Below are positions 1-64,000 of a DNA stretch of 64,000 nt, piece by piece (positions within the stretch are counted from its first letter, which is position 1; each line of letters opens with the position of its first letter). The stretch comes from Armatimonadota bacterium (lineage in GTDB: Bacteria > Armatimonadota > UBA5829 > DTJY01): assembly GCA_029907255.1 (NCBI GenBank), contig JARYMF010000008.1, positions 1 to 64,000 on the forward strand, in the 5' to 3' direction. The notes below the pieces were generated by a model, which saw only the letters and a list, made by a program, of their open reading frames with translations, made no database searches and was not told the DNA's origin. Position numbers and translations under genes: made by a program.

Positions 1-3000
1 CAAGGGTGTTTGTGCGTATTTTGGTCAGACTCCAACTTGGGATTTCTACTCTGACGAGCTAGTAAGCCATGATATACCCACGCAGATGAATACTGGCGAG
101 GTGCGAACCGTCCACATTACCTTCCGTAACAGGGGTGTTTTGTGGACTGAGGCGAAAGCCATCAGGCTGGGTGCAGTAGGCGATTCCGACCCGTTCACGA
201 CTCAGACACGGCACACTATATCTGGCGAGGTTGGGCCTAATCAGACATACACATGGACATTCAACCTGACTGCTCCGACAACACCGGGACAATATGTCAC
301 CGACTGGCGTATGGTCCGCGACGGCGTTACTTGGTTCGGGGCCACATGCTCGCAGACCATTAATGTTGTTGCTAGCGATAGCCAAGCGCCTTCGGTGCCT
401 ACAAACCTGTCAGCAACAGTCAAATCGCCTAGCCGGATAGATTTGGCGTGGAATGCTTCGACAGACAACATAGGTGTTACGGGTTACAAGATTTATCGCA
501 ACGGCGGGCAAATCGGAACCTCGGCTTCGACGAGCTATGTAGATTCGTCCTGTTCAGCGAACGCAAGCTACACCTACACGGTAGCGGCTTATGATGCGGC
601 TGGGAACACGTCTGGGCAGAGTAGTCCGGCCTTTGCTACCACGCCGCCAAGCGAGATAGTTATTGATAACCCATCATGCGAGCTTTCGGGCGTATGGAGT
701 ACGGGAACTTCAGCTACTGACAAGTATGGTGCAGATTATTATTTTGCAAGCAGCGCTGTGAGCGAGGGCAAGACTGCGACTTGGCGGCCAAACTTTGCTT
801 TTGGTGGAAGCTATGATGTTTACGCCTGGTGGCCCGCTGGAACGAACCGAGCGCCGAATGCACCATACACAGTTGCTTGGAGTGGCGGCTCGCAGGTTGT
901 TCAAATGAACCAGCAGAGCAATGGTGGACAATGGAACTCCTTAGTCTCCAGCAAGACATTTGCCATGGGTACTGGTGGCTACGTAAGGCTAAGCAACGGC
1001 ACAGGCCAGACGGGTTATGTCGTCATGGCGGACGCCGTCCGTTGGGTAACGCTTTCGGTAGACACTGTTGCGCCAAGCGTTCCGACAAACGTTGCGGCGA
1101 ATCCGGTGTCTTGTACACAGATAAACTTAACGTGGAATGCTTCGACGGATAACGTCGCCATCGGCGGTTATAAGATTTACCGGAATGGCGTGCAGGTTGG
1201 GACAAGTGCCGCAACTAGTTATTCCGACACCGATTGTTCACCGGGCACGACTTATACCTACCGTGTAAGTGCGTACGACACAGCTGGCAATGAGTCAGCA
1301 CAAAGTAGCCAAGTTGCTGCAACCACACCTGGTGATACGACTGCACCTAGCGTGCCAACCAACCTGAGTGCCAATGCAGTTTCCGGTACCCAGGTAGATT
1401 TGACTTGGACTGCTTCAACAGACAACATTGGTGTAGCAGGCTATAAAATCTATAGAAATGGTAGCCAAATTGGCACTAGTTCGAGCACTTCATATTCGGA
1501 CACTACCTGCAGTCCTGGCCAGAGTTACACCTACGAGGTGTCGGCATATGATGCTGCTAGCAATGAATCTGCTAAAAGCACACCTGCAGTGGTAACTACT
1601 CCTGGCGTTGACACGATTGCGCCTAGTGTACCGACGAACTTGAGTGCGACAGCTGTTTCAGGGACCCAGGTAGACTTGAGCTGGACGGCATCTACGGATA
1701 ATGTCGGTGTAGTAGGTTACAAGGTATACAGGAACGGCGTACAGGTAGGTACTAGTGTAGGCACGAGTTACTCTGACACGGGGTGTGTGCCAGCTACTAG
1801 CTACACCTATGAGGTATCTGCGTATGATGCAGCGTCGAATGAGTCAGCGAAGAGCACGCCTGCGACAGTAGTCACGCCTGATACGATTGCCCCTAGTGTA
1901 CCGACGAACTTGAGTGCGACAGCTGTTTCAGGGACCCAGGTAGACTTAAGCTGGACGGCATCTACGGACAACGTAGGTGTAGTTGGCTACAAGGTATACA
2001 GGAACGGCGTACAAGTAGGTACTAGTACAGGCACGAGTTACTCTGACACAGGGTGTGTGCCAGCTACTAGTTACACCTACGAGGTATCTGCGTATGATGC
2101 AGCGTCGAATGAGTCAGCTAAGAGCACACCTGCGACAGTAGTCACGCCTGACACGATTGCGCCTAGTGTGCCAACGAACTTGAGTGCGACAGCTGTTTCG
2201 GGGACCCAGGTAAACTTAAGCTGGACGGCATCTACGGATAATGTCGGTGTAGTAGGTTACAAGGTATACAGGAACGGTGTACAAGTAGGTACTAGTACAG
2301 GCACGAGTTACTCTGACACAGGGTGTGTGCCGGCTACTAGTTACACCTATGAGGTATCTGCGTATGATGCAGCATCGAACGAGTCAGCTAAGAGCGCGCC
2401 TGCGACGGTAGTCACGCCTGACACTATTGCGCCGAGTGTGCCAACGAATCTCCAGGCGAGCGCTGTTTCTCAGACGCAAATTAACCTAAGCTGGACGGCA
2501 TCAACGGACAATGTCGGCGTAGTAGGTTACAAGATTTACCGCAATGGTGCGCAGATTGCTACTTCAACCACAACTAGCTACTCTGATACGACTTGCGAAT
2601 CATACACAACCTATACTTACAGGGTAAGCGCATACGATGGTTCGAATAATGAGTCGGGCCTAAGCAACCAGGCAACGGCAACCACATTGCCTTACACGGA
2701 CATAATCCTAGACAACAATGTGGCTGTATATGTTGGCACTTGGTTTACAGGTACTTCAGCCACTGATAAGTATGGGTCAGACTACCGGTATGGCACGACG
2801 GACACAGTAGAGAGCCGAACAGCCACGTGGACGCCGGACATTGACATCTCCGGTTACTATACGGTTTATGCCTGGTGGCCGCAGGGCAGCAACAGGTCTT
2901 CGGCTGCTCCTTACACTATCTACTGGGACGGCGGATCGCAAACAGTTGCAGTTAACCAGAAGACTAACGGCGGCATGTGGAACACCCTTGTTACGAACAA

Positions 3001-4069
3001 GAGGTTCCTGGCAGGAACAGGGCAGTCCGTCAAATTAAGCAACAACACCGGCGAGGCGTCGCTGAACGTCATGGCAGACGCGGTGCGATTCTTGCTAGTT
3101 TCAGACGACCTGACGCCGCCGAGCGTGCCGAGCAATGTGTCAGCCGTTGGGGTCTCTGCTTCGCAGGTCAACGTGAGTTGGACGGCTTCAACAGATAACG
3201 TTGGAGTTAGCGGATACAAGGTGTACCGCAATGGGGTTCAGGTGGCGACGACGGCTAGCACTTCCTACTCTGATACAGGGCTTAGTGAGCTAACTACCTA
3301 CACATATGAGGTGTCGGCTTATGATGCTATGGGGAACGAGTCGGCAAAGAGCGCCCAAGCCACTGGTACTACCCTAGATGGTACTCCGCCTAGTGTTCCG
3401 AGCGGTGTAACTGCAACAGCTGTCGGTCCTCAGCGAATTAATCTCACTTGGACGGCTTCGACAGACAATGTGGGAGTAGCAGGCTACAAGGTCTACAGGA
3501 ATGGTAGCTACATAGGCTATACAGCGAGCACCAGTTACTCTGACGGAGGACTTTCACCGAGCACATCATATACCTACACTATATCGGCATATGACGCTGC
3601 TAGCAATGAGTCCTCGCAGAGTAGTGGGGCATCGGCAACGACGCCTGGGTATGCTAATGTTATTGTAGACAACCCTGCATGCACGTTCACAGGAGTCTGG
3701 ACGATAGCTACCGCATCCACCGATAAGTATGGTTCAGACTATGCCTATGCGAGCACCGCGGTAAGCGAGGGCAAGACAGCGAAGTGGATTCCAAGCATTC
3801 CATACAGCGGCAACTACGATACTTATATTTGGTATCCGCAGGGCAGTAATAGAGCTACCAACGCGCCATTTACCCTTTACTGGGATGGTGGTTCGCAGAC
3901 TGTCGCCTGGAATCAGCAGACAAATGGTGGTGCGTGGAGACTGCTGCTCGGGAATAAGCACTTCGTTGCGGGAACGAGCTGCTACTTGAAGCTCGGCAAT
4001 GGCACGGGTGCGACTGGTTTTATCGTTGTCGCTGATGGCGCTAGGTTCCAACAAATAAGCGGTGACTAA
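1..4069 (+). CDS. Secreted multidomain FN3/golvesin-like protein, 5' truncated (probable amidase C-terminal part)
   Basis: The reading frame is open from base 2, with no stop before the first ATG at 86, so the gene starts outside the window; 1355 residues are visible. Domains in order: an NBR1-like Ig domain (about residues 10-125), FN3 repeat 1 (126-215), a golvesin/xanthan-lyase-like beta domain (218-352), FN3 repeats 2-7 (353-895), a second golvesin-like domain (about 898-1033), FN3 repeats 8-9, and a third golvesin-like domain to the end. Each golvesin module has a TDKYGxDY motif and a WWPxGxNR or WYPQGSNR motif. FN3 and golvesin domains usually bind or space enzymes on polysaccharide. 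The first residues (GVCAYFGQTP) match the junction between the amidase and NBR1-like domains of the 36213-38699 protein (GICNYFGVTP), so the missing part is probably an N-acetylmuramoyl-L-alanine amidase. That is inference. Domain calls are by eye. Confidence 0.85.
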   Translation, partial: KGVCAYFGQTPTWDFYSDELVSHDIPTQMNTGEVRTVHITFRNRGVLWTEAKAIRLGAVGDSDPFTTQTRHTISGEVGPNQTYTWTFNLTAPTTPGQYVTDWRMVRDGVTWFGATCSQTINVVASDSQAPSVPTNLSATVKSPSRIDLAWNASTDNIGVTGYKIYRNGGQIGTSASTSYVDSSCSANASYTYTVAAYDAAGNTSGQSSPAFATTPPSEIVIDNPSCELSGVWSTGTSATDKYGADYYFASSAVSEGKTATWRPNFAFGGSYDVYAWWPAGTNRAPNAPYTVAWSGGSQVVQMNQQSNGGQWNSLVSSKTFAMGTGGYVRLSNGTGQTGYVVMADAVRWVTLSVDTVAPSVPTNVAANPVSCTQINLTWNASTDNVAIGGYKIYRNGVQVGTSAATSYSDTDCSPGTTYTYRVSAYDTAGNESAQSSQVAATTPGDTTAPSVPTNLSANAVSGTQVDLTWTASTDNIGVAGYKIYRNGSQIGTSSSTSYSDTTCSPGQSYTYEVSAYDAASNESAKSTPAVVTTPGVDTIAPSVPTNLSATAVSGTQVDLSWTASTDNVGVVGYKVYRNGVQVGTSVGTSYSDTGCVPATSYTYEVSAYDAASNESAKSTPATVVTPDTIAPSVPTNLSATAVSGTQVDLSWTASTDNVGVVGYKVYRNGVQVGTSTGTSYSDTGCVPATSYTYEVSAYDAASNESAKSTPATVVTPDTIAPSVPTNLSATAVSGTQVNLSWTASTDNVGVVGYKVYRNGVQVGTSTGTSYSDTGCVPATSYTYEVSAYDAASNESAKSAPATVVTPDTIAPSVPTNLQASAVSQTQINLSWTASTDNVGVVGYKIYRNGAQIATSTTTSYSDTTCESYTTYTYRVSAYDGSNNESGLSNQATATTLPYTDIILDNNVAVYVGTWFTGTSATDKYGSDYRYGTTDTVESRTATWTPDIDISGYYTVYAWWPQGSNRSSAAPYTIYWDGGSQTVAVNQKTNGGMWNTLVTNKRFLAGTGQSVKLSNNTGEASLNVMADAVRFLLVSDDLTPPSVPSNVSAVGVSASQVNVSWTASTDNVGVSGYKVYRNGVQVATTASTSYSDTGLSELTTYTYEVSAYDAMGNESAKSAQATGTTLDGTPPSVPSGVTATAVGPQRINLTWTASTDNVGVAGYKVYRNGSYIGYTASTSYSDGGLSPSTSYTYTISAYDAASNESSQSSGASATTPGYANVIVDNPACTFTGVWTIATASTDKYGSDYAYASTAVSEGKTAKWIPSIPYSGNYDTYIWYPQGSNRATNAPFTLYWDGGSQTVAWNQQTNGGAWRLLLGNKHFVAGTSCYLKLGNGTGATGFIVVADGARFQQISGD
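1610..2419 (+). repeat. Three tandem 270-bp near-identical FN3-coding units
   Basis: Units 1610-1879, 1880-2149 and 2150-2419 each encode one 90-residue FN3 domain. They begin with GA[CT]ACGATTGC and are near-identical even at synonymous positions. Units 1 and 2 differ by one residue (V/T) and units 2 and 3 by two (D/N, T/A). The flanking FN3 units (from about 1333 and from 2420) are clearly more diverged. This indicates recent tandem duplication or gene conversion. Confidence 0.9.
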
Positions 4070-4120
4070 TTGCTAGACTGACCGCTAGTTACGGCACGCG
4101 AGTGCCGATTTCCTGACTCA

Positions 4121-4157
4121 AAGGGGCGGAGGCTATTGTTCTCTGCCCCTTGTTTAT
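4121..4157 (+). terminator. Intrinsic terminator after the FN3/golvesin gene
   Basis: The stem AAGGGGCGGAG (4121-4131) pairs with CTCTGCCCCTT (4141-4151), with one internal mismatch, and is followed by GTTTATT. A smaller GGCAC/GTGCC hairpin with a GCGA loop precedes it at about 4093-4106. Confidence 0.7.
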
Positions 4158-4195
4158 TAATAATCGAAAAACTGCATAAGGTTTGCTAATAAGAG

Positions 4196-4226
4196 TTGAC
4201 AATTGGGTAGCATTGGATGGTATTAT
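4196..4226 (+). promoter_or_regulatory. Sigma-70-type promoter for the 4292 gene
   Basis: A consensus -35 TTGACA (4196-4201) and a -10 TATTAT (4221-4226) are separated by 19 nt, slightly long. The in-frame ATG at 4217 lies inside this promoter, which supports the downstream start at 4292. Confidence 0.6.
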
Positions 4227-4291
4227 TACCTCACCATTTCTCAACAGAACCGGCATTCTTGCCGCGATTAGATTTGGAGGAAATAATTAAA

Positions 4292-5293
4292 ATGATAGTG
4301 CACGTAAAAGACCAGTTAGCAAAGGGCACGTTTCTCACTTATCGGCCTGAAATTAAGGTAATTGATTGCACCATACGCGACGGCGGCTTAATCAATGACC
4401 ACCAGTTTGACGATAACTTCGTTAAGGCAGTTTACAACACATGCGTCGAAGCCGGCGTTGACGTCATGGAGATTGGCTATAAGGCAGATAAGAAAATATT
4501 TGCCCCATCGCAATTTGGTAAATGGAAATACTGTGATGAAGACGACGTCCGCCGAATCGTGGGCGACAATCCTACCAATCTTCTATTAGCCGTAATGGCA
4601 GATGCTGAGCGGACAGATTACCATAATGACATCCCGCCTAAGGATAAGAGCGTAATAGATATCATTCGCGTTGCCACATATATCCACCAACTTCCCACAG
4701 CGCTTGATATGGTAAAAGATGCAGTTGACAAAGGCTATCGTGCAACCCTGAACCTAATGGCGGTCTCTACGGTCCAAGAACGAGAACTCGAAGAGGCTCT
4801 TACCTTGATGGCAGACTCGGGTGCGTGTGCTATCTATATTGTCGACAGCTTTGGTGCATACTATTCGGAGCAAATTCGCGACCTAACTATCCAGTATCTA
4901 AGGGCCGTCGAGGGCAAGGGTGTCGAAGTTGGCATCCACGCACACAATAACCAAATGCTTGCTTATGCGAACACAATCGAGGCGCTAATTGTTGGTGCAA
5001 ACTATCTGGACGCCACCATTAATGGAATGGGCCGCGGCGCAGGTAACTGTCCTCTTGAATTACTAATTGGATTCCTCAAAAACCCAAAATTCCAACTTAG
5101 GCCGGTTCTGAAATGTATTCAGGAAGTCTTTCTTCCACTTGAAAAGGAAGGCACGATGGAATGGGGCTATCGAATACCCTACATGATTACCGGACAGTTG
5201 AATATTCACCCACGTGCGGCAATAAAAATGCGTGCCGGTAACGACCCCGACGATTATGTATCATTCTATGACCAAATGATAGAGGAGCAGTAA
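4292..5293 (+). CDS. HMGL-like (DRE-TIM metallolyase) aldolase domain protein
   Basis: The 333-residue protein is a DRE-TIM barrel of the HMG-CoA lyase/4-hydroxy-2-oxovalerate aldolase superfamily. Near the N-terminus it has DCTIRDGG, the variant of the catalytic DRE motif seen in uncharacterised 'aldolase catalytic domain' proteins. Further on, GIHAHNNQ supplies the HxH metal ligands and NGMGRGAGNCPLE closes the barrel. These enzymes make or break C-C bonds next to a carboxyl or acyl group using a divalent metal. The substrate here is unknown. The ATG at 4292 is preferred over the in-frame ATG at 4217 because it has a TTGGAGG ribosome site (4274-4280) and lies downstream of the promoter. A strong terminator follows, so it looks monocistronic. 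Confidence 0.8.
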   Translation: MIVHVKDQLAKGTFLTYRPEIKVIDCTIRDGGLINDHQFDDNFVKAVYNTCVEAGVDVMEIGYKADKKIFAPSQFGKWKYCDEDDVRRIVGDNPTNLLLAVMADAERTDYHNDIPPKDKSVIDIIRVATYIHQLPTALDMVKDAVDKGYRATLNLMAVSTVQERELEEALTLMADSGACAIYIVDSFGAYYSEQIRDLTIQYLRAVEGKGVEVGIHAHNNQMLAYANTIEALIVGANYLDATINGMGRGAGNCPLELLIGFLKNPKFQLRPVLKCIQEVFLPLEKEGTMEWGYRIPYMITGQLNIHPRAAIKMRAGNDPDDYVSFYDQMIEEQ

Positions 5294-5450
5294 GTTAATA
5301 CAGAAGCTTAATGATTATTAGCACGGCGTCTGGGGATGCCGCAGATGGCTGATATGGCTGATTCTTACCTGCGCTGACCCTGCGGCCCAAAATAGGGCTG
5401 CGTTTGAATTAGCTGTGCTGTGGCATTTCTGTAAGGTTTTTAAAATTCTT

Positions 5451-5484
5451 TCCGTGGGATTGCAAACATCCCACGGATTTTTTT
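5451..5484 (+). terminator. Strong intrinsic terminator in the 5294-5641 spacer
   Basis: A perfect 10-bp stem, TCCGTGGGAT (5451-5460) with ATCCCACGGA (5468-5477), has a 7-nt loop and is followed by seven T. It ends the 4292 transcript. The rest of the 348-bp spacer holds no gene that I can support, and I see no clear promoter for the next gene. Confidence 0.9.
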
Positions 5485-5641
5485 GATTTATGCGAATTTT
5501 TGCAATATTAGGTTCTCCTTTGACTACTTTCTAGATTCGTTTTTTGCTTACAAATGCGTGTAAATATCCAATCGCAAGGGTATAAAAACTTTACATTTGA
5601 TTGTCACATAAGACCAAGCTTGCTGGAAAGAGCACAAAGCA

Positions 5642-6805
5642 ATGAGGTTGTTCAGCGTACCTGCAGATTTCCAAGAGAGCACAATTGATAAATATCATGA
5701 GCTAAATTCGCGCTATGAGAATGCAAAAGTAGAAGAAACCTATGGCCAAATCACCGGTGGACTCCTAACAGGCTCGGGCCGTGGTTCATGTAAACTTCCA
5801 AATGCAAACCTCACAAGCTTAGCGCATTATATCTCCTACTCAGCGGACCGCGGGATTGAATTCAACTATACCTTTAATGCTTCTTGCCTTGGAAATATTG
5901 AGTTCACGAAATCAGGTTTCGAAAGTGTTAATCATTTTCTAGGGAGCCTATGGGATGCTGGAGTTCGCCGGCTTACCGTTACGCTTCCCCAGCTAATATT
6001 GCTAGTCCAAGACTCTGGATATCCGTTCGAAATCAAACTCTCCACCATCTGCCAGGTAAATTCGCCAGACAAGGCTGCTTTTTGGAAAAGACAAGGGATA
6101 GACAGGATAGTGATTGACGAGGACATTACCCGCGACTTTCGGCGAATCCGTCAAATCAGCCAAATTGTGGGAGATGGCGTGGAAATAATAGCAAACAGTG
6201 CTTGCTTAAAGAATTGCCCTTACAAAATGTTCCATTATAACCATGAGTCACATTTTCCAATAGTAAATCAGGATGAACAGAAATTTTACGAGCGAAGGTG
6301 TTTTTTAAACAAAGCCGATGACTGGACAAACCCAATTAGATTAAATTGGATAAGGCCGGAGGACCTTGGATATTACGAGAGTGTTGGTGTTAGGCGTTTC
6401 AAAATTCAAGGACGCCAGGCTGTTTTGGAAGGTGACCCTCTTAGGACGGTTGAGGCATATATGAGAGGTAGCTACTCCGGTGATCTCTTTGGGCTCATCA
6501 ACATGTTTATGCCTTATATTGCAAAGAATACTTATCAACCATATGTTGATAATAGCAAGCTCGAAGGATTTATAGCTCCGTTTTACAATGACCCGAACCA
6601 CTGCACCGGTGATTGCGATAAGTGCGGTTATTGTGAGGCATTCGCTGAACTCAGCATTGATAGAGCGAGCGCTGAAGAAATGCGCATGCGTACTCTTAAG
6701 AATATGGGTAGTTATCAATTTTTTAGTGCTTGCCGCAATAAGGTTCCTTCTCAGACGTTTGCAAGACGGGTCATGCAAAAAGCTCGCAAAGTGATTGGGG
6801 TGTAA
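5642..6805 (+). CDS. Peptidase U32-like Fe-S protein
   Basis: The 387-residue protein resembles the U32 family (UbiU/UbiV, TrhP, RlhA, YhbU). Characterised members carry a 4Fe-4S cluster and take part in O2-independent or prephenate-dependent hydroxylations of RNA or quinones; they are not proven proteases. Visible features are an ACLKNCPYKMFHYNHESH segment (Cys188, Cys192), Cys220 in the ERRC segment and the IQGR strand after it, plus an unusual C-terminal cluster CTGDCDKCGYC (Cys321, 325, 328, 331) that could hold a second cluster or zinc. The N-terminal half would form the TIM-like barrel. The start has only a weak GGAAAG site, but no better upstream start exists. The function in this organism is unknown. 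It is separated from the aldolase gene by a terminator. Confidence 0.7.
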   Translation: MRLFSVPADFQESTIDKYHELNSRYENAKVEETYGQITGGLLTGSGRGSCKLPNANLTSLAHYISYSADRGIEFNYTFNASCLGNIEFTKSGFESVNHFLGSLWDAGVRRLTVTLPQLILLVQDSGYPFEIKLSTICQVNSPDKAAFWKRQGIDRIVIDEDITRDFRRIRQISQIVGDGVEIIANSACLKNCPYKMFHYNHESHFPIVNQDEQKFYERRCFLNKADDWTNPIRLNWIRPEDLGYYESVGVRRFKIQGRQAVLEGDPLRTVEAYMRGSYSGDLFGLINMFMPYIAKNTYQPYVDNSKLEGFIAPFYNDPNHCTGDCDKCGYCEAFAELSIDRASAEEMRMRTLKNMGSYQFFSACRNKVPSQTFARRVMQKARKVIGV

Positions 6806-7145
6806 TACCTGCTAATGCACCATTGCCTCATATCAAAAGCAGGAATTGGCAACACCATTTGTTTTTTATCGCTTCTACCCTTCCCCCGCCCGACAAGATT
6901 GTTTTCATTAGCTTATTTTCTGCGCTTGAAGTGGGATAAGCAATAAATAATTTACAAATGTTAGTGGCGTGGAGAACCAAAGCATTTGATGAAAAGCTTG
7001 ATTGCTTATGGCAGTGCAACTTTCCTTGTAAATTCAGCGAGGATGAGAGGCAATCATTTCTTTCTGCGGAAATATTGTGCTGTAAAAGGAGCAACGTTAT
7101 TTATTGGCTAATAATTTTAAATAATGAAGATTGGGGGAAGGTATA
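6806..7145. other. 340-bp spacer with no supported gene
   Basis: AT-rich sequence between the U32-like gene and the 7146 gene. A 62-codon open frame (6958-7146) runs into the next gene but has no recognisable composition or ribosome site. I see no clear terminator. The last 20 bp form the ribosome site of the next gene. Confidence 0.5.
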
Positions 7146-7850
7146 ATGCCTGAAAACAATATCGCGCCAGAAGAAATACTTAACGTAAATCGGAAGTGGC
7201 TGCCGCCCGAGCCACATCTTTCTAAAGTCATCGAGGCTGTGCAGAAGGGCTCCGCGCATATTGAGAACCGCGGACATGGTGAGGCTCCCTTGCTTGTCTT
7301 CGAGGATGGTGGTGTAATTGAGCTCCCCAAAGCTCGCTATGAGAACACATACCGAGGGATGCAGCTAGTATCCGCGCCTGAAGCCACGCAAATAGGGCAG
7401 ACAACTAAGCATCGTGATGTGTGCGGCTGTGTGGATGAGATAAAGGGAATTTTGCGTGATAATCCTGACTCTCTAATCGGCGACCCACATAAATTTGACC
7501 AATTGTTGGATGATGCGCTCTATATGATCTCGCGAATGAGCAAGCGTGAAGATGAATATCGGAAATTCATTACCGATGTTGTATCCGCATGCATGAATAT
7601 TCCTCATGCTCCTGATCCAAAGATGGCTTCGAGTGCCGCGGAGGAAATTAAACACATCCTATACAACCACCCAGAAGATGTTCGGAAATATGCAGATCTT
7701 CTTAATCAACTTGCCGAGGATGTGCGCTGGGTTGCCTCGAACCAGGAGCGCGTTCTCCGCGAGTATAAACATATTGCCCTCAAGATTTTTGCTCTTTATA
7801 AGTCGGTAAAAGGAGCAAGAAATTGGGATAAAGAAGAAGCCGAGTGCTGA
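7146..7850 (+). CDS. Hypothetical protein, 234 residues
   Basis: I do not recognise this protein. It is soluble, has no signal peptide or membrane segment, and is mostly helical after residue 90 (DVCGCVDEIKGILRDNP, then charged amphipathic helices to the end). The first 75 residues look like a small beta region (PLLVFEDGGVIELPK). The ATG at 7146 follows GGGGAAGG closely; a TTG at 7131 is the only earlier alternative. It lies 46 bp upstream of the rhomboid-like gene, in the same direction and without a terminator, so the two are probably co-transcribed. Confidence 0.7.
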   Translation: MPENNIAPEEILNVNRKWLPPEPHLSKVIEAVQKGSAHIENRGHGEAPLLVFEDGGVIELPKARYENTYRGMQLVSAPEATQIGQTTKHRDVCGCVDEIKGILRDNPDSLIGDPHKFDQLLDDALYMISRMSKREDEYRKFITDVVSACMNIPHAPDPKMASSAAEEIKHILYNHPEDVRKYADLLNQLAEDVRWVASNQERVLREYKHIALKIFALYKSVKGARNWDKEEAEC

Positions 7851-7896
7851 AAACTAATTTCAGGTCTTTGGTTTGTCCAATTAGAGGGAATGCGGC

Positions 7897-9099
7897 GTGT
7901 TCATACCATATCGAGTAAAGAACCCTGTCAGAAGATTTCCGTTCATCACCCTTGGAATCATTGGGGCGAATGTCATTGTCTATGCATTTACAACAAAGAA
8001 CTTTCAAGAAATACGCTCCGATGTCCTTGAGACCTATGGATTTGCACTTTTTACTTCACCATTAATCAATGCAATTGCATCGGTGTTTCTTCATGCGAAT
8101 ATATTACACCTTGTTGGCAATATGTTCTTCCTTTGGCTCTTTGGGCCGTCTGTTGAAGAAAGACTTGGCATCAAGCGTTACCTACTATTATTTTTTACAA
8201 CAGGCTTTATAGGTGAAATATTCCAAGGCATCCTTGGATTGTTCTTTTATGGCTTTGTGAGACCAACTATTGGAGCATCGGGGTGTATTCTAGGCGTGGC
8301 TGGCGCCTATTTGTATCTTTTCCCTTGGAGCAAAGTTTGCGTTTTTAGCTTTTTTTCCTGTTGCTGGCGTGGCGGATGGGGAGAGAGTCCCTGGTATGAC
8401 ATATGGGAAGTGAGTGCAATTTGGGTCATAGGATTGTATATTCTTATTGATTTTGCTCAAGGGTTGTTTTACGGTGTGGCAGGAATAAGCGGCGCTGTTG
8501 CGAACTTTGCGCATGTTGGCGGTGGAATAGCAGGCATACTTTTATGCTGGCTTTTTCGCGCAAAGAGAGACACGGAAGAATTGTCCGAAGCTAAGGCTGT
8601 CGAAGCCGATACGCGTGACCTTGAAAACATGCCGCTATATGCCCTTGAAATTATGCTCCAAGAAGAAGTTGGAGTTCCAGAGCTGATTCGGGCTGCTATC
8701 AAACCAGCTATCAAACGAGGCCGCAGGGACATAATAGATACTGCAATGGCGCAAGCCGGTCCTTCGCTGATAGATAAAGACCCACTAATTGTGGCATACT
8801 ACCTGTTAGAGTTTGGAGGGAATGCAAACATATATAAGCCAGTACATCTTCTTCACTTAGCAGGTTTGCTCAACGACCTTGGAAATACAGACTGGGCTAT
8901 TAAGATTTATAGGTTGATTGCCGACACCTGGGCAAACGAACCTGAGGCTGAGACGGCTCTATACAGATGCGCCCTATGTTTGTGGAACACTTACAAAGAT
9001 GCAAATGGGGCGAAAGAAGCGATTAGAGAATTGGTTTCTCGCTTCCCGCAGGGCGAAATGGTTCCATTTGCCAAAGCCTTGCGGAAGCAATTGGAATAG
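7897..9099 (+). CDS. Rhomboid-family intramembrane serine protease with C-terminal TPR-like region
   Basis: Residues 1-225 form a six- to seven-helix rhomboid core. The catalytic serine is in GASG (Ser128) and the catalytic histidine in NFAHVGGG (His206); the HANILHLVGNMFFLW segment matches the conserved second helix. A cytoplasmic tail of about 170 residues follows with TPR-like helices (LLNDLGNTDWAIKIYRL and later repeats), probably for protein interaction. Rhomboids cleave membrane-anchored substrates within the bilayer. Both catalytic residues are present, so activity is expected; the substrate is unknown. Start: GTG at 7897 with an AGAGGG site seven bases upstream. It is likely in an operon with the 7146 gene. 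Confidence 0.85.
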   Translation: MFIPYRVKNPVRRFPFITLGIIGANVIVYAFTTKNFQEIRSDVLETYGFALFTSPLINAIASVFLHANILHLVGNMFFLWLFGPSVEERLGIKRYLLLFFTTGFIGEIFQGILGLFFYGFVRPTIGASGCILGVAGAYLYLFPWSKVCVFSFFSCCWRGGWGESPWYDIWEVSAIWVIGLYILIDFAQGLFYGVAGISGAVANFAHVGGGIAGILLCWLFRAKRDTEELSEAKAVEADTRDLENMPLYALEIMLQEEVGVPELIRAAIKPAIKRGRRDIIDTAMAQAGPSLIDKDPLIVAYYLLEFGGNANIYKPVHLLHLAGLLNDLGNTDWAIKIYRLIADTWANEPEAETALYRCALCLWNTYKDANGAKEAIRELVSRFPQGEMVPFAKALRKQLE

Positions 9100-9122
9100 T
9101 TTTTTTGCACTAGGGGGAATAT

Positions 9123-10010
9123 ATGGCTGAATCATTGAATTGCAAATTCGAAATGGATAAATCAATCAGCATTGTGGCAGGAAATAACAATTTACCGAAA
9201 ATAATCCTTTCTCATGAGTCGAACTCATGTGCGGAGGTTTATCTCCACGGCGGACACGTTACCAGATGGAGTGTGCCAGGGAAAGGAGAGCTTTTCTTTC
9301 TTAGCCGTGAATCACTTTTTGCCATGGGAAAGCCAATCAGAGGCGGAATACCAATATGCTTCCCCCAATTTGGAAGCCACGGAACACTGCCGGCTCATGG
9401 ATTTGCCCGCATAAGCGACTGGGAGGTGGTTCGGCGCGAAACTTTAGGCAATAACGTCATAGTAGTCGAGCTTCAGCTTAGCGAAACACCAGAGACGTTA
9501 GCTATATGGCCTCACAACTTTATTCTGAGGCTTAAAATACTTCTTGATGTGAGGACATTAACTCTTGCGCTTGAGGTTGTGAATACTGGTAAGGAACCTT
9601 TTGATTTCCAGGCAGCGCTCCATACTTATTTTAGTGTGGCAGATATCAAAAAAACCGCTATTACTGGCCTCCGTGGGGTTACCTATAAGGATGCTCTTCA
9701 GGACCTAGCTGAGGCCGTCGAGTTCGCCCCCGAAATACGCTTTGGAGGGGAGACGGACCGCGTTTACATAAATGCACCAGATAGACTTCAAATCAGCGAT
9801 GGCGGGAATGGTCGCATAATAACCATTGAGAAGAGCAATATGCCTGACGTTGTGGTGTGGAATCCCTGGGTCGAAAAGTCACGTCGGCTGGCAGACTTCG
9901 GGGATGATGAATACCTTCGAATGGTATGCGTTGAGACAGGCAGAATTGCCGACCCTGTTACGCTTGAGCCTGGTGGACGCTGGCAGGGTGAGACGATGTT
10001 TTCCTGCTAG
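9123..10010 (+). CDS. D-hexose-6-phosphate mutarotase (aldose-1-epimerase family)
   Basis: The 295-residue protein matches the YeaD-like branch of the aldose-1-epimerase family, which interconverts alpha and beta anomers of hexose 6-phosphates in the cytoplasm. Recognisable motifs are RGGIPICFPQFG, PAHGFAR (active-site His), ALHTYFSV (second His) and VVWNPW near the C-terminus. It has the usual family length and no signal peptide. The ATG at 9123 has an AGGGGG site 5 bp upstream. It lies 23 bp after the rhomboid gene on the same strand, so it may share that transcript, although the functions are unrelated. Confidence 0.85.
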   Translation: MAESLNCKFEMDKSISIVAGNNNLPKIILSHESNSCAEVYLHGGHVTRWSVPGKGELFFLSRESLFAMGKPIRGGIPICFPQFGSHGTLPAHGFARISDWEVVRRETLGNNVIVVELQLSETPETLAIWPHNFILRLKILLDVRTLTLALEVVNTGKEPFDFQAALHTYFSVADIKKTAITGLRGVTYKDALQDLAEAVEFAPEIRFGGETDRVYINAPDRLQISDGGNGRIITIEKSNMPDVVVWNPWVEKSRRLADFGDDEYLRMVCVETGRIADPVTLEPGGRWQGETMFSC

Positions 10011-10064
10011 GTACTGACCGTAAAAGCATCTTCCTATCAAAATTTACAAGGCCAGCTTGGATTA

Positions 10065-10094
10065 TTGACGTACTCATGGTATTTCTGATACCAT
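10065..10094 (+). promoter_or_regulatory. Possible promoter/operator before tldD
   Basis: TTGACG (10065-10070) and TACCAT (10089-10094) are 18 nt apart. The -10 lies in a perfect inverted repeat, ATGGTAT-N5-ATACCAT (10076-10094), which could be a repressor site. Promoter strength is uncertain. Confidence 0.35.
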
Positions 10095-10137
10095 TTCGCA
10101 TGTAAATTAACGTAGTCACACACTTAAGGTACATGAT

Positions 10138-11586
10138 ATGGAATTAGTAGGCGGACCGCCATACGATATCTCACCCGAAACTGACATCTCAAGTCTGCTT
10201 CCCAAGGATTCGATTGAGCGACTGCTTTCGACTGCCCTGAGTCGAGGCGGAGATTTCGCCGATGTTTACATCCAGCGTTCCAAAAGCATGGATATCCCCC
10301 TCGAAGAGAGAAAAATTCGCTCTGCTCAAATAAGAATCTACCAGGGCGTCGGAATCCGAGTAACTTCGGGCGAGAAAACAGGGTTTGCTTATTCGGACAC
10401 TTTTGATATGCACAGCCTTGTTGAGGCTGCTAAAGTTGCGGCACAAATTGCTGAGGGGCCGGGAACAGAGAAACCCATCCGTATTACCCCCGAACCAACT
10501 CCACAGTATTACACCATCAAGATTGACCCTGATTCGAAACCTATAGCTGAGAAAACAGCGCTCCTAAAGCGTGCGAGCAAAGCTGCTTACGCATATGACC
10601 ATCGAATCAAACAGGTGGAAGTAAGCTATTCGAATGTCGATACCGAGATTGTTGTTGCAAACTCGGAGGGGCTGTGGGTTTCGGATAACCAGCCAATGCT
10701 AAGGTTCTTCGTATTTTGTTTGGCTCGTGAAGGCAAAGTTACGCGAAGCAGCTCGTACGGCGGCGGTGGGCGAATTGGCATGGAGTATTTCCAGGGGGTA
10801 TCGCCGGAGGACATCGCTCAAGAGGCTGCAAGGGTTGCTATAATCCAGCTCGAAGCTGGTCCTGCACCTGCTGGGATGATGCCAGTGGTTATTCACAGGG
10901 GATGGGGTGGAGTACTTCTACATGAGGCAGTAGGCCACGGCCTCGAAGCCGATCTTGTTAGAAAGGGAGTATCGACATATGCGGGCCGTCTTGGTGAGCA
11001 GGTTAGCTCACCTCTTTGTACCCTCGTTGATGATGCGACAATACCGAACCGCCGCGGCTCAATCAATATAGACGACGAAGGCACGCCTGGCCAAAGGACA
11101 GTCCTTATAGAAAAGGGCGTTTTAAAAGCCTATATGACCGACCACCTCAACGGACGGCTCATGGGCCTCCCGCTGACCGGCAACGGACGCAGGCAGAGTT
11201 ACCAATACATCCCATTGCCTCGAATGACGAACTTCCTAATGGAAGCGGGAGACTCGGACCCAGAGGAAATCATTAACTCCGTGGAACGGGGCGTTTTTGC
11301 AAAGAACTTCAGCGGCGGTCAGGTTGATACAACGAGCGGCAATTTTGTTTTTACCATAACTGAGGGTTATATGATTGAGAAGGGCAAGATAACTCGACCT
11401 ATCCGGGGCGCAACTCTAATCGGCAATGGCCCCGAAATACTAAATAAATTAGAGATGGTAGGATCGGATCTTGCACTCGACCCAGGAATAGGAACCTGCG
11501 GGAAAAACGGCCAGGGCGTTCCAACTGGCGTCGGCATGCCAACCGTAAAGATCTCCGAACTCACGGTTGGTGGGACTGAGGAGTAG
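10138..11586 (+). CDS. tldD: TldD-family metalloprotease
   Basis: The 482-residue protein carries the TldD zinc motif HEAVGH (His262-His267, HExxxH) within GVLLHEAVGHGLEADLV, and the C-terminal GNFVFTITEGYMIEKGK and LGTCGK-like glycine-rich segments of the family. TldD pairs with TldE to form a cytoplasmic protease that degrades unfolded peptides; in E. coli it matures microcin B17. The next gene encodes the TldE partner, 31 bp downstream, which supports a functional heterodimer. The start has no strong ribosome site; the in-frame ATG at 10138 gives the usual family length. Confidence 0.92.
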   Translation: MELVGGPPYDISPETDISSLLPKDSIERLLSTALSRGGDFADVYIQRSKSMDIPLEERKIRSAQIRIYQGVGIRVTSGEKTGFAYSDTFDMHSLVEAAKVAAQIAEGPGTEKPIRITPEPTPQYYTIKIDPDSKPIAEKTALLKRASKAAYAYDHRIKQVEVSYSNVDTEIVVANSEGLWVSDNQPMLRFFVFCLAREGKVTRSSSYGGGGRIGMEYFQGVSPEDIAQEAARVAIIQLEAGPAPAGMMPVVIHRGWGGVLLHEAVGHGLEADLVRKGVSTYAGRLGEQVSSPLCTLVDDATIPNRRGSINIDDEGTPGQRTVLIEKGVLKAYMTDHLNGRLMGLPLTGNGRRQSYQYIPLPRMTNFLMEAGDSDPEEIINSVERGVFAKNFSGGQVDTTSGNFVFTITEGYMIEKGKITRPIRGATLIGNGPEILNKLEMVGSDLALDPGIGTCGKNGQGVPTGVGMPTVKISELTVGGTEE

Positions 11587-11617
11587 GCAAGACACGTCGT
11601 TCGATAGGATTCTAGCT

Positions 11618-12955
11618 ATGGATTACGTCTCATTCGCACAAGATGTCGTCAAGCAAGCAATTCGTGCTGGTGCGCACGAAGTGGATGTGTATATTCAAAC
11701 TGGCGATGACTTTGAAGTAGAGGTCAGACTCGGCGAAATTGAAGAGCTAACACAGGCATCTTCGAAGGGTCTCGGACTTCGTGTCTTTGTTGATAAGCGA
11801 ATGGCTTTTGCAAGCACAACCGATCTCCATATGCCAGTTGTCAGCGATTTAATCAAGACGACCGTCCAGCTTGCAAAGGCGGCAAATAAAGATAAATACA
11901 ACGGCCTTCCTGATGTCGGTCCTGGGGCCGTTCCCGACTTAAAACTCTTCGACCCGGCTCTAGCAGCGTTGCCAATTGATGAACGGATCAGGATGGCAAG
12001 GGAAGCCGAAAAGGCATCCTTCGAGTTCGACCCACGGGTGACAAGCAGTTATGGAGCAGGCTTCGAAGCATATTCAGGCAACAGAGTCCTAGCAAATTCA
12101 AACGGCATAGCATACACCTATTCCAGCACACACTGTTCGATATCGGTAGCGCCGGTTGCGGAGGAAGATGGCAAGAAACAAATTGGAGGAGCATACTCTA
12201 GCAGACGGTTTCTTGCCGAGCTGGCCTCGCCAGAGGAAGTTGGACGCGAAGCAGCTCAGAAAGCTGTCGAAAAATTAGGCGCACGAAAGGTTGAGACGCA
12301 AAAGGTGCCGGTTGTATTCGATAGAATGGTTGGCCCTGACCTTTGGGGCCCTATTTTCTCTGCACTAGACGGGGATTCGGTTCACAAGGGCATTTCCTTC
12401 CTCAAGAAAAAGCTTGGAAAGCGAATTGCATCGCCGGTAGTTTGCGTCGTGGATGATCCACTCATGCCTGGCGGCGTGGGCTCAATGCCTTTCGATGGCG
12501 AAGGGATACTCACATCCCGCAAGATTGTTATTGAAAATGGCGTGCTTCAAATGTATTTTTATGATACGCGGACCGCGCGTAAATATGGGAAACAGCCTAC
12601 CGGGAATACCAGGCGAGGCTACTCAGGAACACCACATATATCTCCTAGCAATTTCTATCTCCAGCCAGGCGAGAAATCCAGAGACGAGATTATTCGTGGA
12701 ATAAAAAAGGGCTTTTATGTTACCGATACCATCGGCAGAGGAGCAAATATTGTTACGGGCGACTTTTCCGTAGGAGCAACGGGAATATGGATATCTGATG
12801 GAGAGCTTGCCTTTCCTGTTCAGGAGGTAACGATTGCTGGAAACATGCTTGAAATGATGCTCAATATAGAAGAAGTTGCTAACGATATTCGATTCATATC
12901 AAATATAGCTAGCCCTACCTTCAAGATCGCCGAAATGATGGTGGCGGGGAGGTAG
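11618..12955 (+). CDS. tldE: TldE/PmbA-family partner protein
   Basis: The 445-residue protein is homologous to TldD but lacks the HExxxH zinc motif, as expected for TldE (PmbA), which shapes the substrate tunnel. Family segments include FEVEVRLGEIEELTQASSKG near the N-terminus and RGANIVTGDFSVGATGIWI near the C-terminus. The frame is open to 11567, inside tldD, but the ATG at 11618 with an ATAGGA site gives the normal family start (MDYVSFAQDVVKQ). It is in an operon with tldD upstream and the membrane protein gene 8 bp downstream. Confidence 0.9.
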   Translation: MDYVSFAQDVVKQAIRAGAHEVDVYIQTGDDFEVEVRLGEIEELTQASSKGLGLRVFVDKRMAFASTTDLHMPVVSDLIKTTVQLAKAANKDKYNGLPDVGPGAVPDLKLFDPALAALPIDERIRMAREAEKASFEFDPRVTSSYGAGFEAYSGNRVLANSNGIAYTYSSTHCSISVAPVAEEDGKKQIGGAYSSRRFLAELASPEEVGREAAQKAVEKLGARKVETQKVPVVFDRMVGPDLWGPIFSALDGDSVHKGISFLKKKLGKRIASPVVCVVDDPLMPGGVGSMPFDGEGILTSRKIVIENGVLQMYFYDTRTARKYGKQPTGNTRRGYSGTPHISPSNFYLQPGEKSRDEIIRGIKKGFYVTDTIGRGANIVTGDFSVGATGIWISDGELAFPVQEVTIAGNMLEMMLNIEEVANDIRFISNIASPTFKIAEMMVAGR

Positions 12956-12963
12956 AACATAGG

Positions 12964-14898
12964 TTGGAAAAGCGGCGGCCGGAGAAATATCTCTCAGGAG
13001 TCACCCTTAGGGCAGTCATTATTGCGCTGATTCTCATTCCTTTTAATAATTACTGGATTTTCCTCACCGAAATCGTCCGCTATGCAGGCCACCCAACAAC
13101 CATATCGCTTTTCTATAACGCTGTGTTTCTTCTCCTGGTGCTCGTTGGTTTGAACATGCTCCTCAGACGATTCATCCCCCGCTGGGTTTTCTCGCAAGGA
13201 GAGCTACTGACAATCTACGTGATGATAAACCTTGCTTCCGCTATGGCAAGCCACGACATGATCCAGGTTCTTGTTCCGGGCATGAGTTACCCATTCAGGT
13301 TTGCCACGCCAGAGAACCGCTGGGCAAGTCTTTTTCTCGACAAAATACCAAAGTGGCTGTCGGTTAGCGATAAAGAAGTGCTAAATGGATTCTATCAGGG
13401 AGCAAGCACTCTATATACAAAGAAGACCCTTCTAGCTTGGGCAGTTCCAGTGACGATGTGGTTGCTTTTCCTGATGGCTTTAATATGGGTTATGCTTTGC
13501 CTTACTGTTCTGCTTCGAAAGCAATGGACTGAGCGTGAGAAGCTGACTTATCCTCTTGTGCACCTCCCAATGGATCTTACAACCGAGAAAACAAGCTTCT
13601 TTCGCAACAAGCTTTTTTGGGCAGGGGTGGCGGTAGCAGTCGCTATTGATATGCTCCAAGGCCTCCACGTGTTATATCCATCAATTCCTGGGTTGCGAAT
13701 AAAGGGCATTAACCTCGGAGAATACATTGTAAACCCTCCTTGGAATGCCATAGGCTGGACACCTATGCATTTCTACCCGTTCGGCATTGGTCTAGGAACC
13801 CTGCTTCCCCTCGACCTTTCTTTCTCGTCGTGGTTTTTCTTCCTTTTTTGGAAAATGCAAATAGTTGCGGCGGCGGCATTTGGGTGGAACCAGATTCCTA
13901 GATTTCCTTATATCAATGAACAGTCGTTTGGCGCATACATGGGCATTTGCTTATTCGCAATATGGGCTAGCAGAAAGCATGTTGCCAGCGTTCTGTCGAG
14001 TCTCTTTTTTAAAAAGGAAGTGGATGATGAAGGAGAGCCGCTCAGGTACCGCACAGCTAGCATCGGCGCACTTATCGGACTAGCTGTTTTGATGATATTT
14101 GTCCGAGCAATGGGGATGTCGTGGTGGCTTATTGTCGCTTTCTTCCTAATATATTTTGCGATGTCTATTGCCATCACCCGCATGCGGGCTGAACTAGGTC
14201 CACCTGCTCACGACCTGCACGCCGCTGGGCCAGATACAATTCTGCCATCAATTATCGGGCCTTCCAAGCTTGGCACTCCAAATCTCGTTGTTCTCTCGAT
14301 GATGTTTTGGTTTAACCGTGCTTACCGGTCACATCCAATGCCAATTCAGCTTGAGGGGTTCAAGATGGCAGAGCGTGCGTCAATGAGTTACCGAAGGCTT
14401 TTTGGAGCTATTATACTAGCCACTTTGTTTGGAGCTATTGCCGCGTTTTGGTCTGAATTGCATATTTACTATAAGGTTGGCGCAGGTGCCAAGATGGGTC
14501 CTCCAAACGTACCCTTAATTTTCGGGGGCGAACCATATAATCGCTTAGATGCATGGCTGAAAGGTGCGCCGCCACCAAGCGGAAATATTGCTTGGGCAAT
14601 TACAATTGGGCTTCTTTTAACTATAATATTAAACTCTTTAAGAATGCGGTTGCCTTGGTTCCCATTTCATCCTGTCGGCTATGCAGTATCTAGTAGTTGG
14701 TCGATGAATCAGCTGTGGATGTGCATGTTCATCGCATGGGCGATTAAGCTAATCCTCTTGCGTTATGGTGGTTTGAGGCTTTACCGCCAAGCCGTTCCCC
14801 TTTTCCTCGGAGTTATCCTCGGCGAATGCGTGATGGGTAGCCTGTGGACAATCATAGGCATTGCCCTTCATGTTCAGACTTACGCCTTCTGGCCATAA
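12964..14898 (+). CDS. DUF6785/DUF6784 family multi-spanning membrane protein
   Basis: The 644-residue integral membrane protein has about 12-14 predicted hydrophobic segments, beginning at residue 12 (AVIIALILIPFNNYWIF). Its RMRAELGPPAHDLHAAGP segment and the overall layout match the DUF6785/DUF6784 family, which is distantly related to oligopeptide (OPT) transporters. No function is known for the family. The start is a TTG at 12964, eleven bases after GGGGAGG at the end of tldE. It is co-oriented and tightly spaced with tldD/tldE, so peptide uptake followed by TldDE proteolysis is a reasonable but untested idea. Confidence 0.75.
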   Translation: MEKRRPEKYLSGVTLRAVIIALILIPFNNYWIFLTEIVRYAGHPTTISLFYNAVFLLLVLVGLNMLLRRFIPRWVFSQGELLTIYVMINLASAMASHDMIQVLVPGMSYPFRFATPENRWASLFLDKIPKWLSVSDKEVLNGFYQGASTLYTKKTLLAWAVPVTMWLLFLMALIWVMLCLTVLLRKQWTEREKLTYPLVHLPMDLTTEKTSFFRNKLFWAGVAVAVAIDMLQGLHVLYPSIPGLRIKGINLGEYIVNPPWNAIGWTPMHFYPFGIGLGTLLPLDLSFSSWFFFLFWKMQIVAAAAFGWNQIPRFPYINEQSFGAYMGICLFAIWASRKHVASVLSSLFFKKEVDDEGEPLRYRTASIGALIGLAVLMIFVRAMGMSWWLIVAFFLIYFAMSIAITRMRAELGPPAHDLHAAGPDTILPSIIGPSKLGTPNLVVLSMMFWFNRAYRSHPMPIQLEGFKMAERASMSYRRLFGAIILATLFGAIAAFWSELHIYYKVGAGAKMGPPNVPLIFGGEPYNRLDAWLKGAPPPSGNIAWAITIGLLLTIILNSLRMRLPWFPFHPVGYAVSSSWSMNQLWMCMFIAWAIKLILLRYGGLRLYRQAVPLFLGVILGECVMGSLWTIIGIALHVQTYAFWP

Positions 14899-14968
14899 AG
14901 TTATTAACTTTTCTAGAGAAAATCACCCCATATTGCCGATAATCAGAATAGCAGGCGTTATCTCCAAC

Positions 14969-15008
14969 CATTTGCCGCAAACAAATTGTGTGAAAGGCGT
15001 GGCAAATG
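14969..15008 (+). other. Stem-loop in the leader of the pilin operon
   Basis: CATTTGCC (14969-14976) pairs perfectly with GGCAAATG (15001-15008) around a 24-nt loop. Further downstream are a CGGAG/CTCCG pair and AAGGGACGTTCCTTTTT (15053-15069), a weak terminator-like element, before the first pilin gene. The leader may be regulatory. I cannot assign a known riboswitch class. Confidence 0.35.
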
Positions 15009-15134
15009 TATGGAATAAACCTGTAGAAGCGGAGATTTGCGGGCCTCCGGCAAGGGACGTTCCTTTTTGTCAGGAGCCGCAGCCGGTATCTGATTGGCGA
15101 GAACTAAAAATTTCAAGGAGGTGTACGAAAGTAC

Positions 15135-15512
15135 ATGAAGGCACTCAGAAAGATGAAACGTGGTGAGAAGGGCTTCACACTAATTGAGATTATGATCGTA
15201 GTCCTGATCATCGGAATTTTGCTTGCGATAGCAGTTCCGAACTTCATCAAGGCGAGGGAAACCTCCCGGGCGAAGAGCTGCATTGCAAATCTAAAGCAGA
15301 TTGACGCTGCCAAAGAGCAGTGGGCTATGGACAACAAGAAGACGACTGGCGACGAGCCGGCATGGCCAAATGATTTGGTGGGTCCTGACAAATACATCAA
15401 GGGTAACGAGCCCACGTGTCCGTCAGGCGGCACATACTCATGCAATCCAATCGGCACCGACCCGACATGCAGCATCGGTGCTTCATCAACTCCGCCGCAC
15501 GTCTTGCCATAA
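15135..15512 (+). CDS. Type IV pilin-like / GspG-like prepilin 1
   Basis: This is a 125-residue class III prepilin. The N-terminal leader ends in GEKG before FTLIEIMIVVLIIGILL, the methylated Phe and Glu5 signature cut by prepilin peptidase, followed by a long amphipathic helix (ARETSRAKSCIANLKQIDAAKEQWA). The C-terminus has the CPSGGTYSCNP and PTCSIGA motif common in small pilins of competence or type II-like systems in Armatimonadota, Verrucomicrobia and relatives. It has a very strong AAGGAGGTG ribosome site (15115-15123) with a spacing of 11 nt. It is probably the major subunit: it is first in the operon and followed by a stabilising hairpin. Confidence 0.9.
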   Translation: MKALRKMKRGEKGFTLIEIMIVVLIIGILLAIAVPNFIKARETSRAKSCIANLKQIDAAKEQWAMDNKKTTGDEPAWPNDLVGPDKYIKGNEPTCPSGGTYSCNPIGTDPTCSIGASSTPPHVLP

Positions 15513-15524
15513 GGATCACAAGTC

Positions 15525-15552
15525 GGGTAGGGGTTTGCATGGACCCCTACCC
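15525..15552 (+). terminator. Perfect hairpin between two pilin genes (attenuator or mRNA stabiliser)
   Basis: GGGTAGGGGT (15525-15534) pairs with ACCCCTACCC (15543-15552) around an 8-nt loop. No T-run follows, so full termination is unlikely. Such hairpins after a major pilin gene commonly protect or partially terminate the message so that the first subunit exceeds the minor ones. Confidence 0.55.
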
Positions 15553-15683
15553 TTCAATCTCGCCAAATCAACCGGCGCCCGCGGTTACGGTGGACTTTTG
15601 GCAGCGTCACCCGTTTCCGGGGGCTTTGCAATCTTAATTCTACTAAATCTACCGCCTCTGCCTTCCATTAAGGGGGTTAGATC

Positions 15684-16043
15684 ATGACCGCAAATTTTAA
15701 AACAATCCGCGGGCGGACGGGCTTTACGCTTGTTGAGATTATGATTGTTGTTTTGATTATAGGTGTTATCTTGGCAGTTGCAGTGCCATCGTGGTTAGGT
15801 GCACGAGAAAGATCATACGCACGAACATGCCAGGGCCAGCTTAGAGAGATTAAATATGCAAAGGAAAGCTGGGCTATGGATAACCATAAGAGAGCAGATG
15901 ACATGCCGTCTTTCGATGACCTTTATCCAACCTATCTCAAAAGTAAGCCCGAATGCCCAGCGGGTGGGACATATACTATTGGCGCTGTGAATGAAGACCC
16001 AACATGTTCAATCGGCGGGAGACATTCGCTTGATTGGAGGTAA
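15684..16043 (+). CDS. Type IV pilin-like / GspG-like prepilin 2
   Basis: The 119-residue prepilin is paralogous to the preceding one. A leader ending in GRTG precedes FTLVEIMIVVLIIGVIL; the helix region (EIKYAKESWAMDNHK) and the C-terminal CPAGGTYTIG...PTCSIGG motif match gene 1. The second cysteine of the first pilin's GTYSC segment is absent here. It has an AGGGGG ribosome site upstream of the ATG at 15684. The two paralogues presumably form a main and an accessory pilus subunit. Confidence 0.88.
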   Translation: MTANFKTIRGRTGFTLVEIMIVVLIIGVILAVAVPSWLGARERSYARTCQGQLREIKYAKESWAMDNHKRADDMPSFDDLYPTYLKSKPECPAGGTYTIGAVNEDPTCSIGGRHSLDWR

Positions 16044-16047
16044 TTCC

Positions 16048-16446
16048 GTGATTAAAAGAGCGTTGAAACGGAGATTGTGCAAGCAAGACGGCTTCACATT
16101 GGTAGAGGTGCTTCTCGTTATTTTTGTCCTAGCTCTGACAGCCCTAATTCTTGCAGCGGTGTTTCCATCCTCGCAGGTTTCTAGAATTAAAGCTGCACAT
16201 CTTTCTTATGCTGTCAGCTTGGCACATCAGAAGGTAGAGGAGCTTCGGTCTGCAGGTTACAGCGGAGTTCTCGTAAGCCCAACCGTTGAAACTCCTTTAC
16301 CAGAGCTTCCTAATGGTGTTCAGCGCATCACGGTCAGCCAATATGCTCCAAATATAAAAAAGATTGAGGTAAGTATTACGTGGGGAGGGTATCGCCAAGT
16401 TCAAGGTAGCACGAACTTGGTTACGCTAATATCTGACCATAGCTGA
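16048..16446 (+). CDS. Minor prepilin (GspI/PilV-like)
   Basis: The 132-residue protein has a basic leader (IKRALKRRLCKQDG) followed by FTLVEVLLVIFVLALTALILAAVF, a typical prepilin cleavage and membrane segment. The rest is a short beta-rich domain. Position and layout fit a minor pseudopilin of the GspI/PilV type. The GTG at 16048 is chosen because it has a TTGGAGG site (16034-16040) and follows the previous stop by 4 bp; the frame is open further upstream to 15991. Confidence 0.8.
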   Translation: MIKRALKRRLCKQDGFTLVEVLLVIFVLALTALILAAVFPSSQVSRIKAAHLSYAVSLAHQKVEELRSAGYSGVLVSPTVETPLPELPNGVQRITVSQYAPNIKKIEVSITWGGYRQVQGSTNLVTLISDHS

Positions 16447-16454
16447 GGATAACA

Positions 16455-16982
16455 ATGAGAAAGTTTGTTCCTTCCAAACGTAACGGAATGACAATGCTTG
16501 AGGTGCTCATAGCAACAGGGTTGCTCAGTGCAGCTCTAATTTCAACACTGAGTTTGTTAAACACCATGCTGAGCCTCTGGATGAAAGGTTCAAGCGGGAC
16601 CGGAGCGAACATGTATGCCAGCCTGGCAATGCGCAGGCTTGTTTTGGATATACAAGAAGGCAGTAGTGCACAGGTGGTAAACGGCAATTTGGTTGTAAAC
16701 TTCCCATATTACAGTACTGCCACTGGCCAGTATATAAAGGGTCTCAGTGGGGTTACAGCGACCTACTATATTTCAGGTCCAACCGGTAGCGAATCAAGCG
16801 GTACCTATCTTTGGAAACAGGTGGGGAGCACAAAGACTCGCCTCGCACGAAATGTCGAAAGTATGGTTGTTTCGGTTACAGCAAATAAACTCGTTCGAAT
16901 TACAATTACGGGGAGAGATCAAGAAGGCGGAGCTGTCAGTCCGAACCTTCTTCAGCAAAGTGTAAAGCTGCGAAACGGATGA
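16455..16982 (+). CDS. Minor prepilin (GspJ/PilW-like)
   Basis: The 175-residue protein has a short basic leader and the cleavage motif KRNG before MTMLEVLIATGLLSAALISTL; the first mature residue is Met instead of Phe, which prepilin peptidases tolerate. The remainder is beta-rich (RLVLDIQEGSSAQVV, AYYISGPTG-like strands), as in GspJ/PilW pseudopilins. It lies 8 bp after the preceding gene with a GAGGA site and is the fourth pilin-type gene of the operon. Confidence 0.8.
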   Translation: MRKFVPSKRNGMTMLEVLIATGLLSAALISTLSLLNTMLSLWMKGSSGTGANMYASLAMRRLVLDIQEGSSAQVVNGNLVVNFPYYSTATGQYIKGLSGVTATYYISGPTGSESSGTYLWKQVGSTKTRLARNVESMVVSVTANKLVRITITGRDQEGGAVSPNLLQQSVKLRNG

Positions 16983-17010
16983 ATTTTCATAGGCGAGGGG
17001 TCGGTAAGTA

Positions 17011-18663
17011 ATGCACCTTATCTCTGCAGTTTTTAAATCAAACAAAGGGAGTGCGTTGATGACCAGTATCATAGTAATGATGCTGGTATCAATGCTTGGA
17101 ATTTCATATATTGCTCTCACTACCACAAACCTTGTTCGTGCCGGTCGCGATGAGCGGCGTGCCACGGCTTTCCATTTAGCTGAGGCTGGCTTAGACTACA
17201 TGATAGAGAAGATAATCAGCGAGGCTCAGACAAACGGTGGTACAATTGTCGCAAAAGTGAACTACAACAGCACGCCTATTCTGTCGGAACTTGTTAGTGG
17301 TGCAACAGGCGTTATAAACGTAGTTCCGGATGCTGGACTGAATACATATGCTACGATAACTTCCAGTGCAACATATCGTGGGATTACAGAAACGATTCGC
17401 GTTAGAGTAAAAATCCGTTCGGTTGGCGTCTGGGACAACGCTATATTTGCAGGAATTGGCCAGTCAGGCAGGGGCATCAATGGAAATGTTGATATTCGCG
17501 GTTCCGTCCACATCTTAGGCGACGGAGAGCCGTTCTCCGACCTTAATGGCAACGGTCAGTGGGATTCGGCTGAAACTTTTACAGATGATAATGGAAACGG
17601 AAAGTATGACGCGGGTGAGCCTTTTGTAGATGCCGATGGCAATGGAATATGGAGTGATGCCGAGCCATTCCAAGATAACAACCTAAATGGCGTATATGAT
17701 CAGCCACTGACCGTGACCGATTTGGCTGGCGATTTAAGTGGGCGAGCGTTCATAGGGAATAACTATGCTGGCATGCCAGTGCTTCTTCAATCCAAGATTC
17801 CTCCGCTAACTCCTGAACCAGTTGCTGGCGAGATGGTGTATACATTAAACGCGGAAGTCAGGGTCAAGCATGGTAGGATAAACCTTTCGGGCACAGCGAC
17901 AATTGGAAATCCCAATATTTTTGGAAATTCCGTTAAAGAGACCATAGACGGCACGTACGTATCCGATGGATGGGGTGGAACCGCTGGGGCGGCGAATGTT
18001 TACTCTGATAATGGATCTAGTCAGCGCTATGACCTTGGCGACAGGGTTTCATTTCCAAGCTTGTTGGATCCTTATACTGACCCTAATACTGGCATTTCTT
18101 ATACTACATATGCCGACTATCTAAGAGCAAAATCCCTCACTATACCAATAAATAAAATAGATTCGACGGTACCAGCTTTTTCATTTTCAGACGGGACTAA
18201 TTCCATTTCTTGGGATCCAATTTCAAGACGACTCAACATCACCGGAATAGTCCGCATCAATGGCAATCTGGATTTGAGCAGGAAAGATGGCGTGGTTATA
18301 TTTGATGGTAAAGGGACTTTGTTTGTTGAAAATGACATTATGGTACATGGCAGCGTGCTTCCGCTAGGTACTTTCCCCACAACCTCGGCGTTAGGTTGTA
18401 TTGCTGGGCGTGATATAAACTTCGCCACTGGTATAGGCGAGGCGCAGCTTTATGCCGCAGGCGCATGGTTTGCTCAGCGTAAGATTGTGAGCGCCAAGCA
18501 AAGCCAGTTTGCAGGTACGTATGTTGCAAACTATTTTGATATGGGCACAAATGTTCCCGACATCTACCAAGTACCTGCGTTATCAAGAAATTTACCGCCT
18601 GGCATGCCAGGTGGTGATATCCGAATAGTAACTGCGCAAATTTTGAGCTGGAGGCGTTTGTAA
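17011..18663 (+). CDS. PilX-like pilus assembly protein with Asp/Asn-rich calcium-binding-like repeats
   Basis: This 550-residue protein starts with NKGSALMTSIIVMMLVSMLG and TTNLVRAGRDERRATAFHLAEAGLDYMIE, the PilX-type N-terminus. Residues 174-232 contain four tandem ~15-residue loops of the form DxNxNGxxD (DLNGNGQWD, DDNGNGKYD, DADGNGIW, DNNLNGVYD), each followed by an acidic residue and PF. They resemble calcium-binding EF-hand or dockerin loops. The C-terminal half looks like a right-handed beta-rich domain (VRINGNLDLSRKDGVVIF). It probably sits at the pilus tip or helps assemble the minor pilins; calcium dependence is inference. It is the last gene of the pilin operon. Confidence 0.75.
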   Translation: MHLISAVFKSNKGSALMTSIIVMMLVSMLGISYIALTTTNLVRAGRDERRATAFHLAEAGLDYMIEKIISEAQTNGGTIVAKVNYNSTPILSELVSGATGVINVVPDAGLNTYATITSSATYRGITETIRVRVKIRSVGVWDNAIFAGIGQSGRGINGNVDIRGSVHILGDGEPFSDLNGNGQWDSAETFTDDNGNGKYDAGEPFVDADGNGIWSDAEPFQDNNLNGVYDQPLTVTDLAGDLSGRAFIGNNYAGMPVLLQSKIPPLTPEPVAGEMVYTLNAEVRVKHGRINLSGTATIGNPNIFGNSVKETIDGTYVSDGWGGTAGAANVYSDNGSSQRYDLGDRVSFPSLLDPYTDPNTGISYTTYADYLRAKSLTIPINKIDSTVPAFSFSDGTNSISWDPISRRLNITGIVRINGNLDLSRKDGVVIFDGKGTLFVENDIMVHGSVLPLGTFPTTSALGCIAGRDINFATGIGEAQLYAAGAWFAQRKIVSAKQSQFAGTYVANYFDMGTNVPDIYQVPALSRNLPPGMPGGDIRIVTAQILSWRRL

Positions 18664-18731
18664 TCTTGTATAGTTTGACTTTCTTGTAGCGAAGCGGAAA
18701 TTCTGGTATATTTTGAATAGCTTTAAAAACT

Positions 18732-18774
18732 AAAGACCTTTCTCCGTATAGAACGGCGAAGGGTCTTTTCTTTC
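18732..18774 (+). terminator. Intrinsic terminator ending the pilin operon, directly before the vanW-like ATG
   Basis: AAAGACCTTTCTCCG (18732-18746) pairs with CGGCGAAGGGTCTTT (18754-18768), with two mismatches, and is followed by TCTTTC. It ends only 4-5 bases before the ATG at 18779, so it could also act as an attenuator within that gene's leader. Confidence 0.65.
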
Positions 18775-18778
18775 TACA

Positions 18779-20110
18779 ATGAAGTTGGCAAGGCTGAGGG
18801 TTGGGTTTTTATTCTGCTTATTTGTAATTGTGCTGGCGGTATTGGGAGCGGCATGGGCTGTGCTTCAGCTCAGAAGCCAGGTGGTCTATTCTGGTGTTAG
18901 TGTTGCAGGATTAGATTTAGGCGGCTGCACAGCCCAGCAGGCACGAGATGCACTTTCTCGGAGGAATGAAGAGATTGCCTCAGCAAGGCTGGTGCTTGCG
19001 TTTAAAGACCTAGAAAGGACCGCCACCATTGGTGAACTAGGTGGCAGGTTGGATGTTGATGCATGCGTCCGGGCGGCCCTTGCGGTTGGAAGACGCGGGA
19101 ACATAATTCAGCGACTCAAAGAAATAATTTCTGCTAAACATAAAGGCAGGGATTTGCCCCTTGTCTTTTCTTTTGATGATACAGTGCTTTTATCTTACCT
19201 TACCCCCATCGCTAGGAGAATTAACCGTCCACCGGTAGATGCTCGACTCAGCTTCAATTCAGGTTCGGTGCGAGTGGTACCAGAACAGCCAGGCTTGCGT
19301 CTAGATTTAGCGGAAAATGCATCTCATATCAAAAAAGAGATAAATTCCGGCGCCACTTATATTCGGCTAATAACTGAGGTAGTGCCCCCAAGGCTTAAGG
19401 CCTCAGACTTCCGTGGAATAGATGGCATTATCGCCTCTTATTCGACCTCCTATAAGACTTGGGAACGATCTAGGGCACACAATATAAAAAGAGCGTGCCG
19501 TGCGATTGACGGATTTCTGCTAAAGCCTGGAAGAGTGTTCAGCTACAATGCTGTGGTTGGCCCAAGGTTGCGCAAGAATGGCTATTTGGATGCGCCGCAG
19601 TTCGTAAGGGGTAAGATAGTAGAAGGTACAGGCGGAGGTGTATGTCAAGTTTCGACTACATTATATAACGCGGCATTACTTGCGAACCTGAAAATTCGAG
19701 AAAGGAGCCATCATTCTCGGCCCGTTGCTTATGTTCCTCTTGGGCGTGATGCAACGGTGGAATATGGATTGCTTGACCTAAAGTTTGAGAACACTACTAA
19801 CGTTCCGATATACATATCAGCATTCGCAGAAAATGGCCGCGTAACTATAAACATTTTTGGCAAGAGGAGCAACCAACAAGTAGAAATTCTCACGTCAGGG
19901 CACAAATTAATACCTCCAGATGTCCATGAGCGTCAAGAAAGCCGATTAAAGCCAGGCGAAAGCGTTGTAGAACAACCTGGTAGAGAAGGACATCGCGTGG
20001 AGGTATATCGCGTTATCAAGGTCGGCGGCAAAATTGTGCGGAGGGAATTAATTTCGCGAAACTACTACCCGCCTGAACCCCGCATAATTGCAGTTGGAAG
20101 AGCAATGTAG
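18779..20110 (+). CDS. VanW-family protein, membrane-anchored
   Basis: The 443-residue protein has one N-terminal membrane anchor (residues 9-30), then about 190 residues resembling the PG_binding_4-like domains of YoaR-type proteins, and a C-terminal VanW domain. In the VanW domain I see KPGRVFSYNAVVGPR, GGGVCQVSTTLYNAALLA and HSRPVAYVPLGRDATVEYG. VanW was named from vancomycin-resistance clusters, but the family is widespread and its biochemical role is unsettled; it is thought to act at the cell wall. The ATG has no visible ribosome site and lies just after a terminator hairpin, which is odd. No resistance genes are nearby. Confidence 0.85.
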   Translation: MKLARLRVGFLFCLFVIVLAVLGAAWAVLQLRSQVVYSGVSVAGLDLGGCTAQQARDALSRRNEEIASARLVLAFKDLERTATIGELGGRLDVDACVRAALAVGRRGNIIQRLKEIISAKHKGRDLPLVFSFDDTVLLSYLTPIARRINRPPVDARLSFNSGSVRVVPEQPGLRLDLAENASHIKKEINSGATYIRLITEVVPPRLKASDFRGIDGIIASYSTSYKTWERSRAHNIKRACRAIDGFLLKPGRVFSYNAVVGPRLRKNGYLDAPQFVRGKIVEGTGGGVCQVSTTLYNAALLANLKIRERSHHSRPVAYVPLGRDATVEYGLLDLKFENTTNVPIYISAFAENGRVTINIFGKRSNQQVEILTSGHKLIPPDVHERQESRLKPGESVVEQPGREGHRVEVYRVIKVGGKIVRRELISRNYYPPEPRIIAVGRAM

Positions 20111-20151
20111 CGCCAAGCTGATTTGGATTCTTTCCCGAGGCAGGGGAAAGG

Positions 20152-20180
20152 TTGACAATCGGGTAATGGCTCACTATAAT
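20152..20180 (+). promoter_or_regulatory. Consensus sigma-70 promoter for the pyrophosphatase gene
   Basis: A perfect TTGACA (20152-20157) and TATAAT (20175-20180) are separated by exactly 17 nt, giving a predicted transcription start near 20187 and a leader of about 50 nt. Confidence 0.9.
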
Positions 20181-20237
20181 CTGAAGGGTTTTTAACATAT
20201 GCTGAGTAGCTATTATTAGGAAAGGGGATTCATCAAA

Positions 20238-22712
20238 ATGCTTCGTAATTCTGAGCGAGCATTGAAAATGCTCAGGAAGCTTAGCTTGCTTGCAGTATTG
20301 GTGCTTGTAGGTCTGAGTTTGAGCATCGTTGCCCAAGCAGCTGAGGCAATCGAGTTGCCAGAATTTAACGAACTTGAGCTCGTTTGGCCTTCTGTTTGGG
20401 CCGTGTTTATTTGCGCGATTATAGGCCTACTCTTCGGCGCATGGTGGTTTGCCGCAATTATGAGAGAGAGTCCAGGCTCGCAAGGAATGATAGCTGTATC
20501 TAGGGCTGTACAAGAGGGCGCATGGGCTTATTTGAAGCGGCAGATAAAGACAATGATTTGGTTTGTTATCATCATCGCCATTGGACTTATATTTCTGTAC
20601 AAAGGACTGCCAGAATTTCAATATAAAGGGGCAGGCGGTATTCCCGTATATGTTGGCGTTGGCATAGCTTTCATTATGGGTGTGGCTGCATCGTATCTAG
20701 CTGGTTTAGTTGGCATGATGATGGCCGTTAGAGCAAATGTCCGCGTCGCAAATGCCGCCTTATCTAGCTTTAAGCGTGCGCTCTATGTTGCATTTCGCGC
20801 GGGCGGCGTTTCCGGAATGGCAACAGTGGGGCTTGGGCTTCTTGGAGCATGTCTGGTATTCTTCATGTTCCGCGAGCAGTCCATGAAGGTGCTGATTGGC
20901 TTCGGGTTTGGCGGATGTTTGGCGGCACTGTTTATGAGAATTGGCGGTGGTATTTACACCAAAGCTGCCGACGTTGGCGCTGACCTCGTCGGTAAGGTTG
21001 AGAAAGGCATCCCTGAGGATGACCCCAGGAACGCAGCCACGATAGCCGACAACGTGGGCGACAATGTAGGTGACTGCGCCGGAATGGCGGCCGACGTCTT
21101 CGAATCCTATGAAGTTACACTTGTTGCAGCAATCATCCTGGGTGCGGCGGCATATCCCTTCTTGCAAACAGTGCCAGGACTGAACGCGGTTGCAGCTGTG
21201 TTGGCGCTCGTTGTTTATCCATTGCTCATCCGTGCAGTGGGCGTTATCGCCTCAATCATAGGTGTGTATACCGTTCGGGGAAGAGATGACATGGCAATGA
21301 ACCCGATGCATCCAATTAATGTCGGGTTCTTTATGTCCGCCTTATTCGCAACCATAGGGTTCTTTGGTATCTCCTACTATATTTTCGCAGTTAAGGTTCC
21401 GATTGCTGGATTTGAATGGTGGCGATTTGCAGCTGCCAACCTTAGCGGCATCATCCTGGCATTAATTATTGATAAGTTGACCGAGTACTTCACTGCCATA
21501 GATAAGAAACCCGTCACTGAGACCGCCAGAGCGGCGAAGACAGGTCCGGCGACAATAATATTGAGCGGATTTGCCTCTGGTCTTGAATCAAGCGTGTGGG
21601 GTATAGTGGCTATCTGCCTTTCAATTCTTGCGGCTATGCTTCTATTTAAGGGCAATCCCGAATTTTCCGCCTATGGAATTGCGCTCGCAGGACTTGGTTT
21701 GCTTTCAACTACCGGTTTCATGCTGGCAATGGACACCTATGGCCCGATTTCCGACAATGCCAACGGCATTTTCGAAATGTCTGGGGCGCTGAAAGACGTA
21801 GGAGAAGAGAGCAATGCCCATAAAATTGTCGCCAAACTAGACGCGGTAGGTAATACAACCAAGGCTCTAACCAAGGGGCTTGCGATTGCCACGGCAGTGA
21901 TAGCGGCGACGGCACTTTTCCGCTCTTTTATGGCTGATGCTGGTTTGCTTCATATAGGCATCCGTGTTGATTTCACGCAAGTCTTCATTGGGCTTTTGAT
22001 AGGCGGTGCTGTGCCATTCCTATTCTGTTCATTTGCTATCAATGCGGTTAGCCGTGCGGCATTCATGCTAGTTGAGGAGGTTCGGCGGCAATTTCGCGAA
22101 ATCCCAGGTATTATGGATTACGACCCGCGGAGTGGGTCTGACAAGGGCAAGCCTGATTATCAGAGATGTGTTGCTATCTCAACAGCGGCAGCACAAAAAG
22201 AGCTTATGAGTCCGGCAATCTTGGCGGTGAGTGCCCCGATTCTCGTTGCGTTTGGCTTGGGTTACGGAGACCCCTTGAGAGGTGCTGCAGCGCTTGGCGG
22301 TTTCTTAGCTGGTGCAATACTTACCGGCCAGCTTATGGCGGTATTGCTTGCGAACACCGGCGGCCTCTGGGATAACGCAAAAAAGAAGATTGAAGATGGT
22401 ATGTTTGGTGGTAAGGGCACAGCAGAGCACAAAGCGGCAGTCGTTGGCGATACCGTTGGTGACCCATTCAAAGATACGGCTGGTCCAGCGCTTAACCCGA
22501 TGATTAAAGTTATGAACCTGGTGGCGATTCTAATTGCTCCCATAGCTATTACCAACATAAGCAGTGGTGTTCGAACTGCAATTGTGATAATAACAGCGAT
22601 CGCCCTGGCGGGTGCAGTTCTTTGGAGCAAGCGCGGCGGAATCGAAAGCGTAGAGGAAATAGAAAAGGAGCTTGAAAAGGAAGAGAAAGTTCCAGAACCA
22701 GCAGGGCGGTGA
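20238..22712 (+). CDS. hppA: Membrane-bound ion-pumping pyrophosphatase
   Basis: The 824-residue integral membrane protein hydrolyses pyrophosphate and pumps H+ (possibly Na+) across the membrane. It starts with a signal-peptide-like segment (residues 12-34, ending AQAAEA) and has about 16 transmembrane helices. Catalytic segments are DVGADLVGKVEKGIPEDDPRN, DNVGDNVGDCAGMAADVFESYE and, near the C-terminus, GDTVGDPFKDTAGPALNP. The GNTTKA motif has Lys542 where potassium-dependent enzymes have Ala, which predicts a potassium-independent type. A very strong promoter and an AGGAAAGGGG ribosome site suggest high expression. A terminator follows. Confidence 0.93.
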   Translation: MLRNSERALKMLRKLSLLAVLVLVGLSLSIVAQAAEAIELPEFNELELVWPSVWAVFICAIIGLLFGAWWFAAIMRESPGSQGMIAVSRAVQEGAWAYLKRQIKTMIWFVIIIAIGLIFLYKGLPEFQYKGAGGIPVYVGVGIAFIMGVAASYLAGLVGMMMAVRANVRVANAALSSFKRALYVAFRAGGVSGMATVGLGLLGACLVFFMFREQSMKVLIGFGFGGCLAALFMRIGGGIYTKAADVGADLVGKVEKGIPEDDPRNAATIADNVGDNVGDCAGMAADVFESYEVTLVAAIILGAAAYPFLQTVPGLNAVAAVLALVVYPLLIRAVGVIASIIGVYTVRGRDDMAMNPMHPINVGFFMSALFATIGFFGISYYIFAVKVPIAGFEWWRFAAANLSGIILALIIDKLTEYFTAIDKKPVTETARAAKTGPATIILSGFASGLESSVWGIVAICLSILAAMLLFKGNPEFSAYGIALAGLGLLSTTGFMLAMDTYGPISDNANGIFEMSGALKDVGEESNAHKIVAKLDAVGNTTKALTKGLAIATAVIAATALFRSFMADAGLLHIGIRVDFTQVFIGLLIGGAVPFLFCSFAINAVSRAAFMLVEEVRRQFREIPGIMDYDPRSGSDKGKPDYQRCVAISTAAAQKELMSPAILAVSAPILVAFGLGYGDPLRGAAALGGFLAGAILTGQLMAVLLANTGGLWDNAKKKIEDGMFGGKGTAEHKAAVVGDTVGDPFKDTAGPALNPMIKVMNLVAILIAPIAITNISSGVRTAIVIITAIALAGAVLWSKRGGIESVEEIEKELEKEEKVPEPAGR

Positions 22713-22756
22713 TTATAGGACTTAGCTAATATCAAAGCAATTGTGATTGGTATGTA

Positions 22757-22783
22757 GAAAGGCTAGGGCATCCCTAGCCTTTC
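22757..22783. terminator. Bidirectional hairpin between hppA and the EEP gene
   Basis: A perfect 12-bp stem, GAAAGGCTAGGG (22757-22768) with CCCTAGCCTTTC (22772-22783), has a 3-nt loop. It lies between two convergent genes and probably terminates from either side, although the T-runs are short. Confidence 0.75.
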
Positions 22784-22905
22784 CTATTTGCTTATGGCTA
22801 ACTAGCGTAAGTTGATGCTTATACCAGTGCCAGGTTAGCTTTCGGTTAGTAAACTCACCACTATAGCCATCTCGTAATGATATTCTAGGTCCACGAATTG
22901 GGCTT

Positions 22906-23598
22906 CTAAGCAAGTGTCAAGTCGGCAACCACCGGTCGGTGGTCGGAAGCATTAGAATCAACAACAAAATAAGATTCCACTTTAAACCTTAAGTCTGCTA
23001 GAATGAAGTCAATTCGAGAAGGGATTGGTCCAATTAGAGTTGCGGCATGATCTTGCTCAAATTCAAGGGCAACATCCCGTAGAACTGGATCGCTAAGCAA
23101 ATTAGCCAATGTCTTTGAGCCTCTCACGTCGTTCATATCGCCGCAAAGTATTTTGGGTCTGTGGACAGAACGTGTGATTTCCGCCGCTTTGAGAGCCTGC
23201 TCCACTCTGACTGGTTCTTCGGTGGAAAGGTGTGTGCAAAAAATTGTAACCTCTGAGCCATCGAGGGATGTAGTCACCTCAAGGAGACCGCGAGGTTCTC
23301 CTCCTCCAGGAAGTTGGTGAAAGCGGCAGTGGATGACTGGTGGCTTTACAAGTATGCAGTTTCCGTACCAGCCGGAATCCAGCCTAAGGTTGCGTTGGAA
23401 TACAGGATGCATGTCGAGGCGAATGCCGAGGAGCTTTGGTTGGTTTGCCAGCCAGCTTCTGGCTATGTGTTGGTCTACCTCCTGCAGGCAAATCACGTCC
23501 GCCCTGAGATGTGCCAAAACATCTCCAATACGGCGTATGGAGCGAATTCCATCCATGCCGAGCCCAGCTTTTATGTTGTATGTGACAATTCTGAACAT
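22906..23598 (-). CDS. Endonuclease/exonuclease/phosphatase (EEP) family protein
   Basis: The 230-residue protein has the EEP fold signatures in order: VTYNIKAG near the start, ICLQEVDQ (metal-binding Glu), TIFCTHLS, ILCGDMND (catalytic Asp and Asn) and SDHRPVVADL at the C-terminus. The family hydrolyses phosphodiesters in nucleic acids, phospholipids or inositol phosphates with Mg2+. No signal peptide is visible, so it is probably cytoplasmic. The substrate cannot be told from the sequence. It is transcribed alone, convergent with hppA. Confidence 0.88.
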   Translation of the reverse strand: MFRIVTYNIKAGLGMDGIRSIRRIGDVLAHLRADVICLQEVDQHIARSWLANQPKLLGIRLDMHPVFQRNLRLDSGWYGNCILVKPPVIHCRFHQLPGGGEPRGLLEVTTSLDGSEVTIFCTHLSTEEPVRVEQALKAAEITRSVHRPKILCGDMNDVRGSKTLANLLSDPVLRDVALEFEQDHAATLIGPIPSRIDFILADLRFKVESYFVVDSNASDHRPVVADLTLA

Positions 23599-23807
23599 TT
23601 TTGTGCCTCGAAAGTTTATATTCCCAATCCTAATAGATTACATCATTCATGCAGTTTCAACGTCAAGATGCCAAAATATTAAGTTATTTGGGAGGAGAAG
23701 GGCTGGTTGGTGTTGAACATGTCATCGCCGCCGACAAAGCAGGGTAAATGAATTGATAGTAATTCTCGAATTGGTTTATTTTTTCTAGCGAGGAGGTGAT
23801 TTGAAGT

Positions 23808-24026
23808 ATGGCAAAAGAGGAAGGCATTCGTGTGGACGGCGTCGTAGAAGAGGCGCTTCCAAACGCTATGTTTAAGGTCAGGCTTGACAATGGTCATGAG
23901 GTACTTGCGCACATTTCTGGCAAGATGCGCATGCATTTTATAAGAATACTTCCAGGGGATAGAGTACAAGTTGAGCTGTCGCCTTATGACCTTACCCGTG
24001 GCCGCATTACCTACCGCTATAAATGA
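23808..24026 (+). CDS. infA: Translation initiation factor IF-1
   Basis: The 72-residue protein has the usual length and S1/OB fold of IF-1, with [39 protein letters not shown] and the C-terminal [13 protein letters not shown]. It binds the 30S A site during initiation. The ribosome site AGGAGGTGAT (23791-23800) is fully complementary to the 16S 3' end. It is not in the usual ribosomal-protein cluster but stands alone between the EEP and MFS genes, and its 3' end overlaps the convergent MFS gene by 20 bp. A possible weak promoter (TTGATA-N16-TTTATT, 23753-23780) lies upstream. Confidence 0.97.
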
Positions 24027-25200
24027 CATCGGAGCTTCGGAAGCAGATTGCCAGTAATAGCGCAGAGAGGAGTGCGGTTGCCGCGCCATAGTAAAAAGGT
24101 GCCGATGGGCTGATGCTGTCCCATAAATAACCCGCGATTAGGCTGGCAGGAAATAGCGCCAATCCCGTCAGCATATTGTATGCTCCCATGCCCGTCCCTC
24201 GGACTCCCGCTTCAATTAGGTCGGATGCGAAGGCTTTCTGTACCCCATGTGTCAAGGCGTTGTATAGGCCGTACATTGCAAAAAGTAGCCAAATTGTCAT
24301 AGGGCTTCTTGCAAGGGCGAACCCAGTATAGACTAAGGCGAATAGTAGATATCCTGATAATACTACATTTCTCCGCCCGATTTTATCTGAAAGTGCTCCT
24401 GCCGCTGTTGCGAAGATTGAATCAACAGAATTAAAGAGGACATATACTAAGAGGGTTGAGGCCGCCGTAACCCCCACGTTTTTTGCTCGCAATATAAGGA
24501 ATGCGTCGCTTGAGTTGCCAATAGAGAAAAGTGTTGTAATTAATAAAAACAACTTGAATGGGCGGCTAAACCTACCAATCCGCAGAGAAGGCATATCTAC
24601 TTTTTCGAAAGTTTCCCGCCTGGCTTCGCGGACGAAGGCGATGAGGATAAGCACTGCAGTCGCAGCAGGAATAAACGCGAGCAAAAATAACTGGCGGTAG
24701 TTATTGATGCCATACAAAATTAATAGAAAAGCAATCAGTGGACCAAGTGTTGCTCCAAGGCTATCCATTGCTCTGTGTAAGCCAAATGAGATTCCGCGAG
24801 CCTCGGCAGCCGCAACATCCGCAATTAGTGCGTCCCTGGGTGCAGTGCGAATACCCTTTCCGAGGCGGTCCATAAACCTGATGCCAAAGACAAAGTGCCA
24901 AGAGGTAGCAAGAGCAAGCAAGGGTTTACTAAGCGCCGACAGAGAGTATCCAGCAACAGTGAGCCATTTTCGGTTACGTAGCACATCGCTTAGCCAGCCG
25001 GAAACTATTCTTAGGAGGCTTGCTGTACTTTCGGCGACTCCTTCTATCAGCCCCACAGCCAAAACTCTCGCATGGAGGGTTTCGGTAAGGAATAATGGTA
25101 TAAGAGGGTATATCCCCTCGCTGGATATATCCGTTAGAAGACTGACAAGGCCTAGCGTTATTACTGTTTTACTAATTCTTGGCGTCCGGTTTTCGCGCAA
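24007..25200 (-). CDS. MFS transporter
   Basis: The 397-residue protein has 12 predicted transmembrane segments and MFS signature loops ([12 protein letters not shown] between helices 2 and 3, [19 protein letters not shown] between 4 and 5, [12 protein letters not shown] between 8 and 9). The [13 protein letters not shown] motif is typical of a large bacterial branch of uncharacterised MFS exporters, so the substrate is unknown. The start is a TTG at 25200 with a GGAAGGAG site 10 nt upstream. It has its own promoter. Confidence 0.88.
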
Positions 25201-25223
25201 CGATATTTAGCTCCTTCCTAGGT

Positions 25224-25253
25224 ATTATAGTTTTGCCATTTAACGCAAGTCAA
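25224..25253 (-). promoter_or_regulatory. Promoter of the MFS gene
   Basis: On the minus strand, TTGACT (25253-25248) and TATAAT (25229-25224) are separated by 18 nt, a close match to the sigma-70 consensus, just upstream of the ribosome site. Confidence 0.75.
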
Positions 25254-25406
25254 AACCCCTCAAGTAAATCGGTATAAAAGCAGTTTAATTGGGTACTTTA
25301 TTTGTGATTTTTTTAACGAATTTATAACCGATAGTTGCAAATGCCTAGTCAAACCTCCGAGGCAACTACTAATAAAAATATTCCTAACTTGCAAGGACGC
25401 AATTAA

Positions 25407-27722
25407 ATGCACATCAGCAGACTTCGCAATAAACTTTTTTTAACTGGTTTATTGATTGCAACACCGTTTGTTGTTTGCATTATCCTCATCCAGATATTCC
25501 ACTTCAAAGAAGAAGTCAATAATGCAATTAAGGACCAGCAAGAAGTTGCAGGTGATATCGCACAAGCATATTCTAGCTACGTGGAAGAAATATTAGTATT
25601 GGAGAGTATTCTCGGCGAAAGGATAACCGAACAACCTGGAATTTCTCCATCCCAACTCCGGCACAACCTGCTGGATATTGTACTCTTTTGCCCAAAGGTG
25701 AAGCACATAGCCGTGGCTGACCCAAATGGTAGGGTAATTGCTAGTAACATCCCGCAAATGGAAGGCATGAATATCTTCCAATTTCTGGAAATAAAGCAAG
25801 AGCCTGCACGCAAAGTCTTACTTAGTAGTTCTTTTTATATGAAACCTTTAAATGCTGAGGTTTTTGCTATTTCTTTTCCAGTTCAAGATAAAAATAGACG
25901 GCTCTCTTGCGTAATTAGCGCATTGGTGGATGAGGAATCGATCAAGCAGTCTATAGTGGGACGCATGATGAACTCTGGGATGGTTGTTATTACGGATTCC
26001 AAAGGTGTGATAGCTGTTAAGAATAACATTGGGAGAAATTTCCCTGGTCGCCAATGCTGGTTGCATTTACCTCCTATACGCGAGGCACTTAGAGGTAGGT
26101 CGGTGATGGTTGAAAAGTTTCGGATGCCTTCGGGTCCGGTAGTGCTTGGAGCGGTGGAGCCAATTCGGGAGTTTAATTGGGCGGTAGGAGTGTTTTATCC
26201 TAGGGAAGACGTTGTTGGTCCTGTGCGCCGCAAAGCTGCAGTGTGGTTATTACTTACCCTGCTGTTTGTTGGGATTGCCCTGGGTGTTACGGGTTATCTG
26301 GGTAATTTATTAAGCAAGCCTTTGCTTGATTTGGTCGAGGCGGCACGGGCTTTTCAGGCAGGCGATATGAGCGTGCGAGCAGATGTTCGTACCGGCGACG
26401 AGATACAGCTTTTGGGGCAGAGCTTTAACGAAATGGCGGCGACGCTCCAGGAGCGCACAAACGAGTTGCACGAAGCTTTGCGGTCAGAGCAGGGCCGTAC
26501 TGCCGAGACATCTACTTTGTATACTGTAGCCCAAGGACTAATAGTTGCTGCAAATCTTAGTGAACGCCTGGAAATTATTGCGAGATCTCTAGCATCTTTT
26601 TGTAAACTTAAACGTTGTACTATTTTTCTCAGGCGTGGCGACAGGTTGATAGCCAGCGCTGGGTGGGGATTAATTCATCCTGAGTTGGTACATGGAATTA
26701 CGATAGATCTTTCAGAATCGGCTCAATTGGAACAAGAAGCCATATTAGCGGGGAAGCCGGTCATCATTGAGGATATTACCAACTGCGGTGTTTTGCCTAT
26801 CGAATTTATTAATAGTGTGAATTTAAAAGGGGGGCTGTTGCTCCCGCTAGTGAGAAGGCATCATGTGGTTGGCATTGCATTCCTTGATAATCCGGGAGAG
26901 GTGCCAATTTTAGACCAACAAATACTAGACGGTGCCAGGCAGCTTGCAGATCTTGCCGCTATTGCTATTGAACATGCAATGGCTTCCCAAAAGCAGCGCA
27001 ATATAGCCGAGGCGCTTCAAAGCAGTATGCTTCCGACAATTCCTTCTAGCATTGGGGTTTTTAGTTTAGCCTGCCGCTACTATCCTGCTTTAGAGGAAGC
27101 CGAGCTTGGAGGGGATTTTTATGATTTGTTGGCACTCCCAGGGGGTCGGATGGGACTAGTTATCGCGGACGTGGCGGGCAAAGGGCTTGAGGCCGCTGTA
27201 TACACAGCAATGGGTAAGTATACGCTCCGAGCGTTCTTGTCCGAAGAGAACTTTCCTAGTTCAGCGCTTACTCGCACTAACAATGCTTTGGTTCGAACAA
27301 CCCAGGAGTGGGGATTTGTCACGATGTTTCATGGCATACTCGATGTGGAAAATGGCCAGTTAGTTTATTCTAATGCTGGTCACCCACCTGCAATACTTGC
27401 TCGCGAGTCTGGCGAGATTGTAATGCTACCCGCAGGAGACCGCCAACCTCCCCTCGGCATCTTCCCCGATATTAAGTATGTTGATGAAACATTGGATATT
27501 TTGCCAGATGAGATACTCGTATGCTATACCGATGGAATAATAGAAGCCAGACGCGATGGTGAGCAGTTCAGCATCGAGAGATTAGCAAGCGTGATAGCAG
27601 ACCATAAGAATGAGAGCCCAAACCAGATTGCTGATGCCATTTACGAAAGCATAATTGACTTTTCTCAAGGTGTTCTACAGGATGATATTGCTCTAATGGT
27701 GTTGAAGCGCGAACAGACTTAG
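25407..27722 (+). CDS. Membrane sensor with HAMP, GAF and SpoIIE-type PP2C phosphatase domains
   Basis: The 771-residue signalling protein has an N-terminal membrane helix (residues 9-27), an extracytoplasmic Cache-like sensor domain (about 30-275) and a second helix (about 277-300). A HAMP linker follows (KPLLDLVEAARAFQAGDMSVR...GQSFNEMA), then a GAF domain (about 365-520) and a C-terminal SpoIIE/PP2C phosphatase (about 545-768). The metal-binding motifs EAELGGDFYDLL, VIADVAGKGLEAA, NAGHPPAIL and CYTDGIIEARR are all intact. Such proteins dephosphorylate anti-anti-sigma factors in response to signals, in partner-switching systems. No anti-sigma or anti-anti-sigma partner gene lies nearby. The upstream 206-bp spacer has no clear promoter. 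Confidence 0.92.
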   Translation: MHISRLRNKLFLTGLLIATPFVVCIILIQIFHFKEEVNNAIKDQQEVAGDIAQAYSSYVEEILVLESILGERITEQPGISPSQLRHNLLDIVLFCPKVKHIAVADPNGRVIASNIPQMEGMNIFQFLEIKQEPARKVLLSSSFYMKPLNAEVFAISFPVQDKNRRLSCVISALVDEESIKQSIVGRMMNSGMVVITDSKGVIAVKNNIGRNFPGRQCWLHLPPIREALRGRSVMVEKFRMPSGPVVLGAVEPIREFNWAVGVFYPREDVVGPVRRKAAVWLLLTLLFVGIALGVTGYLGNLLSKPLLDLVEAARAFQAGDMSVRADVRTGDEIQLLGQSFNEMAATLQERTNELHEALRSEQGRTAETSTLYTVAQGLIVAANLSERLEIIARSLASFCKLKRCTIFLRRGDRLIASAGWGLIHPELVHGITIDLSESAQLEQEAILAGKPVIIEDITNCGVLPIEFINSVNLKGGLLLPLVRRHHVVGIAFLDNPGEVPILDQQILDGARQLADLAAIAIEHAMASQKQRNIAEALQSSMLPTIPSSIGVFSLACRYYPALEEAELGGDFYDLLALPGGRMGLVIADVAGKGLEAAVYTAMGKYTLRAFLSEENFPSSALTRTNNALVRTTQEWGFVTMFHGILDVENGQLVYSNAGHPPAILARESGEIVMLPAGDRQPPLGIFPDIKYVDETLDILPDEILVCYTDGIIEARRDGEQFSIERLASVIADHKNESPNQIADAIYESIIDFSQGVLQDDIALMVLKREQT

Positions 27723-27738
27723 GTCAAGCATTTAGGTT

Positions 27739-29421
27739 TTACTTGCTTACTTCCTCAATCAATCGCTTGCGAGCTTCGCGAAACTCTGATGGGTCGAGTG
27801 TGTAGTCGGTCATGGTTCGGACGACGGAATTGCAAATTTGTCGTGCTTTCCGAGGGTGCTTTTTCTCTAGCAACTTCAGAAGCTCGAAATCCTCAACTCC
27901 ATCGCGGAGCGCCTCAAGTCTGATTGAACTCATAGGTCCTCGCTTCCCTGGATATACGATGTGTGAATCCCCGGGCGGCAGCCAGTCCGATTGCCAGTCA
28001 GTATACGGATCACCACGCCAGTAGTTGAACCCCCAGTGTAGATAGCCGGTAAGACCGTACTTGAAGTTCAACCAATGGAGCAGCCGCGTTCTGATGAGCT
28101 GAAAATCAAGCAAACGATTCATATACTTGCCCTTTGGGGTAAGACAGGTGTAAAACCATACTTCCTCGCCTAATGCTTGCCTTTCGCGGAAAAACTTCAT
28201 GTGGCTTTCGAAGTGTTGAGGGAGCGGTACCCATATGTCAATTGCGCCAGCAATTTCATTCGCCATGCATGCGTCGATGATTCTAAGCTTGGGTGCAAAT
28301 TCCCGTACCCAAGATGATAATTTTTTGTAACTTTCCGCATTAGCTGGGATTGGTTCATCGGCAAGGTGCTGAATGTAAATGCCAATCCATCCTTTTTCTT
28401 CCAAATGCTTTTGAAGCGCGGGCATGAACCAAGAAAGGAACTGTCGCTCCTCTTCGGATGTAGTTTTAATTTTAGGATTTGGCTTAATTGAACCATCTGG
28501 GTTATAAATCCGAGGCCAATGAGCATCAAAGTCTGTTGCCTCCCATTCGCTCCTCCCACCGAGGTGACCACCCTCGATTGTTCCGATGACTCCAGCTTTC
28601 TTAAAAAGCTCGACCCAACTGTCAAAGCGTGAGAAATCAAGTGTTCGGTTGCCGCTACTGTCATAGTGCACAGCAATCAGATCCATGATTGGGGTAATAA
28701 CTACGTTCTGGCGATGTTCGGCCATGCATCTTGCATAAGCCTCAAGCATCTTCCAATATGGCTCACTCCACATTTCCAGCCCGTGAAACTTAGCAATATT
28801 GCCGTGAGAAAACCAGTTGGTGAGGTACAGCGTTCGTTCGTCAGGCAGTGTTGCAGGGTAAACTTTGACTTCTAGGGGGACGTTGGATTTGGTGGAATCT
28901 GCTTCGATTGTTATTTCGCCCTTATAAATTCCCGGCTCGGCGTTCTTCGGAACATAAATCGTGAACCAAATTGGCTGATTTTGGCTTGCTTTGACCGAGA
29001 CCGATTTTGCTTCGAGGAGAACATCTGGTATGTCTGACGGCGCTTGAGTAATGAGATATTCAGGTGGCGTTTCAGGAGTACCTTTCTCGATGTGCACGTA
29101 GCCTAAGAAGTGTGTTTCAACGCGTGGAGCTACCTTCGACGGACCGGTGAGTTGCGAGACTTTTACAGTGAGGTTATCTATGTTCCTATCTGGCGTGACA
29201 ACCAACTGTGCGGATTCGTATTCGTTGCGAACAGCATCTACTTTTACCGCGGCTGGGGCATCCGATGCGGGAGTATTCGGAAATATTTTTATCAATGAAT
29301 CCACTGTCCAGACTTTTAATATGGGTTCTGCAGGCATTTTTTCCACCCCTTCGGCGCGAATGTTGAATGCGGCAAGCGCAAGTAGTATGCAGACAGGTAA
29401 AACAATCCTTCTTATAACCAT
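27739..29421 (-). CDS. Secreted DUF4091 glycoside-hydrolase-like protein
   Basis: The 560-residue protein has a signal peptide (residues 1-23, ending NIRAEG), an N-terminal beta-sandwich region (about 35-195) and a C-terminal DUF4091-type barrel region (IRTRLLHWLNFKYGLTGYLHWGFNYWRGDPY, GPMSSIRLEALRDGVEDFELLKLL). The last segment is a hallmark of DUF4091, found in carbohydrate-active proteins of Armatimonadota, Planctomycetes and Bacteroidetes. Its catalytic activity has not been firmly assigned. It is probably periplasmic or extracellular and acts on glycans. It is convergent with the phosphatase gene, 16 bp apart. Confidence 0.85.
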   Translation of the reverse strand: MVIRRIVLPVCILLALAAFNIRAEGVEKMPAEPILKVWTVDSLIKIFPNTPASDAPAAVKVDAVRNEYESAQLVVTPDRNIDNLTVKVSQLTGPSKVAPRVETHFLGYVHIEKGTPETPPEYLITQAPSDIPDVLLEAKSVSVKASQNQPIWFTIYVPKNAEPGIYKGEITIEADSTKSNVPLEVKVYPATLPDERTLYLTNWFSHGNIAKFHGLEMWSEPYWKMLEAYARCMAEHRQNVVITPIMDLIAVHYDSSGNRTLDFSRFDSWVELFKKAGVIGTIEGGHLGGRSEWEATDFDAHWPRIYNPDGSIKPNPKIKTTSEEERQFLSWFMPALQKHLEEKGWIGIYIQHLADEPIPANAESYKKLSSWVREFAPKLRIIDACMANEIAGAIDIWVPLPQHFESHMKFFRERQALGEEVWFYTCLTPKGKYMNRLLDFQLIRTRLLHWLNFKYGLTGYLHWGFNYWRGDPYTDWQSDWLPPGDSHIVYPGKRGPMSSIRLEALRDGVEDFELLKLLEKKHPRKARQICNSVVRTMTDYTLDPSEFREARKRLIEEVSK

Positions 29422-29475
29422 GGTAACGTCACCCTAAGAATTTTCTCCGGCGGAATAGGGAATCCTTTTTATTTT

Positions 29476-29524
29476 AAAAGAAAAGGGCCAGCCGGGTCCG
29501 GCTGAACCGGCCTCGGGTGGCCCT
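29476..29524 (-). terminator. Intrinsic terminator of the porD-like gene
   Basis: On the minus strand, AGGGCCA (29524-29518) pairs with TGGCCCT (29490-29484), with additional internal GC pairing, and is followed by TTTTCTTTT. It separates the ferredoxin gene from the DUF4091 gene downstream. Confidence 0.75.
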
Positions 29525-29546
29525 CAAGCAATGAAGGAAGACCGCG

Positions 29547-29891
29547 CTACTTCCCTCTAAACTCGGCTTCTGGAACCATTTTGTATGCCTTTACCTTTGG
29601 TGGACACTCCTCAGCGCAGATTCCACATCCCTTGCAGTGGTCTAGGTCTATTCCTGTAATTTTGCCTTCTTCGTTCACGAGAATTGCGCTGTCGGGACAA
29701 TATGCCCAGCAGATTAAGCAGTGAATGCATTTTTCTGCATCCCAAACTGGGCGCTGAGTACGCCAATCACCTGTCTTGTATTTTGCCGCTGTGCCACTTT
29801 CGGTAACCAATCCTGCCTCAGGAAGTTCCCGCCAGCAGGGTTCCTTGGTCTCGGGCATTTTCTTTAGTTTGTCGTTAACATTAACTGCCAT
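29547..29891 (-). CDS. porD: PorD-like 2[4Fe-4S] ferredoxin (2-oxoacid:ferredoxin oxidoreductase delta-subunit type)
   Basis: The 114-residue protein has two CxxCxxCxxxC motifs, CIHCLICWAYCP and CKGCGICAEECP, each binding a 4Fe-4S cluster. The N-terminal GDWRTQRPVWDAEKC region is typical of the delta subunit of pyruvate or 2-oxoisovalerate:ferredoxin oxidoreductases, which passes electrons from the catalytic subunits. The start at 29891 is preferred to 29924 because it has an AGGAGA site at the right distance. No alpha, beta or gamma subunit gene is adjacent: a terminator follows it and a radical SAM gene with its own signals precedes it. It therefore stands alone. Confidence 0.8.
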   Translation of the reverse strand: MAVNVNDKLKKMPETKEPCWRELPEAGLVTESGTAAKYKTGDWRTQRPVWDAEKCIHCLICWAYCPDSAILVNEEGKITGIDLDHCKGCGICAEECPPKVKAYKMVPEAEFRGK

Positions 29892-30061
29892 AAGGCTTCT
29901 CCTGAAGTGATATATGCGTTGCAAATTTAGCTTCCACCGTCTGTCGAGGGTGGTTCCGCAGGTTCGCTAACACCATCTGAAAAATGTACAGGCAAACCCG
30001 CGTTAGTCTACCAGATTTACTCGATTTGGTCAAGCGATGCTTTTGTTTTTCAAGTCAACTA

Positions 30062-31369
30062 CTAATTACGGAATCGATTGACTAAGCCGATGGTTTTTCC
30101 TATGGCATTGGTTATGCCGTAGATTAGCCTAAACCACTTGTCCTTAAATACATAGTCCATGTCCAAGCCTTTTTCGCGAAGCAAGCCTTCCTCTCGGAGT
30201 TTCTCAATTAGAGGTACCCCGCCGTAAAGAGTGAGTTTAGTGGTATATAAGAAAGGTAATTTTGAGAAGCTATCTTGAAGCTTCATCTCCCGAATAAAGT
30301 CTATATTTTGGAGTAGCTCATTTAAAGTTACGTAAGGGTCAAGCATAATCAACCCAGCATGTATATTGATTCCTAGTTTTCTTACAAGCTCTATGGCGCG
30401 CCGGCTTTGCTCGACCGTTATTTTCTTATTATACGTATCCAGCTGGCGCTGGACGCCGGATTCGACTCCGAGAAATACCCTTGTAAGACCAACTTCTTTG
30501 AGTTTTCGGAGAATTCCCTCATCTGCCTCATCTACTCGGCATTCAATTGTAAAGGTGAAGTCGAGCTTACGCGCTTTCATCTCGTCAATAATTCGAAGTA
30601 CCCTTTCCTTATTCTTTGCTCCTGGGCCAATGAAGTTGTCGTCCGAGAACACGAACTCCCGAACGCCTGTCTCATTAATTACTTTTTCAATTTCGTCTAA
30701 GATGTTAGCGGCGCTCCTGTATCTTGGAGCACGACCACCATGCAGCCCATAGAAGCTGTGGATTGAGCAAAAGGCACAACGGTGGTAGCATCCACGGCTT
30801 CCGGAGATTAGCGCAGGCATTTTCGGTGTCATCCGCGCAAGCTCGTCACGCGCAGGAAACGGCAGGCTGTCGAGGTCTTGGACTAATGGCGGCATAGGGT
30901 TTAGCACTGGCTTGTTGCCGTTGAGATAAGCTATTCCTGGAGTGTCGTGCCAGTCCTCGCCTCGCGAAATCCGCCCAAATACTTCGCTTGCTGTTATCTC
31001 ACCTTCACCTCTTACGAGGAAGTCGAACTCAGGACATGCGGTCAAGATTTTTTCGGCTGAGAATGTCGGAAGATAGCCACCTGCGCAGATGATGGCGTTC
31101 TTTTTCTTTTTCCGTACTTGTTTTGCGATGGTGAGTAGATTATGCCTGTGGACATCATATGCGGTGATTCCAAGGCAATCGAAGTCGCGAGAGACCACCT
31201 CGGCGATGGTTTCACCCAGCTTCATTCGCCTGAGGTATGCATCTAACATTTCAACATCATGCCCATCCCGGCGGAGCACAGCGGCGATATATCCCATCCC
31301 GAGGCTCTCGGTGTGCCGGGTAGGTGGTTCCTTGCCATCCATTGGTGGATTGAGGAGCAAAACCTTCAT
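30062..31369 (-). CDS. B12-binding radical SAM protein
   Basis: The 435-residue protein has an N-terminal cobalamin-binding Rossmann domain (about 1-140; MKVLLLNPPMDGKEPP, LGMGYIAAVLRRDGHDVEMLDAY), a radical SAM barrel with the cluster motif GCYHRCAFCSIHSFYG (CxxxCxxC), and a C-terminal region of unknown role. Members of this class typically methylate unactivated carbons or phosphinates, or rearrange rings, in cofactor, lipid or natural-product synthesis. No substrate is suggested by the neighbours. The start at 31369 has an AGGAG site. It is transcribed alone. Confidence 0.88.
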   Translation of the reverse strand: MKVLLLNPPMDGKEPPTRHTESLGMGYIAAVLRRDGHDVEMLDAYLRRMKLGETIAEVVSRDFDCLGITAYDVHRHNLLTIAKQVRKKKKNAIICAGGYLPTFSAEKILTACPEFDFLVRGEGEITASEVFGRISRGEDWHDTPGIAYLNGNKPVLNPMPPLVQDLDSLPFPARDELARMTPKMPALISGSRGCYHRCAFCSIHSFYGLHGGRAPRYRSAANILDEIEKVINETGVREFVFSDDNFIGPGAKNKERVLRIIDEMKARKLDFTFTIECRVDEADEGILRKLKEVGLTRVFLGVESGVQRQLDTYNKKITVEQSRRAIELVRKLGINIHAGLIMLDPYVTLNELLQNIDFIREMKLQDSFSKLPFLYTTKLTLYGGVPLIEKLREEGLLREKGLDMDYVFKDKWFRLIYGITNAIGKTIGLVNRFRN

Positions 31370-31395
31370 GGTTGTCTATCTCCTGGTTTGGTATA

Positions 31396-31442
31396 TTATC
31401 TTTTTAAGATAAAAGTTATAATACTCCACTGCTGCTTGTCGA
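31396..31442 (-). promoter_or_regulatory. Possible promoter and palindromic operator of the B12-radical SAM gene
   Basis: On the minus strand, TCGACA (31442-31437) and TATAAC (31420-31415) are 16 nt apart. Between the -10 and the gene lies a perfect palindrome, TTATCTT-N3-AAGATAA (31396-31412), which could bind a regulator. Confidence 0.4.
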
Positions 31443-31755
31443 GCATTTTCTTTGCGATTGCTAGAGCTCAGAACTCTCCAGCGACCGCTTGAAGTAACCC
31501 AAGCAATTGCTTAGCCCAATGTCGTCGCCACAAGTTGTGCACATCACATTTTCGAATCAGCTCCTTTTAGGAGGTTTGCTACACCTATGAAGAATATAGC
31601 AATTAGGATATCAATATCACTCTCAAGCAAAACCTCAAGGGAAGCTTTGAATGCTATAATAACATATTTTTTAGGAATTGTATCCTAAGCTAGGTTATTT
31701 CTTAGCGTTTATATAAGCGCTCACTTGGCAAAAATTATGATGGGATAATTTTCAT
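31443..31755. other. Spacer between two divergent genes, no gene seen
   Basis: This is the middle of a 464-bp divergent spacer. It contains an isolated TTAGGAGG (31568-31575), an imperfect 18-bp palindrome around AGCGTTTATATAAGCGCT (31704-31721) and two CTCAAG half-sites (31622-31627, 31634-31639) resembling halves of the HspR operator. There is no open frame or RNA I can support. Confidence 0.4.
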
Positions 31756-31801
31756 AAGTGATGAAAAATCACTTGACAATACTACACTCAAGTGGTATAA
31801 T
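31756..31801 (+). promoter_or_regulatory. clpB promoter with HAIR-type (HspR) operator
   Basis: TTGACA (31773-31778) and TATAAT (31796-31801) are exactly 17 nt apart. CTTGACA-N7-ACTCAAG (31772-31792) fills the space between and over the -35, matching the HspR inverted repeat CTTGAGT-N7-ACTCAAG at 12 of 14 positions; the extended arms CACTTGA and TCAAGTG are perfectly symmetrical. A second inverted repeat, AAGTGAT-N5-ATCACTT (31756-31774), overlaps its left arm. Binding of HspR here would block RNA polymerase. Confidence 0.75.
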
Positions 31802-31833
31802 ACAAACACAAGCAAGTCGAGGGAGAGAAAACT

Positions 31834-34461
31834 ATGAGATTAGACAAGTTTACTCTGAAGGCTCAGGAAGCGCTCCAAGAAGCGCAGAGTATTGCAGATG
31901 AAAACGGCCACCAGGAAATAGGAGCAGAACATCTCCTCCTTGCACTTCTCAGGCAAGGAGAAGGTATTGTCACGCCTATTTTGCAAAAGATTGGAGTGAA
32001 TCCAAAAGCCGTTCAGCTCCAAATCGAGGGCGTGCTGGATAGAATGCCCAAGGTTGGTGGTGTTACAGGGACTCAGTATATCTCGCCTACGCTCAAGACT
32101 GTTTTGGATAAAGCGTGGGACGAGGCCCAACGAATGAAGGATGAGTATATTAGCACAGAACACATGCTTGTGGCACTTTCTGAATCGCAGGGCGAGGCTG
32201 GCAATATACTCCGCCGCTTTGGTGCAACAAAGGATAACATATACAGGGCTCTGGCTGAGGTTCGCGGCAGTGCTCGTGTTACCGACCAAAGTCCTGAGGA
32301 GAAATACCAAGCACTAGAGCGGTATGGGCGCGACCTCACCGAAGCAGCACGAAAAGGTAAGCTTGACCCAGTTATTGGCCGTGATGAGGAGATTCGCCGC
32401 GTGATTCAGGTTCTTTCCAGGCGGACGAAAAACAACCCTGTGCTTATAGGCGAGCCAGGCGTTGGCAAAACTGCTATTGTCGAGGGGCTTGCTCAACGCA
32501 TTGTTTCGGGTGATGTTCCAGAAGGACTTAAGGACAAGCGCATTATCGCACTTGACATCGGCGGCATGGTTGCCGGTACGAAGTTCCGAGGCGAATTCGA
32601 GGAACGCATGAAGGCGGTACTTCGCGAGATTGCCGAATCTGAGGGCGAAATCATTCTATTTATTGACGAGTTGCACACAGTTGTGGGTGCAGGCGCAGCT
32701 GAAGGTGCTGTGGATGCATCTAATATGCTAAAGCCAATGCTTGCTCGAGGCGAGCTACGGTGCGTTGGTGCAACTACACTCGACGAATACCGCAAGCACA
32801 TAGAAAAGGACGCCGCCCTTGAACGTCGTTTCCAGCCAATACTTGTTTCCGAGCCAAACGTGGAGGATACAATCGCCATACTTAGGGGTCTCAAGGAACG
32901 CTATGAAGTTCACCATGGCGTTAAGATAAATGACTCTGCGATTGTGGCGGCAGCGACGCTTTCACATAGATATATCGCCGACCGATTCCTGCCAGACAAG
33001 GCAATTGATTTAATCGATGAGGCATGTGCACGTCTGCGCATGGAGATTGACAGCATGCCCACCGAAATAGATGTTATCGAGCGACGAATCCGCCAGCTTG
33101 AAATTGAACGTGAAGCCCTTAAGAAGGAAACCGATAAGTCTGCAAGGGAACGACTAGAAAAGCTGGAGCAGGAGTTGGCTAATCTCCGCGAACAGTCTGC
33201 TGAAATGAAGGCTCATTGGCAGACGGAAAAAGAAATTGTGCAGAGAATTCGGCAAATCAAGGAGCAAATTGAACAGGCGAAGACGGAACTGCAAGCTGCC
33301 GAGCGAGATGCAGACCTTCAAAGAGCCGCAGAACTTCGATATGGCGTCATTCTCAATTTGGAAAAGGAACTTGAGGCACAGACTGCGCGCCTAGCGGAAG
33401 TCCAGAAGGACCAAAAGATGCTCAAGGAGGAAGTTGACGCAGAGGATATCGCCGAGGTTGTAAGCAAGTGGACTGGCATTCCTGTGTCAAGAATGCTTGA
33501 AGGCGAGATGCAAAAGCTCGTTCATATGGAGGAGCGATTGAAACTCCGAGTAATAGGTCAGGATGAAGCCATTCAGGCGGTATCGAATGCAGTGCGCCGA
33601 GCAAGGGCTGGCTTGCAGGATCCCAACAGGCCTATAGGAAGCTTTATATTCCTCGGACCCACAGGGGTTGGTAAGACCGAGCTTGCAAGGGCACTAGCCG
33701 AGTTTCTCTTCGACGATGAGAAGGCTTTAATTAGGCTGGATATGTCAGAGTATATGGAGAAACACTCGGTTGCTCGAATGATTGGTGCGCCGCCTGGTTA
33801 TGTTGGTTATGAAGAAGGTGGGCAGCTTACCGAGATGGTCCGCAGGCGGCCCTACAGCGTAATTCTTTTCGATGAAATCGAAAAGGCTCATCCAGACGTA
33901 TTCAATGCGCTCCTGCAGATACTTGATGAAGGGCGCATGACCGACGGCCAGGGTCGCACAGTTGATTTCAAGAACACCGTCATTATAATGACGTCAAACG
34001 TTGGTTCAGCGTACATCCATGAGCACACGCTCGGCTTCCGACGGGGGAATATCCTCCAAGATGATTCCGAGTTTAAGAAAAACGTTATGGATGCGCTCCG
34101 CGAACAATTCCGGCCGGAGTTCTTGAATAGAATAGATGAAATAATTATCTTCAATCCACTAGGCCGTGAGGAAATCAAGCAAATAGTGAATATCCAAATA
34201 GAGCATCTAAAGAAGCGACTGGCTGAGAAGCATCTTTCTATCGAACTGACGGAAGCGGCTAAGGAAGCGCTTGCATCTGAGGGGTTCGACCCAGTATATG
34301 GCGCAAGGCCACTTAAGAGGACAATCCAAAAGCGCATACAGGATCCGCTTGCAATGAAGATACTCTCCGGCGAAATTCGCGAGGGTGAGCACGTGAAGGT
34401 AGACTATACGGACGGCGAGTTTGTTTTCACCCCTGTGATAGAGCCGGAGCTGGTGAGCTAA
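31834..34461 (+). CDS. clpB: ATP-dependent disaggregase ClpB
   Basis: The 875-residue Hsp100 protein has an N-terminal Clp_N repeat pair (1-150), a first AAA+ domain with GEPGVGKTA and [14 protein letters not shown], a long coiled-coil middle domain (about 405-530) and a second AAA+ domain with GPTGVGKTE and [14 protein letters not shown], plus a C-terminal D2-small domain. The long middle domain and total length identify ClpB and not ClpC or ClpA; the ClpP-binding loop is not expected. With DnaK it rescues aggregated proteins after heat stress. The HspR-type operator in its promoter fits heat-shock control. A terminator follows, so it is monocistronic. Confidence 0.95.
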
Positions 34462-34488
34462 ACGTTAGAATAGCCGATATAAGCTAAT

Positions 34489-34518
34489 GGGCGAGCTAAT
34501 AATATGCTCGCCCTTTTT
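34489..34518 (+). terminator. Intrinsic terminator of clpB
   Basis: GGGCGAGC (34489-34496) pairs with GCTCGCCC (34506-34513) around a 9-nt loop, followed by TTTTT. Confidence 0.92.
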
Positions 34519-34692
34519 GTTTTTTTACGCTTGGTTGTTTTGTTAAATCCTTATTTCAAATACTACACTAAAAATGGGCATCGGATAAAGTTTTGCGGCA
34601 AAAAATGCTTTAGAGGTTTGTCCCAGCATCTTTATCAATTGGGCTTTTGAATTTCGCAAGTGCTACTCGTGAAAGCTACTCCTAAGCCGAAT

Positions 34693-35652
34693 TCACGGCC
34701 TGCTGGTCGTTATGAAATATCCGTCATGTTTGGTGTCTGGCAATAGAAGATTAGCTTTAGGCATCATATCGTCCGGTGCTGAACCATGGGGTTTTGTTTT
34801 GGTTGGTGCTGGCGCTATGCCTCCTTGTGAGTATGGTTTAAGAGCAATAGTCTCGGCTTCAAACAAAGGCTTCTCAAGACCTGGCGCAAGGGCATGCCGG
34901 TGGGCTAGATATGACTCAATGCTGTCATAGACAACGATTAGATTGGTTAACCTGCGCCCAGGGCTACTGATTACTTTACCGTTATAATATAAGGCGGCGG
35001 ATGATCCGCCATCTAGATTAACGGCATCCTTTGCTCCCAGGTGGAGCATTATTTTGGCTAGGGTCCGAAGGTATATCGGTTTGTCAACAGTTACTAGCAT
35101 CAATTTGTTGTTTCGAGTTACCCCCAATGCCGCGCGTCGTTTCTTGCAATATATCCCTGAATCGTAGAACCCCTCCGCCTTTGGTGAGAGGGCAATTGTA
35201 CCTTCCCTAATGAGAGTTGGTCCGGCACATAATACAGTCTCGTAGCCTTTCCAACCTATGTTTCGAAGGCGCTTGAGAGGGATGAAGTCAATTTGGTTGT
35301 CATAGGTAATGCATACAGCTGTGCCAACGCTGCCAGTGTTCACTAGCTTACCATCAATCACAATGTCACCTGTTGGGCGCAGACTGCGGGTGCAGAAGAA
35401 TGTGCCTGTTATCGCTGCTGAGGGGCGCACACGAGATATCATTGATTGGAATGGTTCAGATGAACCAGGTCCGCGTTTTGCAACCGCAGCAGTAACTTTC
35501 AAATCAGGAGATTGAAGGTTGACAAAGACAACGTTTATGCGATTCTCATTCCAGTAGGCTTGGAGGTAGCTTATATTGTCAGCTGAAACGTATGTGCATT
35601 GAAAGTATGCTAGGAGGGCCACGGCAAACACCAATAGTCCATGTCGATTCAT
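34693..35652 (-). CDS. Secreted phosphodiester glycosidase (NAGPA domain) protein
   Basis: The 319-residue protein has a signal peptide (MNRHGLLVFAVALLAYF onward, ending near VSADN) and a NAGPA-type phosphodiester glycosidase domain. Family segments are SAAITGTFFCTRSLRPTGD, LCAGPTLIREG, ALGVTRNNKLMLVTVD and DAVNLDGGSSAALYYNGK. Relatives remove N-acetylglucosamine from phosphodiesters or act on exopolysaccharide and teichoic-acid-like polymers (YngK and EpsL-associated types). The ATG at 35652 has a GAGGAGGT site; an upstream ATG at 35709 has none. It is probably extracytoplasmic and is transcribed divergently from the amidase gene. Confidence 0.85.
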   Translation of the reverse strand: MNRHGLLVFAVALLAYFQCTYVSADNISYLQAYWNENRINVVFVNLQSPDLKVTAAVAKRGPGSSEPFQSMISRVRPSAAITGTFFCTRSLRPTGDIVIDGKLVNTGSVGTAVCITYDNQIDFIPLKRLRNIGWKGYETVLCAGPTLIREGTIALSPKAEGFYDSGIYCKKRRAALGVTRNNKLMLVTVDKPIYLRTLAKIMLHLGAKDAVNLDGGSSAALYYNGKVISSPGRRLTNLIVVYDSIESYLAHRHALAPGLEKPLFEAETIALKPYSQGGIAPAPTKTKPHGSAPDDMMPKANLLLPDTKHDGYFITTSRP

Positions 35653-35817
35653 GCCGAATACCTCCTCTCTTATTTCTTCAATAAAGGACAGCTGCACTAA
35701 ACATACCACATGGTAATATTTTCCCTCGTGATAGTGCTGGTTTTTATGCTAGTAACTATGCGGGTTTTTTGTTTCAGATTTTAATGCAAGTAAAAATACT
35801 TGTTTTTAGAAAATTGC

Positions 35818-35845
35818 TTGACAAATAGAACCTGGCATTTATACT
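35818..35845 (+). promoter_or_regulatory. Promoter for the secreted amidase gene
   Basis: TTGACA (35818-35823) and TATACT (35840-35845) are 16 nt apart, which places transcription start near 35852 and leaves an unusually long leader of about 360 nt before the TTG start at 36213. Confidence 0.65.
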
Positions 35846-35851
35846 AGGATT

Positions 35852-36072
35852 AGTAAATGGGCAAGTATTAATCCCCTACCTGCTGTAGCGGAAGAAGCCA
35901 CAAACCATTCTTTAGGTTGGTGCAAAAATCTACTTTCCGAAAGTAGCCTGCATCGGAAGGTAGCTTGTAGTCGAGGTATAGGAATATGCATCGCCTCGAG
36001 CTAAGCGAAGACATTAATCGATGCACTTTCTGCATCGAGATTGGCCCAGCAGCACCGACGTTCGGCGTTTTT
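35852..36072 (+). ncRNA. Structured leader RNA, possible riboswitch
   Basis: Within the long leader I see mutually exclusive pairings: CTACTTT/AAAGTAG (35930-35946) against CTTTCCGA/TCGGAAGG (35933-35960), TCGAGG/CCTCGA (35971-35999), and TCGATGCA/TGCATCGA (36018-36038) with further TGCATCG copies at 35949 and 35987. The order ACAAACCATTC, GTGCAAAA, hairpin, GGTAGC (35900-35964) faintly recalls the c-di-GMP-I (GEMM) riboswitch, but the GNRA loop and closing P1 are not convincing. A short CCGA/TCGG hairpin followed by CGTTTTT (36056-36072) could be a weak terminator. The exact class is unknown. The remaining leader up to 36212 shows only the ribosome site. Confidence 0.35.
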
Positions 36073-36212
36073 GCGCCCATTCATAATGTTGTTTACCCCA
36101 AAGTTACCCCCCGATGGATTGAAAGGAGTGATGCGCCAGAAGAATAATTAACTTTTCCAGTTCAAGCCCGGACAAAGTGGGCGAAGATTATGTAACGAAG
36201 GAGGTAAATAAA

Positions 36213-38699
36213 TTGGCAAGCAAACACCTAATGGCACTTTTGGTTTTGTGCCTTGTGCTTGTTTGGGGTTCCGCTTGGGCTCAGGCTACAATAGAGGAAG
36301 TAGTGGCTGACTGTGTGGCTAACAGCGGCGTATTTCCCGCTGGCACAACGGTAGTGAGCACCATTGTTGACGGAGAGTCAGTAACCGTTGAGTTGAGTGC
36401 CGATGCATTGAATGGACTGGGCGAAGAAGTTGCTGATGCCATGTCTCTAGCTTTAAACAATGCGTTAAACGACTTCGGCATCACTGCATTGGAAATTACT
36501 GTTGGTGGTCAACCACTATGGACATATCTGCCCCAGACCGTTGCTGGAGCTGCTTCCACAGCTAGCGCGCAGACACTCTCCACCGCTGGTACGCTGTCGG
36601 GGATTGGAGGGATTATTACTGAAATTCCGGACCGCGGTGGTGGCGGCGGCGAAGGTGCTGACATTCCTGTTCTGACTACCGAATTAGCAGGCAAGGGCGT
36701 CGGTCTTTACAACAGCCATGGAGCTTATTGGGATGAGCGTTCGCAGTATAGGTACTGGCGGCCAGCTATGAGAACCTTGTGTGGTCCAAACCCTGAGCCA
36801 CCTCGTCCGCCAGGATGGAGCGGTAGCGTATACCAGCCTAGCAACTATTATTATTGGACAAGAGGCTTCCAGTGGGGCTCCTATTATGAAGATTATCGTA
36901 CGGACCAAGAAATCCGATTCCTGAGGGCATACCTAAAATCCTCAGGGGCGATAGTGTGTTGTGGAAGGAATCTCGACAAAAATGCCGGATTCTTCGACTA
37001 CAACAAGTACGGCTATCCAAATTGTTCATTCCCACTGTATAAGTGGATAACGGCGGCAAAGTATCATTTGCAGGAAATTGGTGCTCCTGAGGCAGTGTGG
37101 AATGAGCCAACGTTGACGTCCGAATCCGATAAGGATATTCGCGCACGGCCCTACTGGACAAACTACAACATGATTGGTAAGTGGCCGCTCACCCCTGAGG
37201 AAATAGAACAGGTGAGAAACAACCCAGGTCTGTGGGAGAATTGGGTGTCTATTCACCTCCACACTAACGCAGCTGGCAGTGGCCAGGGAAGGGGTACTGA
37301 AACATATTGGTACACTTCTAAATATCCGTGGCTTCAGACCAAGGCCGTCGCATTGGCAAATGCGTTTAACACAGCTATTGTAAACGCAATTCGAACTAAG
37401 TACGATGGCTATTGGGCTGAAGATCCTCAAATGTATGGATACACCGGAGCGAATCCACCAGAATGGCCTTCCGGCGTTGGTAACTGGGTTGGATATGCGC
37501 AGACTTCGCCTCCTTCAAGACAGTGGGCTAATAGAGGCGTAAAAACCTCAAACTTTGGTGAGATTCGCGAAGCTTTGATGCCAGCAGTTCTCACCGAATT
37601 ACTCTTCCATGACGACTGGAAGTTTTATCCTGACCATGTGTTTTCACTTGACCGAATTTTCTCGGCAACTGTGGCATGGGGTATGTACGAAGGCATCTGC
37701 AATTACTTTGGTGTTACGCCGAAACCTAGGTTGGCAGCGACTGTTCAGTCTGTTAGCTTCCCAACGCTGGTCGGACCAAATGCTCCAATTGAAGGCACCG
37801 TGGTTATGCGAAACGAAGGCCAGGCATGGTGTTGGGGCAACAAATGGGTGAATAAAGTCTACTTCCCATATACCGTGTGGAAGCTCGCCCCGACTGCTAA
37901 TAACCAACTTGGCGGCGACAAGATTCCAATTACAGATGCAGAACCAATCTACCCTGGTCAGTTGGCAACCTTTAAGATTAAACTGACGAGTCCTGCCACT
38001 ACGGGGCTATATACTACCGAATGGCGGATGGTAAACGATGGCGCATTTGGCGGGGCATTTGGCCAGGTCGCCACGGCCCAAATTCAGGTTGATGCCGATC
38101 CACCTGTAATCACAATAGCATCTCCTGCGCCGGCTGATTACCCGTATGGCTGCATTAAAGTGGAGTTCAGTGCCACCGATGAACTAAGCTCGGTTGCGAG
38201 CATTACAGCGGATATAGACGGCGAACCTGTAACGAGCGGCCAGAACATTTACGGCTTGGCGCTTGGTGCACATACCCTGACTGTGACCGCTAGCGATATC
38301 TTTGGCAACACAGCCACGCAAACGGTGACGTTCAATGTTGTCAACAGCATTGGCAAGACGACTGCTGGTGGGTGGATTGAGTTGGAAGGCAAGAAAGCGA
38401 CATGTGGGTTTGTTTCCGAATATGTAGAAGGTTCTGCCGCTCCTGCTGGCAGCGTGACCTACCAGGACCATGACACCGGCATGACTGTAAAGAGTATTTC
38501 TCTAGTTGCCATGGGTATCGTTGGCAATCGCGCTTGGATTTATGGCACATGCGAAATTGATAATCAGCCTGGACACTGGTTCAGGATTGACGTGACTGAC
38601 AATGGCGAGCCAGGTTCGGATGACGTGTTCAATATCCTGCTAGACACTGGCTACCAGAAAGGCGGCAAACTGGGTGGAGGCAACATCACCATCCATTAA
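36213..38699 (+). CDS. Secreted N-acetylmuramoyl-L-alanine amidase with NBR1-like and Ig-like domains
   Basis: The 828-residue protein has a signal peptide (MASKHLMALLVLCLVLVWG, cleaved after SAWA), a small GerMN-like domain (about 28-105), a Gly/Ser linker, an Amidase_3 catalytic domain (about 160-505), an NBR1-like Ig domain (about 510-625), a second Ig-like domain (about 628-710) and a C-terminal beta domain. Amidase features are LYNSHGAYWDE (zinc His), an acidic YYEDY segment, VSIHLHTNAAG (zinc His) and PAVLTELLFHDDW (catalytic Glu). It cleaves the amide between muramic acid and L-alanine in peptidoglycan outside the cytoplasm. The TTG at 36213 with an AAGGAGGT site (36198-36205) is better than the GTG at 36177. 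The layout parallels the truncated gene at the window start. Confidence 0.82.
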   Translation: MASKHLMALLVLCLVLVWGSAWAQATIEEVVADCVANSGVFPAGTTVVSTIVDGESVTVELSADALNGLGEEVADAMSLALNNALNDFGITALEITVGGQPLWTYLPQTVAGAASTASAQTLSTAGTLSGIGGIITEIPDRGGGGGEGADIPVLTTELAGKGVGLYNSHGAYWDERSQYRYWRPAMRTLCGPNPEPPRPPGWSGSVYQPSNYYYWTRGFQWGSYYEDYRTDQEIRFLRAYLKSSGAIVCCGRNLDKNAGFFDYNKYGYPNCSFPLYKWITAAKYHLQEIGAPEAVWNEPTLTSESDKDIRARPYWTNYNMIGKWPLTPEEIEQVRNNPGLWENWVSIHLHTNAAGSGQGRGTETYWYTSKYPWLQTKAVALANAFNTAIVNAIRTKYDGYWAEDPQMYGYTGANPPEWPSGVGNWVGYAQTSPPSRQWANRGVKTSNFGEIREALMPAVLTELLFHDDWKFYPDHVFSLDRIFSATVAWGMYEGICNYFGVTPKPRLAATVQSVSFPTLVGPNAPIEGTVVMRNEGQAWCWGNKWVNKVYFPYTVWKLAPTANNQLGGDKIPITDAEPIYPGQLATFKIKLTSPATTGLYTTEWRMVNDGAFGGAFGQVATAQIQVDADPPVITIASPAPADYPYGCIKVEFSATDELSSVASITADIDGEPVTSGQNIYGLALGAHTLTVTASDIFGNTATQTVTFNVVNSIGKTTAGGWIELEGKKATCGFVSEYVEGSAAPAGSVTYQDHDTGMTVKSISLVAMGIVGNRAWIYGTCEIDNQPGHWFRIDVTDNGEPGSDDVFNILLDTGYQKGGKLGGGNITIH

Positions 38700-38747
38700 T
38701 TAGACTACCTTAGACCGGGGTACTGGTCCCCCGGTTGGCGCAATGCA

Positions 38748-38785
38748 TCAGGCCCGGGTCTTCGGATCCGGGCCTGAGCCTTTTT
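38748..38785 (+). terminator. Intrinsic terminator with UUCG loop after the amidase gene
   Basis: TCAGGCCCGGGTC (38748-38760) pairs with GATCCGGGCCTGA (38765-38777), with one G-U pair, around a TTCG tetraloop, followed by GCC and TTTTT. A second ACCGGGG/CCCCGGT hairpin lies just upstream (38714-38735). Confidence 0.93.
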
Positions 38786-38810
38786 CAATATCTTATAAGT
38801 AGCTTCGTGT

Positions 38811-38839
38811 TTGACACATGATGCCACTGATGCTAGAAT
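38811..38839 (+). promoter_or_regulatory. Promoter for the zinc-ribbon/RNase H-YjbQ pair
   Basis: TTGACA (38811-38816) and TAGAAT (38834-38839) are exactly 17 nt apart, close to the sigma-70 consensus. Confidence 0.85.
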
Positions 38840-38884
38840 TACGCAATCGGATGAACGCAATACTTGGCTGAAAGGGACAAAATC

Positions 38885-39592
38885 ATGAGCGCACGATTGA
38901 AAGCGCTTTTTGAACTGCAAAATATAGATCTCGAATTGGCGAGGGCGCAAAAAGCGAAAGCTTCGCTCGATGATGGTTCCGCAAAAAAGCAAAAGGTTGA
39001 GAGCGCTAGGCGTGCTTTCGAACAAGCAGATAAGCTCTTGCATCAAACATCGGCCGAACTTCAAGACAAAGAACTAAATTTGAAAAGCGTCGAAGCCAAG
39101 CAGAAGATGTTTCGCGATAAACTCTATGGCGGCATGGTAACAAATCCAAAGGAGCTGGAAAGCATGGAAAAGGAAATCGAAATGCTAGGCCGCCAAAAAG
39201 ACAAGCTCGAAGAAAACATTCTCGAGCTTATGGACTTAGTTGAGGAACGCAAAGCTGCTGCAAGAAACGCTAAGGCTGCTCTCGAACAAGAAGAATCTGA
39301 GCTAGCGGCTCTTTTGGAGAAGATAAAGCAGGATAATGCTTCTCTTACTGCTCGCATCGAAGCGCTCACTGCCGAACGGGAAAGGGCAGTTGGTCAGGTA
39401 GACCCAGCACTCCTTAAGAAATATGAGGCTATGCGCGGAAGATTCGGTGGCGTATATATTAGCAAGGTGGAAGATTCTTTATGCTCTGCATGCCGTATGC
39501 AGATTATGGAGGGTGTCCTTCGCGAAATAAAGGCAGGCGACGAGTCCAGAACGTGCGAGAACTGCGGCCGCTTGCTGTTTTTGGAAGAGTAG
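38885..39592 (+). CDS. C4-type zinc-ribbon coiled-coil protein (DUF164-like)
   Basis: The 235-residue protein consists of a long coiled coil (residues 5-180, rich in Glu, Lys, Ala and Leu heptads; GGMVTNPKELESMEKEIEML is the family's conserved turn) followed by a zinc ribbon, CSACRM...CENCGR. The family is widespread and probably binds nucleic acid, but its role is not established. It is often found just upstream of an RNase HI-like gene, as here: the next ATG is 4 bp after its stop. The ATG at 38885 with an AAAGGGA site is chosen; the frame is open to 38864. Confidence 0.85.
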   Translation: MSARLKALFELQNIDLELARAQKAKASLDDGSAKKQKVESARRAFEQADKLLHQTSAELQDKELNLKSVEAKQKMFRDKLYGGMVTNPKELESMEKEIEMLGRQKDKLEENILELMDLVEERKAAARNAKAALEQEESELAALLEKIKQDNASLTARIEALTAERERAVGQVDPALLKKYEAMRGRFGGVYISKVEDSLCSACRMQIMEGVLREIKAGDESRTCENCGRLLFLEE

Positions 39593-39595
39593 CAG

Positions 39596-40450
39596 ATGAA
39601 ACGTGCCACCGTTGCCATTGATGGAGCAGCAAAAGGCAATCCTGGCCCTGCAGGCATCGGAGTCGTCATCGCCGACGAAACAGGCAATGTGCTGTGCGAG
39701 ATTAGCGAGCACATTGGCATAGCAACCAATAATTTTGCTGAATATACTGCCTTGATTAGGGGGCTTGAGGAAGTCTTAAAACTAGGCTTTCGGGATGTCG
39801 AAATCACCACGGATAGTGAGCTACTTGCCAAGCAAATCAAAGGTGAATATCGCGTTAGGTCGGAAAGCATAACGCCACTTTTTAGTAAGGCGCTTGATCT
39901 TCTGTCAAAATTCGAACATGTATCAATAAATCAGGTCAGCCGAGAAAGAAATAAGCAAGCGGATAAACTTGCTACAATGGGGGCCGAAGGTAGCTTGCAG
40001 CCCAGATTAACTTTTGACTCTGCAAAACCGAAAAAGGAGGCAGGCAGTATGATTCAACGCATCAGCGTGCGTACATCGGCCCGAACAGAGTTTGTTGACA
40101 TAACGCGAGAAGTTCAAGATGTAGTTAAGTCAAGCGGGGTCTCAGACGGACTTTGCATTGTTTACGTTCCTCACACGACTGCCGGCATTACAATTAACGA
40201 AAATGGTGATCCCGACGTAGTTCGCGACATAATCGATACTCTCGAGCGATTAGTTCCCCGCGATGCAAGATACCGCCATATTGAGGGAAATGCCGACTCA
40301 CATGTGAAAGCTAGTTTGATGGGATTCTCGGCTAGCGTTTTTATAGAAAATTCTCGCCTTGCCTTGGGCACCTGGCAAGGAATATATTTTTGCGAGTTCG
40401 ATGGCCCCCGAAGTCGAAATGTTCTAGTGCAGGTAATCCCAGGACGGTAG
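39596..40450 (+). CDS. Fusion of RNase HI-like domain and YjbQ (UPF0047) domain
   Basis: The 284-residue protein combines two normally separate proteins. Residues 1-135 are an RNase H-like domain with AIDGAAKGNPGPAG (first Asp), NFAEYTALIRGLEE (Glu), ITTDSELLAKQIKG (second Asp) and NKQADKLA (last Asp), so all four catalytic acids are present. Residues 151-284 are a complete YjbQ domain with VYVPHTTAGITINENGD and LALGTWQGIYFCEFDGPR; YjbQ proteins can show secondary thiamine-phosphate synthase activity, but their true role is unknown. The linker is about 15 residues. An AAGGAGG site and ATG (40049) sit exactly at the start of the YjbQ part, so a free YjbQ may also be made. Confidence 0.88.
   Translation: MKRATVAIDGAAKGNPGPAGIGVVIADETGNVLCEISEHIGIATNNFAEYTALIRGLEEVLKLGFRDVEITTDSELLAKQIKGEYRVRSESITPLFSKALDLLSKFEHVSINQVSRERNKQADKLATMGAEGSLQPRLTFDSAKPKKEAGSMIQRISVRTSARTEFVDITREVQDVVKSSGVSDGLCIVYVPHTTAGITINENGDPDVVRDIIDTLERLVPRDARYRHIEGNADSHVKASLMGFSASVFIENSRLALGTWQGIYFCEFDGPRSRNVLVQVIPGR
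40034..40051 (+). promoter_or_regulatory. Internal ribosome-binding site and ATG for a free YjbQ domain
   Basis: AAGGAGG (40034-40040) precedes an in-frame ATG (40049-40051) by 8 nt. Translation from here would give a 133-residue protein, the normal length of stand-alone YjbQ. Confidence 0.7.
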
Positions 40451-40504
40451 CTAGGAATGGTCTTGAGGATAGATAAATTTCTCCGTTAGTAAGGGAATTC
40501 TCTG

Positions 40505-41737
40505 CTAGTCGTCGTTCTTTAAAACGTAGACTGCACCGGATATCAGTTTAGCAGGCGCCTTGCTGACAATTATTTTGAAACCATCCTCATCATAAACCGT
40601 AAAATGCCCGTTTACTTGTTTGTCGGCAGGAACTTTAATTATTGCTCGGTCCGGGCCGAGTGCTCCAGATGGTTCGTATTTAGTTCCATCTTCTGCGATA
40701 AAAACAACTTTCTTTTGCAACCAGCGCGCAAATATACGATTGCGGTTCAGACTCGGAACTGCGCCTGCGCCGTAAAGGAAGCCTAGGACACGCTGCCCCT
40801 TCACAACCCATCCAATTGCAACTATATATCTATCGGAATCACCTAAGTTCTGTGCGAGAACTCTTGCTGGTTCAAAGTTAATGCCATCACGAGATAGGCT
40901 ATACCATAGCTTGTCGGTGTTCATATGGAGCCCCATTAGATAGTAGACTCGCTTACCAACAGCAAACTTCTTGACATCATTCACAACTGCAGGTATTTCA
41001 AGCACGGCTCCATCGAATTCGAAATGTTTCCCATCTCGTGATGTTGCTCGGTATACCTTGCCGAAGTCCTTGAAATTGTTGAAGTACAAGCGAAAAAGTT
41101 TATTCTCATAAAGAAGCACATTCATTCCGTTTATATCTGCTTCGGCGTACTTGTCATAGCCGTCAATTGAGATTATATCCGACAGCTGGGCATGGTAAGG
41201 CATACGTTTTCCATTCCAATAGATGCCATCATAACTGTGAAAAGTAGCTGGCTTATTTAACTTTTTTGCGTCCGGGTATACAGTGCACATCAAGCGGTAC
41301 TCACCTGATGGTAGTCTGATGGCGCTTACATTGCAGACATGTATGAATCTTCCATGTTCAATAATTGTTTGACGGTCTTGGAAATCAAGAAAATCCTGGG
41401 TGAACACAGAGTAAATCCTATCATTGCCCGAATCAACGCCGTCCCATGCCCCATAGAAAATACGCCAGCCATTAGGAGTCTCAACTACTGAAGGAGCGTA
41501 AATATTGCGAAACAATCCCCTCTTTCTAGGTTCGATAAGAGGATGGCGAATATCGGGCACAAAATTTAGGTTTCCTTTTTTCCAAAGCTTTGGACGAAAC
41601 TTATCAGATCCTACGCCTAAAATCTCGACTGTCCCAAGTTCTGCTTGGCCTGGGATCTGTTGTATTGTCAAATCGGCGCGCACCATCGTAATACACCCTG
41701 CTGTTACTAGTATGAGTAGTACAAACAGTCTAAGCAT
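40505..41737 (-). CDS. Secreted GH43/GH32-like five-bladed beta-propeller protein
   Basis: The 410-residue protein has a signal peptide (residues 1-21; a Cys at 15 within VTAGC might suggest a lipoprotein, but it is a weak lipobox). It then has a beta-propeller with repeated strands such as NIYAPSVVETPNGWRIFYGAWD, SAIRLPSGEYRLMCTVYPD and YYLMGLHMNTDKLWYSLSRDG. The APSV...YGAWD layout resembles GH43/GH32-type glycosidases, which hydrolyse arabinans, xylans or fructans. The catalytic acids cannot be assigned by eye, so a non-catalytic role is possible. The ATG at 41737 has a GAGGAGAA site. It lies downstream of glnA on the same strand, separated by a 223-bp spacer with inverted repeats. Confidence 0.65.
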   Translation of the reverse strand: MLRLFVLLILVTAGCITMVRADLTIQQIPGQAELGTVEILGVGSDKFRPKLWKKGNLNFVPDIRHPLIEPRKRGLFRNIYAPSVVETPNGWRIFYGAWDGVDSGNDRIYSVFTQDFLDFQDRQTIIEHGRFIHVCNVSAIRLPSGEYRLMCTVYPDAKKLNKPATFHSYDGIYWNGKRMPYHAQLSDIISIDGYDKYAEADINGMNVLLYENKLFRLYFNNFKDFGKVYRATSRDGKHFEFDGAVLEIPAVVNDVKKFAVGKRVYYLMGLHMNTDKLWYSLSRDGINFEPARVLAQNLGDSDRYIVAIGWVVKGQRVLGFLYGAGAVPSLNRNRIFARWLQKKVVFIAEDGTKYEPSGALGPDRAIIKVPADKQVNGHFTVYDEDGFKIIVSKAPAKLISGAVYVLKNDD

Positions 41738-41862
41738 TTCTCCTCAGCCTCCATGTTAGCGTTCTAATTCTACAAAGGGAAGCTGAGAATATTCAAGCAG
41801 GGAGGAGTAGAAGTTCTTTGTAGAGCTTTCTTTTGGGAGCGCGGTTGAGGCGAATGTAAAGG

Positions 41863-41944
41863 GCAGTTAGTCAGTATGTTAGAAAGCAAGAGTGCATCTG
41901 CAATGACTTTCGGCAACTTGCCAACCAACATACCGACTAACTGC
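41863..41944. repeat. 18-bp inverted repeat in the spacer after glnA
   Basis: GCAGTTAGTCAGTATGTT (41863-41880) is complementary to AACATACCGACTAACTGC (41927-41944) with one mismatch, around a 46-bp core that contains an inner GCAAG/CTTGC pair. A second inverted repeat, CTACAAAG/CTTTGTAG (41770-41777 and 41816-41823), lies alongside. It could form a large hairpin in the glnA transcript or mark a small decayed mobile repeat. Confidence 0.7.
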
Positions 41945-41960
41945 TTAGGCAAAGAAGGCT

Positions 41961-43295
41961 TTATAGCACGGGCAGATATTCATCTAATTCGAACTGCGTT
42001 ACCTGAGCTTTGAACCTATTCCATTCAACTTTTTTGTTTTGAATCAATTTTGTGAATACATGGTCCCCTAGCGTTTTTCGCAGGAGTTCGCTTTTTTCTG
42101 CGCAGACAATCGCATCGTGTAGGTTCTCAGGTAGTTGGCCAATTCCCAGTGCCCTTCGTTCTTCATCGTTCATTTCGTAGACGTTGCGCTCGACTGGCTC
42201 AGGGAGCGGGTATTCATTTTCGATTCCCTCGAGACCTGCTGCGAGCATGACAGCAAACGCAAGATATGGGTTGCAGGCTGGATCTGGTGCCCTATACTCA
42301 ATTCGAGTTGCCTTTTCCTTGCCTGGTTTATAGGCTGGTACTCGAATCAAGTCTGATCGATTGCGCACTGCCCATGAAATATAAACTGGCGCTTCATAGC
42401 CCGGAATAAGTCTTTTGTATGAATTCACCCATTGATTCGTTACAAGGGTAATCTCAGGAGCGTGTCTTAGGAGACCTGCGATGTAATGCTTTGCTATTTT
42501 AGAAAGATGGTACTTATCATTTGGGTCAAAGAATGCATTCCTCGAGCCCTTGAATAGCGATTGATGAGTATGCATTCCGCTACCATTCATGCCGAAAATT
42601 GGCTTGGGCATGAATGTTGCATATACGCCATATTTCATGGCGATTTCCTTGACGACCAACCGATAGGTCATTGCGTTATCGGCCATCGTGAGTGCATCCG
42701 TATACCTAAGGTCAATTTCGTGTTGGCTAGGGGCAACTTCATGATGGCTAAACTCGACCTGAATGCCCATTTCCTCAAGCGTCATTACAGTTTCCCGCCG
42801 AAGATCGCTAGCAACGTCAGCAGGAGTCAGGTCGAAATAACCACCTTCGTCGAGTCCCTCTGGCGTGCCTTTGTTGTTTTTGAAGTAGAAGTATTCTAGC
42901 TCCGGACCGACGTAGAAGGTATAGCCCATTTTGCTGGCTCGTTCTAATACCTTCTTGAGCACATACCGAGGGTCACCTTCGTAAGGCGTTCCATCCGGCA
43001 GATAGATATCGCAGAAAACGCGTGCGACGCCAATGTCGGGTTTTGTCCTCCAAGGCAGAAGCTGGAAAGTACTGATATCGGGCATTGCAATCATATCGCT
43101 TTCATCAATGCGCACGAATCCCTCGATGGACGAGCCATCAAAGCCCATTCCCTCTTCAAGTGCTGTTTCTAGTTCGTTGAACGTAATGGCAAAGCTCTTT
43201 AGGAATCCGAGAATGTCGGTAAACCAAAACCTTATGAACTTCACATTACGTTCCTTTGCCATTCTTAGTACGGATTCTTTGTCGTTCTTGCTCAT
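41961..43295 (-). CDS. glnA: Glutamine synthetase, type I alpha
   Basis: The 444-residue enzyme makes glutamine from glutamate, ammonia and ATP. Signatures are MGFDGSSIEGFVRIDESD near the N-terminus, YVGPELEYFYF, SQHEIDLRY, GMNGSGMHTHQS, LIPGYEAPVYISWAVRNRSD and the IEYRAPDPACNPYLA segment. The length, and the absence of the central insertion and the adenylylated-tyrosine loop of GSI-beta enzymes, make it an alpha-type enzyme regulated by feedback or by transcription. Upstream are a good promoter, a 130-nt leader with small hairpins and a terminator (see 43313-43412), so attenuation is likely. It is divergent from gdhA. Confidence 0.95.
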   Translation of the reverse strand: MSKNDKESVLRMAKERNVKFIRFWFTDILGFLKSFAITFNELETALEEGMGFDGSSIEGFVRIDESDMIAMPDISTFQLLPWRTKPDIGVARVFCDIYLPDGTPYEGDPRYVLKKVLERASKMGYTFYVGPELEYFYFKNNKGTPEGLDEGGYFDLTPADVASDLRRETVMTLEEMGIQVEFSHHEVAPSQHEIDLRYTDALTMADNAMTYRLVVKEIAMKYGVYATFMPKPIFGMNGSGMHTHQSLFKGSRNAFFDPNDKYHLSKIAKHYIAGLLRHAPEITLVTNQWVNSYKRLIPGYEAPVYISWAVRNRSDLIRVPAYKPGKEKATRIEYRAPDPACNPYLAFAVMLAAGLEGIENEYPLPEPVERNVYEMNDEERRALGIGQLPENLHDAIVCAEKSELLRKTLGDHVFTKLIQNKKVEWNRFKAQVTQFELDEYLPVL

Positions 43296-43312
43296 TTTAA
43301 TCTCCTTTCTTG

Positions 43313-43412
43313 GCTAAAAAATAAAAAAGCCGCGGATACACCACTTGGTGTCTCTGCGACCACTTCTGCGTGAAAAAATCTTTCTGTGATTTTTCTAGGG
43401 GCATCAATGCCC
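43313..43412 (-). ncRNA. Leader attenuator of glnA (candidate ANTAR-type element)
   Basis: Read on the minus strand, the leader has hairpin 1 GGGC-ATTGAT-GCCC (43412-43399), hairpin 2 GAAAAATC-ACAGAAA-GATTTTTTC (43395-43372), then a 14-position stem with tetraloop AAGT (43360-43329, two mismatches) followed by TTTTTTATTTTTT. The last is a standard intrinsic terminator ending 18 nt before the glnA ATG. Both upstream loops have A at position 1 and G at position 4, the pattern recognised by ANTAR antitermination proteins; hairpin 2 has seven loop bases instead of six. The attenuator itself is well supported. The ANTAR assignment is inference. Confidence 0.6.
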
Positions 43413-43433
43413 TGTAATTATTTCGACAAACGC

Positions 43434-43463
43434 ATTATACAAAAACAGTTTTCTTTTCGTCAA
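43434..43463 (-). promoter_or_regulatory. glnA promoter
   Basis: On the minus strand, TTGACG (43463-43458) and TATAAT (43439-43434), with a TG extension, are 18 nt apart. Predicted start of transcription is near 43427. Confidence 0.85.
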
Positions 43464-43611
43464 GAGCAAAGGGCTATCAGAATTAAAAAATAGTAAGTTT
43501 CTGAAGCCCAATTTTACATAAAGTATTACCGTCTTTGGCGCACTAGTTATGTTGTTTATAACTAAGCGTTGAGTTTTTATTAACCAGGCCTTCCGGATGG
43601 TAAGCACTGCC

Positions 43612-43640
43612 TTGACTTAGAATTGAAGTTTTGTTATAAT
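43612..43640 (+). promoter_or_regulatory. gdhA promoter
   Basis: TTGACT (43612-43617) and TATAAT (43635-43640) are 17 nt apart. Predicted transcription start is near 43647. The sequence between this and the glnA promoter (43464-43611) holds no gene that I can see. Confidence 0.88.
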
Positions 43641-43644
43641 CCCG

Positions 43645-43735
43645 ATGCCGAAGTTGGCATGGTGAAGGATGCAAAGCCGCATCCCTACTATAGTTGGCGC
43701 TGGAGCCCGCACGATTGCAATCGTGCGGGCTTTTT
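43645..43735 (+). ncRNA. Leader attenuator of gdhA (candidate ANTAR-type element)
   Basis: The leader has ATGCC-GAAGTT-GGCAT (43645-43660), GGATGC-AAAGCC-GCATCC (43667-43684) and a perfect 12-bp terminator stem AGCCCGCACGAT/ATCGTGCGGGCT (43704-43731, loop TGCA) followed by TTTT. The second hairpin has an exact A1/G4 hexaloop. A weaker GGC-GCTGGA-GCC (43696-43707) would use bases of the terminator's left arm and so could be an antiterminator. The first hairpin begins at or slightly before the predicted transcription start, so it may be incomplete in the RNA. The terminator lies 120 nt before the gdhA start codon. Confidence 0.6.
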
Positions 43736-43855
43736 GTTTGTGCTGTGGTTTAGTGTTTCACAAATGTTTGAGGAGGTGGTTGCGCGTAGCATGCTTATAC
43801 AATTCTAGCTGAAGAATTTTTGATATTTTTAAACTTTAATAACAGGAGGCAGTGG

Positions 43856-45103
43856 ATGGCGGAACGAAATCCGTTTGAAATTGCTCAGGCTCAACTTGAT
43901 CGTGCAGCAAAGTTGCTAAACCTTGAGCCTGGGGTACACGCAATGCTGCGGGAGCCCATGCGTGAATTGCATGTGAGCCTCCCTGTTAAAATGGATGACG
44001 GAACCACTAAGGTTTTTAAAGGCTTCCGGGTTCAGTACAACGACGCCCGTGGTCCAAACAAGGGCGGTATTCGATTTCATCCTGATGAAACCATAGATAC
44101 CGTCCGTGCATTGGCGGCATGGATGACTTGGAAGTGTGCAATTGTAGATATTCCCCTTGGCGGCGGCAAGGGCGGCGTTGTTTGCAATCCCAAAGAAATG
44201 TCTCAGCGTGAGCTCGAACAGCTTAGCAGAGCGTATATCGATGCTGTCGGCAGAATTCTTGGCCCCGAGAAGGATATTCCAGCGCCAGATGTCTATACAA
44301 ATCCGCAGACTATGGCATGGATGATGGATGAGTTTAGCAAGTTGAGGGGCTACTATTGTCCTGGCGTCATAACTGGCAAGCCACTGGAACTTGGTGGCTC
44401 AGAGGGAAGGGGCGATGCCACAGCACGCGGCGGAATGTATACGCTTCGTGAAGCTGCGAAATTCCTAGGCATTGATCTTTCAAAAGCAACCGTTGCAATC
44501 CAAGGGTTTGGGAACGCAGGCTCCTTCGCGGCAATCCTTGCCGAGGAGATGTTCGGTTCAAAGATTGTCGCCGTAAGCGATTCCCGTGGGGGCATCTATA
44601 AGCCCGATGGCCTTAGTGCGCGGGCAGTGCTCGACCATAAAAATAAGACTGGTTCCGTAGTCGGATTCCCTGGCACCCAGCCGGTTTCAAACGAAGGTCT
44701 CTTAGAGTTAGACGTTGATGTCCTTCTTCCAAGTGCTTTGGAAAACGTGATTACCGGCGAGAATGCCGAGCGAATTAAGGCAAAGATTATCGGTGAGTTG
44801 GCGAATGGTCCTACAACCCCAGAAGCAGACGATATACTATATAAAAATGGCCGTTTTGTTATCCCCGATTTTCTTTGCAATGCCGGCGGTGTAACTGTAT
44901 CTTACTTCGAATGGGTGCAGAATATTACAGGCGACTATTGGGAAGAGGAGTACATCCACGAGCGGCTAGATAAAAAGATGACGAAGGCGTTCCACGATAC
45001 GCTGACTGTATCGCTGGAGCGTAAGGTGGATATGCGCACGGCGGCCTACATGGTTGCAATCCAGCGAGTTGCAGAAGCAATGAAACTAAGAGGTTGGGTA
45101 TAG
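43856..45103 (+). CDS. gdhA: Glutamate dehydrogenase (hexameric, GluDH family)
   Basis: The 415-residue enzyme interconverts glutamate and 2-oxoglutarate plus ammonia with NAD(P). Signatures are [37 protein letters not shown] (substrate Lys and the glycine loop), [22 protein letters not shown], the Rossmann motif IQGFGNAGS and [12 protein letters not shown]-like [12 protein letters not shown]. The ATG at 43856 with an AGGAGG site (43844-43849) gives the family start [11 protein letters not shown]; the frame is open to 43820. Its leader contains a terminator, like that of the divergent glnA, so both nitrogen genes appear to be under antitermination control. A terminator also follows the gene. 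Confidence 0.95.
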
Positions 45104-45127
45104 TCTCCCAACTGGCAGAAAGTCTCC

Positions 45128-45163
45128 AAGGGCCCTGGGGAATGCCACAGGGCCCTTATTTTT
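45128..45163 (+). terminator. Intrinsic terminator after gdhA
   Basis: AAGGGCCCTG (45128-45137) pairs with CAGGGCCCTT (45148-45157), followed by ATTTTT. It lies inside the open frame upstream of the next gene, which supports that gene's later start at 45229. Confidence 0.92.
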
Positions 45164-45228
45164 GCTACCTAATGGTTTTGCTTCATTGGTGCAGGACAAA
45201 CCCCGGCTACCATAGAACATCTTCTCAA

Positions 45229-46197
45229 ATGAAGCGAGTAATTATTGATACAGATGCTGGGGTCGACGACGCCTTAGCCCTCATACTTGCACTTAAATCC
45301 CCCGAGCTTTGCGTTGAGGCAATAACAACGGTGAGCGGCAATGTCCATGTTGATCTTTGTACTGAGAACGTCTTGCGCGTGCTGGATGTTCTAGAGCTAG
45401 ATGAGCCTCCTCCTGTCTCAAAGGGAGAGGCCGAGCCATTGGTAAAGCGCCTGGTAACCGCGCCAGAAGTCCACGGAGTAGATGGGCTTGGCGGTCTTCA
45501 TTCGTTAATAGCCAAAACTGGTGAATATAAGTATCCAAAGCCCTCTAGAACGGCAATTTCAACTCCAGCTGTACAATTGCTTCCTGAGCTTGCAGAAAAG
45601 TATGCGGGCGAATTAACACTAATTACTTTAGGCCCGCTGACAAATGTTGCAAAAGCAATCCTCGACAAGCCAGTGGCGATGGCTTCGTTAAAGGAAATCA
45701 TTATTATGGGCGGTGCTTTTCGCGTTTATGGAAATACTACGACGGTTGCCGAGTTCAATATTTTTGTTGATCCTCACGCGGCTGAAGTTGTGCTTGATGT
45801 AGGTGTTCCAATTACCTTTGTGCCGCTCGACGTTACGGAGCAAGTTTGCCTTGAAATGGGCCACGTTACTCGTGAAATAAAGCCGCTTGGCACTAGGTTG
45901 TCTGAATTTCTTTCGGATTTGACAAGGGAATATATCCAATATCACATGAAGACCGAGGGTTTCCCTGGTTGCTATCTTCACGATCCGCTTGCTGTTGGAG
46001 TGGCAATTGACCCGACAATTGTTGGGATGAGAGAGGGTTTTGTCCAGATTGAGACGGCAGGAAATATCACTACGGGCATGACTGTTTGCGATCTTCGTCC
46101 CCAACCTTTGGTTGAGAATCCGCCTAATGCACGAATATGCACTGAAGTAGACGCTCACCGATTCATGCGCCTATTTTTGGAGAGAATAAAAGGCTAA
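45229..46197 (+). CDS. Nucleoside hydrolase (inosine-uridine preferring family)
   Basis: The 322-residue protein cleaves the N-glycosidic bond of ribonucleosides for purine/pyrimidine salvage. The calcium-binding N-terminal motif IIDTDAGVDDALAL is complete, with TVSGNVHVDLCTENV, GPLTNVAKAI, IIIMGGAFRVYGNTT, AEFNIFVDPHAAEVVL and CYLHDPLAVGVAID following. No signal peptide is visible, so it is cytoplasmic. The ATG at 45229 is chosen because the upstream in-frame stretch overlaps the gdhA terminator; it has no strong ribosome site. It ends 3 bp from the convergent nth gene. Confidence 0.9.
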   Translation: MKRVIIDTDAGVDDALALILALKSPELCVEAITTVSGNVHVDLCTENVLRVLDVLELDEPPPVSKGEAEPLVKRLVTAPEVHGVDGLGGLHSLIAKTGEYKYPKPSRTAISTPAVQLLPELAEKYAGELTLITLGPLTNVAKAILDKPVAMASLKEIIIMGGAFRVYGNTTTVAEFNIFVDPHAAEVVLDVGVPITFVPLDVTEQVCLEMGHVTREIKPLGTRLSEFLSDLTREYIQYHMKTEGFPGCYLHDPLAVGVAIDPTIVGMREGFVQIETAGNITTGMTVCDLRPQPLVENPPNARICTEVDAHRFMRLFLERIKG

Positions 46198-46200
46198 AGC

Positions 46201-46875
46201 TCACTTACAATCCTTCTTCGCTTTAATCTCGGCTTGGCCAGTGGGACAGAGATGCAAAATGGGACAAATGCTATGTTTTGGCGACCGGGCTGTGCAGATT
46301 GTACGCCCTAAAGCTACGATTGCATCGCTGAATGCAACCCAATCCTCTTCGGGGACTATTTCCCGTAGCGCCATTTCAACCTTGTCCGCTTCCTTTTTCT
46401 CGGCTAGTATGGGGTCCACCAGCCCCAATCGTGCTGAGACACGCAGGACATGGGTGTCTACTATTATTGCCGGCTTACCGTAAGCACGCGCTAGAATGAC
46501 GTTTGCCGTCTTGCGCCCTACACCAGGAAGCTTTGTCAGTTCCTCAATGGTGTCGGGTACTTTTCCGCCATAGCGGCTAACGATTTCCTTGGAGGCTTCT
46601 ATTATTGATTTGGCTTTTTGGCGAAAAAATCCAGTCTCGTGGATGTCTGCTTCAAGCTCTTTTGGATCGGCGTTTGCAAAGTCTTCGGGCGACCTGTACT
46701 TTTTAAATAACCTTGCAGTCACCTCGTTGACCTTCACGTCGGTACTCTGGGCGGCAAGGATTGTGGCGACCAGCAGCTCGAAGGGTGTCGTGAAGTTAAG
46801 CATTACTTCAGGCTTTGGGTGGGTGCGTTTTAGGATTTCTAGAATTTCCTGTACTCGCCTTCTTTTGTCTTCCAT
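46201..46875 (-). CDS. nth: Endonuclease III (base-excision repair glycosylase/AP lyase)
   Basis: The 224-residue protein removes oxidised pyrimidines and nicks abasic DNA. It has the helix-hairpin-helix LPGVGRKTANVIL with the catalytic Lys, and the catalytic Asp in IIVDTHVLR. The C-terminal iron-sulphur motif is C-x6-H-x2-C-x5-C: the second of the four usual cysteines is replaced by His (CTARSPKHSICPILHLC). The codon is clearly CAT on the minus strand, so this is not a misreading. The cluster may be altered or ligated by His. An AGGAGG site lies 9 nt before the start. Confidence 0.92.
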   Translation of the reverse strand: MEDKRRRVQEILEILKRTHPKPEVMLNFTTPFELLVATILAAQSTDVKVNEVTARLFKKYRSPEDFANADPKELEADIHETGFFRQKAKSIIEASKEIVSRYGGKVPDTIEELTKLPGVGRKTANVILARAYGKPAIIVDTHVLRVSARLGLVDPILAEKKEADKVEMALREIVPEEDWVAFSDAIVALGRTICTARSPKHSICPILHLCPTGQAEIKAKKDCK

Positions 46876-46947
46876 TAGGGAAAGCCTCCTTCAGGTGTTA
46901 ACCGTAAACTTTCTGAGAAATTATACTAACCAACTTTGATTTAACGT

Positions 46948-49425
46948 TCATTTTGAAGATTTGCGCTTGTATAGAACAATTGCCGAATCTGGCTGGTTTT
47001 TCAGAAAGATTTGCAAGCCCCTTTCAGTAAGGTCGCATCCTCTTTCAATTGATGATTGCTTTGTATCCAGGTTTGTAATGATATATTCAGAGTTTGGATC
47101 AAGTCCATGAAGCTTGAATCTTGCGGATTCATAAGGGCTAGCTGGACGACGAAATGCTTGAACCATACCTTCGCCAAGGTCGGGGCGGTCGAATTGCCAA
47201 GCTATCCATACATCGGTATTTAAGCTGTAGGATGTTAGCGGATAGTAATCTCCGAGCATATACGGTGCAACTTTTCGCCATTGCTCGACAAGCTTTCTGA
47301 CAATTTTGTAGTCAGAATCCTTTACTCGCATATCCCAACATCCTGTTATATGAGGGCATATGGCACTTCTGAAGCTGTAAGCGTCAAACTGGTTTACACC
47401 TGTTCCGTAGAAAGGAATCCAGAACGAAATTCCATACGTGTGGCATTGCTGACCAATTGGCTCCAAAATATAGTCACTTCGGAGGAGGGGCACGGACCGC
47501 CGTAGGGTCTCTAGGTCGTTCCTTCGTCCGCCAGATGCGCAAGTGTCAATTAGCATGTTTGGATGCCGCCGCCGCAGCTCGTCCCAAAATGCAAGAAATC
47601 CCTCTACATATTTAATTTCAGTTATGCCTTGTCTATCTTCGGAATCATTTCCTCGCCAATAGGGCAGTGGGTCAATATTAAAGTCGTTTCGATACAAATC
47701 AATTCCTTGCTCGACAATAAGCTTATCCACATGTTCCGTGAGCCATCTTAAAGCCTCAGGGTTGCCAAGATTTAGGAGCTTCTGATTACCATCGGGACCT
47801 AGAAGCCACTCAAGATGCTTCTCATAAAGCCATGTTCCAGGTGTTACGCGCTCAGGTTCAAACCAAACTATTGTTTTAACACCCTTAGCATGAGCATGAT
47901 CGCTAATTGGCCGGAGCCCTCCTGGAAATCGCTTAGTATCCACTTCCCAAGTGCCAGTGTTAGGCCAGTCGGTTTCGTTTACGTACCACCCGGCGTCCAT
48001 CCACCAATAATCAATTTGAATGCCTTCCTCTATGTAGCGGTCGATGAAAAACTTCTGGCTTTCGCTGTCTGCATGCACCATTTCACCGTATTGGTGGGAA
48101 CTGCATCCAGCCATCTGAGGCTGAACCTGTTTGCCATAAGGTTTGGGAAGGTTGTGTTCGAGCATCCACCGACGCCAAATGTTGTGAGCGCGAAGGCGGT
48201 CACCTTGCCAAAATTGGAGTACAATTAAAGGCGTGCGAACCTCCTCGCCAGGATGGAGCTTGAAGTGCGTTAGCTCCTGGCCCGCCTTTGCTCGAAGACA
48301 ATTTTCGCTTTCGCGTATGAAATCCGCCGCCCATTGTCCAGGCCAGCCTATTGCCATTATTACTCCATCGGAGCCTGATTGAATGTTGAAGTAAGGCAGA
48401 TCGCTATTAGATGAGCGTCCACCTGAGGTAGCGATGTGCTTATGCGCACCAGCTGGGAGTATATCAGCAAGCGGCTGATAATCGTTGGGAAGGCATGGGC
48501 TTCCAACGTGATGATGGAGGACAAATTCCTCACTGTCACTTCTGATAAATGGACAATCTAATGCTTTCACGTCTGCAATAATGGGCGTGTCGGCTGAGCC
48601 GGTATTTTTAAAGTAGATTGTCCATTCAACAATAGGAAAATGCTTATATTCTACTGCCGCAACCCGAACGACCAGACCAGTTTTTTCATCTCTATAGACG
48701 GTCGTATGCTCAACCTTGTGATTGTCGAGATTCTTGGACTTTCGCTCAACGGCCCACGTATTGAGGAATTCCGAGGAAGGCTTGCCATCATAGGTAAAGG
48801 AGAACGAAGGCTCTGAGTTAAACATTTGAGCCTGGTCATTTCCTACAATTGGTAAATCACCTAACCATACTTCGGACCCATCCTCCAGGGTGGCTTTTGC
48901 ATCGGCCCAGTCTGCTTGGTCGCAAGCTATTCCATCGCCGGCGTCGCTAACCTCCAGCGTGAACTCAGTTGAGCCATTTAAGGGTACATTGACAGCGATA
49001 GAATTATGGCCCTCCCGCATGACACCAGAATTGAATAGTTCTTTCTCGTTTGCTTTAACGGAGAATATTATGCTTCCACGGCCGCCGCTGGTTTGCTCGT
49101 TACTATCAACTCCGACAAATGCTGTGAAGTTTGCTCCTGGACCAGGAAGGCGGACAACAACCTTGCTAATAGCATGACAATAAAGGCCTCGGCTGTACTG
49201 GGTTCCAGCAATGTTCAAAGGGCGGCCCGCTCTGGCATTTCTCTGCACTGGATCATGGTTTGCAAGAACAAGCAAACCAGGCCCACTGTTTGCTTTTTCT
49301 ACAATGCCTTGGAACTTCGCTGTCGCCCAGCGATGTGCGGTTGCAATCTCGCTAGGCGTAATATGCGCCCCGCTTGCCGACTGTAAGGCTGCCAATATCG
49401 CCACCCCCATTAATATCCCAATCAT
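46948..49425 (-). CDS. Secreted GH36-type alpha-galactosidase with N-terminal NPCBM domain
   Basis: The 825-residue protein has a short signal peptide (residues 1-19), an NPCBM carbohydrate-binding domain (about 45-190: RPLNIAGTQYSRGLYCHA, VGVDSNE), an N-terminal GH36 beta-sandwich (200-420) and a GH36 barrel. Barrel features are YWWMDAGWY, GVKTIVWFEPERV, LYRNDFN with the nucleophile Asp, DTCASGGRRNDLETL, and LRSDYI with the acid/base Asp. It would release terminal alpha-galactose from oligosaccharides or galactomannan outside the cytoplasm. It has its own promoter (49444-49472), divergent from gatC. Confidence 0.9.
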   Translation of the reverse strand: MIGILMGVAILAALQSASGAHITPSEIATAHRWATAKFQGIVEKANSGPGLLVLANHDPVQRNARAGRPLNIAGTQYSRGLYCHAISKVVVRLPGPGANFTAFVGVDSNEQTSGGRGSIIFSVKANEKELFNSGVMREGHNSIAVNVPLNGSTEFTLEVSDAGDGIACDQADWADAKATLEDGSEVWLGDLPIVGNDQAQMFNSEPSFSFTYDGKPSSEFLNTWAVERKSKNLDNHKVEHTTVYRDEKTGLVVRVAAVEYKHFPIVEWTIYFKNTGSADTPIIADVKALDCPFIRSDSEEFVLHHHVGSPCLPNDYQPLADILPAGAHKHIATSGGRSSNSDLPYFNIQSGSDGVIMAIGWPGQWAADFIRESENCLRAKAGQELTHFKLHPGEEVRTPLIVLQFWQGDRLRAHNIWRRWMLEHNLPKPYGKQVQPQMAGCSSHQYGEMVHADSESQKFFIDRYIEEGIQIDYWWMDAGWYVNETDWPNTGTWEVDTKRFPGGLRPISDHAHAKGVKTIVWFEPERVTPGTWLYEKHLEWLLGPDGNQKLLNLGNPEALRWLTEHVDKLIVEQGIDLYRNDFNIDPLPYWRGNDSEDRQGITEIKYVEGFLAFWDELRRRHPNMLIDTCASGGRRNDLETLRRSVPLLRSDYILEPIGQQCHTYGISFWIPFYGTGVNQFDAYSFRSAICPHITGCWDMRVKDSDYKIVRKLVEQWRKVAPYMLGDYYPLTSYSLNTDVWIAWQFDRPDLGEGMVQAFRRPASPYESARFKLHGLDPNSEYIITNLDTKQSSIERGCDLTERGLQIFLKNQPDSAIVLYKRKSSK

Positions 49426-49443
49426 TTCATTCCCCTTATTTGC

Positions 49444-49472
49444 ATTATAGATTGCATTTGTCAGGAAGGCAA
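49444..49472 (-). promoter_or_regulatory. Promoter of the alpha-galactosidase gene
   Basis: On the minus strand, TTGCCT (49472-49467) and TATAAT (49449-49444) are 17 nt apart, directly upstream of the AAGGGG ribosome site. Confidence 0.6.
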
Positions 49473-49557
49473 CGTAGGTAGCGGCAGTTAGATATATCTA
49501 GGCATTTTACTAATTTTTTTTTGTTAAATGATGTCTCATGAATCCTTCTTCCTGGTC

Positions 49558-49621
49558 TTGCATGTACTGTTGGCAAGTGGTATAATTCACGCGTCTGCCC
49601 GTCCGTAAGTAGCGGATGGGC
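49558..49621 (+). promoter_or_regulatory. gatCAB promoter and leader hairpin
   Basis: TTGCAT (49558-49563) and TATAAT (49581-49586) are 17 nt apart. Just downstream, GCCCGTCCG (49597-49605) pairs with CGGATGGGC (49613-49621), one G-U pair, around a 7-nt loop; no T-run follows, so it may stabilise the message. Confidence 0.65.
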
Positions 49622-49643
49622 GCATTCGTGAGGAGGCGAAGTT

Positions 49644-49934
49644 ATGAGGCTAAGCAAGGCAGAAGTTGAACATGTTGCCTGGCTTGCGCGGCTTGAGCTT
49701 TCCGATGAGGAAAAACAGCGGCTCACAGGGCATCTTAACGAGATTATGGTCCACTTCGAAAAGCTCCAACAATTGGATACCAATGAGGTGGCTCCCACGT
49801 CGCACTCAATACCTGTGCAGAATGTATATCGTGAGGACGTTGTTGGACAGTGTTTGTCTGCGGACCAGGCTCTTTCAAATGCTCCTGAGGCTCGCGATGA
49901 TTATTTCGTCGTCCCACAAGTTGTAGAGACGTAA
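49644..49934 (+). CDS. gatC: Asp-tRNA(Asn)/Glu-tRNA(Gln) amidotransferase subunit C
   Basis: The 96-residue protein has the normal GatC length, with [40 protein letters not shown] and the C-terminal [14 protein letters not shown] motif. It wraps around GatA and GatB and stabilises the transamidosome. First gene of gatCAB, with a GAGGAGG site. Confidence 0.96.
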
Positions 49935-50011
49935 GTGTAGCCAAAGTTTCTATGCAAAATAAAGACAGCTTGAGGCATAGAGCTAGCGGTACTACACAGG
50001 AGGAAAGCGAT

Positions 50012-51469
50012 TTGCACCTACATACTCTAACAGCACATGAGTTGCACGAAATGCTTAAAGCCCGAAAGGTAAGCTCAGTTGAGCTCGCTCGGGCAGTATT
50101 GGAACGCATCTCGGCGGTTGAAGATAAAGTTAAGGCATATGTAACAATTGTTGGCGAATCGGCGCTCGAGGCGGCGAATGCTGTTGACGAGAAAATCGCT
50201 CGCGGCGAAGAGATTAGCCCACTTGCTGGCATCCCTACTGCTATCAAAGATAACATGTGTACCGCAGGGGTCCTCACAACATGTTCCTCTAAAATCCTCT
50301 ACAACTACATTCCGCCATACAGCGCTACCGTTGTTAAGCGCCTGATTGACAGCGGTGCAGTTGTAATCGGTAAAACGAACCTCGATGAGTTTGCAATGGG
50401 TTCTTCGACGGAGAATTCCGCTTTTTTTGCAACAAGGAACCCATGGAATCTTTCCAAAGTTCCTGGCGGATCAAGTGGAGGGTCGGCAGCGGCAGTCTCA
50501 GCCGATGAAGCGATTCTAGCTCTTGGCTCTGATACGGGCGGTTCTATACGGCAGCCGGCTTCTTTCTGTGGCATTGTTGGAATGAAGCCAACTTATGGCA
50601 GGGTTTCTCGCTATGGTTTAGTAGCTTTCGCTTCGTCTCTTGATCAAATTGGCCCTATGACAAAGGATGTCACCGATACTGCAATTCTACTCAATGCTAT
50701 CTGCGGTAAAGATCCGCTTGACTCAACGTCGGTTGATTTGCCTGTACCCGATTTTACAAAGGCACTGAGAAACGACGTTAAGGGACTCAAAATTGGCGTC
50801 CCTAAGGAATTTTTTGCGCAGGGGGTTCGCTCCGAGATTGCAGATGCGGTGATGAAAGGCGTAGAGTTATTGTGCAGCCTAGGCGCCGATTTTCGTGAAC
50901 TATCCATGCCAATAATGGAGTATACTCTCCCAACCTACTACATCCTTGCGCCTGCGGAGGCGAGCTCGAACCTTGCCCGTTATGACGGCGTCCGGTATGG
51001 CTATCGAAGCGAGCACTCGCCTGATGTGCTCACTATGTTTGCAAAGACAAGGCAAGAGGGTTTCGGTGCCGAAGTTAAGCAAAGGATAATGATTGGTACC
51101 TATGTCTTAAGCGCCGGCTATTATGATGCATACTACCTGAAAGCGCAGAAAGTTCGCACTCTTGTGCGCCAAGCATATGACGAGGCGTTCAAAGAATTCG
51201 ATGTGTTAATCAGCCCAACTTCGCCGACAGTTGCATTTGGAATTGGTGAAAAGGTTGATGACCCACTTGAAATGAAGTTGGCGGATGTTTGCACAATACC
51301 CATAAATTTGGCAGGAATTCCAGCAATCTCAGTGCCGTGTGGCTTTAGTGAGGGTTTGCCTATCGGAATGCAGATTATGGGCAGACCATTTGATGAAGAA
51401 ACCATTCTGCGCGTAGCGTATACTTTTGAGCAGAATACTGAGTACCATACAAAGAAGCCACTCCTTTAG
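50012..51469 (+). CDS. gatA: Asp-tRNA(Asn)/Glu-tRNA(Gln) amidotransferase subunit A
   Basis: The 485-residue amidase subunit releases ammonia from glutamine for GatB. The Ser-cisSer-Lys triad is intact: [11 protein letters not shown] (Lys), [12 protein letters not shown] (cis-Ser) and [14 protein letters not shown] (nucleophile Ser). The start is taken as TTG at 50012, eight bases after AGGAGG (49998-50003), which gives the usual family length; the in-frame ATG at 49952 has no ribosome site. Middle gene of gatCAB; GatB follows after 21 bp. Confidence 0.95.
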
Positions 51470-51490
51470 AAATAGGAGTAAGAAGTCATC

Positions 51491-52927
51491 ATGACAATAG
51501 AGTACGAACCTGTAATCGGCTTGGAAGTTCATGCCGAACTGCTAACCGAAAGCAAGATGTTTTGCAACTGTCCGAATGCCTTTGCCGGAGAGCCGAATTC
51601 GCGGACCTGCCCCGTGTGCCTGGGGCTCCCTGGATCGCTTCCCGTTGCGAACAAGAAGGCGGTGGAATTCGTCATTCGAACAGCCCTTGCGCTTAATTGC
51701 GAAGTATCCAATTACAGCATTTTCCATCGGAAAAATTACTTCTACCCTGACTTAGTGAAGAATTACCAGATATCTCAATATGATTATCCAATTGGGCGAA
51801 GGGGACACATCGACATAACAGTCAACGGCGTTACAAAGCGCATTCGCATTCGGCGTGTTCACCTCGAAGAGGATACTGGCAAGCTGATTCACGCGGGCGG
51901 AAATGAAAGCTTCGTAGACTACAACCGAAGCGGTGTTCCCCTCATGGAAATTGTTAGCGAGGCTGACATACATTCTGCTGAAGAGGCACGGGAGTATCTG
52001 GTTCGTCTTCGTGCGATACTGACCTATCTTGGCGTAAGCGATGCCAAGATGGAAGAGGGCCATATGCGGTGTGAGCCAAACATATCTGTCCGTCCCAAAG
52101 GTACTGAGATGCTTGGCACGCGCACCGAGCTCAAAAATTTAAACTCGTTCCGTGCAGTTTATCGTGGTGTGGATTACGAAATAAAACGCCAGATTGAGGT
52201 ACTAAAAGAAGGCGGTAAGATAGTTCACGAAACCCGGCGCTGGGATGACGAACAAGGCATTACAACTGTAATGCGAGGCAAGGAATACGAACAAGAATAC
52301 CGATACTTCCCAGAGCCTGACCTTGTGCCAATGTACTTTTCCCCAGAGTTCATTGAGGAGCAAAGGAGGGCTCTGCCGGAGCTTCCTGACCAAAAGAAAT
52401 CTCGGTTTATGGAAGAATTCGGCCTTCCAGCTTATGATGCTGAAATCCTCACCGATACGCGCGAAATGGCAGAGTATTTCGAGGAGACTGTGAAGATGTT
52501 TCCCGAACCCAAAACTGTCAGCAATTGGATTATGGGCGACTTCACTCGCATGTTAAACGCCGCTGGGATTGAGATACAAGAGTCCAAAGTCAAGCCTTCA
52601 GACCTTGCCACTTTGCTTAAAATGATCTCCGATGGTACTATTAGCGGCAAAATTGCAAAAACAGTCTTTGAGGAAATGTTTGCGACCGGTAAGTCGCCGA
52701 AAGAAATCGTGCAAGCTAGGGGAATGACCCAGATTACTGGCGAGGAAGAGCTCATTCCCGTGATTGACCGCGTGCTCGACGAAAATCCTGATGTTGTTGC
52801 GAAAATAAAAGGCGGCGATCAAAAGCCAATGGGCTTCCTCGTGGGTCAGGTAATGAAGTATACCCAAGGCCGCGCAAACCCGCAGCTTGTCAACAAGCTC
52901 CTTGCTCAGCGCTTATCAGAAAGATAA
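51491..52927 (+). CDS. gatB: Asp-tRNA(Asn)/Glu-tRNA(Gln) amidotransferase subunit B
   Basis: The 478-residue kinase-like subunit phosphorylates and amidates Glu-tRNA(Gln) or Asp-tRNA(Asn). It starts with [22 protein letters not shown], has the zinc-type cysteines FCNCPN and [11 protein letters not shown], the [19 protein letters not shown] and [15 protein letters not shown] segments, and a C-terminal YqeY-like helical tail ([24 protein letters not shown]). All parts are complete. It implies that the organism lacks GlnRS and/or AsnRS, or uses both routes. Confidence 0.97.
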
Positions 52928-52999
52928 AGCAGCTTTGAGCTGCGAAGTTTTTATTTTGGCTTATCCCTTGCTGGCGAATGACTTTGGGCTTTTTGAAAT

Positions 53000-54262
53000 A
53001 TGAAAACTCCACTATCAATACTTGAATGTGATGTACTTGTCGCCGGTGGAGGCCCAGGAGGATTGGCTGCTGCAATTGCTTCCGCCCGAAACGGCGCAGA
53101 TACCCTTCTGATTGAGAGATATGGCTTTCTCGGTGGCATGGCAACTGCAGGCCTAGTAAATCCATATATGACGTACTGGGCAGGAGAAGAGCAAATTATC
53201 CATGGCATCCACCAGGAAATCATTGACCGCCTTACCGCCCTAGGCGCATACGGCAAGGGTAGCCGGACAGCGTTCGACCCAGAAGCATACAAGTTTGTTG
53301 CTGACCGCATGTGTGAAGAAGCTGGCGTGCGTGTGCTCCTCCATACTTTCCTAAGCGATGCAGAGGTTGATTCCTCATATATTACCTTTGTTGAGACTTG
53401 CGGCAAGTCAGGCAAACTCCTGGCAAAAGCGAAAATTTACGTTGATGGCACAGGGGATGCCGACCTCGCTTTTCTTGCAGGTGCCAGGTGCGAAAAAGGG
53501 AGGCCGGAGGATGGGCTAACACAGCCAATGACGCTCAACTTTAGGGTTGTAAATGTGGACCAGTCGCGGATGCCTTCTAGAGGTGATGAATTCAATCGTT
53601 TATATGAAAAAGCGAAGGCGGAGGGAAGGCTGACGTGCCCTCGCGAGAATGTTCTCTTTTTCTATACAACCAGAGAAGGAGAAATCCATTTTAACCAAAC
53701 TCGCATTACCCATGTCGACGGCACTTCTTCCGAGGATTTAACTCGCGCTGAAATCGAGGGTAGGCGTCAAGCATGGGAATTCCTTGAATTCTTGAGAAAA
53801 GATGTTCCTGGTTTTGAGAAGGCGGAGATTCTCATTAGTGGTCCTCAAGTCGGCGTTCGAGAAACTCGACGCGTTATAGGCGAGTATATACTCACCGCAG
53901 AAGATGTGCTTGGGGCAAAGAAGTTTGATGATTGCATTGCACGCGGCTCGTATTCAATAGATATTCACAATCCAACTGGTGCAGGCACCGTCATAAAGCA
54001 CCTCCCACGAGGAGAGTCGTATGACATTCCTTATCGTTGTATTGTTCCGCTTGGCATCGAAAATCTCCTAATCGCAGGAAGGCCAATCTCAGCGACCCAT
54101 GAAGCCCATTCCTCGCTCAGAATCATGCCAATCTGCATTGCCATTGGTCAGGCGGCAGGTACTGCAGCAGCACTATGCGCTACAAGCAGCGTCTCGCCTC
54201 GCAATCTTGATGTTTCCATTCTTCAATCCAGGCTTCGCGAACAAGGCGCAAACCTCGGGTAA
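53000..54262 (+). CDS. FAD-dependent oxidoreductase (FAD_oxidored family)
   Basis: The 420-residue flavoprotein begins with the dinucleotide-binding motif DVLVAGGGPGGLAAAIASARNG and has FLGGMATAGLVNPYM, DGTGDADLAFLAGA, RVIGEYILTAEDVLGAKKFDD and the C-terminal LLIAGRPISATHEAHSSLRIMP with GQAAGTAAALC. This layout is the FAD_oxidored family (PF12831), common in carbohydrate-degrading bacteria and often a lone gene; no reaction is established for most members. No signal peptide is visible. It lies 72 bp after gatB without a ribosome site that I can see. Confidence 0.88.
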   Translation: MKTPLSILECDVLVAGGGPGGLAAAIASARNGADTLLIERYGFLGGMATAGLVNPYMTYWAGEEQIIHGIHQEIIDRLTALGAYGKGSRTAFDPEAYKFVADRMCEEAGVRVLLHTFLSDAEVDSSYITFVETCGKSGKLLAKAKIYVDGTGDADLAFLAGARCEKGRPEDGLTQPMTLNFRVVNVDQSRMPSRGDEFNRLYEKAKAEGRLTCPRENVLFFYTTREGEIHFNQTRITHVDGTSSEDLTRAEIEGRRQAWEFLEFLRKDVPGFEKAEILISGPQVGVRETRRVIGEYILTAEDVLGAKKFDDCIARGSYSIDIHNPTGAGTVIKHLPRGESYDIPYRCIVPLGIENLLIAGRPISATHEAHSSLRIMPICIAIGQAAGTAAALCATSSVSPRNLDVSILQSRLREQGANLG

Positions 54263-54334
54263 AATGAACTCTGAATTGTAAGCATTTTATACGCGGCAGT
54301 TATACGGCTGGTGGTTATAAGCTGGCTCACTTCG

Positions 54335-54364
54335 TTGACAGCTGTGTTGGTAGGTTAGTATAAT
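54335..54364 (+). promoter_or_regulatory. queD promoter
   Basis: TTGACA (54335-54340) and TATAAT (54359-54364) are 18 nt apart, giving a leader of about 17 nt before the ATG at 54388. Confidence 0.88.
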
Positions 54365-54387
54365 GAGGCGGCATTGGGAGGCGGCGA

Positions 54388-54753
54388 ATGTTCGAACTTT
54401 GCGTGGAATCTCAGTTCGATTCTGCCCATAATCTTCGTAAATATCAGGGGCCGTGCGAGAACCTGCATGGCCATACATACAAAGTGCAGGTTTGTGTTCG
54501 CGGCAAAAAACTAAACGAGATGGGAATACTCCTCGACTTTCGTCGCATTAAAACGGCACTAGCTGAGGTCGTTTCTTACCTTGACCACCGCTATCTGAAC
54601 GAACTGCCCGAATTTCAAAACCAGAATCCTACCGCCGAGTTAATTGCAAAAGTGGTATTTGAAAAGATGCGACTGCTCCTCGGCGAAAGTGTCTACAAAG
54701 TCACTATTTGGGAATCGCCAACGTCCAGCGCATGCTATTGGGAAGAAGCTTAG
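54388..54753 (+). CDS. queD: 6-carboxy-5,6,7,8-tetrahydropterin synthase (queuosine synthesis)
   Basis: The 121-residue protein converts 7,8-dihydroneopterin triphosphate to 6-carboxytetrahydropterin. Zinc ligands are visible in DSAHNL and NLHGHTY, with the catalytic Cys in GPCENLHGH; LDFRRIKTAL and LDHRYLNE are family segments, and the C-terminal TIWESPTSSACYW carries the conserved Glu. It has the normal length for the family. QueE follows 149 bp downstream on the same strand; QueC and QueF are not in the window. Confidence 0.95.
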   Translation: MFELCVESQFDSAHNLRKYQGPCENLHGHTYKVQVCVRGKKLNEMGILLDFRRIKTALAEVVSYLDHRYLNELPEFQNQNPTAELIAKVVFEKMRLLLGESVYKVTIWESPTSSACYWEEA

Positions 54754-54902
54754 CCCTCGTTTTCTAATTACTACTCCATTGGCAAATAAGTGAATCAAAA
54801 TCTGGAATTCAAGTTTCCTTTTTGGGCATGAGGCGACGGTTTTGGCAAAAGTAGCGGCATTTTATTTACTGCATGAAGAAGCACGTATAGGCAGAATGTC
54901 AA

Positions 54903-55664
54903 ATGAGTAAACTAGCGTCAGAAGGTTGGCTTTTTGAGGTATTCTCTGGAATCCAAGGGGAAGGTCTCTTAGTTGGCTCTCGTCAGGTTTTCGTGAGATT
55001 TTCTGTCTGCAATCTTAATTGTAGGTACTGCGACACCCAAGATGCACGCATAATGCAAGGGACATTCCGCGCAGAAGTTGAACCCGGCTCTAGAAAATTC
55101 GAGGTTCTGAGCAATCCCGTAGGAACCCACGATGCTCTGCGGTTTGTCAATCGGCTCGACGTTCCTCGTGGTTTGCATCACTCAGTTGCTTTAACCGGCG
55201 GGGAGCCGCTTGCCCAGCCTGAATTTTGCTCCAGCCTTGCCTCAGAGTTGCACTCTGCCGGTTTTCCAATCATGCTGGAGACTAATGGTTCACTCCCCAA
55301 TGCTCTTCCAGATATCTTGCCGTTCCTAGATGAAATTGCCATGGACATAAAGCTTCCGAGCTCGACAGGCGGGCCAAACCTTATGCAAGAGCACGCTCAA
55401 TTTTTACAATGTGCGTCTGCAAAGCCAATTCACGTGAAGATTGTCGTCGCTGATAGTACTAAGACCGAAGAAATCGAGGAGGCGGCGAGAATGGTAGCAG
55501 ATGTTCGCCATGAGATTCCGGTTGTCCTTCAGCCAGTAACAGCAACTGGCGGGATAATGCCGCCGTCGCCCAGACAAATGCTCGAATGGCAATTGCTTTG
55601 CAAGCGCTATCTGCGCGACGTCCGCGTTATCCCTCAAACGCATAAGTTAATTGGGCAGTTGTGA
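54903..55664 (+). CDS. queE: 7-carboxy-7-deazaguanine synthase, radical SAM (queuosine synthesis)
   Basis: The 253-residue radical SAM enzyme converts QueD's product into 7-carboxy-7-deazaguanine. The substrate loop EVFSGIQGEGLLVGSRQVFVR and the cluster motif CNLNCRYCDT (CxxxCxxC) are intact, followed by VALTGGEPLAQPE, MLETNGSLP, IAMDIKLPS and the C-terminal RVIPQTHKLIG. The start has only a weak ribosome site. Its 3' end overlaps the convergent rlmN gene by 18 bp. Confidence 0.95.
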   Translation: MSKLASEGWLFEVFSGIQGEGLLVGSRQVFVRFSVCNLNCRYCDTQDARIMQGTFRAEVEPGSRKFEVLSNPVGTHDALRFVNRLDVPRGLHHSVALTGGEPLAQPEFCSSLASELHSAGFPIMLETNGSLPNALPDILPFLDEIAMDIKLPSSTGGPNLMQEHAQFLQCASAKPIHVKIVVADSTKTEEIEEAARMVADVRHEIPVVLQPVTATGGIMPPSPRQMLEWQLLCKRYLRDVRVIPQTHKLIGQL

Positions 55665-56696
55665 CCTTCGTCGAAGTTGTCCGCATGCAGCTGATATAGC
55701 ATGACCCCTCTCAACTCGTTGGGTTACTGTAATACCTGATTCTTCAAGGACCGAACGGAAGGCACGAACGCGAGCTTGAGAAGGGCGGTCGAGCTCCAGA
55801 CCTTCAACTGCGTTGTAGGGAATAAGGTTAACATTACACAGGATACCTTTGAGGAGATTTGCAAGTTTTCGCGCATGGGAAATGCTGTCATTAATGTTTC
55901 GTATTAGCAGGTACTCAAAGGTTATACGTCTGCCAGTGGTTTCAGCATATTCCTTGCATGCTTCGATTAAATCTTGGAGCGGATACCGAGCAGCAAAGGG
56001 GATTATCTGACGGCGTAGCATATCATCTGGCGCATGGAGCGAAACTGCAAGCGTTAGTTGTAGTTTCTCTTCTGCCAGTCTCCTTATCTGGGGAGTTATA
56101 CCGATTGTGGAGATAGTGATGTGCCTCATTGAGATTCCAACTTCCTTATTTAGGATTTGGATGCTTTTTAGCACATTTTCGTGGTTAAGTAGGGGTTCCC
56201 CCATTCCCATATAGACTACGTGGCTGACTCGACGTGGCGTTTCTTTTTGGCATGTAAGCACTTCATCCACAATTTCGCCTGCTGTTAGATTACGTGCGAA
56301 GCCTGATATTCCTGTTGCGCAGAAGATGCATCTTACGACGCATCCCACTTGGGTGGAGACACAAACCGAGACTCGGTCTTCATAGGGAATAAGGACGCTT
56401 TCTATTGTTTGGCCATCTTCCAGCTCCAAAAGGAGCTTAGTAGTTCCGTCGCGAGATACACTTCTGTTAACAATCCGAGCGCGATAGAGAACGGCGGCTT
56501 CTTTCAGTCGTTCTCGCAAGGATAATGGAAGGTCGGTCATTTCATCAAGGCTAGTGGCATTGTGCTTGTAGAGCCATTTTGCAATCTGGCGGCCTCGGAA
56601 TTTTGGCTCCCCCAATGACTCCGCTAACTCTTCGAGCTCCGACGAGGTCATTCCCAAAAGATGTGGTTTTTCTATAAGCCTGTCTCTGCTTCGCAC
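55647..56696 (-). CDS. rlmN: 23S rRNA (A2503)-C2 / tRNA (A37)-C2 methyltransferase
   Basis: The radical SAM methyltransferase has the cluster motif CVVRCIFCATG (CxxxCxxC), the N-terminal LGMTSSELEELAESLGEPKFRGRQIAKWLY, VVYMGMGEPLLNHENV, RHITISTIG, LAVSLHAPDD and a C-terminal GHAISAACGQL with the methyl-carrying Cys. The start is uncertain because the frame is open far upstream; GTG at 56696 gives 349 residues, the family norm, and avoids overlap with pilB. GTG at 56735 is an alternative. It is the last gene of a minus-strand run after pilB. Confidence 0.92.
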   Translation of the reverse strand: MRSRDRLIEKPHLLGMTSSELEELAESLGEPKFRGRQIAKWLYKHNATSLDEMTDLPLSLRERLKEAAVLYRARIVNRSVSRDGTTKLLLELEDGQTIESVLIPYEDRVSVCVSTQVGCVVRCIFCATGISGFARNLTAGEIVDEVLTCQKETPRRVSHVVYMGMGEPLLNHENVLKSIQILNKEVGISMRHITISTIGITPQIRRLAEEKLQLTLAVSLHAPDDMLRRQIIPFAARYPLQDLIEACKEYAETTGRRITFEYLLIRNINDSISHARKLANLLKGILCNVNLIPYNAVEGLELDRPSQARVRAFRSVLEESGITVTQRVERGHAISAACGQLRRRSQLPN

Positions 56697-56772
56697 GGTT
56701 TCCAAATACAAAACGAGTGTGGGATATTCCTTCACCCCACACCCATAATACCCAAAATCTGTTTTTCTTGTT

Positions 56773-58521
56773 TTAGGCGGCTTTTGCCTCAGCGGCTCCA
56801 AAGAAGAGCAAGTCTGTCTCGACGAAAATCTTGCGTTGAACTTCGTCAATTGTGGTAATCCCTGCAATCACCTTGTTTGCGCCATCTTGCCGCATTGTAA
56901 TCATGCCTGAGGCAAGGGCTGCGCGTCGGATTTCATTTGCGGAAGCTTTGTTTATTGTCAACCTGCGAATTTCGTCTGTCATTATCATTGTCTCTCGTAT
57001 ACTAGTTCTTCCTTTGTATCCGGTGCCATCGCAACTTCTGCATCCCACCGCGCGATATATTTTTACTTTTTCGTCCGGTTTTAAACCTAGCAGTTCTTTT
57101 GTTTGTGCGTCTGCTTCGTATGGCTGTTTGCAGTCAGGGCAAAGCACCCTTACCAAACGCTGAGCAAGAACGCCTATTATCGCAGAGCTAACTAGGAAGG
57201 GTTCGACATCCATATCTATCAACCGAGTAATTGAGCTAGGTGCATCATTGGCATGCAGTGTCGAGAAGACCAAGTGACCAGTGAGCGCCGCCCGAAATGC
57301 CACGTCGGCGGTTTCTGCATCTCGAATCTCGCCGACAAATACTATGTCTGGATCCTGTCTTAGTATTGCCCTGAGTTGGTTTGCGAATGTGAGACCGATT
57401 CGATGATGTACATTTGTCTGGTTGATTCCATCAAGTTCATACTCTATTGGATCCTCAACGGTCATTATATTTGTGTGTTCCGATTTTAGTTCATTCAACG
57501 CTGCGTATAGCGTTGTCGTCTTGCCGCTACCTGTCGGTCCTGTTACCAAAATGATGCCATGAGGCTGGCTAATAAGCGACTTGAACACTTCAAGGTCACG
57601 CGGTGAAAACCCAAGCTTTTCCAGGGGGATTAAGCCTTCGCTTCTATCTAAAATTCTAAGGACGATTCGCTCGCCATATAAGGTTGGGCTTGTGGATACT
57701 CGTATGTCAATATTTCTGCCATCTAGGCGGAGAGTAATGCGTCCATCTTGCGGTAGTCGCCGCTCCGCAATGTCTAGCTCGGACATAATTTTAATTCGCG
57801 AAGAAATAGCGGGATGTAACGACTTAGGTAAGCTTCTTACTAAGTGAAGGTCACCATCAATCCGATATCGAATGTCAACAGTGTTTCTTCGAGGTTCAAT
57901 GTGGATATCGCTTGCTTTCTTCCGCACAGCCTGCGTAAGGAGCATATTGACCATCCGAATTATCGGCGCCCGATGGCTTTGCCGCCTGACTTCGTCAATA
58001 TCCTCATGTTCATCTTCATCAACGCTTGTTAGTTCGAGGTCACTCGTTGCTTGCTGAACAAAATCCTTAAGCTCTTCTGCTTCATACTGACCATAATTCC
58101 TATCTATTGCCTCTCGGATTCGCCATTCGGTGGCGAGCACGGGTTCTGCCCTCAGCTTGGTTTCAAACTGAATGAGGTCAATTGCTTCAACATCCAAAGG
58201 GTTAGCCATTGCCAGCGTAAGTTTGTTGTGAGATTTTTTTAGAGGTATAAGCTGGTAGGTGCGACATATTGATTCGGAAACCAGAGAGAGGACTTGTGGG
58301 TCAAATTGGAACTCTTGAAGATTAACATATCCTACGTCTAACTGCTGAGCTCTCGCCTCGGTTATCTGTTCTTCTGTGGCAAATTCGAGCGAGATAAGTA
58401 CCTCTCCCAACTTTTTATGTGTTCGCTGCTGTTCCGCCAGAGCTATTTCGAGTTGTTCCGGAGTTATTATCTTCTTTCGTATGAGAATATCGCCAAGCGG
58501 TCTCTTGTACAATTCCTCCAT
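56773..58521 (-). CDS. pilB: Type IV pilus assembly / type II secretion ATPase
   Basis: The 582-residue protein has an N-terminal MshEN-type domain (PLGDILIRKKIITPEQLEIALAEQ, about 1-150), then the ATPase with Walker A GPTGSGKTTT, the Asp box MTVEDPIEY, Walker B DPDIVFVGEIRD, and a four-cysteine zinc site (CPDCKQP...CRSCDGTGYKGRT). It powers pilus extension at the inner membrane. The MshEN-type domain could bind cyclic di-GMP. The ATG at 58521 follows an AGGTG site. It presumably serves the pilins at 15135-18663; no pilC, pilT or secretin gene is in the window. Confidence 0.93.
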   Translation of the reverse strand: MEELYKRPLGDILIRKKIITPEQLEIALAEQQRTHKKLGEVLISLEFATEEQITEARAQQLDVGYVNLQEFQFDPQVLSLVSESICRTYQLIPLKKSHNKLTLAMANPLDVEAIDLIQFETKLRAEPVLATEWRIREAIDRNYGQYEAEELKDFVQQATSDLELTSVDEDEHEDIDEVRRQSHRAPIIRMVNMLLTQAVRKKASDIHIEPRRNTVDIRYRIDGDLHLVRSLPKSLHPAISSRIKIMSELDIAERRLPQDGRITLRLDGRNIDIRVSTSPTLYGERIVLRILDRSEGLIPLEKLGFSPRDLEVFKSLISQPHGIILVTGPTGSGKTTTLYAALNELKSEHTNIMTVEDPIEYELDGINQTNVHHRIGLTFANQLRAILRQDPDIVFVGEIRDAETADVAFRAALTGHLVFSTLHANDAPSSITRLIDMDVEPFLVSSAIIGVLAQRLVRVLCPDCKQPYEADAQTKELLGLKPDEKVKIYRAVGCRSCDGTGYKGRTSIRETMIMTDEIRRLTINKASANEIRRAALASGMITMRQDGANKVIAGITTIDEVQRKIFVETDLLFFGAAEAKAA

Positions 58522-58579
58522 TATTTGCACCTGCCCTTGGATAGAACTACCTATGATTTGGCAATGACCTGGTAGCTAA

Positions 58580-58810
58580 TTACTTGTTCTTTTTAGTAAG
58601 TCTTTGGATGATTGATTTGATGTTTTCCGACGCCTCGGCTGTCTTTTCAGCATCAAATCTGATTTCAATGGTTAGAACAGCTCCTTCGCCAGCCTCTTTG
58701 GGTAGGTATTTTGCAGGTATAATGACTGCTTCTGCTTTTTCCCCAACTAAGAGAACTGCCTTATCTCCCTCAATCCGGTCTACAAAAGCCTGAATCTCAC
58801 TGCTACTCAT
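58580..58810 (-). CDS. DUF3006 small protein
   Basis: The 76-residue protein is a compact beta-rich domain, AFVDRIEGDKAVLLVGEKAEAV, followed by IPAKYLPKEAGEGAVLTIEI; this matches DUF3006, which is often encoded next to a ComEC-like metallo-beta-lactamase gene. Its start overlaps the stop of that gene by four bases (ATGA), so the two are translationally coupled. Its function is unknown. Confidence 0.85.
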   Translation of the reverse strand: MSSSEIQAFVDRIEGDKAVLLVGEKAEAVIIPAKYLPKEAGEGAVLTIEIRFDAEKTAEASENIKSIIQRLTKKNK

Positions 58811-59676
58811 CGGCTTGTCACCACATCAATCCATTCGCCATCGGTCGAAAAGATTACATCGCCGTCCCTGTCCGTGCGAAAGACTTTTACCCCTGCTGCA
58901 TTCAGTCGCCGAAGCGTACTTCTTGCGGGGTGGCCATATTCGTTTTCACTGCCAACGGATATAACTGCATAAGCCGGCTTGACCACCTCTAGGAACTCAT
59001 TCGATGTGCTGTCTGCACTACCATGATGAGCAACCTTAAGTATGTCGGCTTTTAGGTTGCGATGAGCAGCTAGAAGTTGTGCCTCTGCTTGATATTGAAT
59101 GTCGCCGGTTAGAAGCACGCCCACATTTTTGTATCGGATGAGAGCGACGACTGAGCTATTGTTTAATTCGGAATCTGTATCCCCGCCAAATTCAGTGCAA
59201 AACAAATCAAGATGGATATCTTTGCTTATAATTGGCATCTGGTCTTTGCCAACTAGCCTGTAATCAATTCGGCGTTCTTCGATCTTTCTGAGTACCATTT
59301 CGTAGATTGGGCTTCCATGTTCACAACCAGGGTCAACAACACACGATATGCCAAAATTGTCGAGCACTGCTGGCAGTCCACCAATATGGTCTGCATGCGG
59401 ATGGCTTATGATAAGCAAATCAATCCGCCTGATACCTTGTTGACTTAGGTATCGGATTACTTTATCGGCGGCATTTTGGTCTCCTCCGTCTATTAAAAGA
59501 TTTCTTCCATCTGGCGTTCGAATCAGGGTGCAATCTCCCTGGCCCACGTCAATAAAATGGACGGTCAGCTGTCCCTCTCGCCGAAATCGTTCTGGCGGTT
59601 GCGGAATTCGCTTGCCAAGGTTTATGCCTAAGATGGCCAAGGCTATCAGTAAAATTATAGGCAGAAGTCTCCTCAT
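58807..59676 (-). CDS. ComEC/Rec2-type metallo-beta-lactamase-fold hydrolase, membrane-anchored
   Basis: The 289-residue protein has one N-terminal hydrophobic segment (residues 4-22) and a metallo-beta-lactamase domain: VHFIDVGQGDCTLI, ISHPHADHIGGL (metal ligands), GVLLTGDIQYQAE, LKVAHHGSADST and ISVGSENEYGHP. This is the stand-alone form of the ComEC C-terminal nuclease domain, found beside DUF3006 proteins. It may act on DNA or nucleotides outside the membrane. Its pairing with pilB downstream suggests a role in DNA uptake, but the ComEC channel part is absent. Confidence 0.88.
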   Translation of the reverse strand: MRRLLPIILLIALAILGINLGKRIPQPPERFRREGQLTVHFIDVGQGDCTLIRTPDGRNLLIDGGDQNAADKVIRYLSQQGIRRIDLLIISHPHADHIGGLPAVLDNFGISCVVDPGCEHGSPIYEMVLRKIEERRIDYRLVGKDQMPIISKDIHLDLFCTEFGGDTDSELNNSSVVALIRYKNVGVLLTGDIQYQAEAQLLAAHRNLKADILKVAHHGSADSTSNEFLEVVKPAYAVISVGSENEYGHPARSTLRRLNAAGVKVFRTDRDGDVIFSTDGEWIDVVTSR

Positions 59677-59845
59677 AACTCACCTTCGGGGGAAAAAGAA
59701 CTTATTTGGACATAGCGAATATTCCAATCAAAATTCACTTCAGCGGCGTTTCTTTTTATTCCTGCTTTCTATAAACTTCGGATGTTTGGTCATGTGGCTC
59801 CTTGCTTCTATTAGGTTACCAATTTAAAGCAACAAGCCATGGTGT

Positions 59846-59874
59846 TTGACCTTTTATTTAGCGGGACGTATGAT
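59846..59874 (+). promoter_or_regulatory. Promoter of the anSME-like radical SAM gene
   Basis: TTGACC (59846-59851) and TATGAT (59869-59874) are exactly 17 nt apart, 39 nt upstream of the start codon. Confidence 0.75.
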
Positions 59875-59912
59875 ATAGATACATATGTTCCCTGGAAGAG
59901 AAGGAGTTGCCG

Positions 59913-61022
59913 ATGCCAGTAAACCCGTCTGTTATTTCGCTTCTAATTAAGCCTGCCGGCCCAGATTGCAATCTTCGTTGCACATACTGCTTTTATCGTC
60001 AAAAATCGGATATGTTCCCTGGTGTAAAGGAGCACCGGATGAAAGCATCAACCCTTGAGCGGTTAATCGAGCAAGGCATGGAAGCTGGACGCGACCTAGC
60101 CCAGTTTTCTTGGCAAGGCGGAGAGCCAACGCTGATGGGACTCGACTTCTTCAAGCGCGTGGTTGAGCTTCAGGCAGCGAATCTTCGTGAGGGCCAAATT
60201 GTAACTAATGCTTTGCAGACGAACGCAACGCTTTTGGACAACAAGTGGGCGGAATTTCTGGCAGCTTATAATTTTCTTGTTGGAGTTAGCCTAGATGGGC
60301 CTGCAATATTCCATGACCACTACCGTCGAGACAGTAAGAAAACCGGTAGCTATGCGCGTGTGATTCAAAGCATTCGAATGTTGCTCGAAGCAGGCGCAGA
60401 GGTGAATATTCTTGTGTTGCTAAATGACCGTAATGTTCGTGAGCCCGATCGAGTCTATGACGCTTTGCTTGAAACAGGTGTAAAATACTTCCAATTCGTG
60501 CCGTGTCTTGAACCAGGGCCAGGAGGAATGCCGGCTTTCTACTCTATCACTCCGGAGCAATACGGGGAATTTCTTTGCAGGATATTTGACCGATGGCTGG
60601 ACAGCCCAATGGACATCTCAGTACGCGATTTTGACGACCTTATGCTAATGCTCCAAGGCCAACCATCGAATACGTGCATTACCCAGCCGAGATGCGGGGG
60701 ATATATGCTTGTTGAACATACAGGCGATGTGTTCCCTTGCGACTTCTTTGTCCTCCCAAAATGGAAACTGGGAAACTTAAATGAGACGCCGCTGTCGGAA
60801 TTGAGGTTTTCACCAAAACTGAGGGAGTTTGGCGAACAGAAAACTATGCTTTCCGATGCCTGTCGTGAGTGCCCCTGGCTTAGATTTTGTTATGGTGGAT
60901 GCATCAAACACCGCATCATCCTTGGCGGCTCCCCCTCCGACCCGAGCTACTTCTGTAGCTCGTACAAAATGTTTTTTGAGTACGCCACCTCAGTCCTTGA
61001 GGAAATTCAAAGAATCAGCTGA
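59913..61022 (+). CDS. Radical SAM protein of the anaerobic sulfatase maturase (anSME)/SPASM type
   Basis: The 369-residue enzyme has the cluster motif CNLRCTYCFY (CxxxCxxC) within KPAGPDCNLRC, WQGGEPTLMGL and SLDGPAIFHDHYRRD, as in anSME enzymes. The C-terminal cysteine-rich SPASM region (CGGYMLVEHTGDVFPCDFF, CRECPWLRFCYGGC) binds two extra clusters. Known members oxidise an active-site Cys or Ser of sulfatases to formylglycine. The ATG at 59913 has an AAGGAG site (59901-59906); TTG at 59907 is less likely. No sulfatase gene is in the window, so the target must lie elsewhere. Confidence 0.9.
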   Translation: MPVNPSVISLLIKPAGPDCNLRCTYCFYRQKSDMFPGVKEHRMKASTLERLIEQGMEAGRDLAQFSWQGGEPTLMGLDFFKRVVELQAANLREGQIVTNALQTNATLLDNKWAEFLAAYNFLVGVSLDGPAIFHDHYRRDSKKTGSYARVIQSIRMLLEAGAEVNILVLLNDRNVREPDRVYDALLETGVKYFQFVPCLEPGPGGMPAFYSITPEQYGEFLCRIFDRWLDSPMDISVRDFDDLMLMLQGQPSNTCITQPRCGGYMLVEHTGDVFPCDFFVLPKWKLGNLNETPLSELRFSPKLREFGEQKTMLSDACRECPWLRFCYGGCIKHRIILGGSPSDPSYFCSSYKMFFEYATSVLEEIQRIS

Positions 61023-61110
61023 ATGCAAGATAACTTGCTCCATGAGCAACTTTGGAAATTGCTTGCGAAGGCCGCCATATATCCAGTAGAATGTATTTGG
61101 GAGGCATGGC

Positions 61111-63918
61111 ATGGCAATTTCCAGCGTTTATATTCAATTCAAACAAGACCCTGAGGCTGATAATTTACTAGGACATTTAAAAGAACTAGGCTACAAATTG
61201 GAAGGACTTCGCATTGAGAGAGTCATTCGCCTTGAGGGCAATTGTGATTTGGAGAAACTCAAACCCCTTTTTGTGAATCCTCTTTATCAAACGTACTCTT
61301 ATAATTCGAGGCTTTCACCATTAGATGGGCCAATAGTTGAGATTGGCTATCAGCGAGCCGTGACAGACCCTGAGACTCCCAGCATCTTTGATGGCGCACG
61401 GGCGCTGGGGGTCGAAGGTCTCCAATGGGCACGCCTTAGCCAGAGATACCAATTTATAGGTGCAACAACCGAAGAGGCCCTGCGCATTGTAAAAGAGAAC
61501 TTATATAACCCAATCGTACAAACAATCATCGAACAACCATGGGATTCGTTAAGGCCCCATGGAGAGCCAGAGCCTGTAAAGCATATTCGACTGACTGGGC
61601 TTACTGATGAAGAATTGCTCGAGCTTAGCGAAAAACATTCTTGGTATGCCCCTTTGTCGCAGTTGAAGGCTCTCCAAGGTTACGAGCAAAAAATAGGCAG
61701 ACCGCTGACGGATGCCGAGATAGAAATTATAGTGCAGTCGTGGTCCGACCACTGCTACCATACAACATGGCGGAGTCTGAAGCTATTAGAGAAGCTTCAG
61801 GCGGCAACGGCGAGAATCAATCATCCGCTCGTAGTTTCTGTCTTCAAAGATAATGCGGGCGGAATGAAGTTTTACGATGGTCAGGTTATCCTCATTAAAG
61901 GTGAGACCCACAACTTCCCGTCTTCCATTGCCACTTTTGGTGGAATTGCGACCAAACATGGCGGTGTAATTCGTGACGCCATTGGTTTTGGACGAGGCGG
62001 ATATCCCATCGGCGGCTCCACTATAATGGGCACAATGGACCCAAGGATTTCAGACTCCGAAGTTCCTGCTGGAGCGCTACACCCCAGGATAATTGTTACG
62101 GAGTCAATACGTGGGACAGCATACTATTGCAATCCTATGGGCATTCCAATGATGCATCCTGTATATCGTATACATCCTGGCTATCCAAAGTGCTTTGCAT
62201 TGGGTCATACAGTTGGCATAATTCCTGAAGAATATGCTCTCAAACTTGATCCCATTCCTGGCGACAAAGTAGTTCTGTTCGGTGGGCGGACGGGTCGCGA
62301 TGGCATTCATGGGGCAACAGCAAGCTCGGCAGAAATGACTGGCGAAACGATACATAAGGATGCGGCCGCAGTTCAAATAGGCCACCCAATCACCGAACGG
62401 AAATTCATGACTGCCGTACCGATTCTCCGCGATGCAGGATGTATTCGCTCGATAACGGATCTTGGGGCGGGCGGCATCTCCTGCGCTGTTGGGGAGATGG
62501 GCTCGAAGACCGGCGTTCGCATTGACCTTGCGAAAGTTCCACTCAAAGACGAAAGCCTTGCGCCGTGGGAAATCCTGCTCTCTGAGTCCCAGGAGCGAAT
62601 GCTAGCCGCCATCCCCGCCGAGAAGCTAGACGAAGCTCTGAAAATTCTTCAAAGGTACGACGTGGAATATGCCGTAATCGGCGAATTTACAGATACTCAC
62701 AGGCTTACTGCATATCATGGTGAGACGCTGGTTGCCGACATTGATATGTCTTTCTTGTGGCGTGAATGTCCGATTGATGAAATCGAGATAGTCAAACCCA
62801 AAAGAAATCTAAAACCCATCCAGCGGCCCCAGCCATCCACCCCAAAAGAGTGGAAAGAAGCCGTGGAAAAAGTAATTTCTCACTATCATTGTTGCGACCA
62901 ATCTGCAGCCGGCATGCAGTTTGACTCCACCGTTCAAGGACGTACTGTGCTGGGTCCATACGGTGGTTTGAACGGTAGAATGAGGAACGATGCCTGGGTT
63001 GCTGCTCCCATTCGAGGAAAGCCCTGCGGAGTCGTAACTACTGTGGCGTTCAACCCATTCTATCCCGATGTTGATCCCGCGGGGGCGGCAAGGCTTTCAG
63101 TAATAGAAGCCATTGCAAAGGCAGTGGCGGTAGGTGCAGGCTTAGATGATATCGTATTGTGTGACAATTTCTACACGCCGAAGATTCGCCCTGAAGTTGC
63201 ATGGGAACTGAAGGCTATGGTCGAGACTGTCGCTGAGCTCTCGGAGATATTTGGGACGCCTTTTATATCTGGCAAAGATTCGAGTTCTGGCACTTTCAAG
63301 GCGGAGACCGGCGAACTAATTGATGTGCCTTATACTCTTGTAGTCTCAACACTATGCCGAATACCCGACGTCAGGAGCATCGTCACAAAGAATTTCAAGA
63401 CGCCTGGGAATAAACTTGTTATTCTTGGCAAGCTAGACCCAGAGCGACTAGGTGGGTCGGTTTATCTTGATGCGTTTGGTGAGCGAGGAGATAAGCTTTC
63501 CGATTGGGGGAACGAATGGGCGAAGGACCTCGTCATTACCTACCGCCGCCTGCACAAGTTCTATTGGAACGACAACCCAGTAAAATCAGCCTCGGCAATT
63601 GCTGAAGGTGGAGTGCTCTTCCGCCTTTTCGAGGGTGCAATGGGTTCGGGACTCGGCGCTCGTGTAGACCTTTCCAATTTTCCTGCTGGACGGAAAGATG
63701 GAGCACTTTTTAGCGAGGCTGTTGGGGCGATTCTGCTGGAGTTGCCACCGGACGTCGAGCCTATGGATCTTTTTGGAGGTTTGCCGTGGTTCGAGATTGG
63801 CGAGGTTATTGATACCCCTGAACTTGTCATTAATGACTCCCAGGAAACGCTTCTCAAAGTTTCAATAAGTGACCTAGTAAAAATTTGGGAGAAACCTTTC
63901 ACGGAGGTAGTTGGGTAA
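61111..63918 (+). CDS. purL: Phosphoribosylformylglycinamidine synthase PurL with two fused PurS-like domains
   Basis: The 935-residue protein catalyses the ATP- and glutamine-dependent conversion of FGAR to FGAM in purine synthesis. Residues 1-68 and 72-145 look like two PurS-like modules in tandem (VYIQFKQDPEADNLLGHLK and VEIGYQRAVTDPETPSIFD), followed by a linker with LGLTDEELLELSEK-like helix and the PurL body: QSWSDHCYHTTW (catalytic His), FKDNAGGMKFYDGQVILIKGETHNFPS, GGIATKHGGVIRDAIG, GRTGRDGIHGA and SGKDSSSGTF. The normal small PurL is about 735 residues. A GGGAGG site precedes the ATG at 61111. The purQ start overlaps its stop. Confidence 0.95.
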   Translation: MAISSVYIQFKQDPEADNLLGHLKELGYKLEGLRIERVIRLEGNCDLEKLKPLFVNPLYQTYSYNSRLSPLDGPIVEIGYQRAVTDPETPSIFDGARALGVEGLQWARLSQRYQFIGATTEEALRIVKENLYNPIVQTIIEQPWDSLRPHGEPEPVKHIRLTGLTDEELLELSEKHSWYAPLSQLKALQGYEQKIGRPLTDAEIEIIVQSWSDHCYHTTWRSLKLLEKLQAATARINHPLVVSVFKDNAGGMKFYDGQVILIKGETHNFPSSIATFGGIATKHGGVIRDAIGFGRGGYPIGGSTIMGTMDPRISDSEVPAGALHPRIIVTESIRGTAYYCNPMGIPMMHPVYRIHPGYPKCFALGHTVGIIPEEYALKLDPIPGDKVVLFGGRTGRDGIHGATASSAEMTGETIHKDAAAVQIGHPITERKFMTAVPILRDAGCIRSITDLGAGGISCAVGEMGSKTGVRIDLAKVPLKDESLAPWEILLSESQERMLAAIPAEKLDEALKILQRYDVEYAVIGEFTDTHRLTAYHGETLVADIDMSFLWRECPIDEIEIVKPKRNLKPIQRPQPSTPKEWKEAVEKVISHYHCCDQSAAGMQFDSTVQGRTVLGPYGGLNGRMRNDAWVAAPIRGKPCGVVTTVAFNPFYPDVDPAGAARLSVIEAIAKAVAVGAGLDDIVLCDNFYTPKIRPEVAWELKAMVETVAELSEIFGTPFISGKDSSSGTFKAETGELIDVPYTLVVSTLCRIPDVRSIVTKNFKTPGNKLVILGKLDPERLGGSVYLDAFGERGDKLSDWGNEWAKDLVITYRRLHKFYWNDNPVKSASAIAEGGVLFRLFEGAMGSGLGARVDLSNFPAGRKDGALFSEAVGAILLELPPDVEPMDLFGGLPWFEIGEVIDTPELVINDSQETLLKVSISDLVKIWEKPFTEVVG

Positions 63919-64000
63919 TGGAAAGAAACGCTCTTAATTTTGGAATTCACACGCCAAACACCTCCGCTGTCGTGGCAGTCCTGTATGGCCCTGGCATTAA
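63918..64000 (+). CDS. purQ: Phosphoribosylformylglycinamidine synthase PurQ, 5' fragment
   Basis: The ATG at 63918 overlaps the purL stop (TAATG). The visible 27 codons include TSAVVAVLYGPGI, similar to the first strand and the glycine turn of the PurQ glutaminase domain (VAVxxxPGxN). The rest lies outside the window. Assignment rests on position and the short motif. Confidence 0.75.
   Translation, partial: MERNALNFGIHTPNTSAVVAVLYGPGI

Follow-up and report, generated by a model that had tools for sequence, protein, structure and literature searches.

Leaders of the divergent glnA and gdhA genes of an Armatimonadota bacterium as probable ANTAR-type transcription attenuators

In a 64,000-nucleotide stretch of DNA from an Armatimonadota bacterium (hereafter the window), an intrinsic terminator stands between the promoter and the start codon of the glutamine synthetase gene glnA. 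The upstream neighbour, gdhA, lies on the plus strand and there is no minus-strand gene at this place that the terminator could serve. The gene (41961–43295, minus strand; start codon ATG at 43295) encodes a type I glutamine synthetase of 444 amino acids (TIGR00653, 546 bits versus a cut-off of 429), whose best named relatives outside its own genome come from Armatimonadetes MAGs. Its promoter (43434–43463, minus strand) is composed of the −35 element TTGACG (43463–43458), a spacer of 18 nt, and the −10 element TATAAT (43439–43434); it matches the consensus at 11 of 12 positions and is 92% identical in the sister species. Three hairpins follow on the same strand. H1 (43399–43412), GGGC[AUUGAU]GCCC, has a hexaloop with A at position 1 and G at position 4 (A1/G4). 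H2 (43373–43395), with the RNA sequence GAAAAAUC[ACAGAAA]GAUUUUUU (in DNA letters GAAAAATC[ACAGAAA]GATTTTTT, 43395–43373), combines A1/G4 with a seven-base loop and has a pair probability of 0.71. H3 (43360–43373), UCAC[GCAGAA]GUGG, has a G1/G4 hexaloop, abuts the terminator, and reaches a pair probability of 0.63 for its inner three pairs in RNA folding. The terminator (43323–43360, minus strand) comprises the stem GTCGC...GCGGC (43360–43329; pair probability 0.99, −15.5 kcal/mol when folded alone), with TTTTTTATTTTTT directly on its 3' side, and ends with the first U run. The stem contains internal mismatches; a simple terminator scan overlooked it, and RNA folding recovered it. The minus-strand promoter, the hairpins with the loops ATTGAT and ACAGAAA, the seven-base length of the latter, the terminator, and the lack of an upstream gene for it had all been described in an earlier note on this DNA and were confirmed by sequence and folding; of the hairpins, it had listed H1 and H2 correctly and missed H3.

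The earlier note had further proposed that the leader is an ANTAR-type attenuator. The predicted fold of the leader was stronger than that of shuffled sequences (z = −3.1; equally good in 2 of 200), and two C–G-closed hexaloops with a purine at position 1 and G at position 4, as formed by H1 and H3, occurred in none of 3000 dinucleotide shuffles (P = 0.02 when the C–G closing condition was dropped). The glnA leader of the window had no part in setting the C–G and purine-1 criteria, which were derived from the leaders of gdhA and of the Deltaproteobacteria. Compared to the canonical ANTAR RNA with two A1/G4 hexaloops, H1 (AUUGAU) fits, H2 (ACAGAAA) has one base too many, and H3 (GCAGAA) has G1. 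The linkers measure 3 nt between H1 and H2, 0 nt between H2 and H3, and 26 nt between H1 and H3. It is known that the hairpins of the Enterococcus faecalis eut leaders are 5–12 nt apart and that induction suffered when this distance was altered to 3 or 14 nt (PMC3369931); all three linkers lie outside this range, and only the 3-nt linker falls within the 2–25 nt accepted for actinobacterial ANTAR RNAs (PMC8164766). The terminator overlap typical of the second hairpin (P2) is missing, too: H3 shares at most base 43360 with the terminator, in that its outer U–G pair may take the first base of the stem. As both structures coexist in the predicted fold, there is no clear mutual exclusion between them. 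Lastly, R1, a home-built and not a published covariance model, yielded 9.2 bits for the leader, which is not significant (E = 2.3). Because of this score, the seven-base loop, the spacing, and the compatibility of H3 with the terminator, the glnA leader of the window cannot be certified on its own as a canonical ANTAR RNA; it is a variant.

A clearer ANTAR case is the leader of the divergent gdhA gene (43856–45103, plus strand), which is assigned to glutamate dehydrogenase at the family level only (NF040817 GdhA_Arch, 648 bits, below the cut-off of 750). Its promoter, TTGACT-17-TATAAT (43612–43640, plus strand), matches the consensus at 11 of 12 positions and is 97% identical in the sister species. 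The following three plus-strand hairpins are AUGCC[GAAGUU]GGCAU (43645–43660), GGAUGC[AAAGCC]GCAUCC (43667–43684), which is P1 of the best covariance-model match, and GGC[GCUGGA]GCC (P2; 43696–43707). All three hexaloops are closed by C–G; AAAGCC fits A1/G4 fully, and GCUGGA and GAAGUU have G1. P1 and P2 are separated by 10–11 nt, which is in range, and P2 runs into the strong intrinsic terminator AGCCCGCACGAUUGCAAUCGUGCGGGCU with its U run (43704–43736, plus strand), as the 5' arm of the terminator stem (43704–43731) includes the 3' arm of P2 (43705–43707). R1, which was built from leaders of this kind, scored 27.4 bits at 43667–43708, and the next best match in the 64 kb reached 10.5 bits; as parts of this leader were among the 17 training rows of R1, the match is a specificity check and not independent proof. 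The gdhA leader of the window is thus an ordinary ANTAR RNA of the known kind.

At least 10 further genomes of the class have a leader of the same kind before gdhA. In 11 gdhA leaders, 33 of 49 hexaloop hairpins carry a purine at position 1 and G at position 4, compared to a mean of 2.7 and a maximum of 9 in 1000 shuffles, and A or G at position 1 together with G4 was found in all 11 genomes. Helix P1 shows changes on both sides in five of its six pairs, with a covariation score of 0.516 versus 0.188 for shuffled and ≤ 0.137 for slid alignments. The glnA leaders were too few for such an analysis, so that the covariation check suggested in the earlier note succeeded for the twin leader only. 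The closing C–G pair, G4, and the P2 core GGC/GCC never vary, and P2 as a whole hardly does; typically, it reads GGGC[ANNGNN]GCCY and extends into the terminator. H1 of the glnA leader has the identical form. Three ANTAR-type hairpins are present in the gdhA leaders of the host genome (G000), G012, G017, G019, and G024, and likewise in the glnA leaders of the host genome and of G003, a member of another genus of the family. In the sister species (G001; locus L175), the first gdhA loop reads GAAAUU and has lost G4, and P2 is one G shorter, with the terminator kept; these changes reflect either decay or an assembly error. The gdhA leader of G002 has a terminator, but its hexaloop candidates are weak and have three pairs.

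For glnA itself, the attenuator is kept in the sister species, is clearer in another genus, and is absent from two further genera (G002 and G004, i.e., two of five family members). In the sister species, whose glnA protein is 98% identical, H1, H3 (segment 43372–43361), and the terminator stem are 100% identical to the window, compared to 79% for the segments immediately preceding H1 and following the terminator and 93% for the start of the coding region. The glnA leader of G003 forms CGUUCC[AGUGAA]GGAAUG, ACAUC[ACAGUG]GAUGU, and GUGCC[GUAGAA]GGCAU, the second of which is the counterpart of H2 and has a regular hexaloop. Its terminator stem, GGAUGUAGA...UCUGCAUCC, takes in the 3' arm of this second hairpin, and forcing the hairpin in RNA folding costs 9.6 kcal/mol and abolishes the terminator. 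But for a 25-nt linker, this is the textbook arrangement. The divergent glnA–gdhA pair is also kept in G003, where both genes have textbook leaders. Elsewhere, the second glnA of G017 (L171) has AGUC[AUCGCC]GACU and GGAC[AAAGGC]GUCU with an overlapping terminator upstream.

On both strands of the window, we found four clusters in which two or more C[RNNGNN]G hairpins lie close together. A terminator follows just two of them, those in the glnA and gdhA leaders. Across 511 kb of related loci, which were drawn from around glnA, gdhA, amtB, and ANTAR genes and are not a random sample, terminator-bearing clusters of this type were nearly all glnA or gdhA leaders. A genome search with R1, in which no more than 150 first-look candidates were scored in each genome, did not recover the gdhA leader already known in the host genome, so it is unfit for counting targets; its lower-scoring matches lay mostly within coding sequence. 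Several of the terminators found before glnA in 80 orthologs of other lineages probably serve upstream genes. The upstream regions of amtB yielded one weak case, in another family; at locus L150 (G030, positions 92–132), from another family of the phylum, an ANTAR-like leader of 18.8 bits with a possible terminator lies before a porin-like gene that in turn precedes amtB. An ammonium transporter (PF00909) was found neither in the host genome nor in the sister species.

A search of the host genome for ANTAR domains, as the earlier note had advised, returned exactly one, in a protein of 193 amino acids with REC and ANTAR domains. Among proteins of solved structure, its best relative is PdtaR/Rv1626 (1s8n, 225 bits), followed by EutV (6wsh, 158 bits), both aligned over nearly the full length. 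The genome encodes a single HisKA_2 kinase (GAF-GAF-HisKA_2-HATPase), which starts within 1–2 bases of the end of the ANTAR gene on the same strand. Judged by sequence, the two genes are arranged as in a two-component ANTAR system, and the genome thereby holds an ANTAR protein with a putative signal input. Within the phylum, ANTAR genes were present in 34 of 41 genomes searched.

Based on the protein, the gdhA twin, the G003 homolog, and the conservation, we hold that the glnA leader works in an ANTAR-like manner. The class named in the earlier note was thus right, although the glnA leader would not have sufficed to assign it; most of the supporting evidence lies elsewhere, in the protein, the gdhA leader, G003, and G001. 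While the promoters, the hairpins, the terminators, and the two proteins, together with the conservation of all these parts, can be read directly from the DNA, the way in which they would act together is a proposal, to which we give high probability: the glnA leader and its divergent gdhA twin would be transcription attenuators worked by a single ANTAR protein. RNA polymerase would start 15–20 nt before the first glnA hairpin, or at the first gdhA hairpin, and by default the intrinsic terminator would fold and stop transcription before the gene. In response to a signal, presumably some measure of nitrogen state, the GAF-GAF-HisKA_2 kinase would phosphorylate the REC-ANTAR protein, which would then dimerize and bind two C[RNNGNN]G hairpins as a pair. 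With the last hairpin occupying or crowding the terminator stem on its 5' side, transcription would continue into glnA or gdhA. The direction of control would be antitermination, and the phosphorylated dimer would switch on both genes. A further and more tentative reading, which we consider possible but would not favor, is that the three-hairpin leaders represent a distinct ANTAR architecture bound by at least two dimers or by a sliding dimer, and that, in Armatimonadota, one PdtaR-like protein sets glnA and gdhA in step from the divergent promoter region that the two genes share. Such arrays would lend themselves to testing how ANTAR dimers make use of three or more hexaloops.

The alternative that survives best, and still an improbable one, is a plain leaky terminator that lowers glnA expression by a fixed amount, with the upstream hairpins having no ligand. 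It would agree with the predicted coexistence of H3 and the terminator, with the non-significant R1 score of the glnA leader, and with the missing attenuator in two family members. However, the loops are conserved along with the terminator, two C[RNNGNN]G hairpins combined with a terminator occur within the window at glnA and gdhA only, and the homologous G003 leader has an overlapping P2, all of which argue against a plain leaky terminator.

We regard a metabolite riboswitch for glutamine or another nitrogen compound, in place of a protein target, as very unlikely. The function of the gene and the strong structure of the leader would suit it, but no Rfam family, the glutamine riboswitch included, reached its gathering score anywhere in the window, and when the intergenic region was searched more permissively, with E-values up to 10, neither a riboswitch nor anything else relevant came up. 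The covariance-model check put forward in the earlier note was therefore negative with Rfam models, and with our own R1 model strong at gdhA and not significant at glnA. Moreover, conservation across the gdhA leaders is confined to the closing pairs and to positions 1 and 4 of the loops, with no extended conserved core, and the P1 stems vary freely. Just as little probability falls to hairpins that act on translation or RNA stability instead of termination, as in many actinobacterial ANTAR RNAs. The regulator is PdtaR-like, and an overlap with the ribosome site is frequent among actinobacterial ANTAR RNAs (PMC8164766); here, however, both leaders place an intrinsic terminator between the hairpins and the gene, and P2 of gdhA shares bases with it. 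Leader-peptide attenuation through a 38-codon frame, which opens at an ATG within H1, has AGGG five bases 5' of this ATG, includes four Gln codons, and ends at the glnA ribosome site, was rejected as the least probable of all, since the sister species lacks one base, which changes the frame after a few codons and eliminates the Gln codons, with H1, H3, and the terminator being identical.

Examples of ANTAR leaders upstream of ammonium transporters and of the genes for glutamine and glutamate synthase are documented from Firmicutes, Proteobacteria, Actinobacteria, and Bacteroidetes (PMC3369931, PMC3369936). Armatimonadota are not among the phyla named for ANTAR leaders (PMC3369936), and our literature search found no description of ANTAR attenuators in this phylum. 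ANTAR attenuation of central nitrogen assimilation would thus extend to Armatimonadota and to glutamate dehydrogenase, which could also hint at a role for the PdtaR–PdtaS-like two-component pair of the phylum. As in the EutV–EutW system of the E. faecalis eut genes (PMC3369931, PMC8934654), there is a REC-ANTAR regulator with a histidine kinase, the loops are closed by C–G and have G4, with A at position 1 in eut and A or G here, and the last hairpin lies against an intrinsic terminator. The system of the window differs from eut in its genes and presumed signal, in having three instead of two hairpins in several leaders, and in allowing G1; in addition, the glnA copy of the window has the seven-base loop and no real terminator overlap. 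The nitrogen-gene leaders of Firmicutes and Proteobacteria (glutamine/glutamate synthase, ammonium transporters, and nitrogenase) belong to the same gene classes and have the same architecture, whereas here glnA and gdhA are divergent and their leaders face opposite ways. Regarding PdtaS–PdtaR of Mycobacterium (Rv1626), PdtaR is the closest solved relative of the ANTAR protein, over its full length, but actinobacterial ANTAR RNAs are often located at ribosome sites (PMC8164766), and the leaders described here have terminators.

Deltaproteobacterial orthologs of glnA, about 71–73% identical, have a sigma-54-like promoter upstream, in contrast to the sigma-70-type promoters of the window. Their leaders form AAUAC[AAAGGG]GUAUU and AGAC[AAAGGC]GUCU, or close variants thereof, with a terminator that overlaps the second hairpin; these predicted structures are classical two-hexaloop ANTAR attenuators. 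One ANTAR gene each was present in all eight deltaproteobacterial genomes checked. We observed the combination of a sigma-54-like promoter with a two-hexaloop attenuator at loci L081, L085, L092, L094, L096, L100, and L107, and at L094, a deltaproteobacterial glnA leader, the P2 unit seems to occur twice in tandem.
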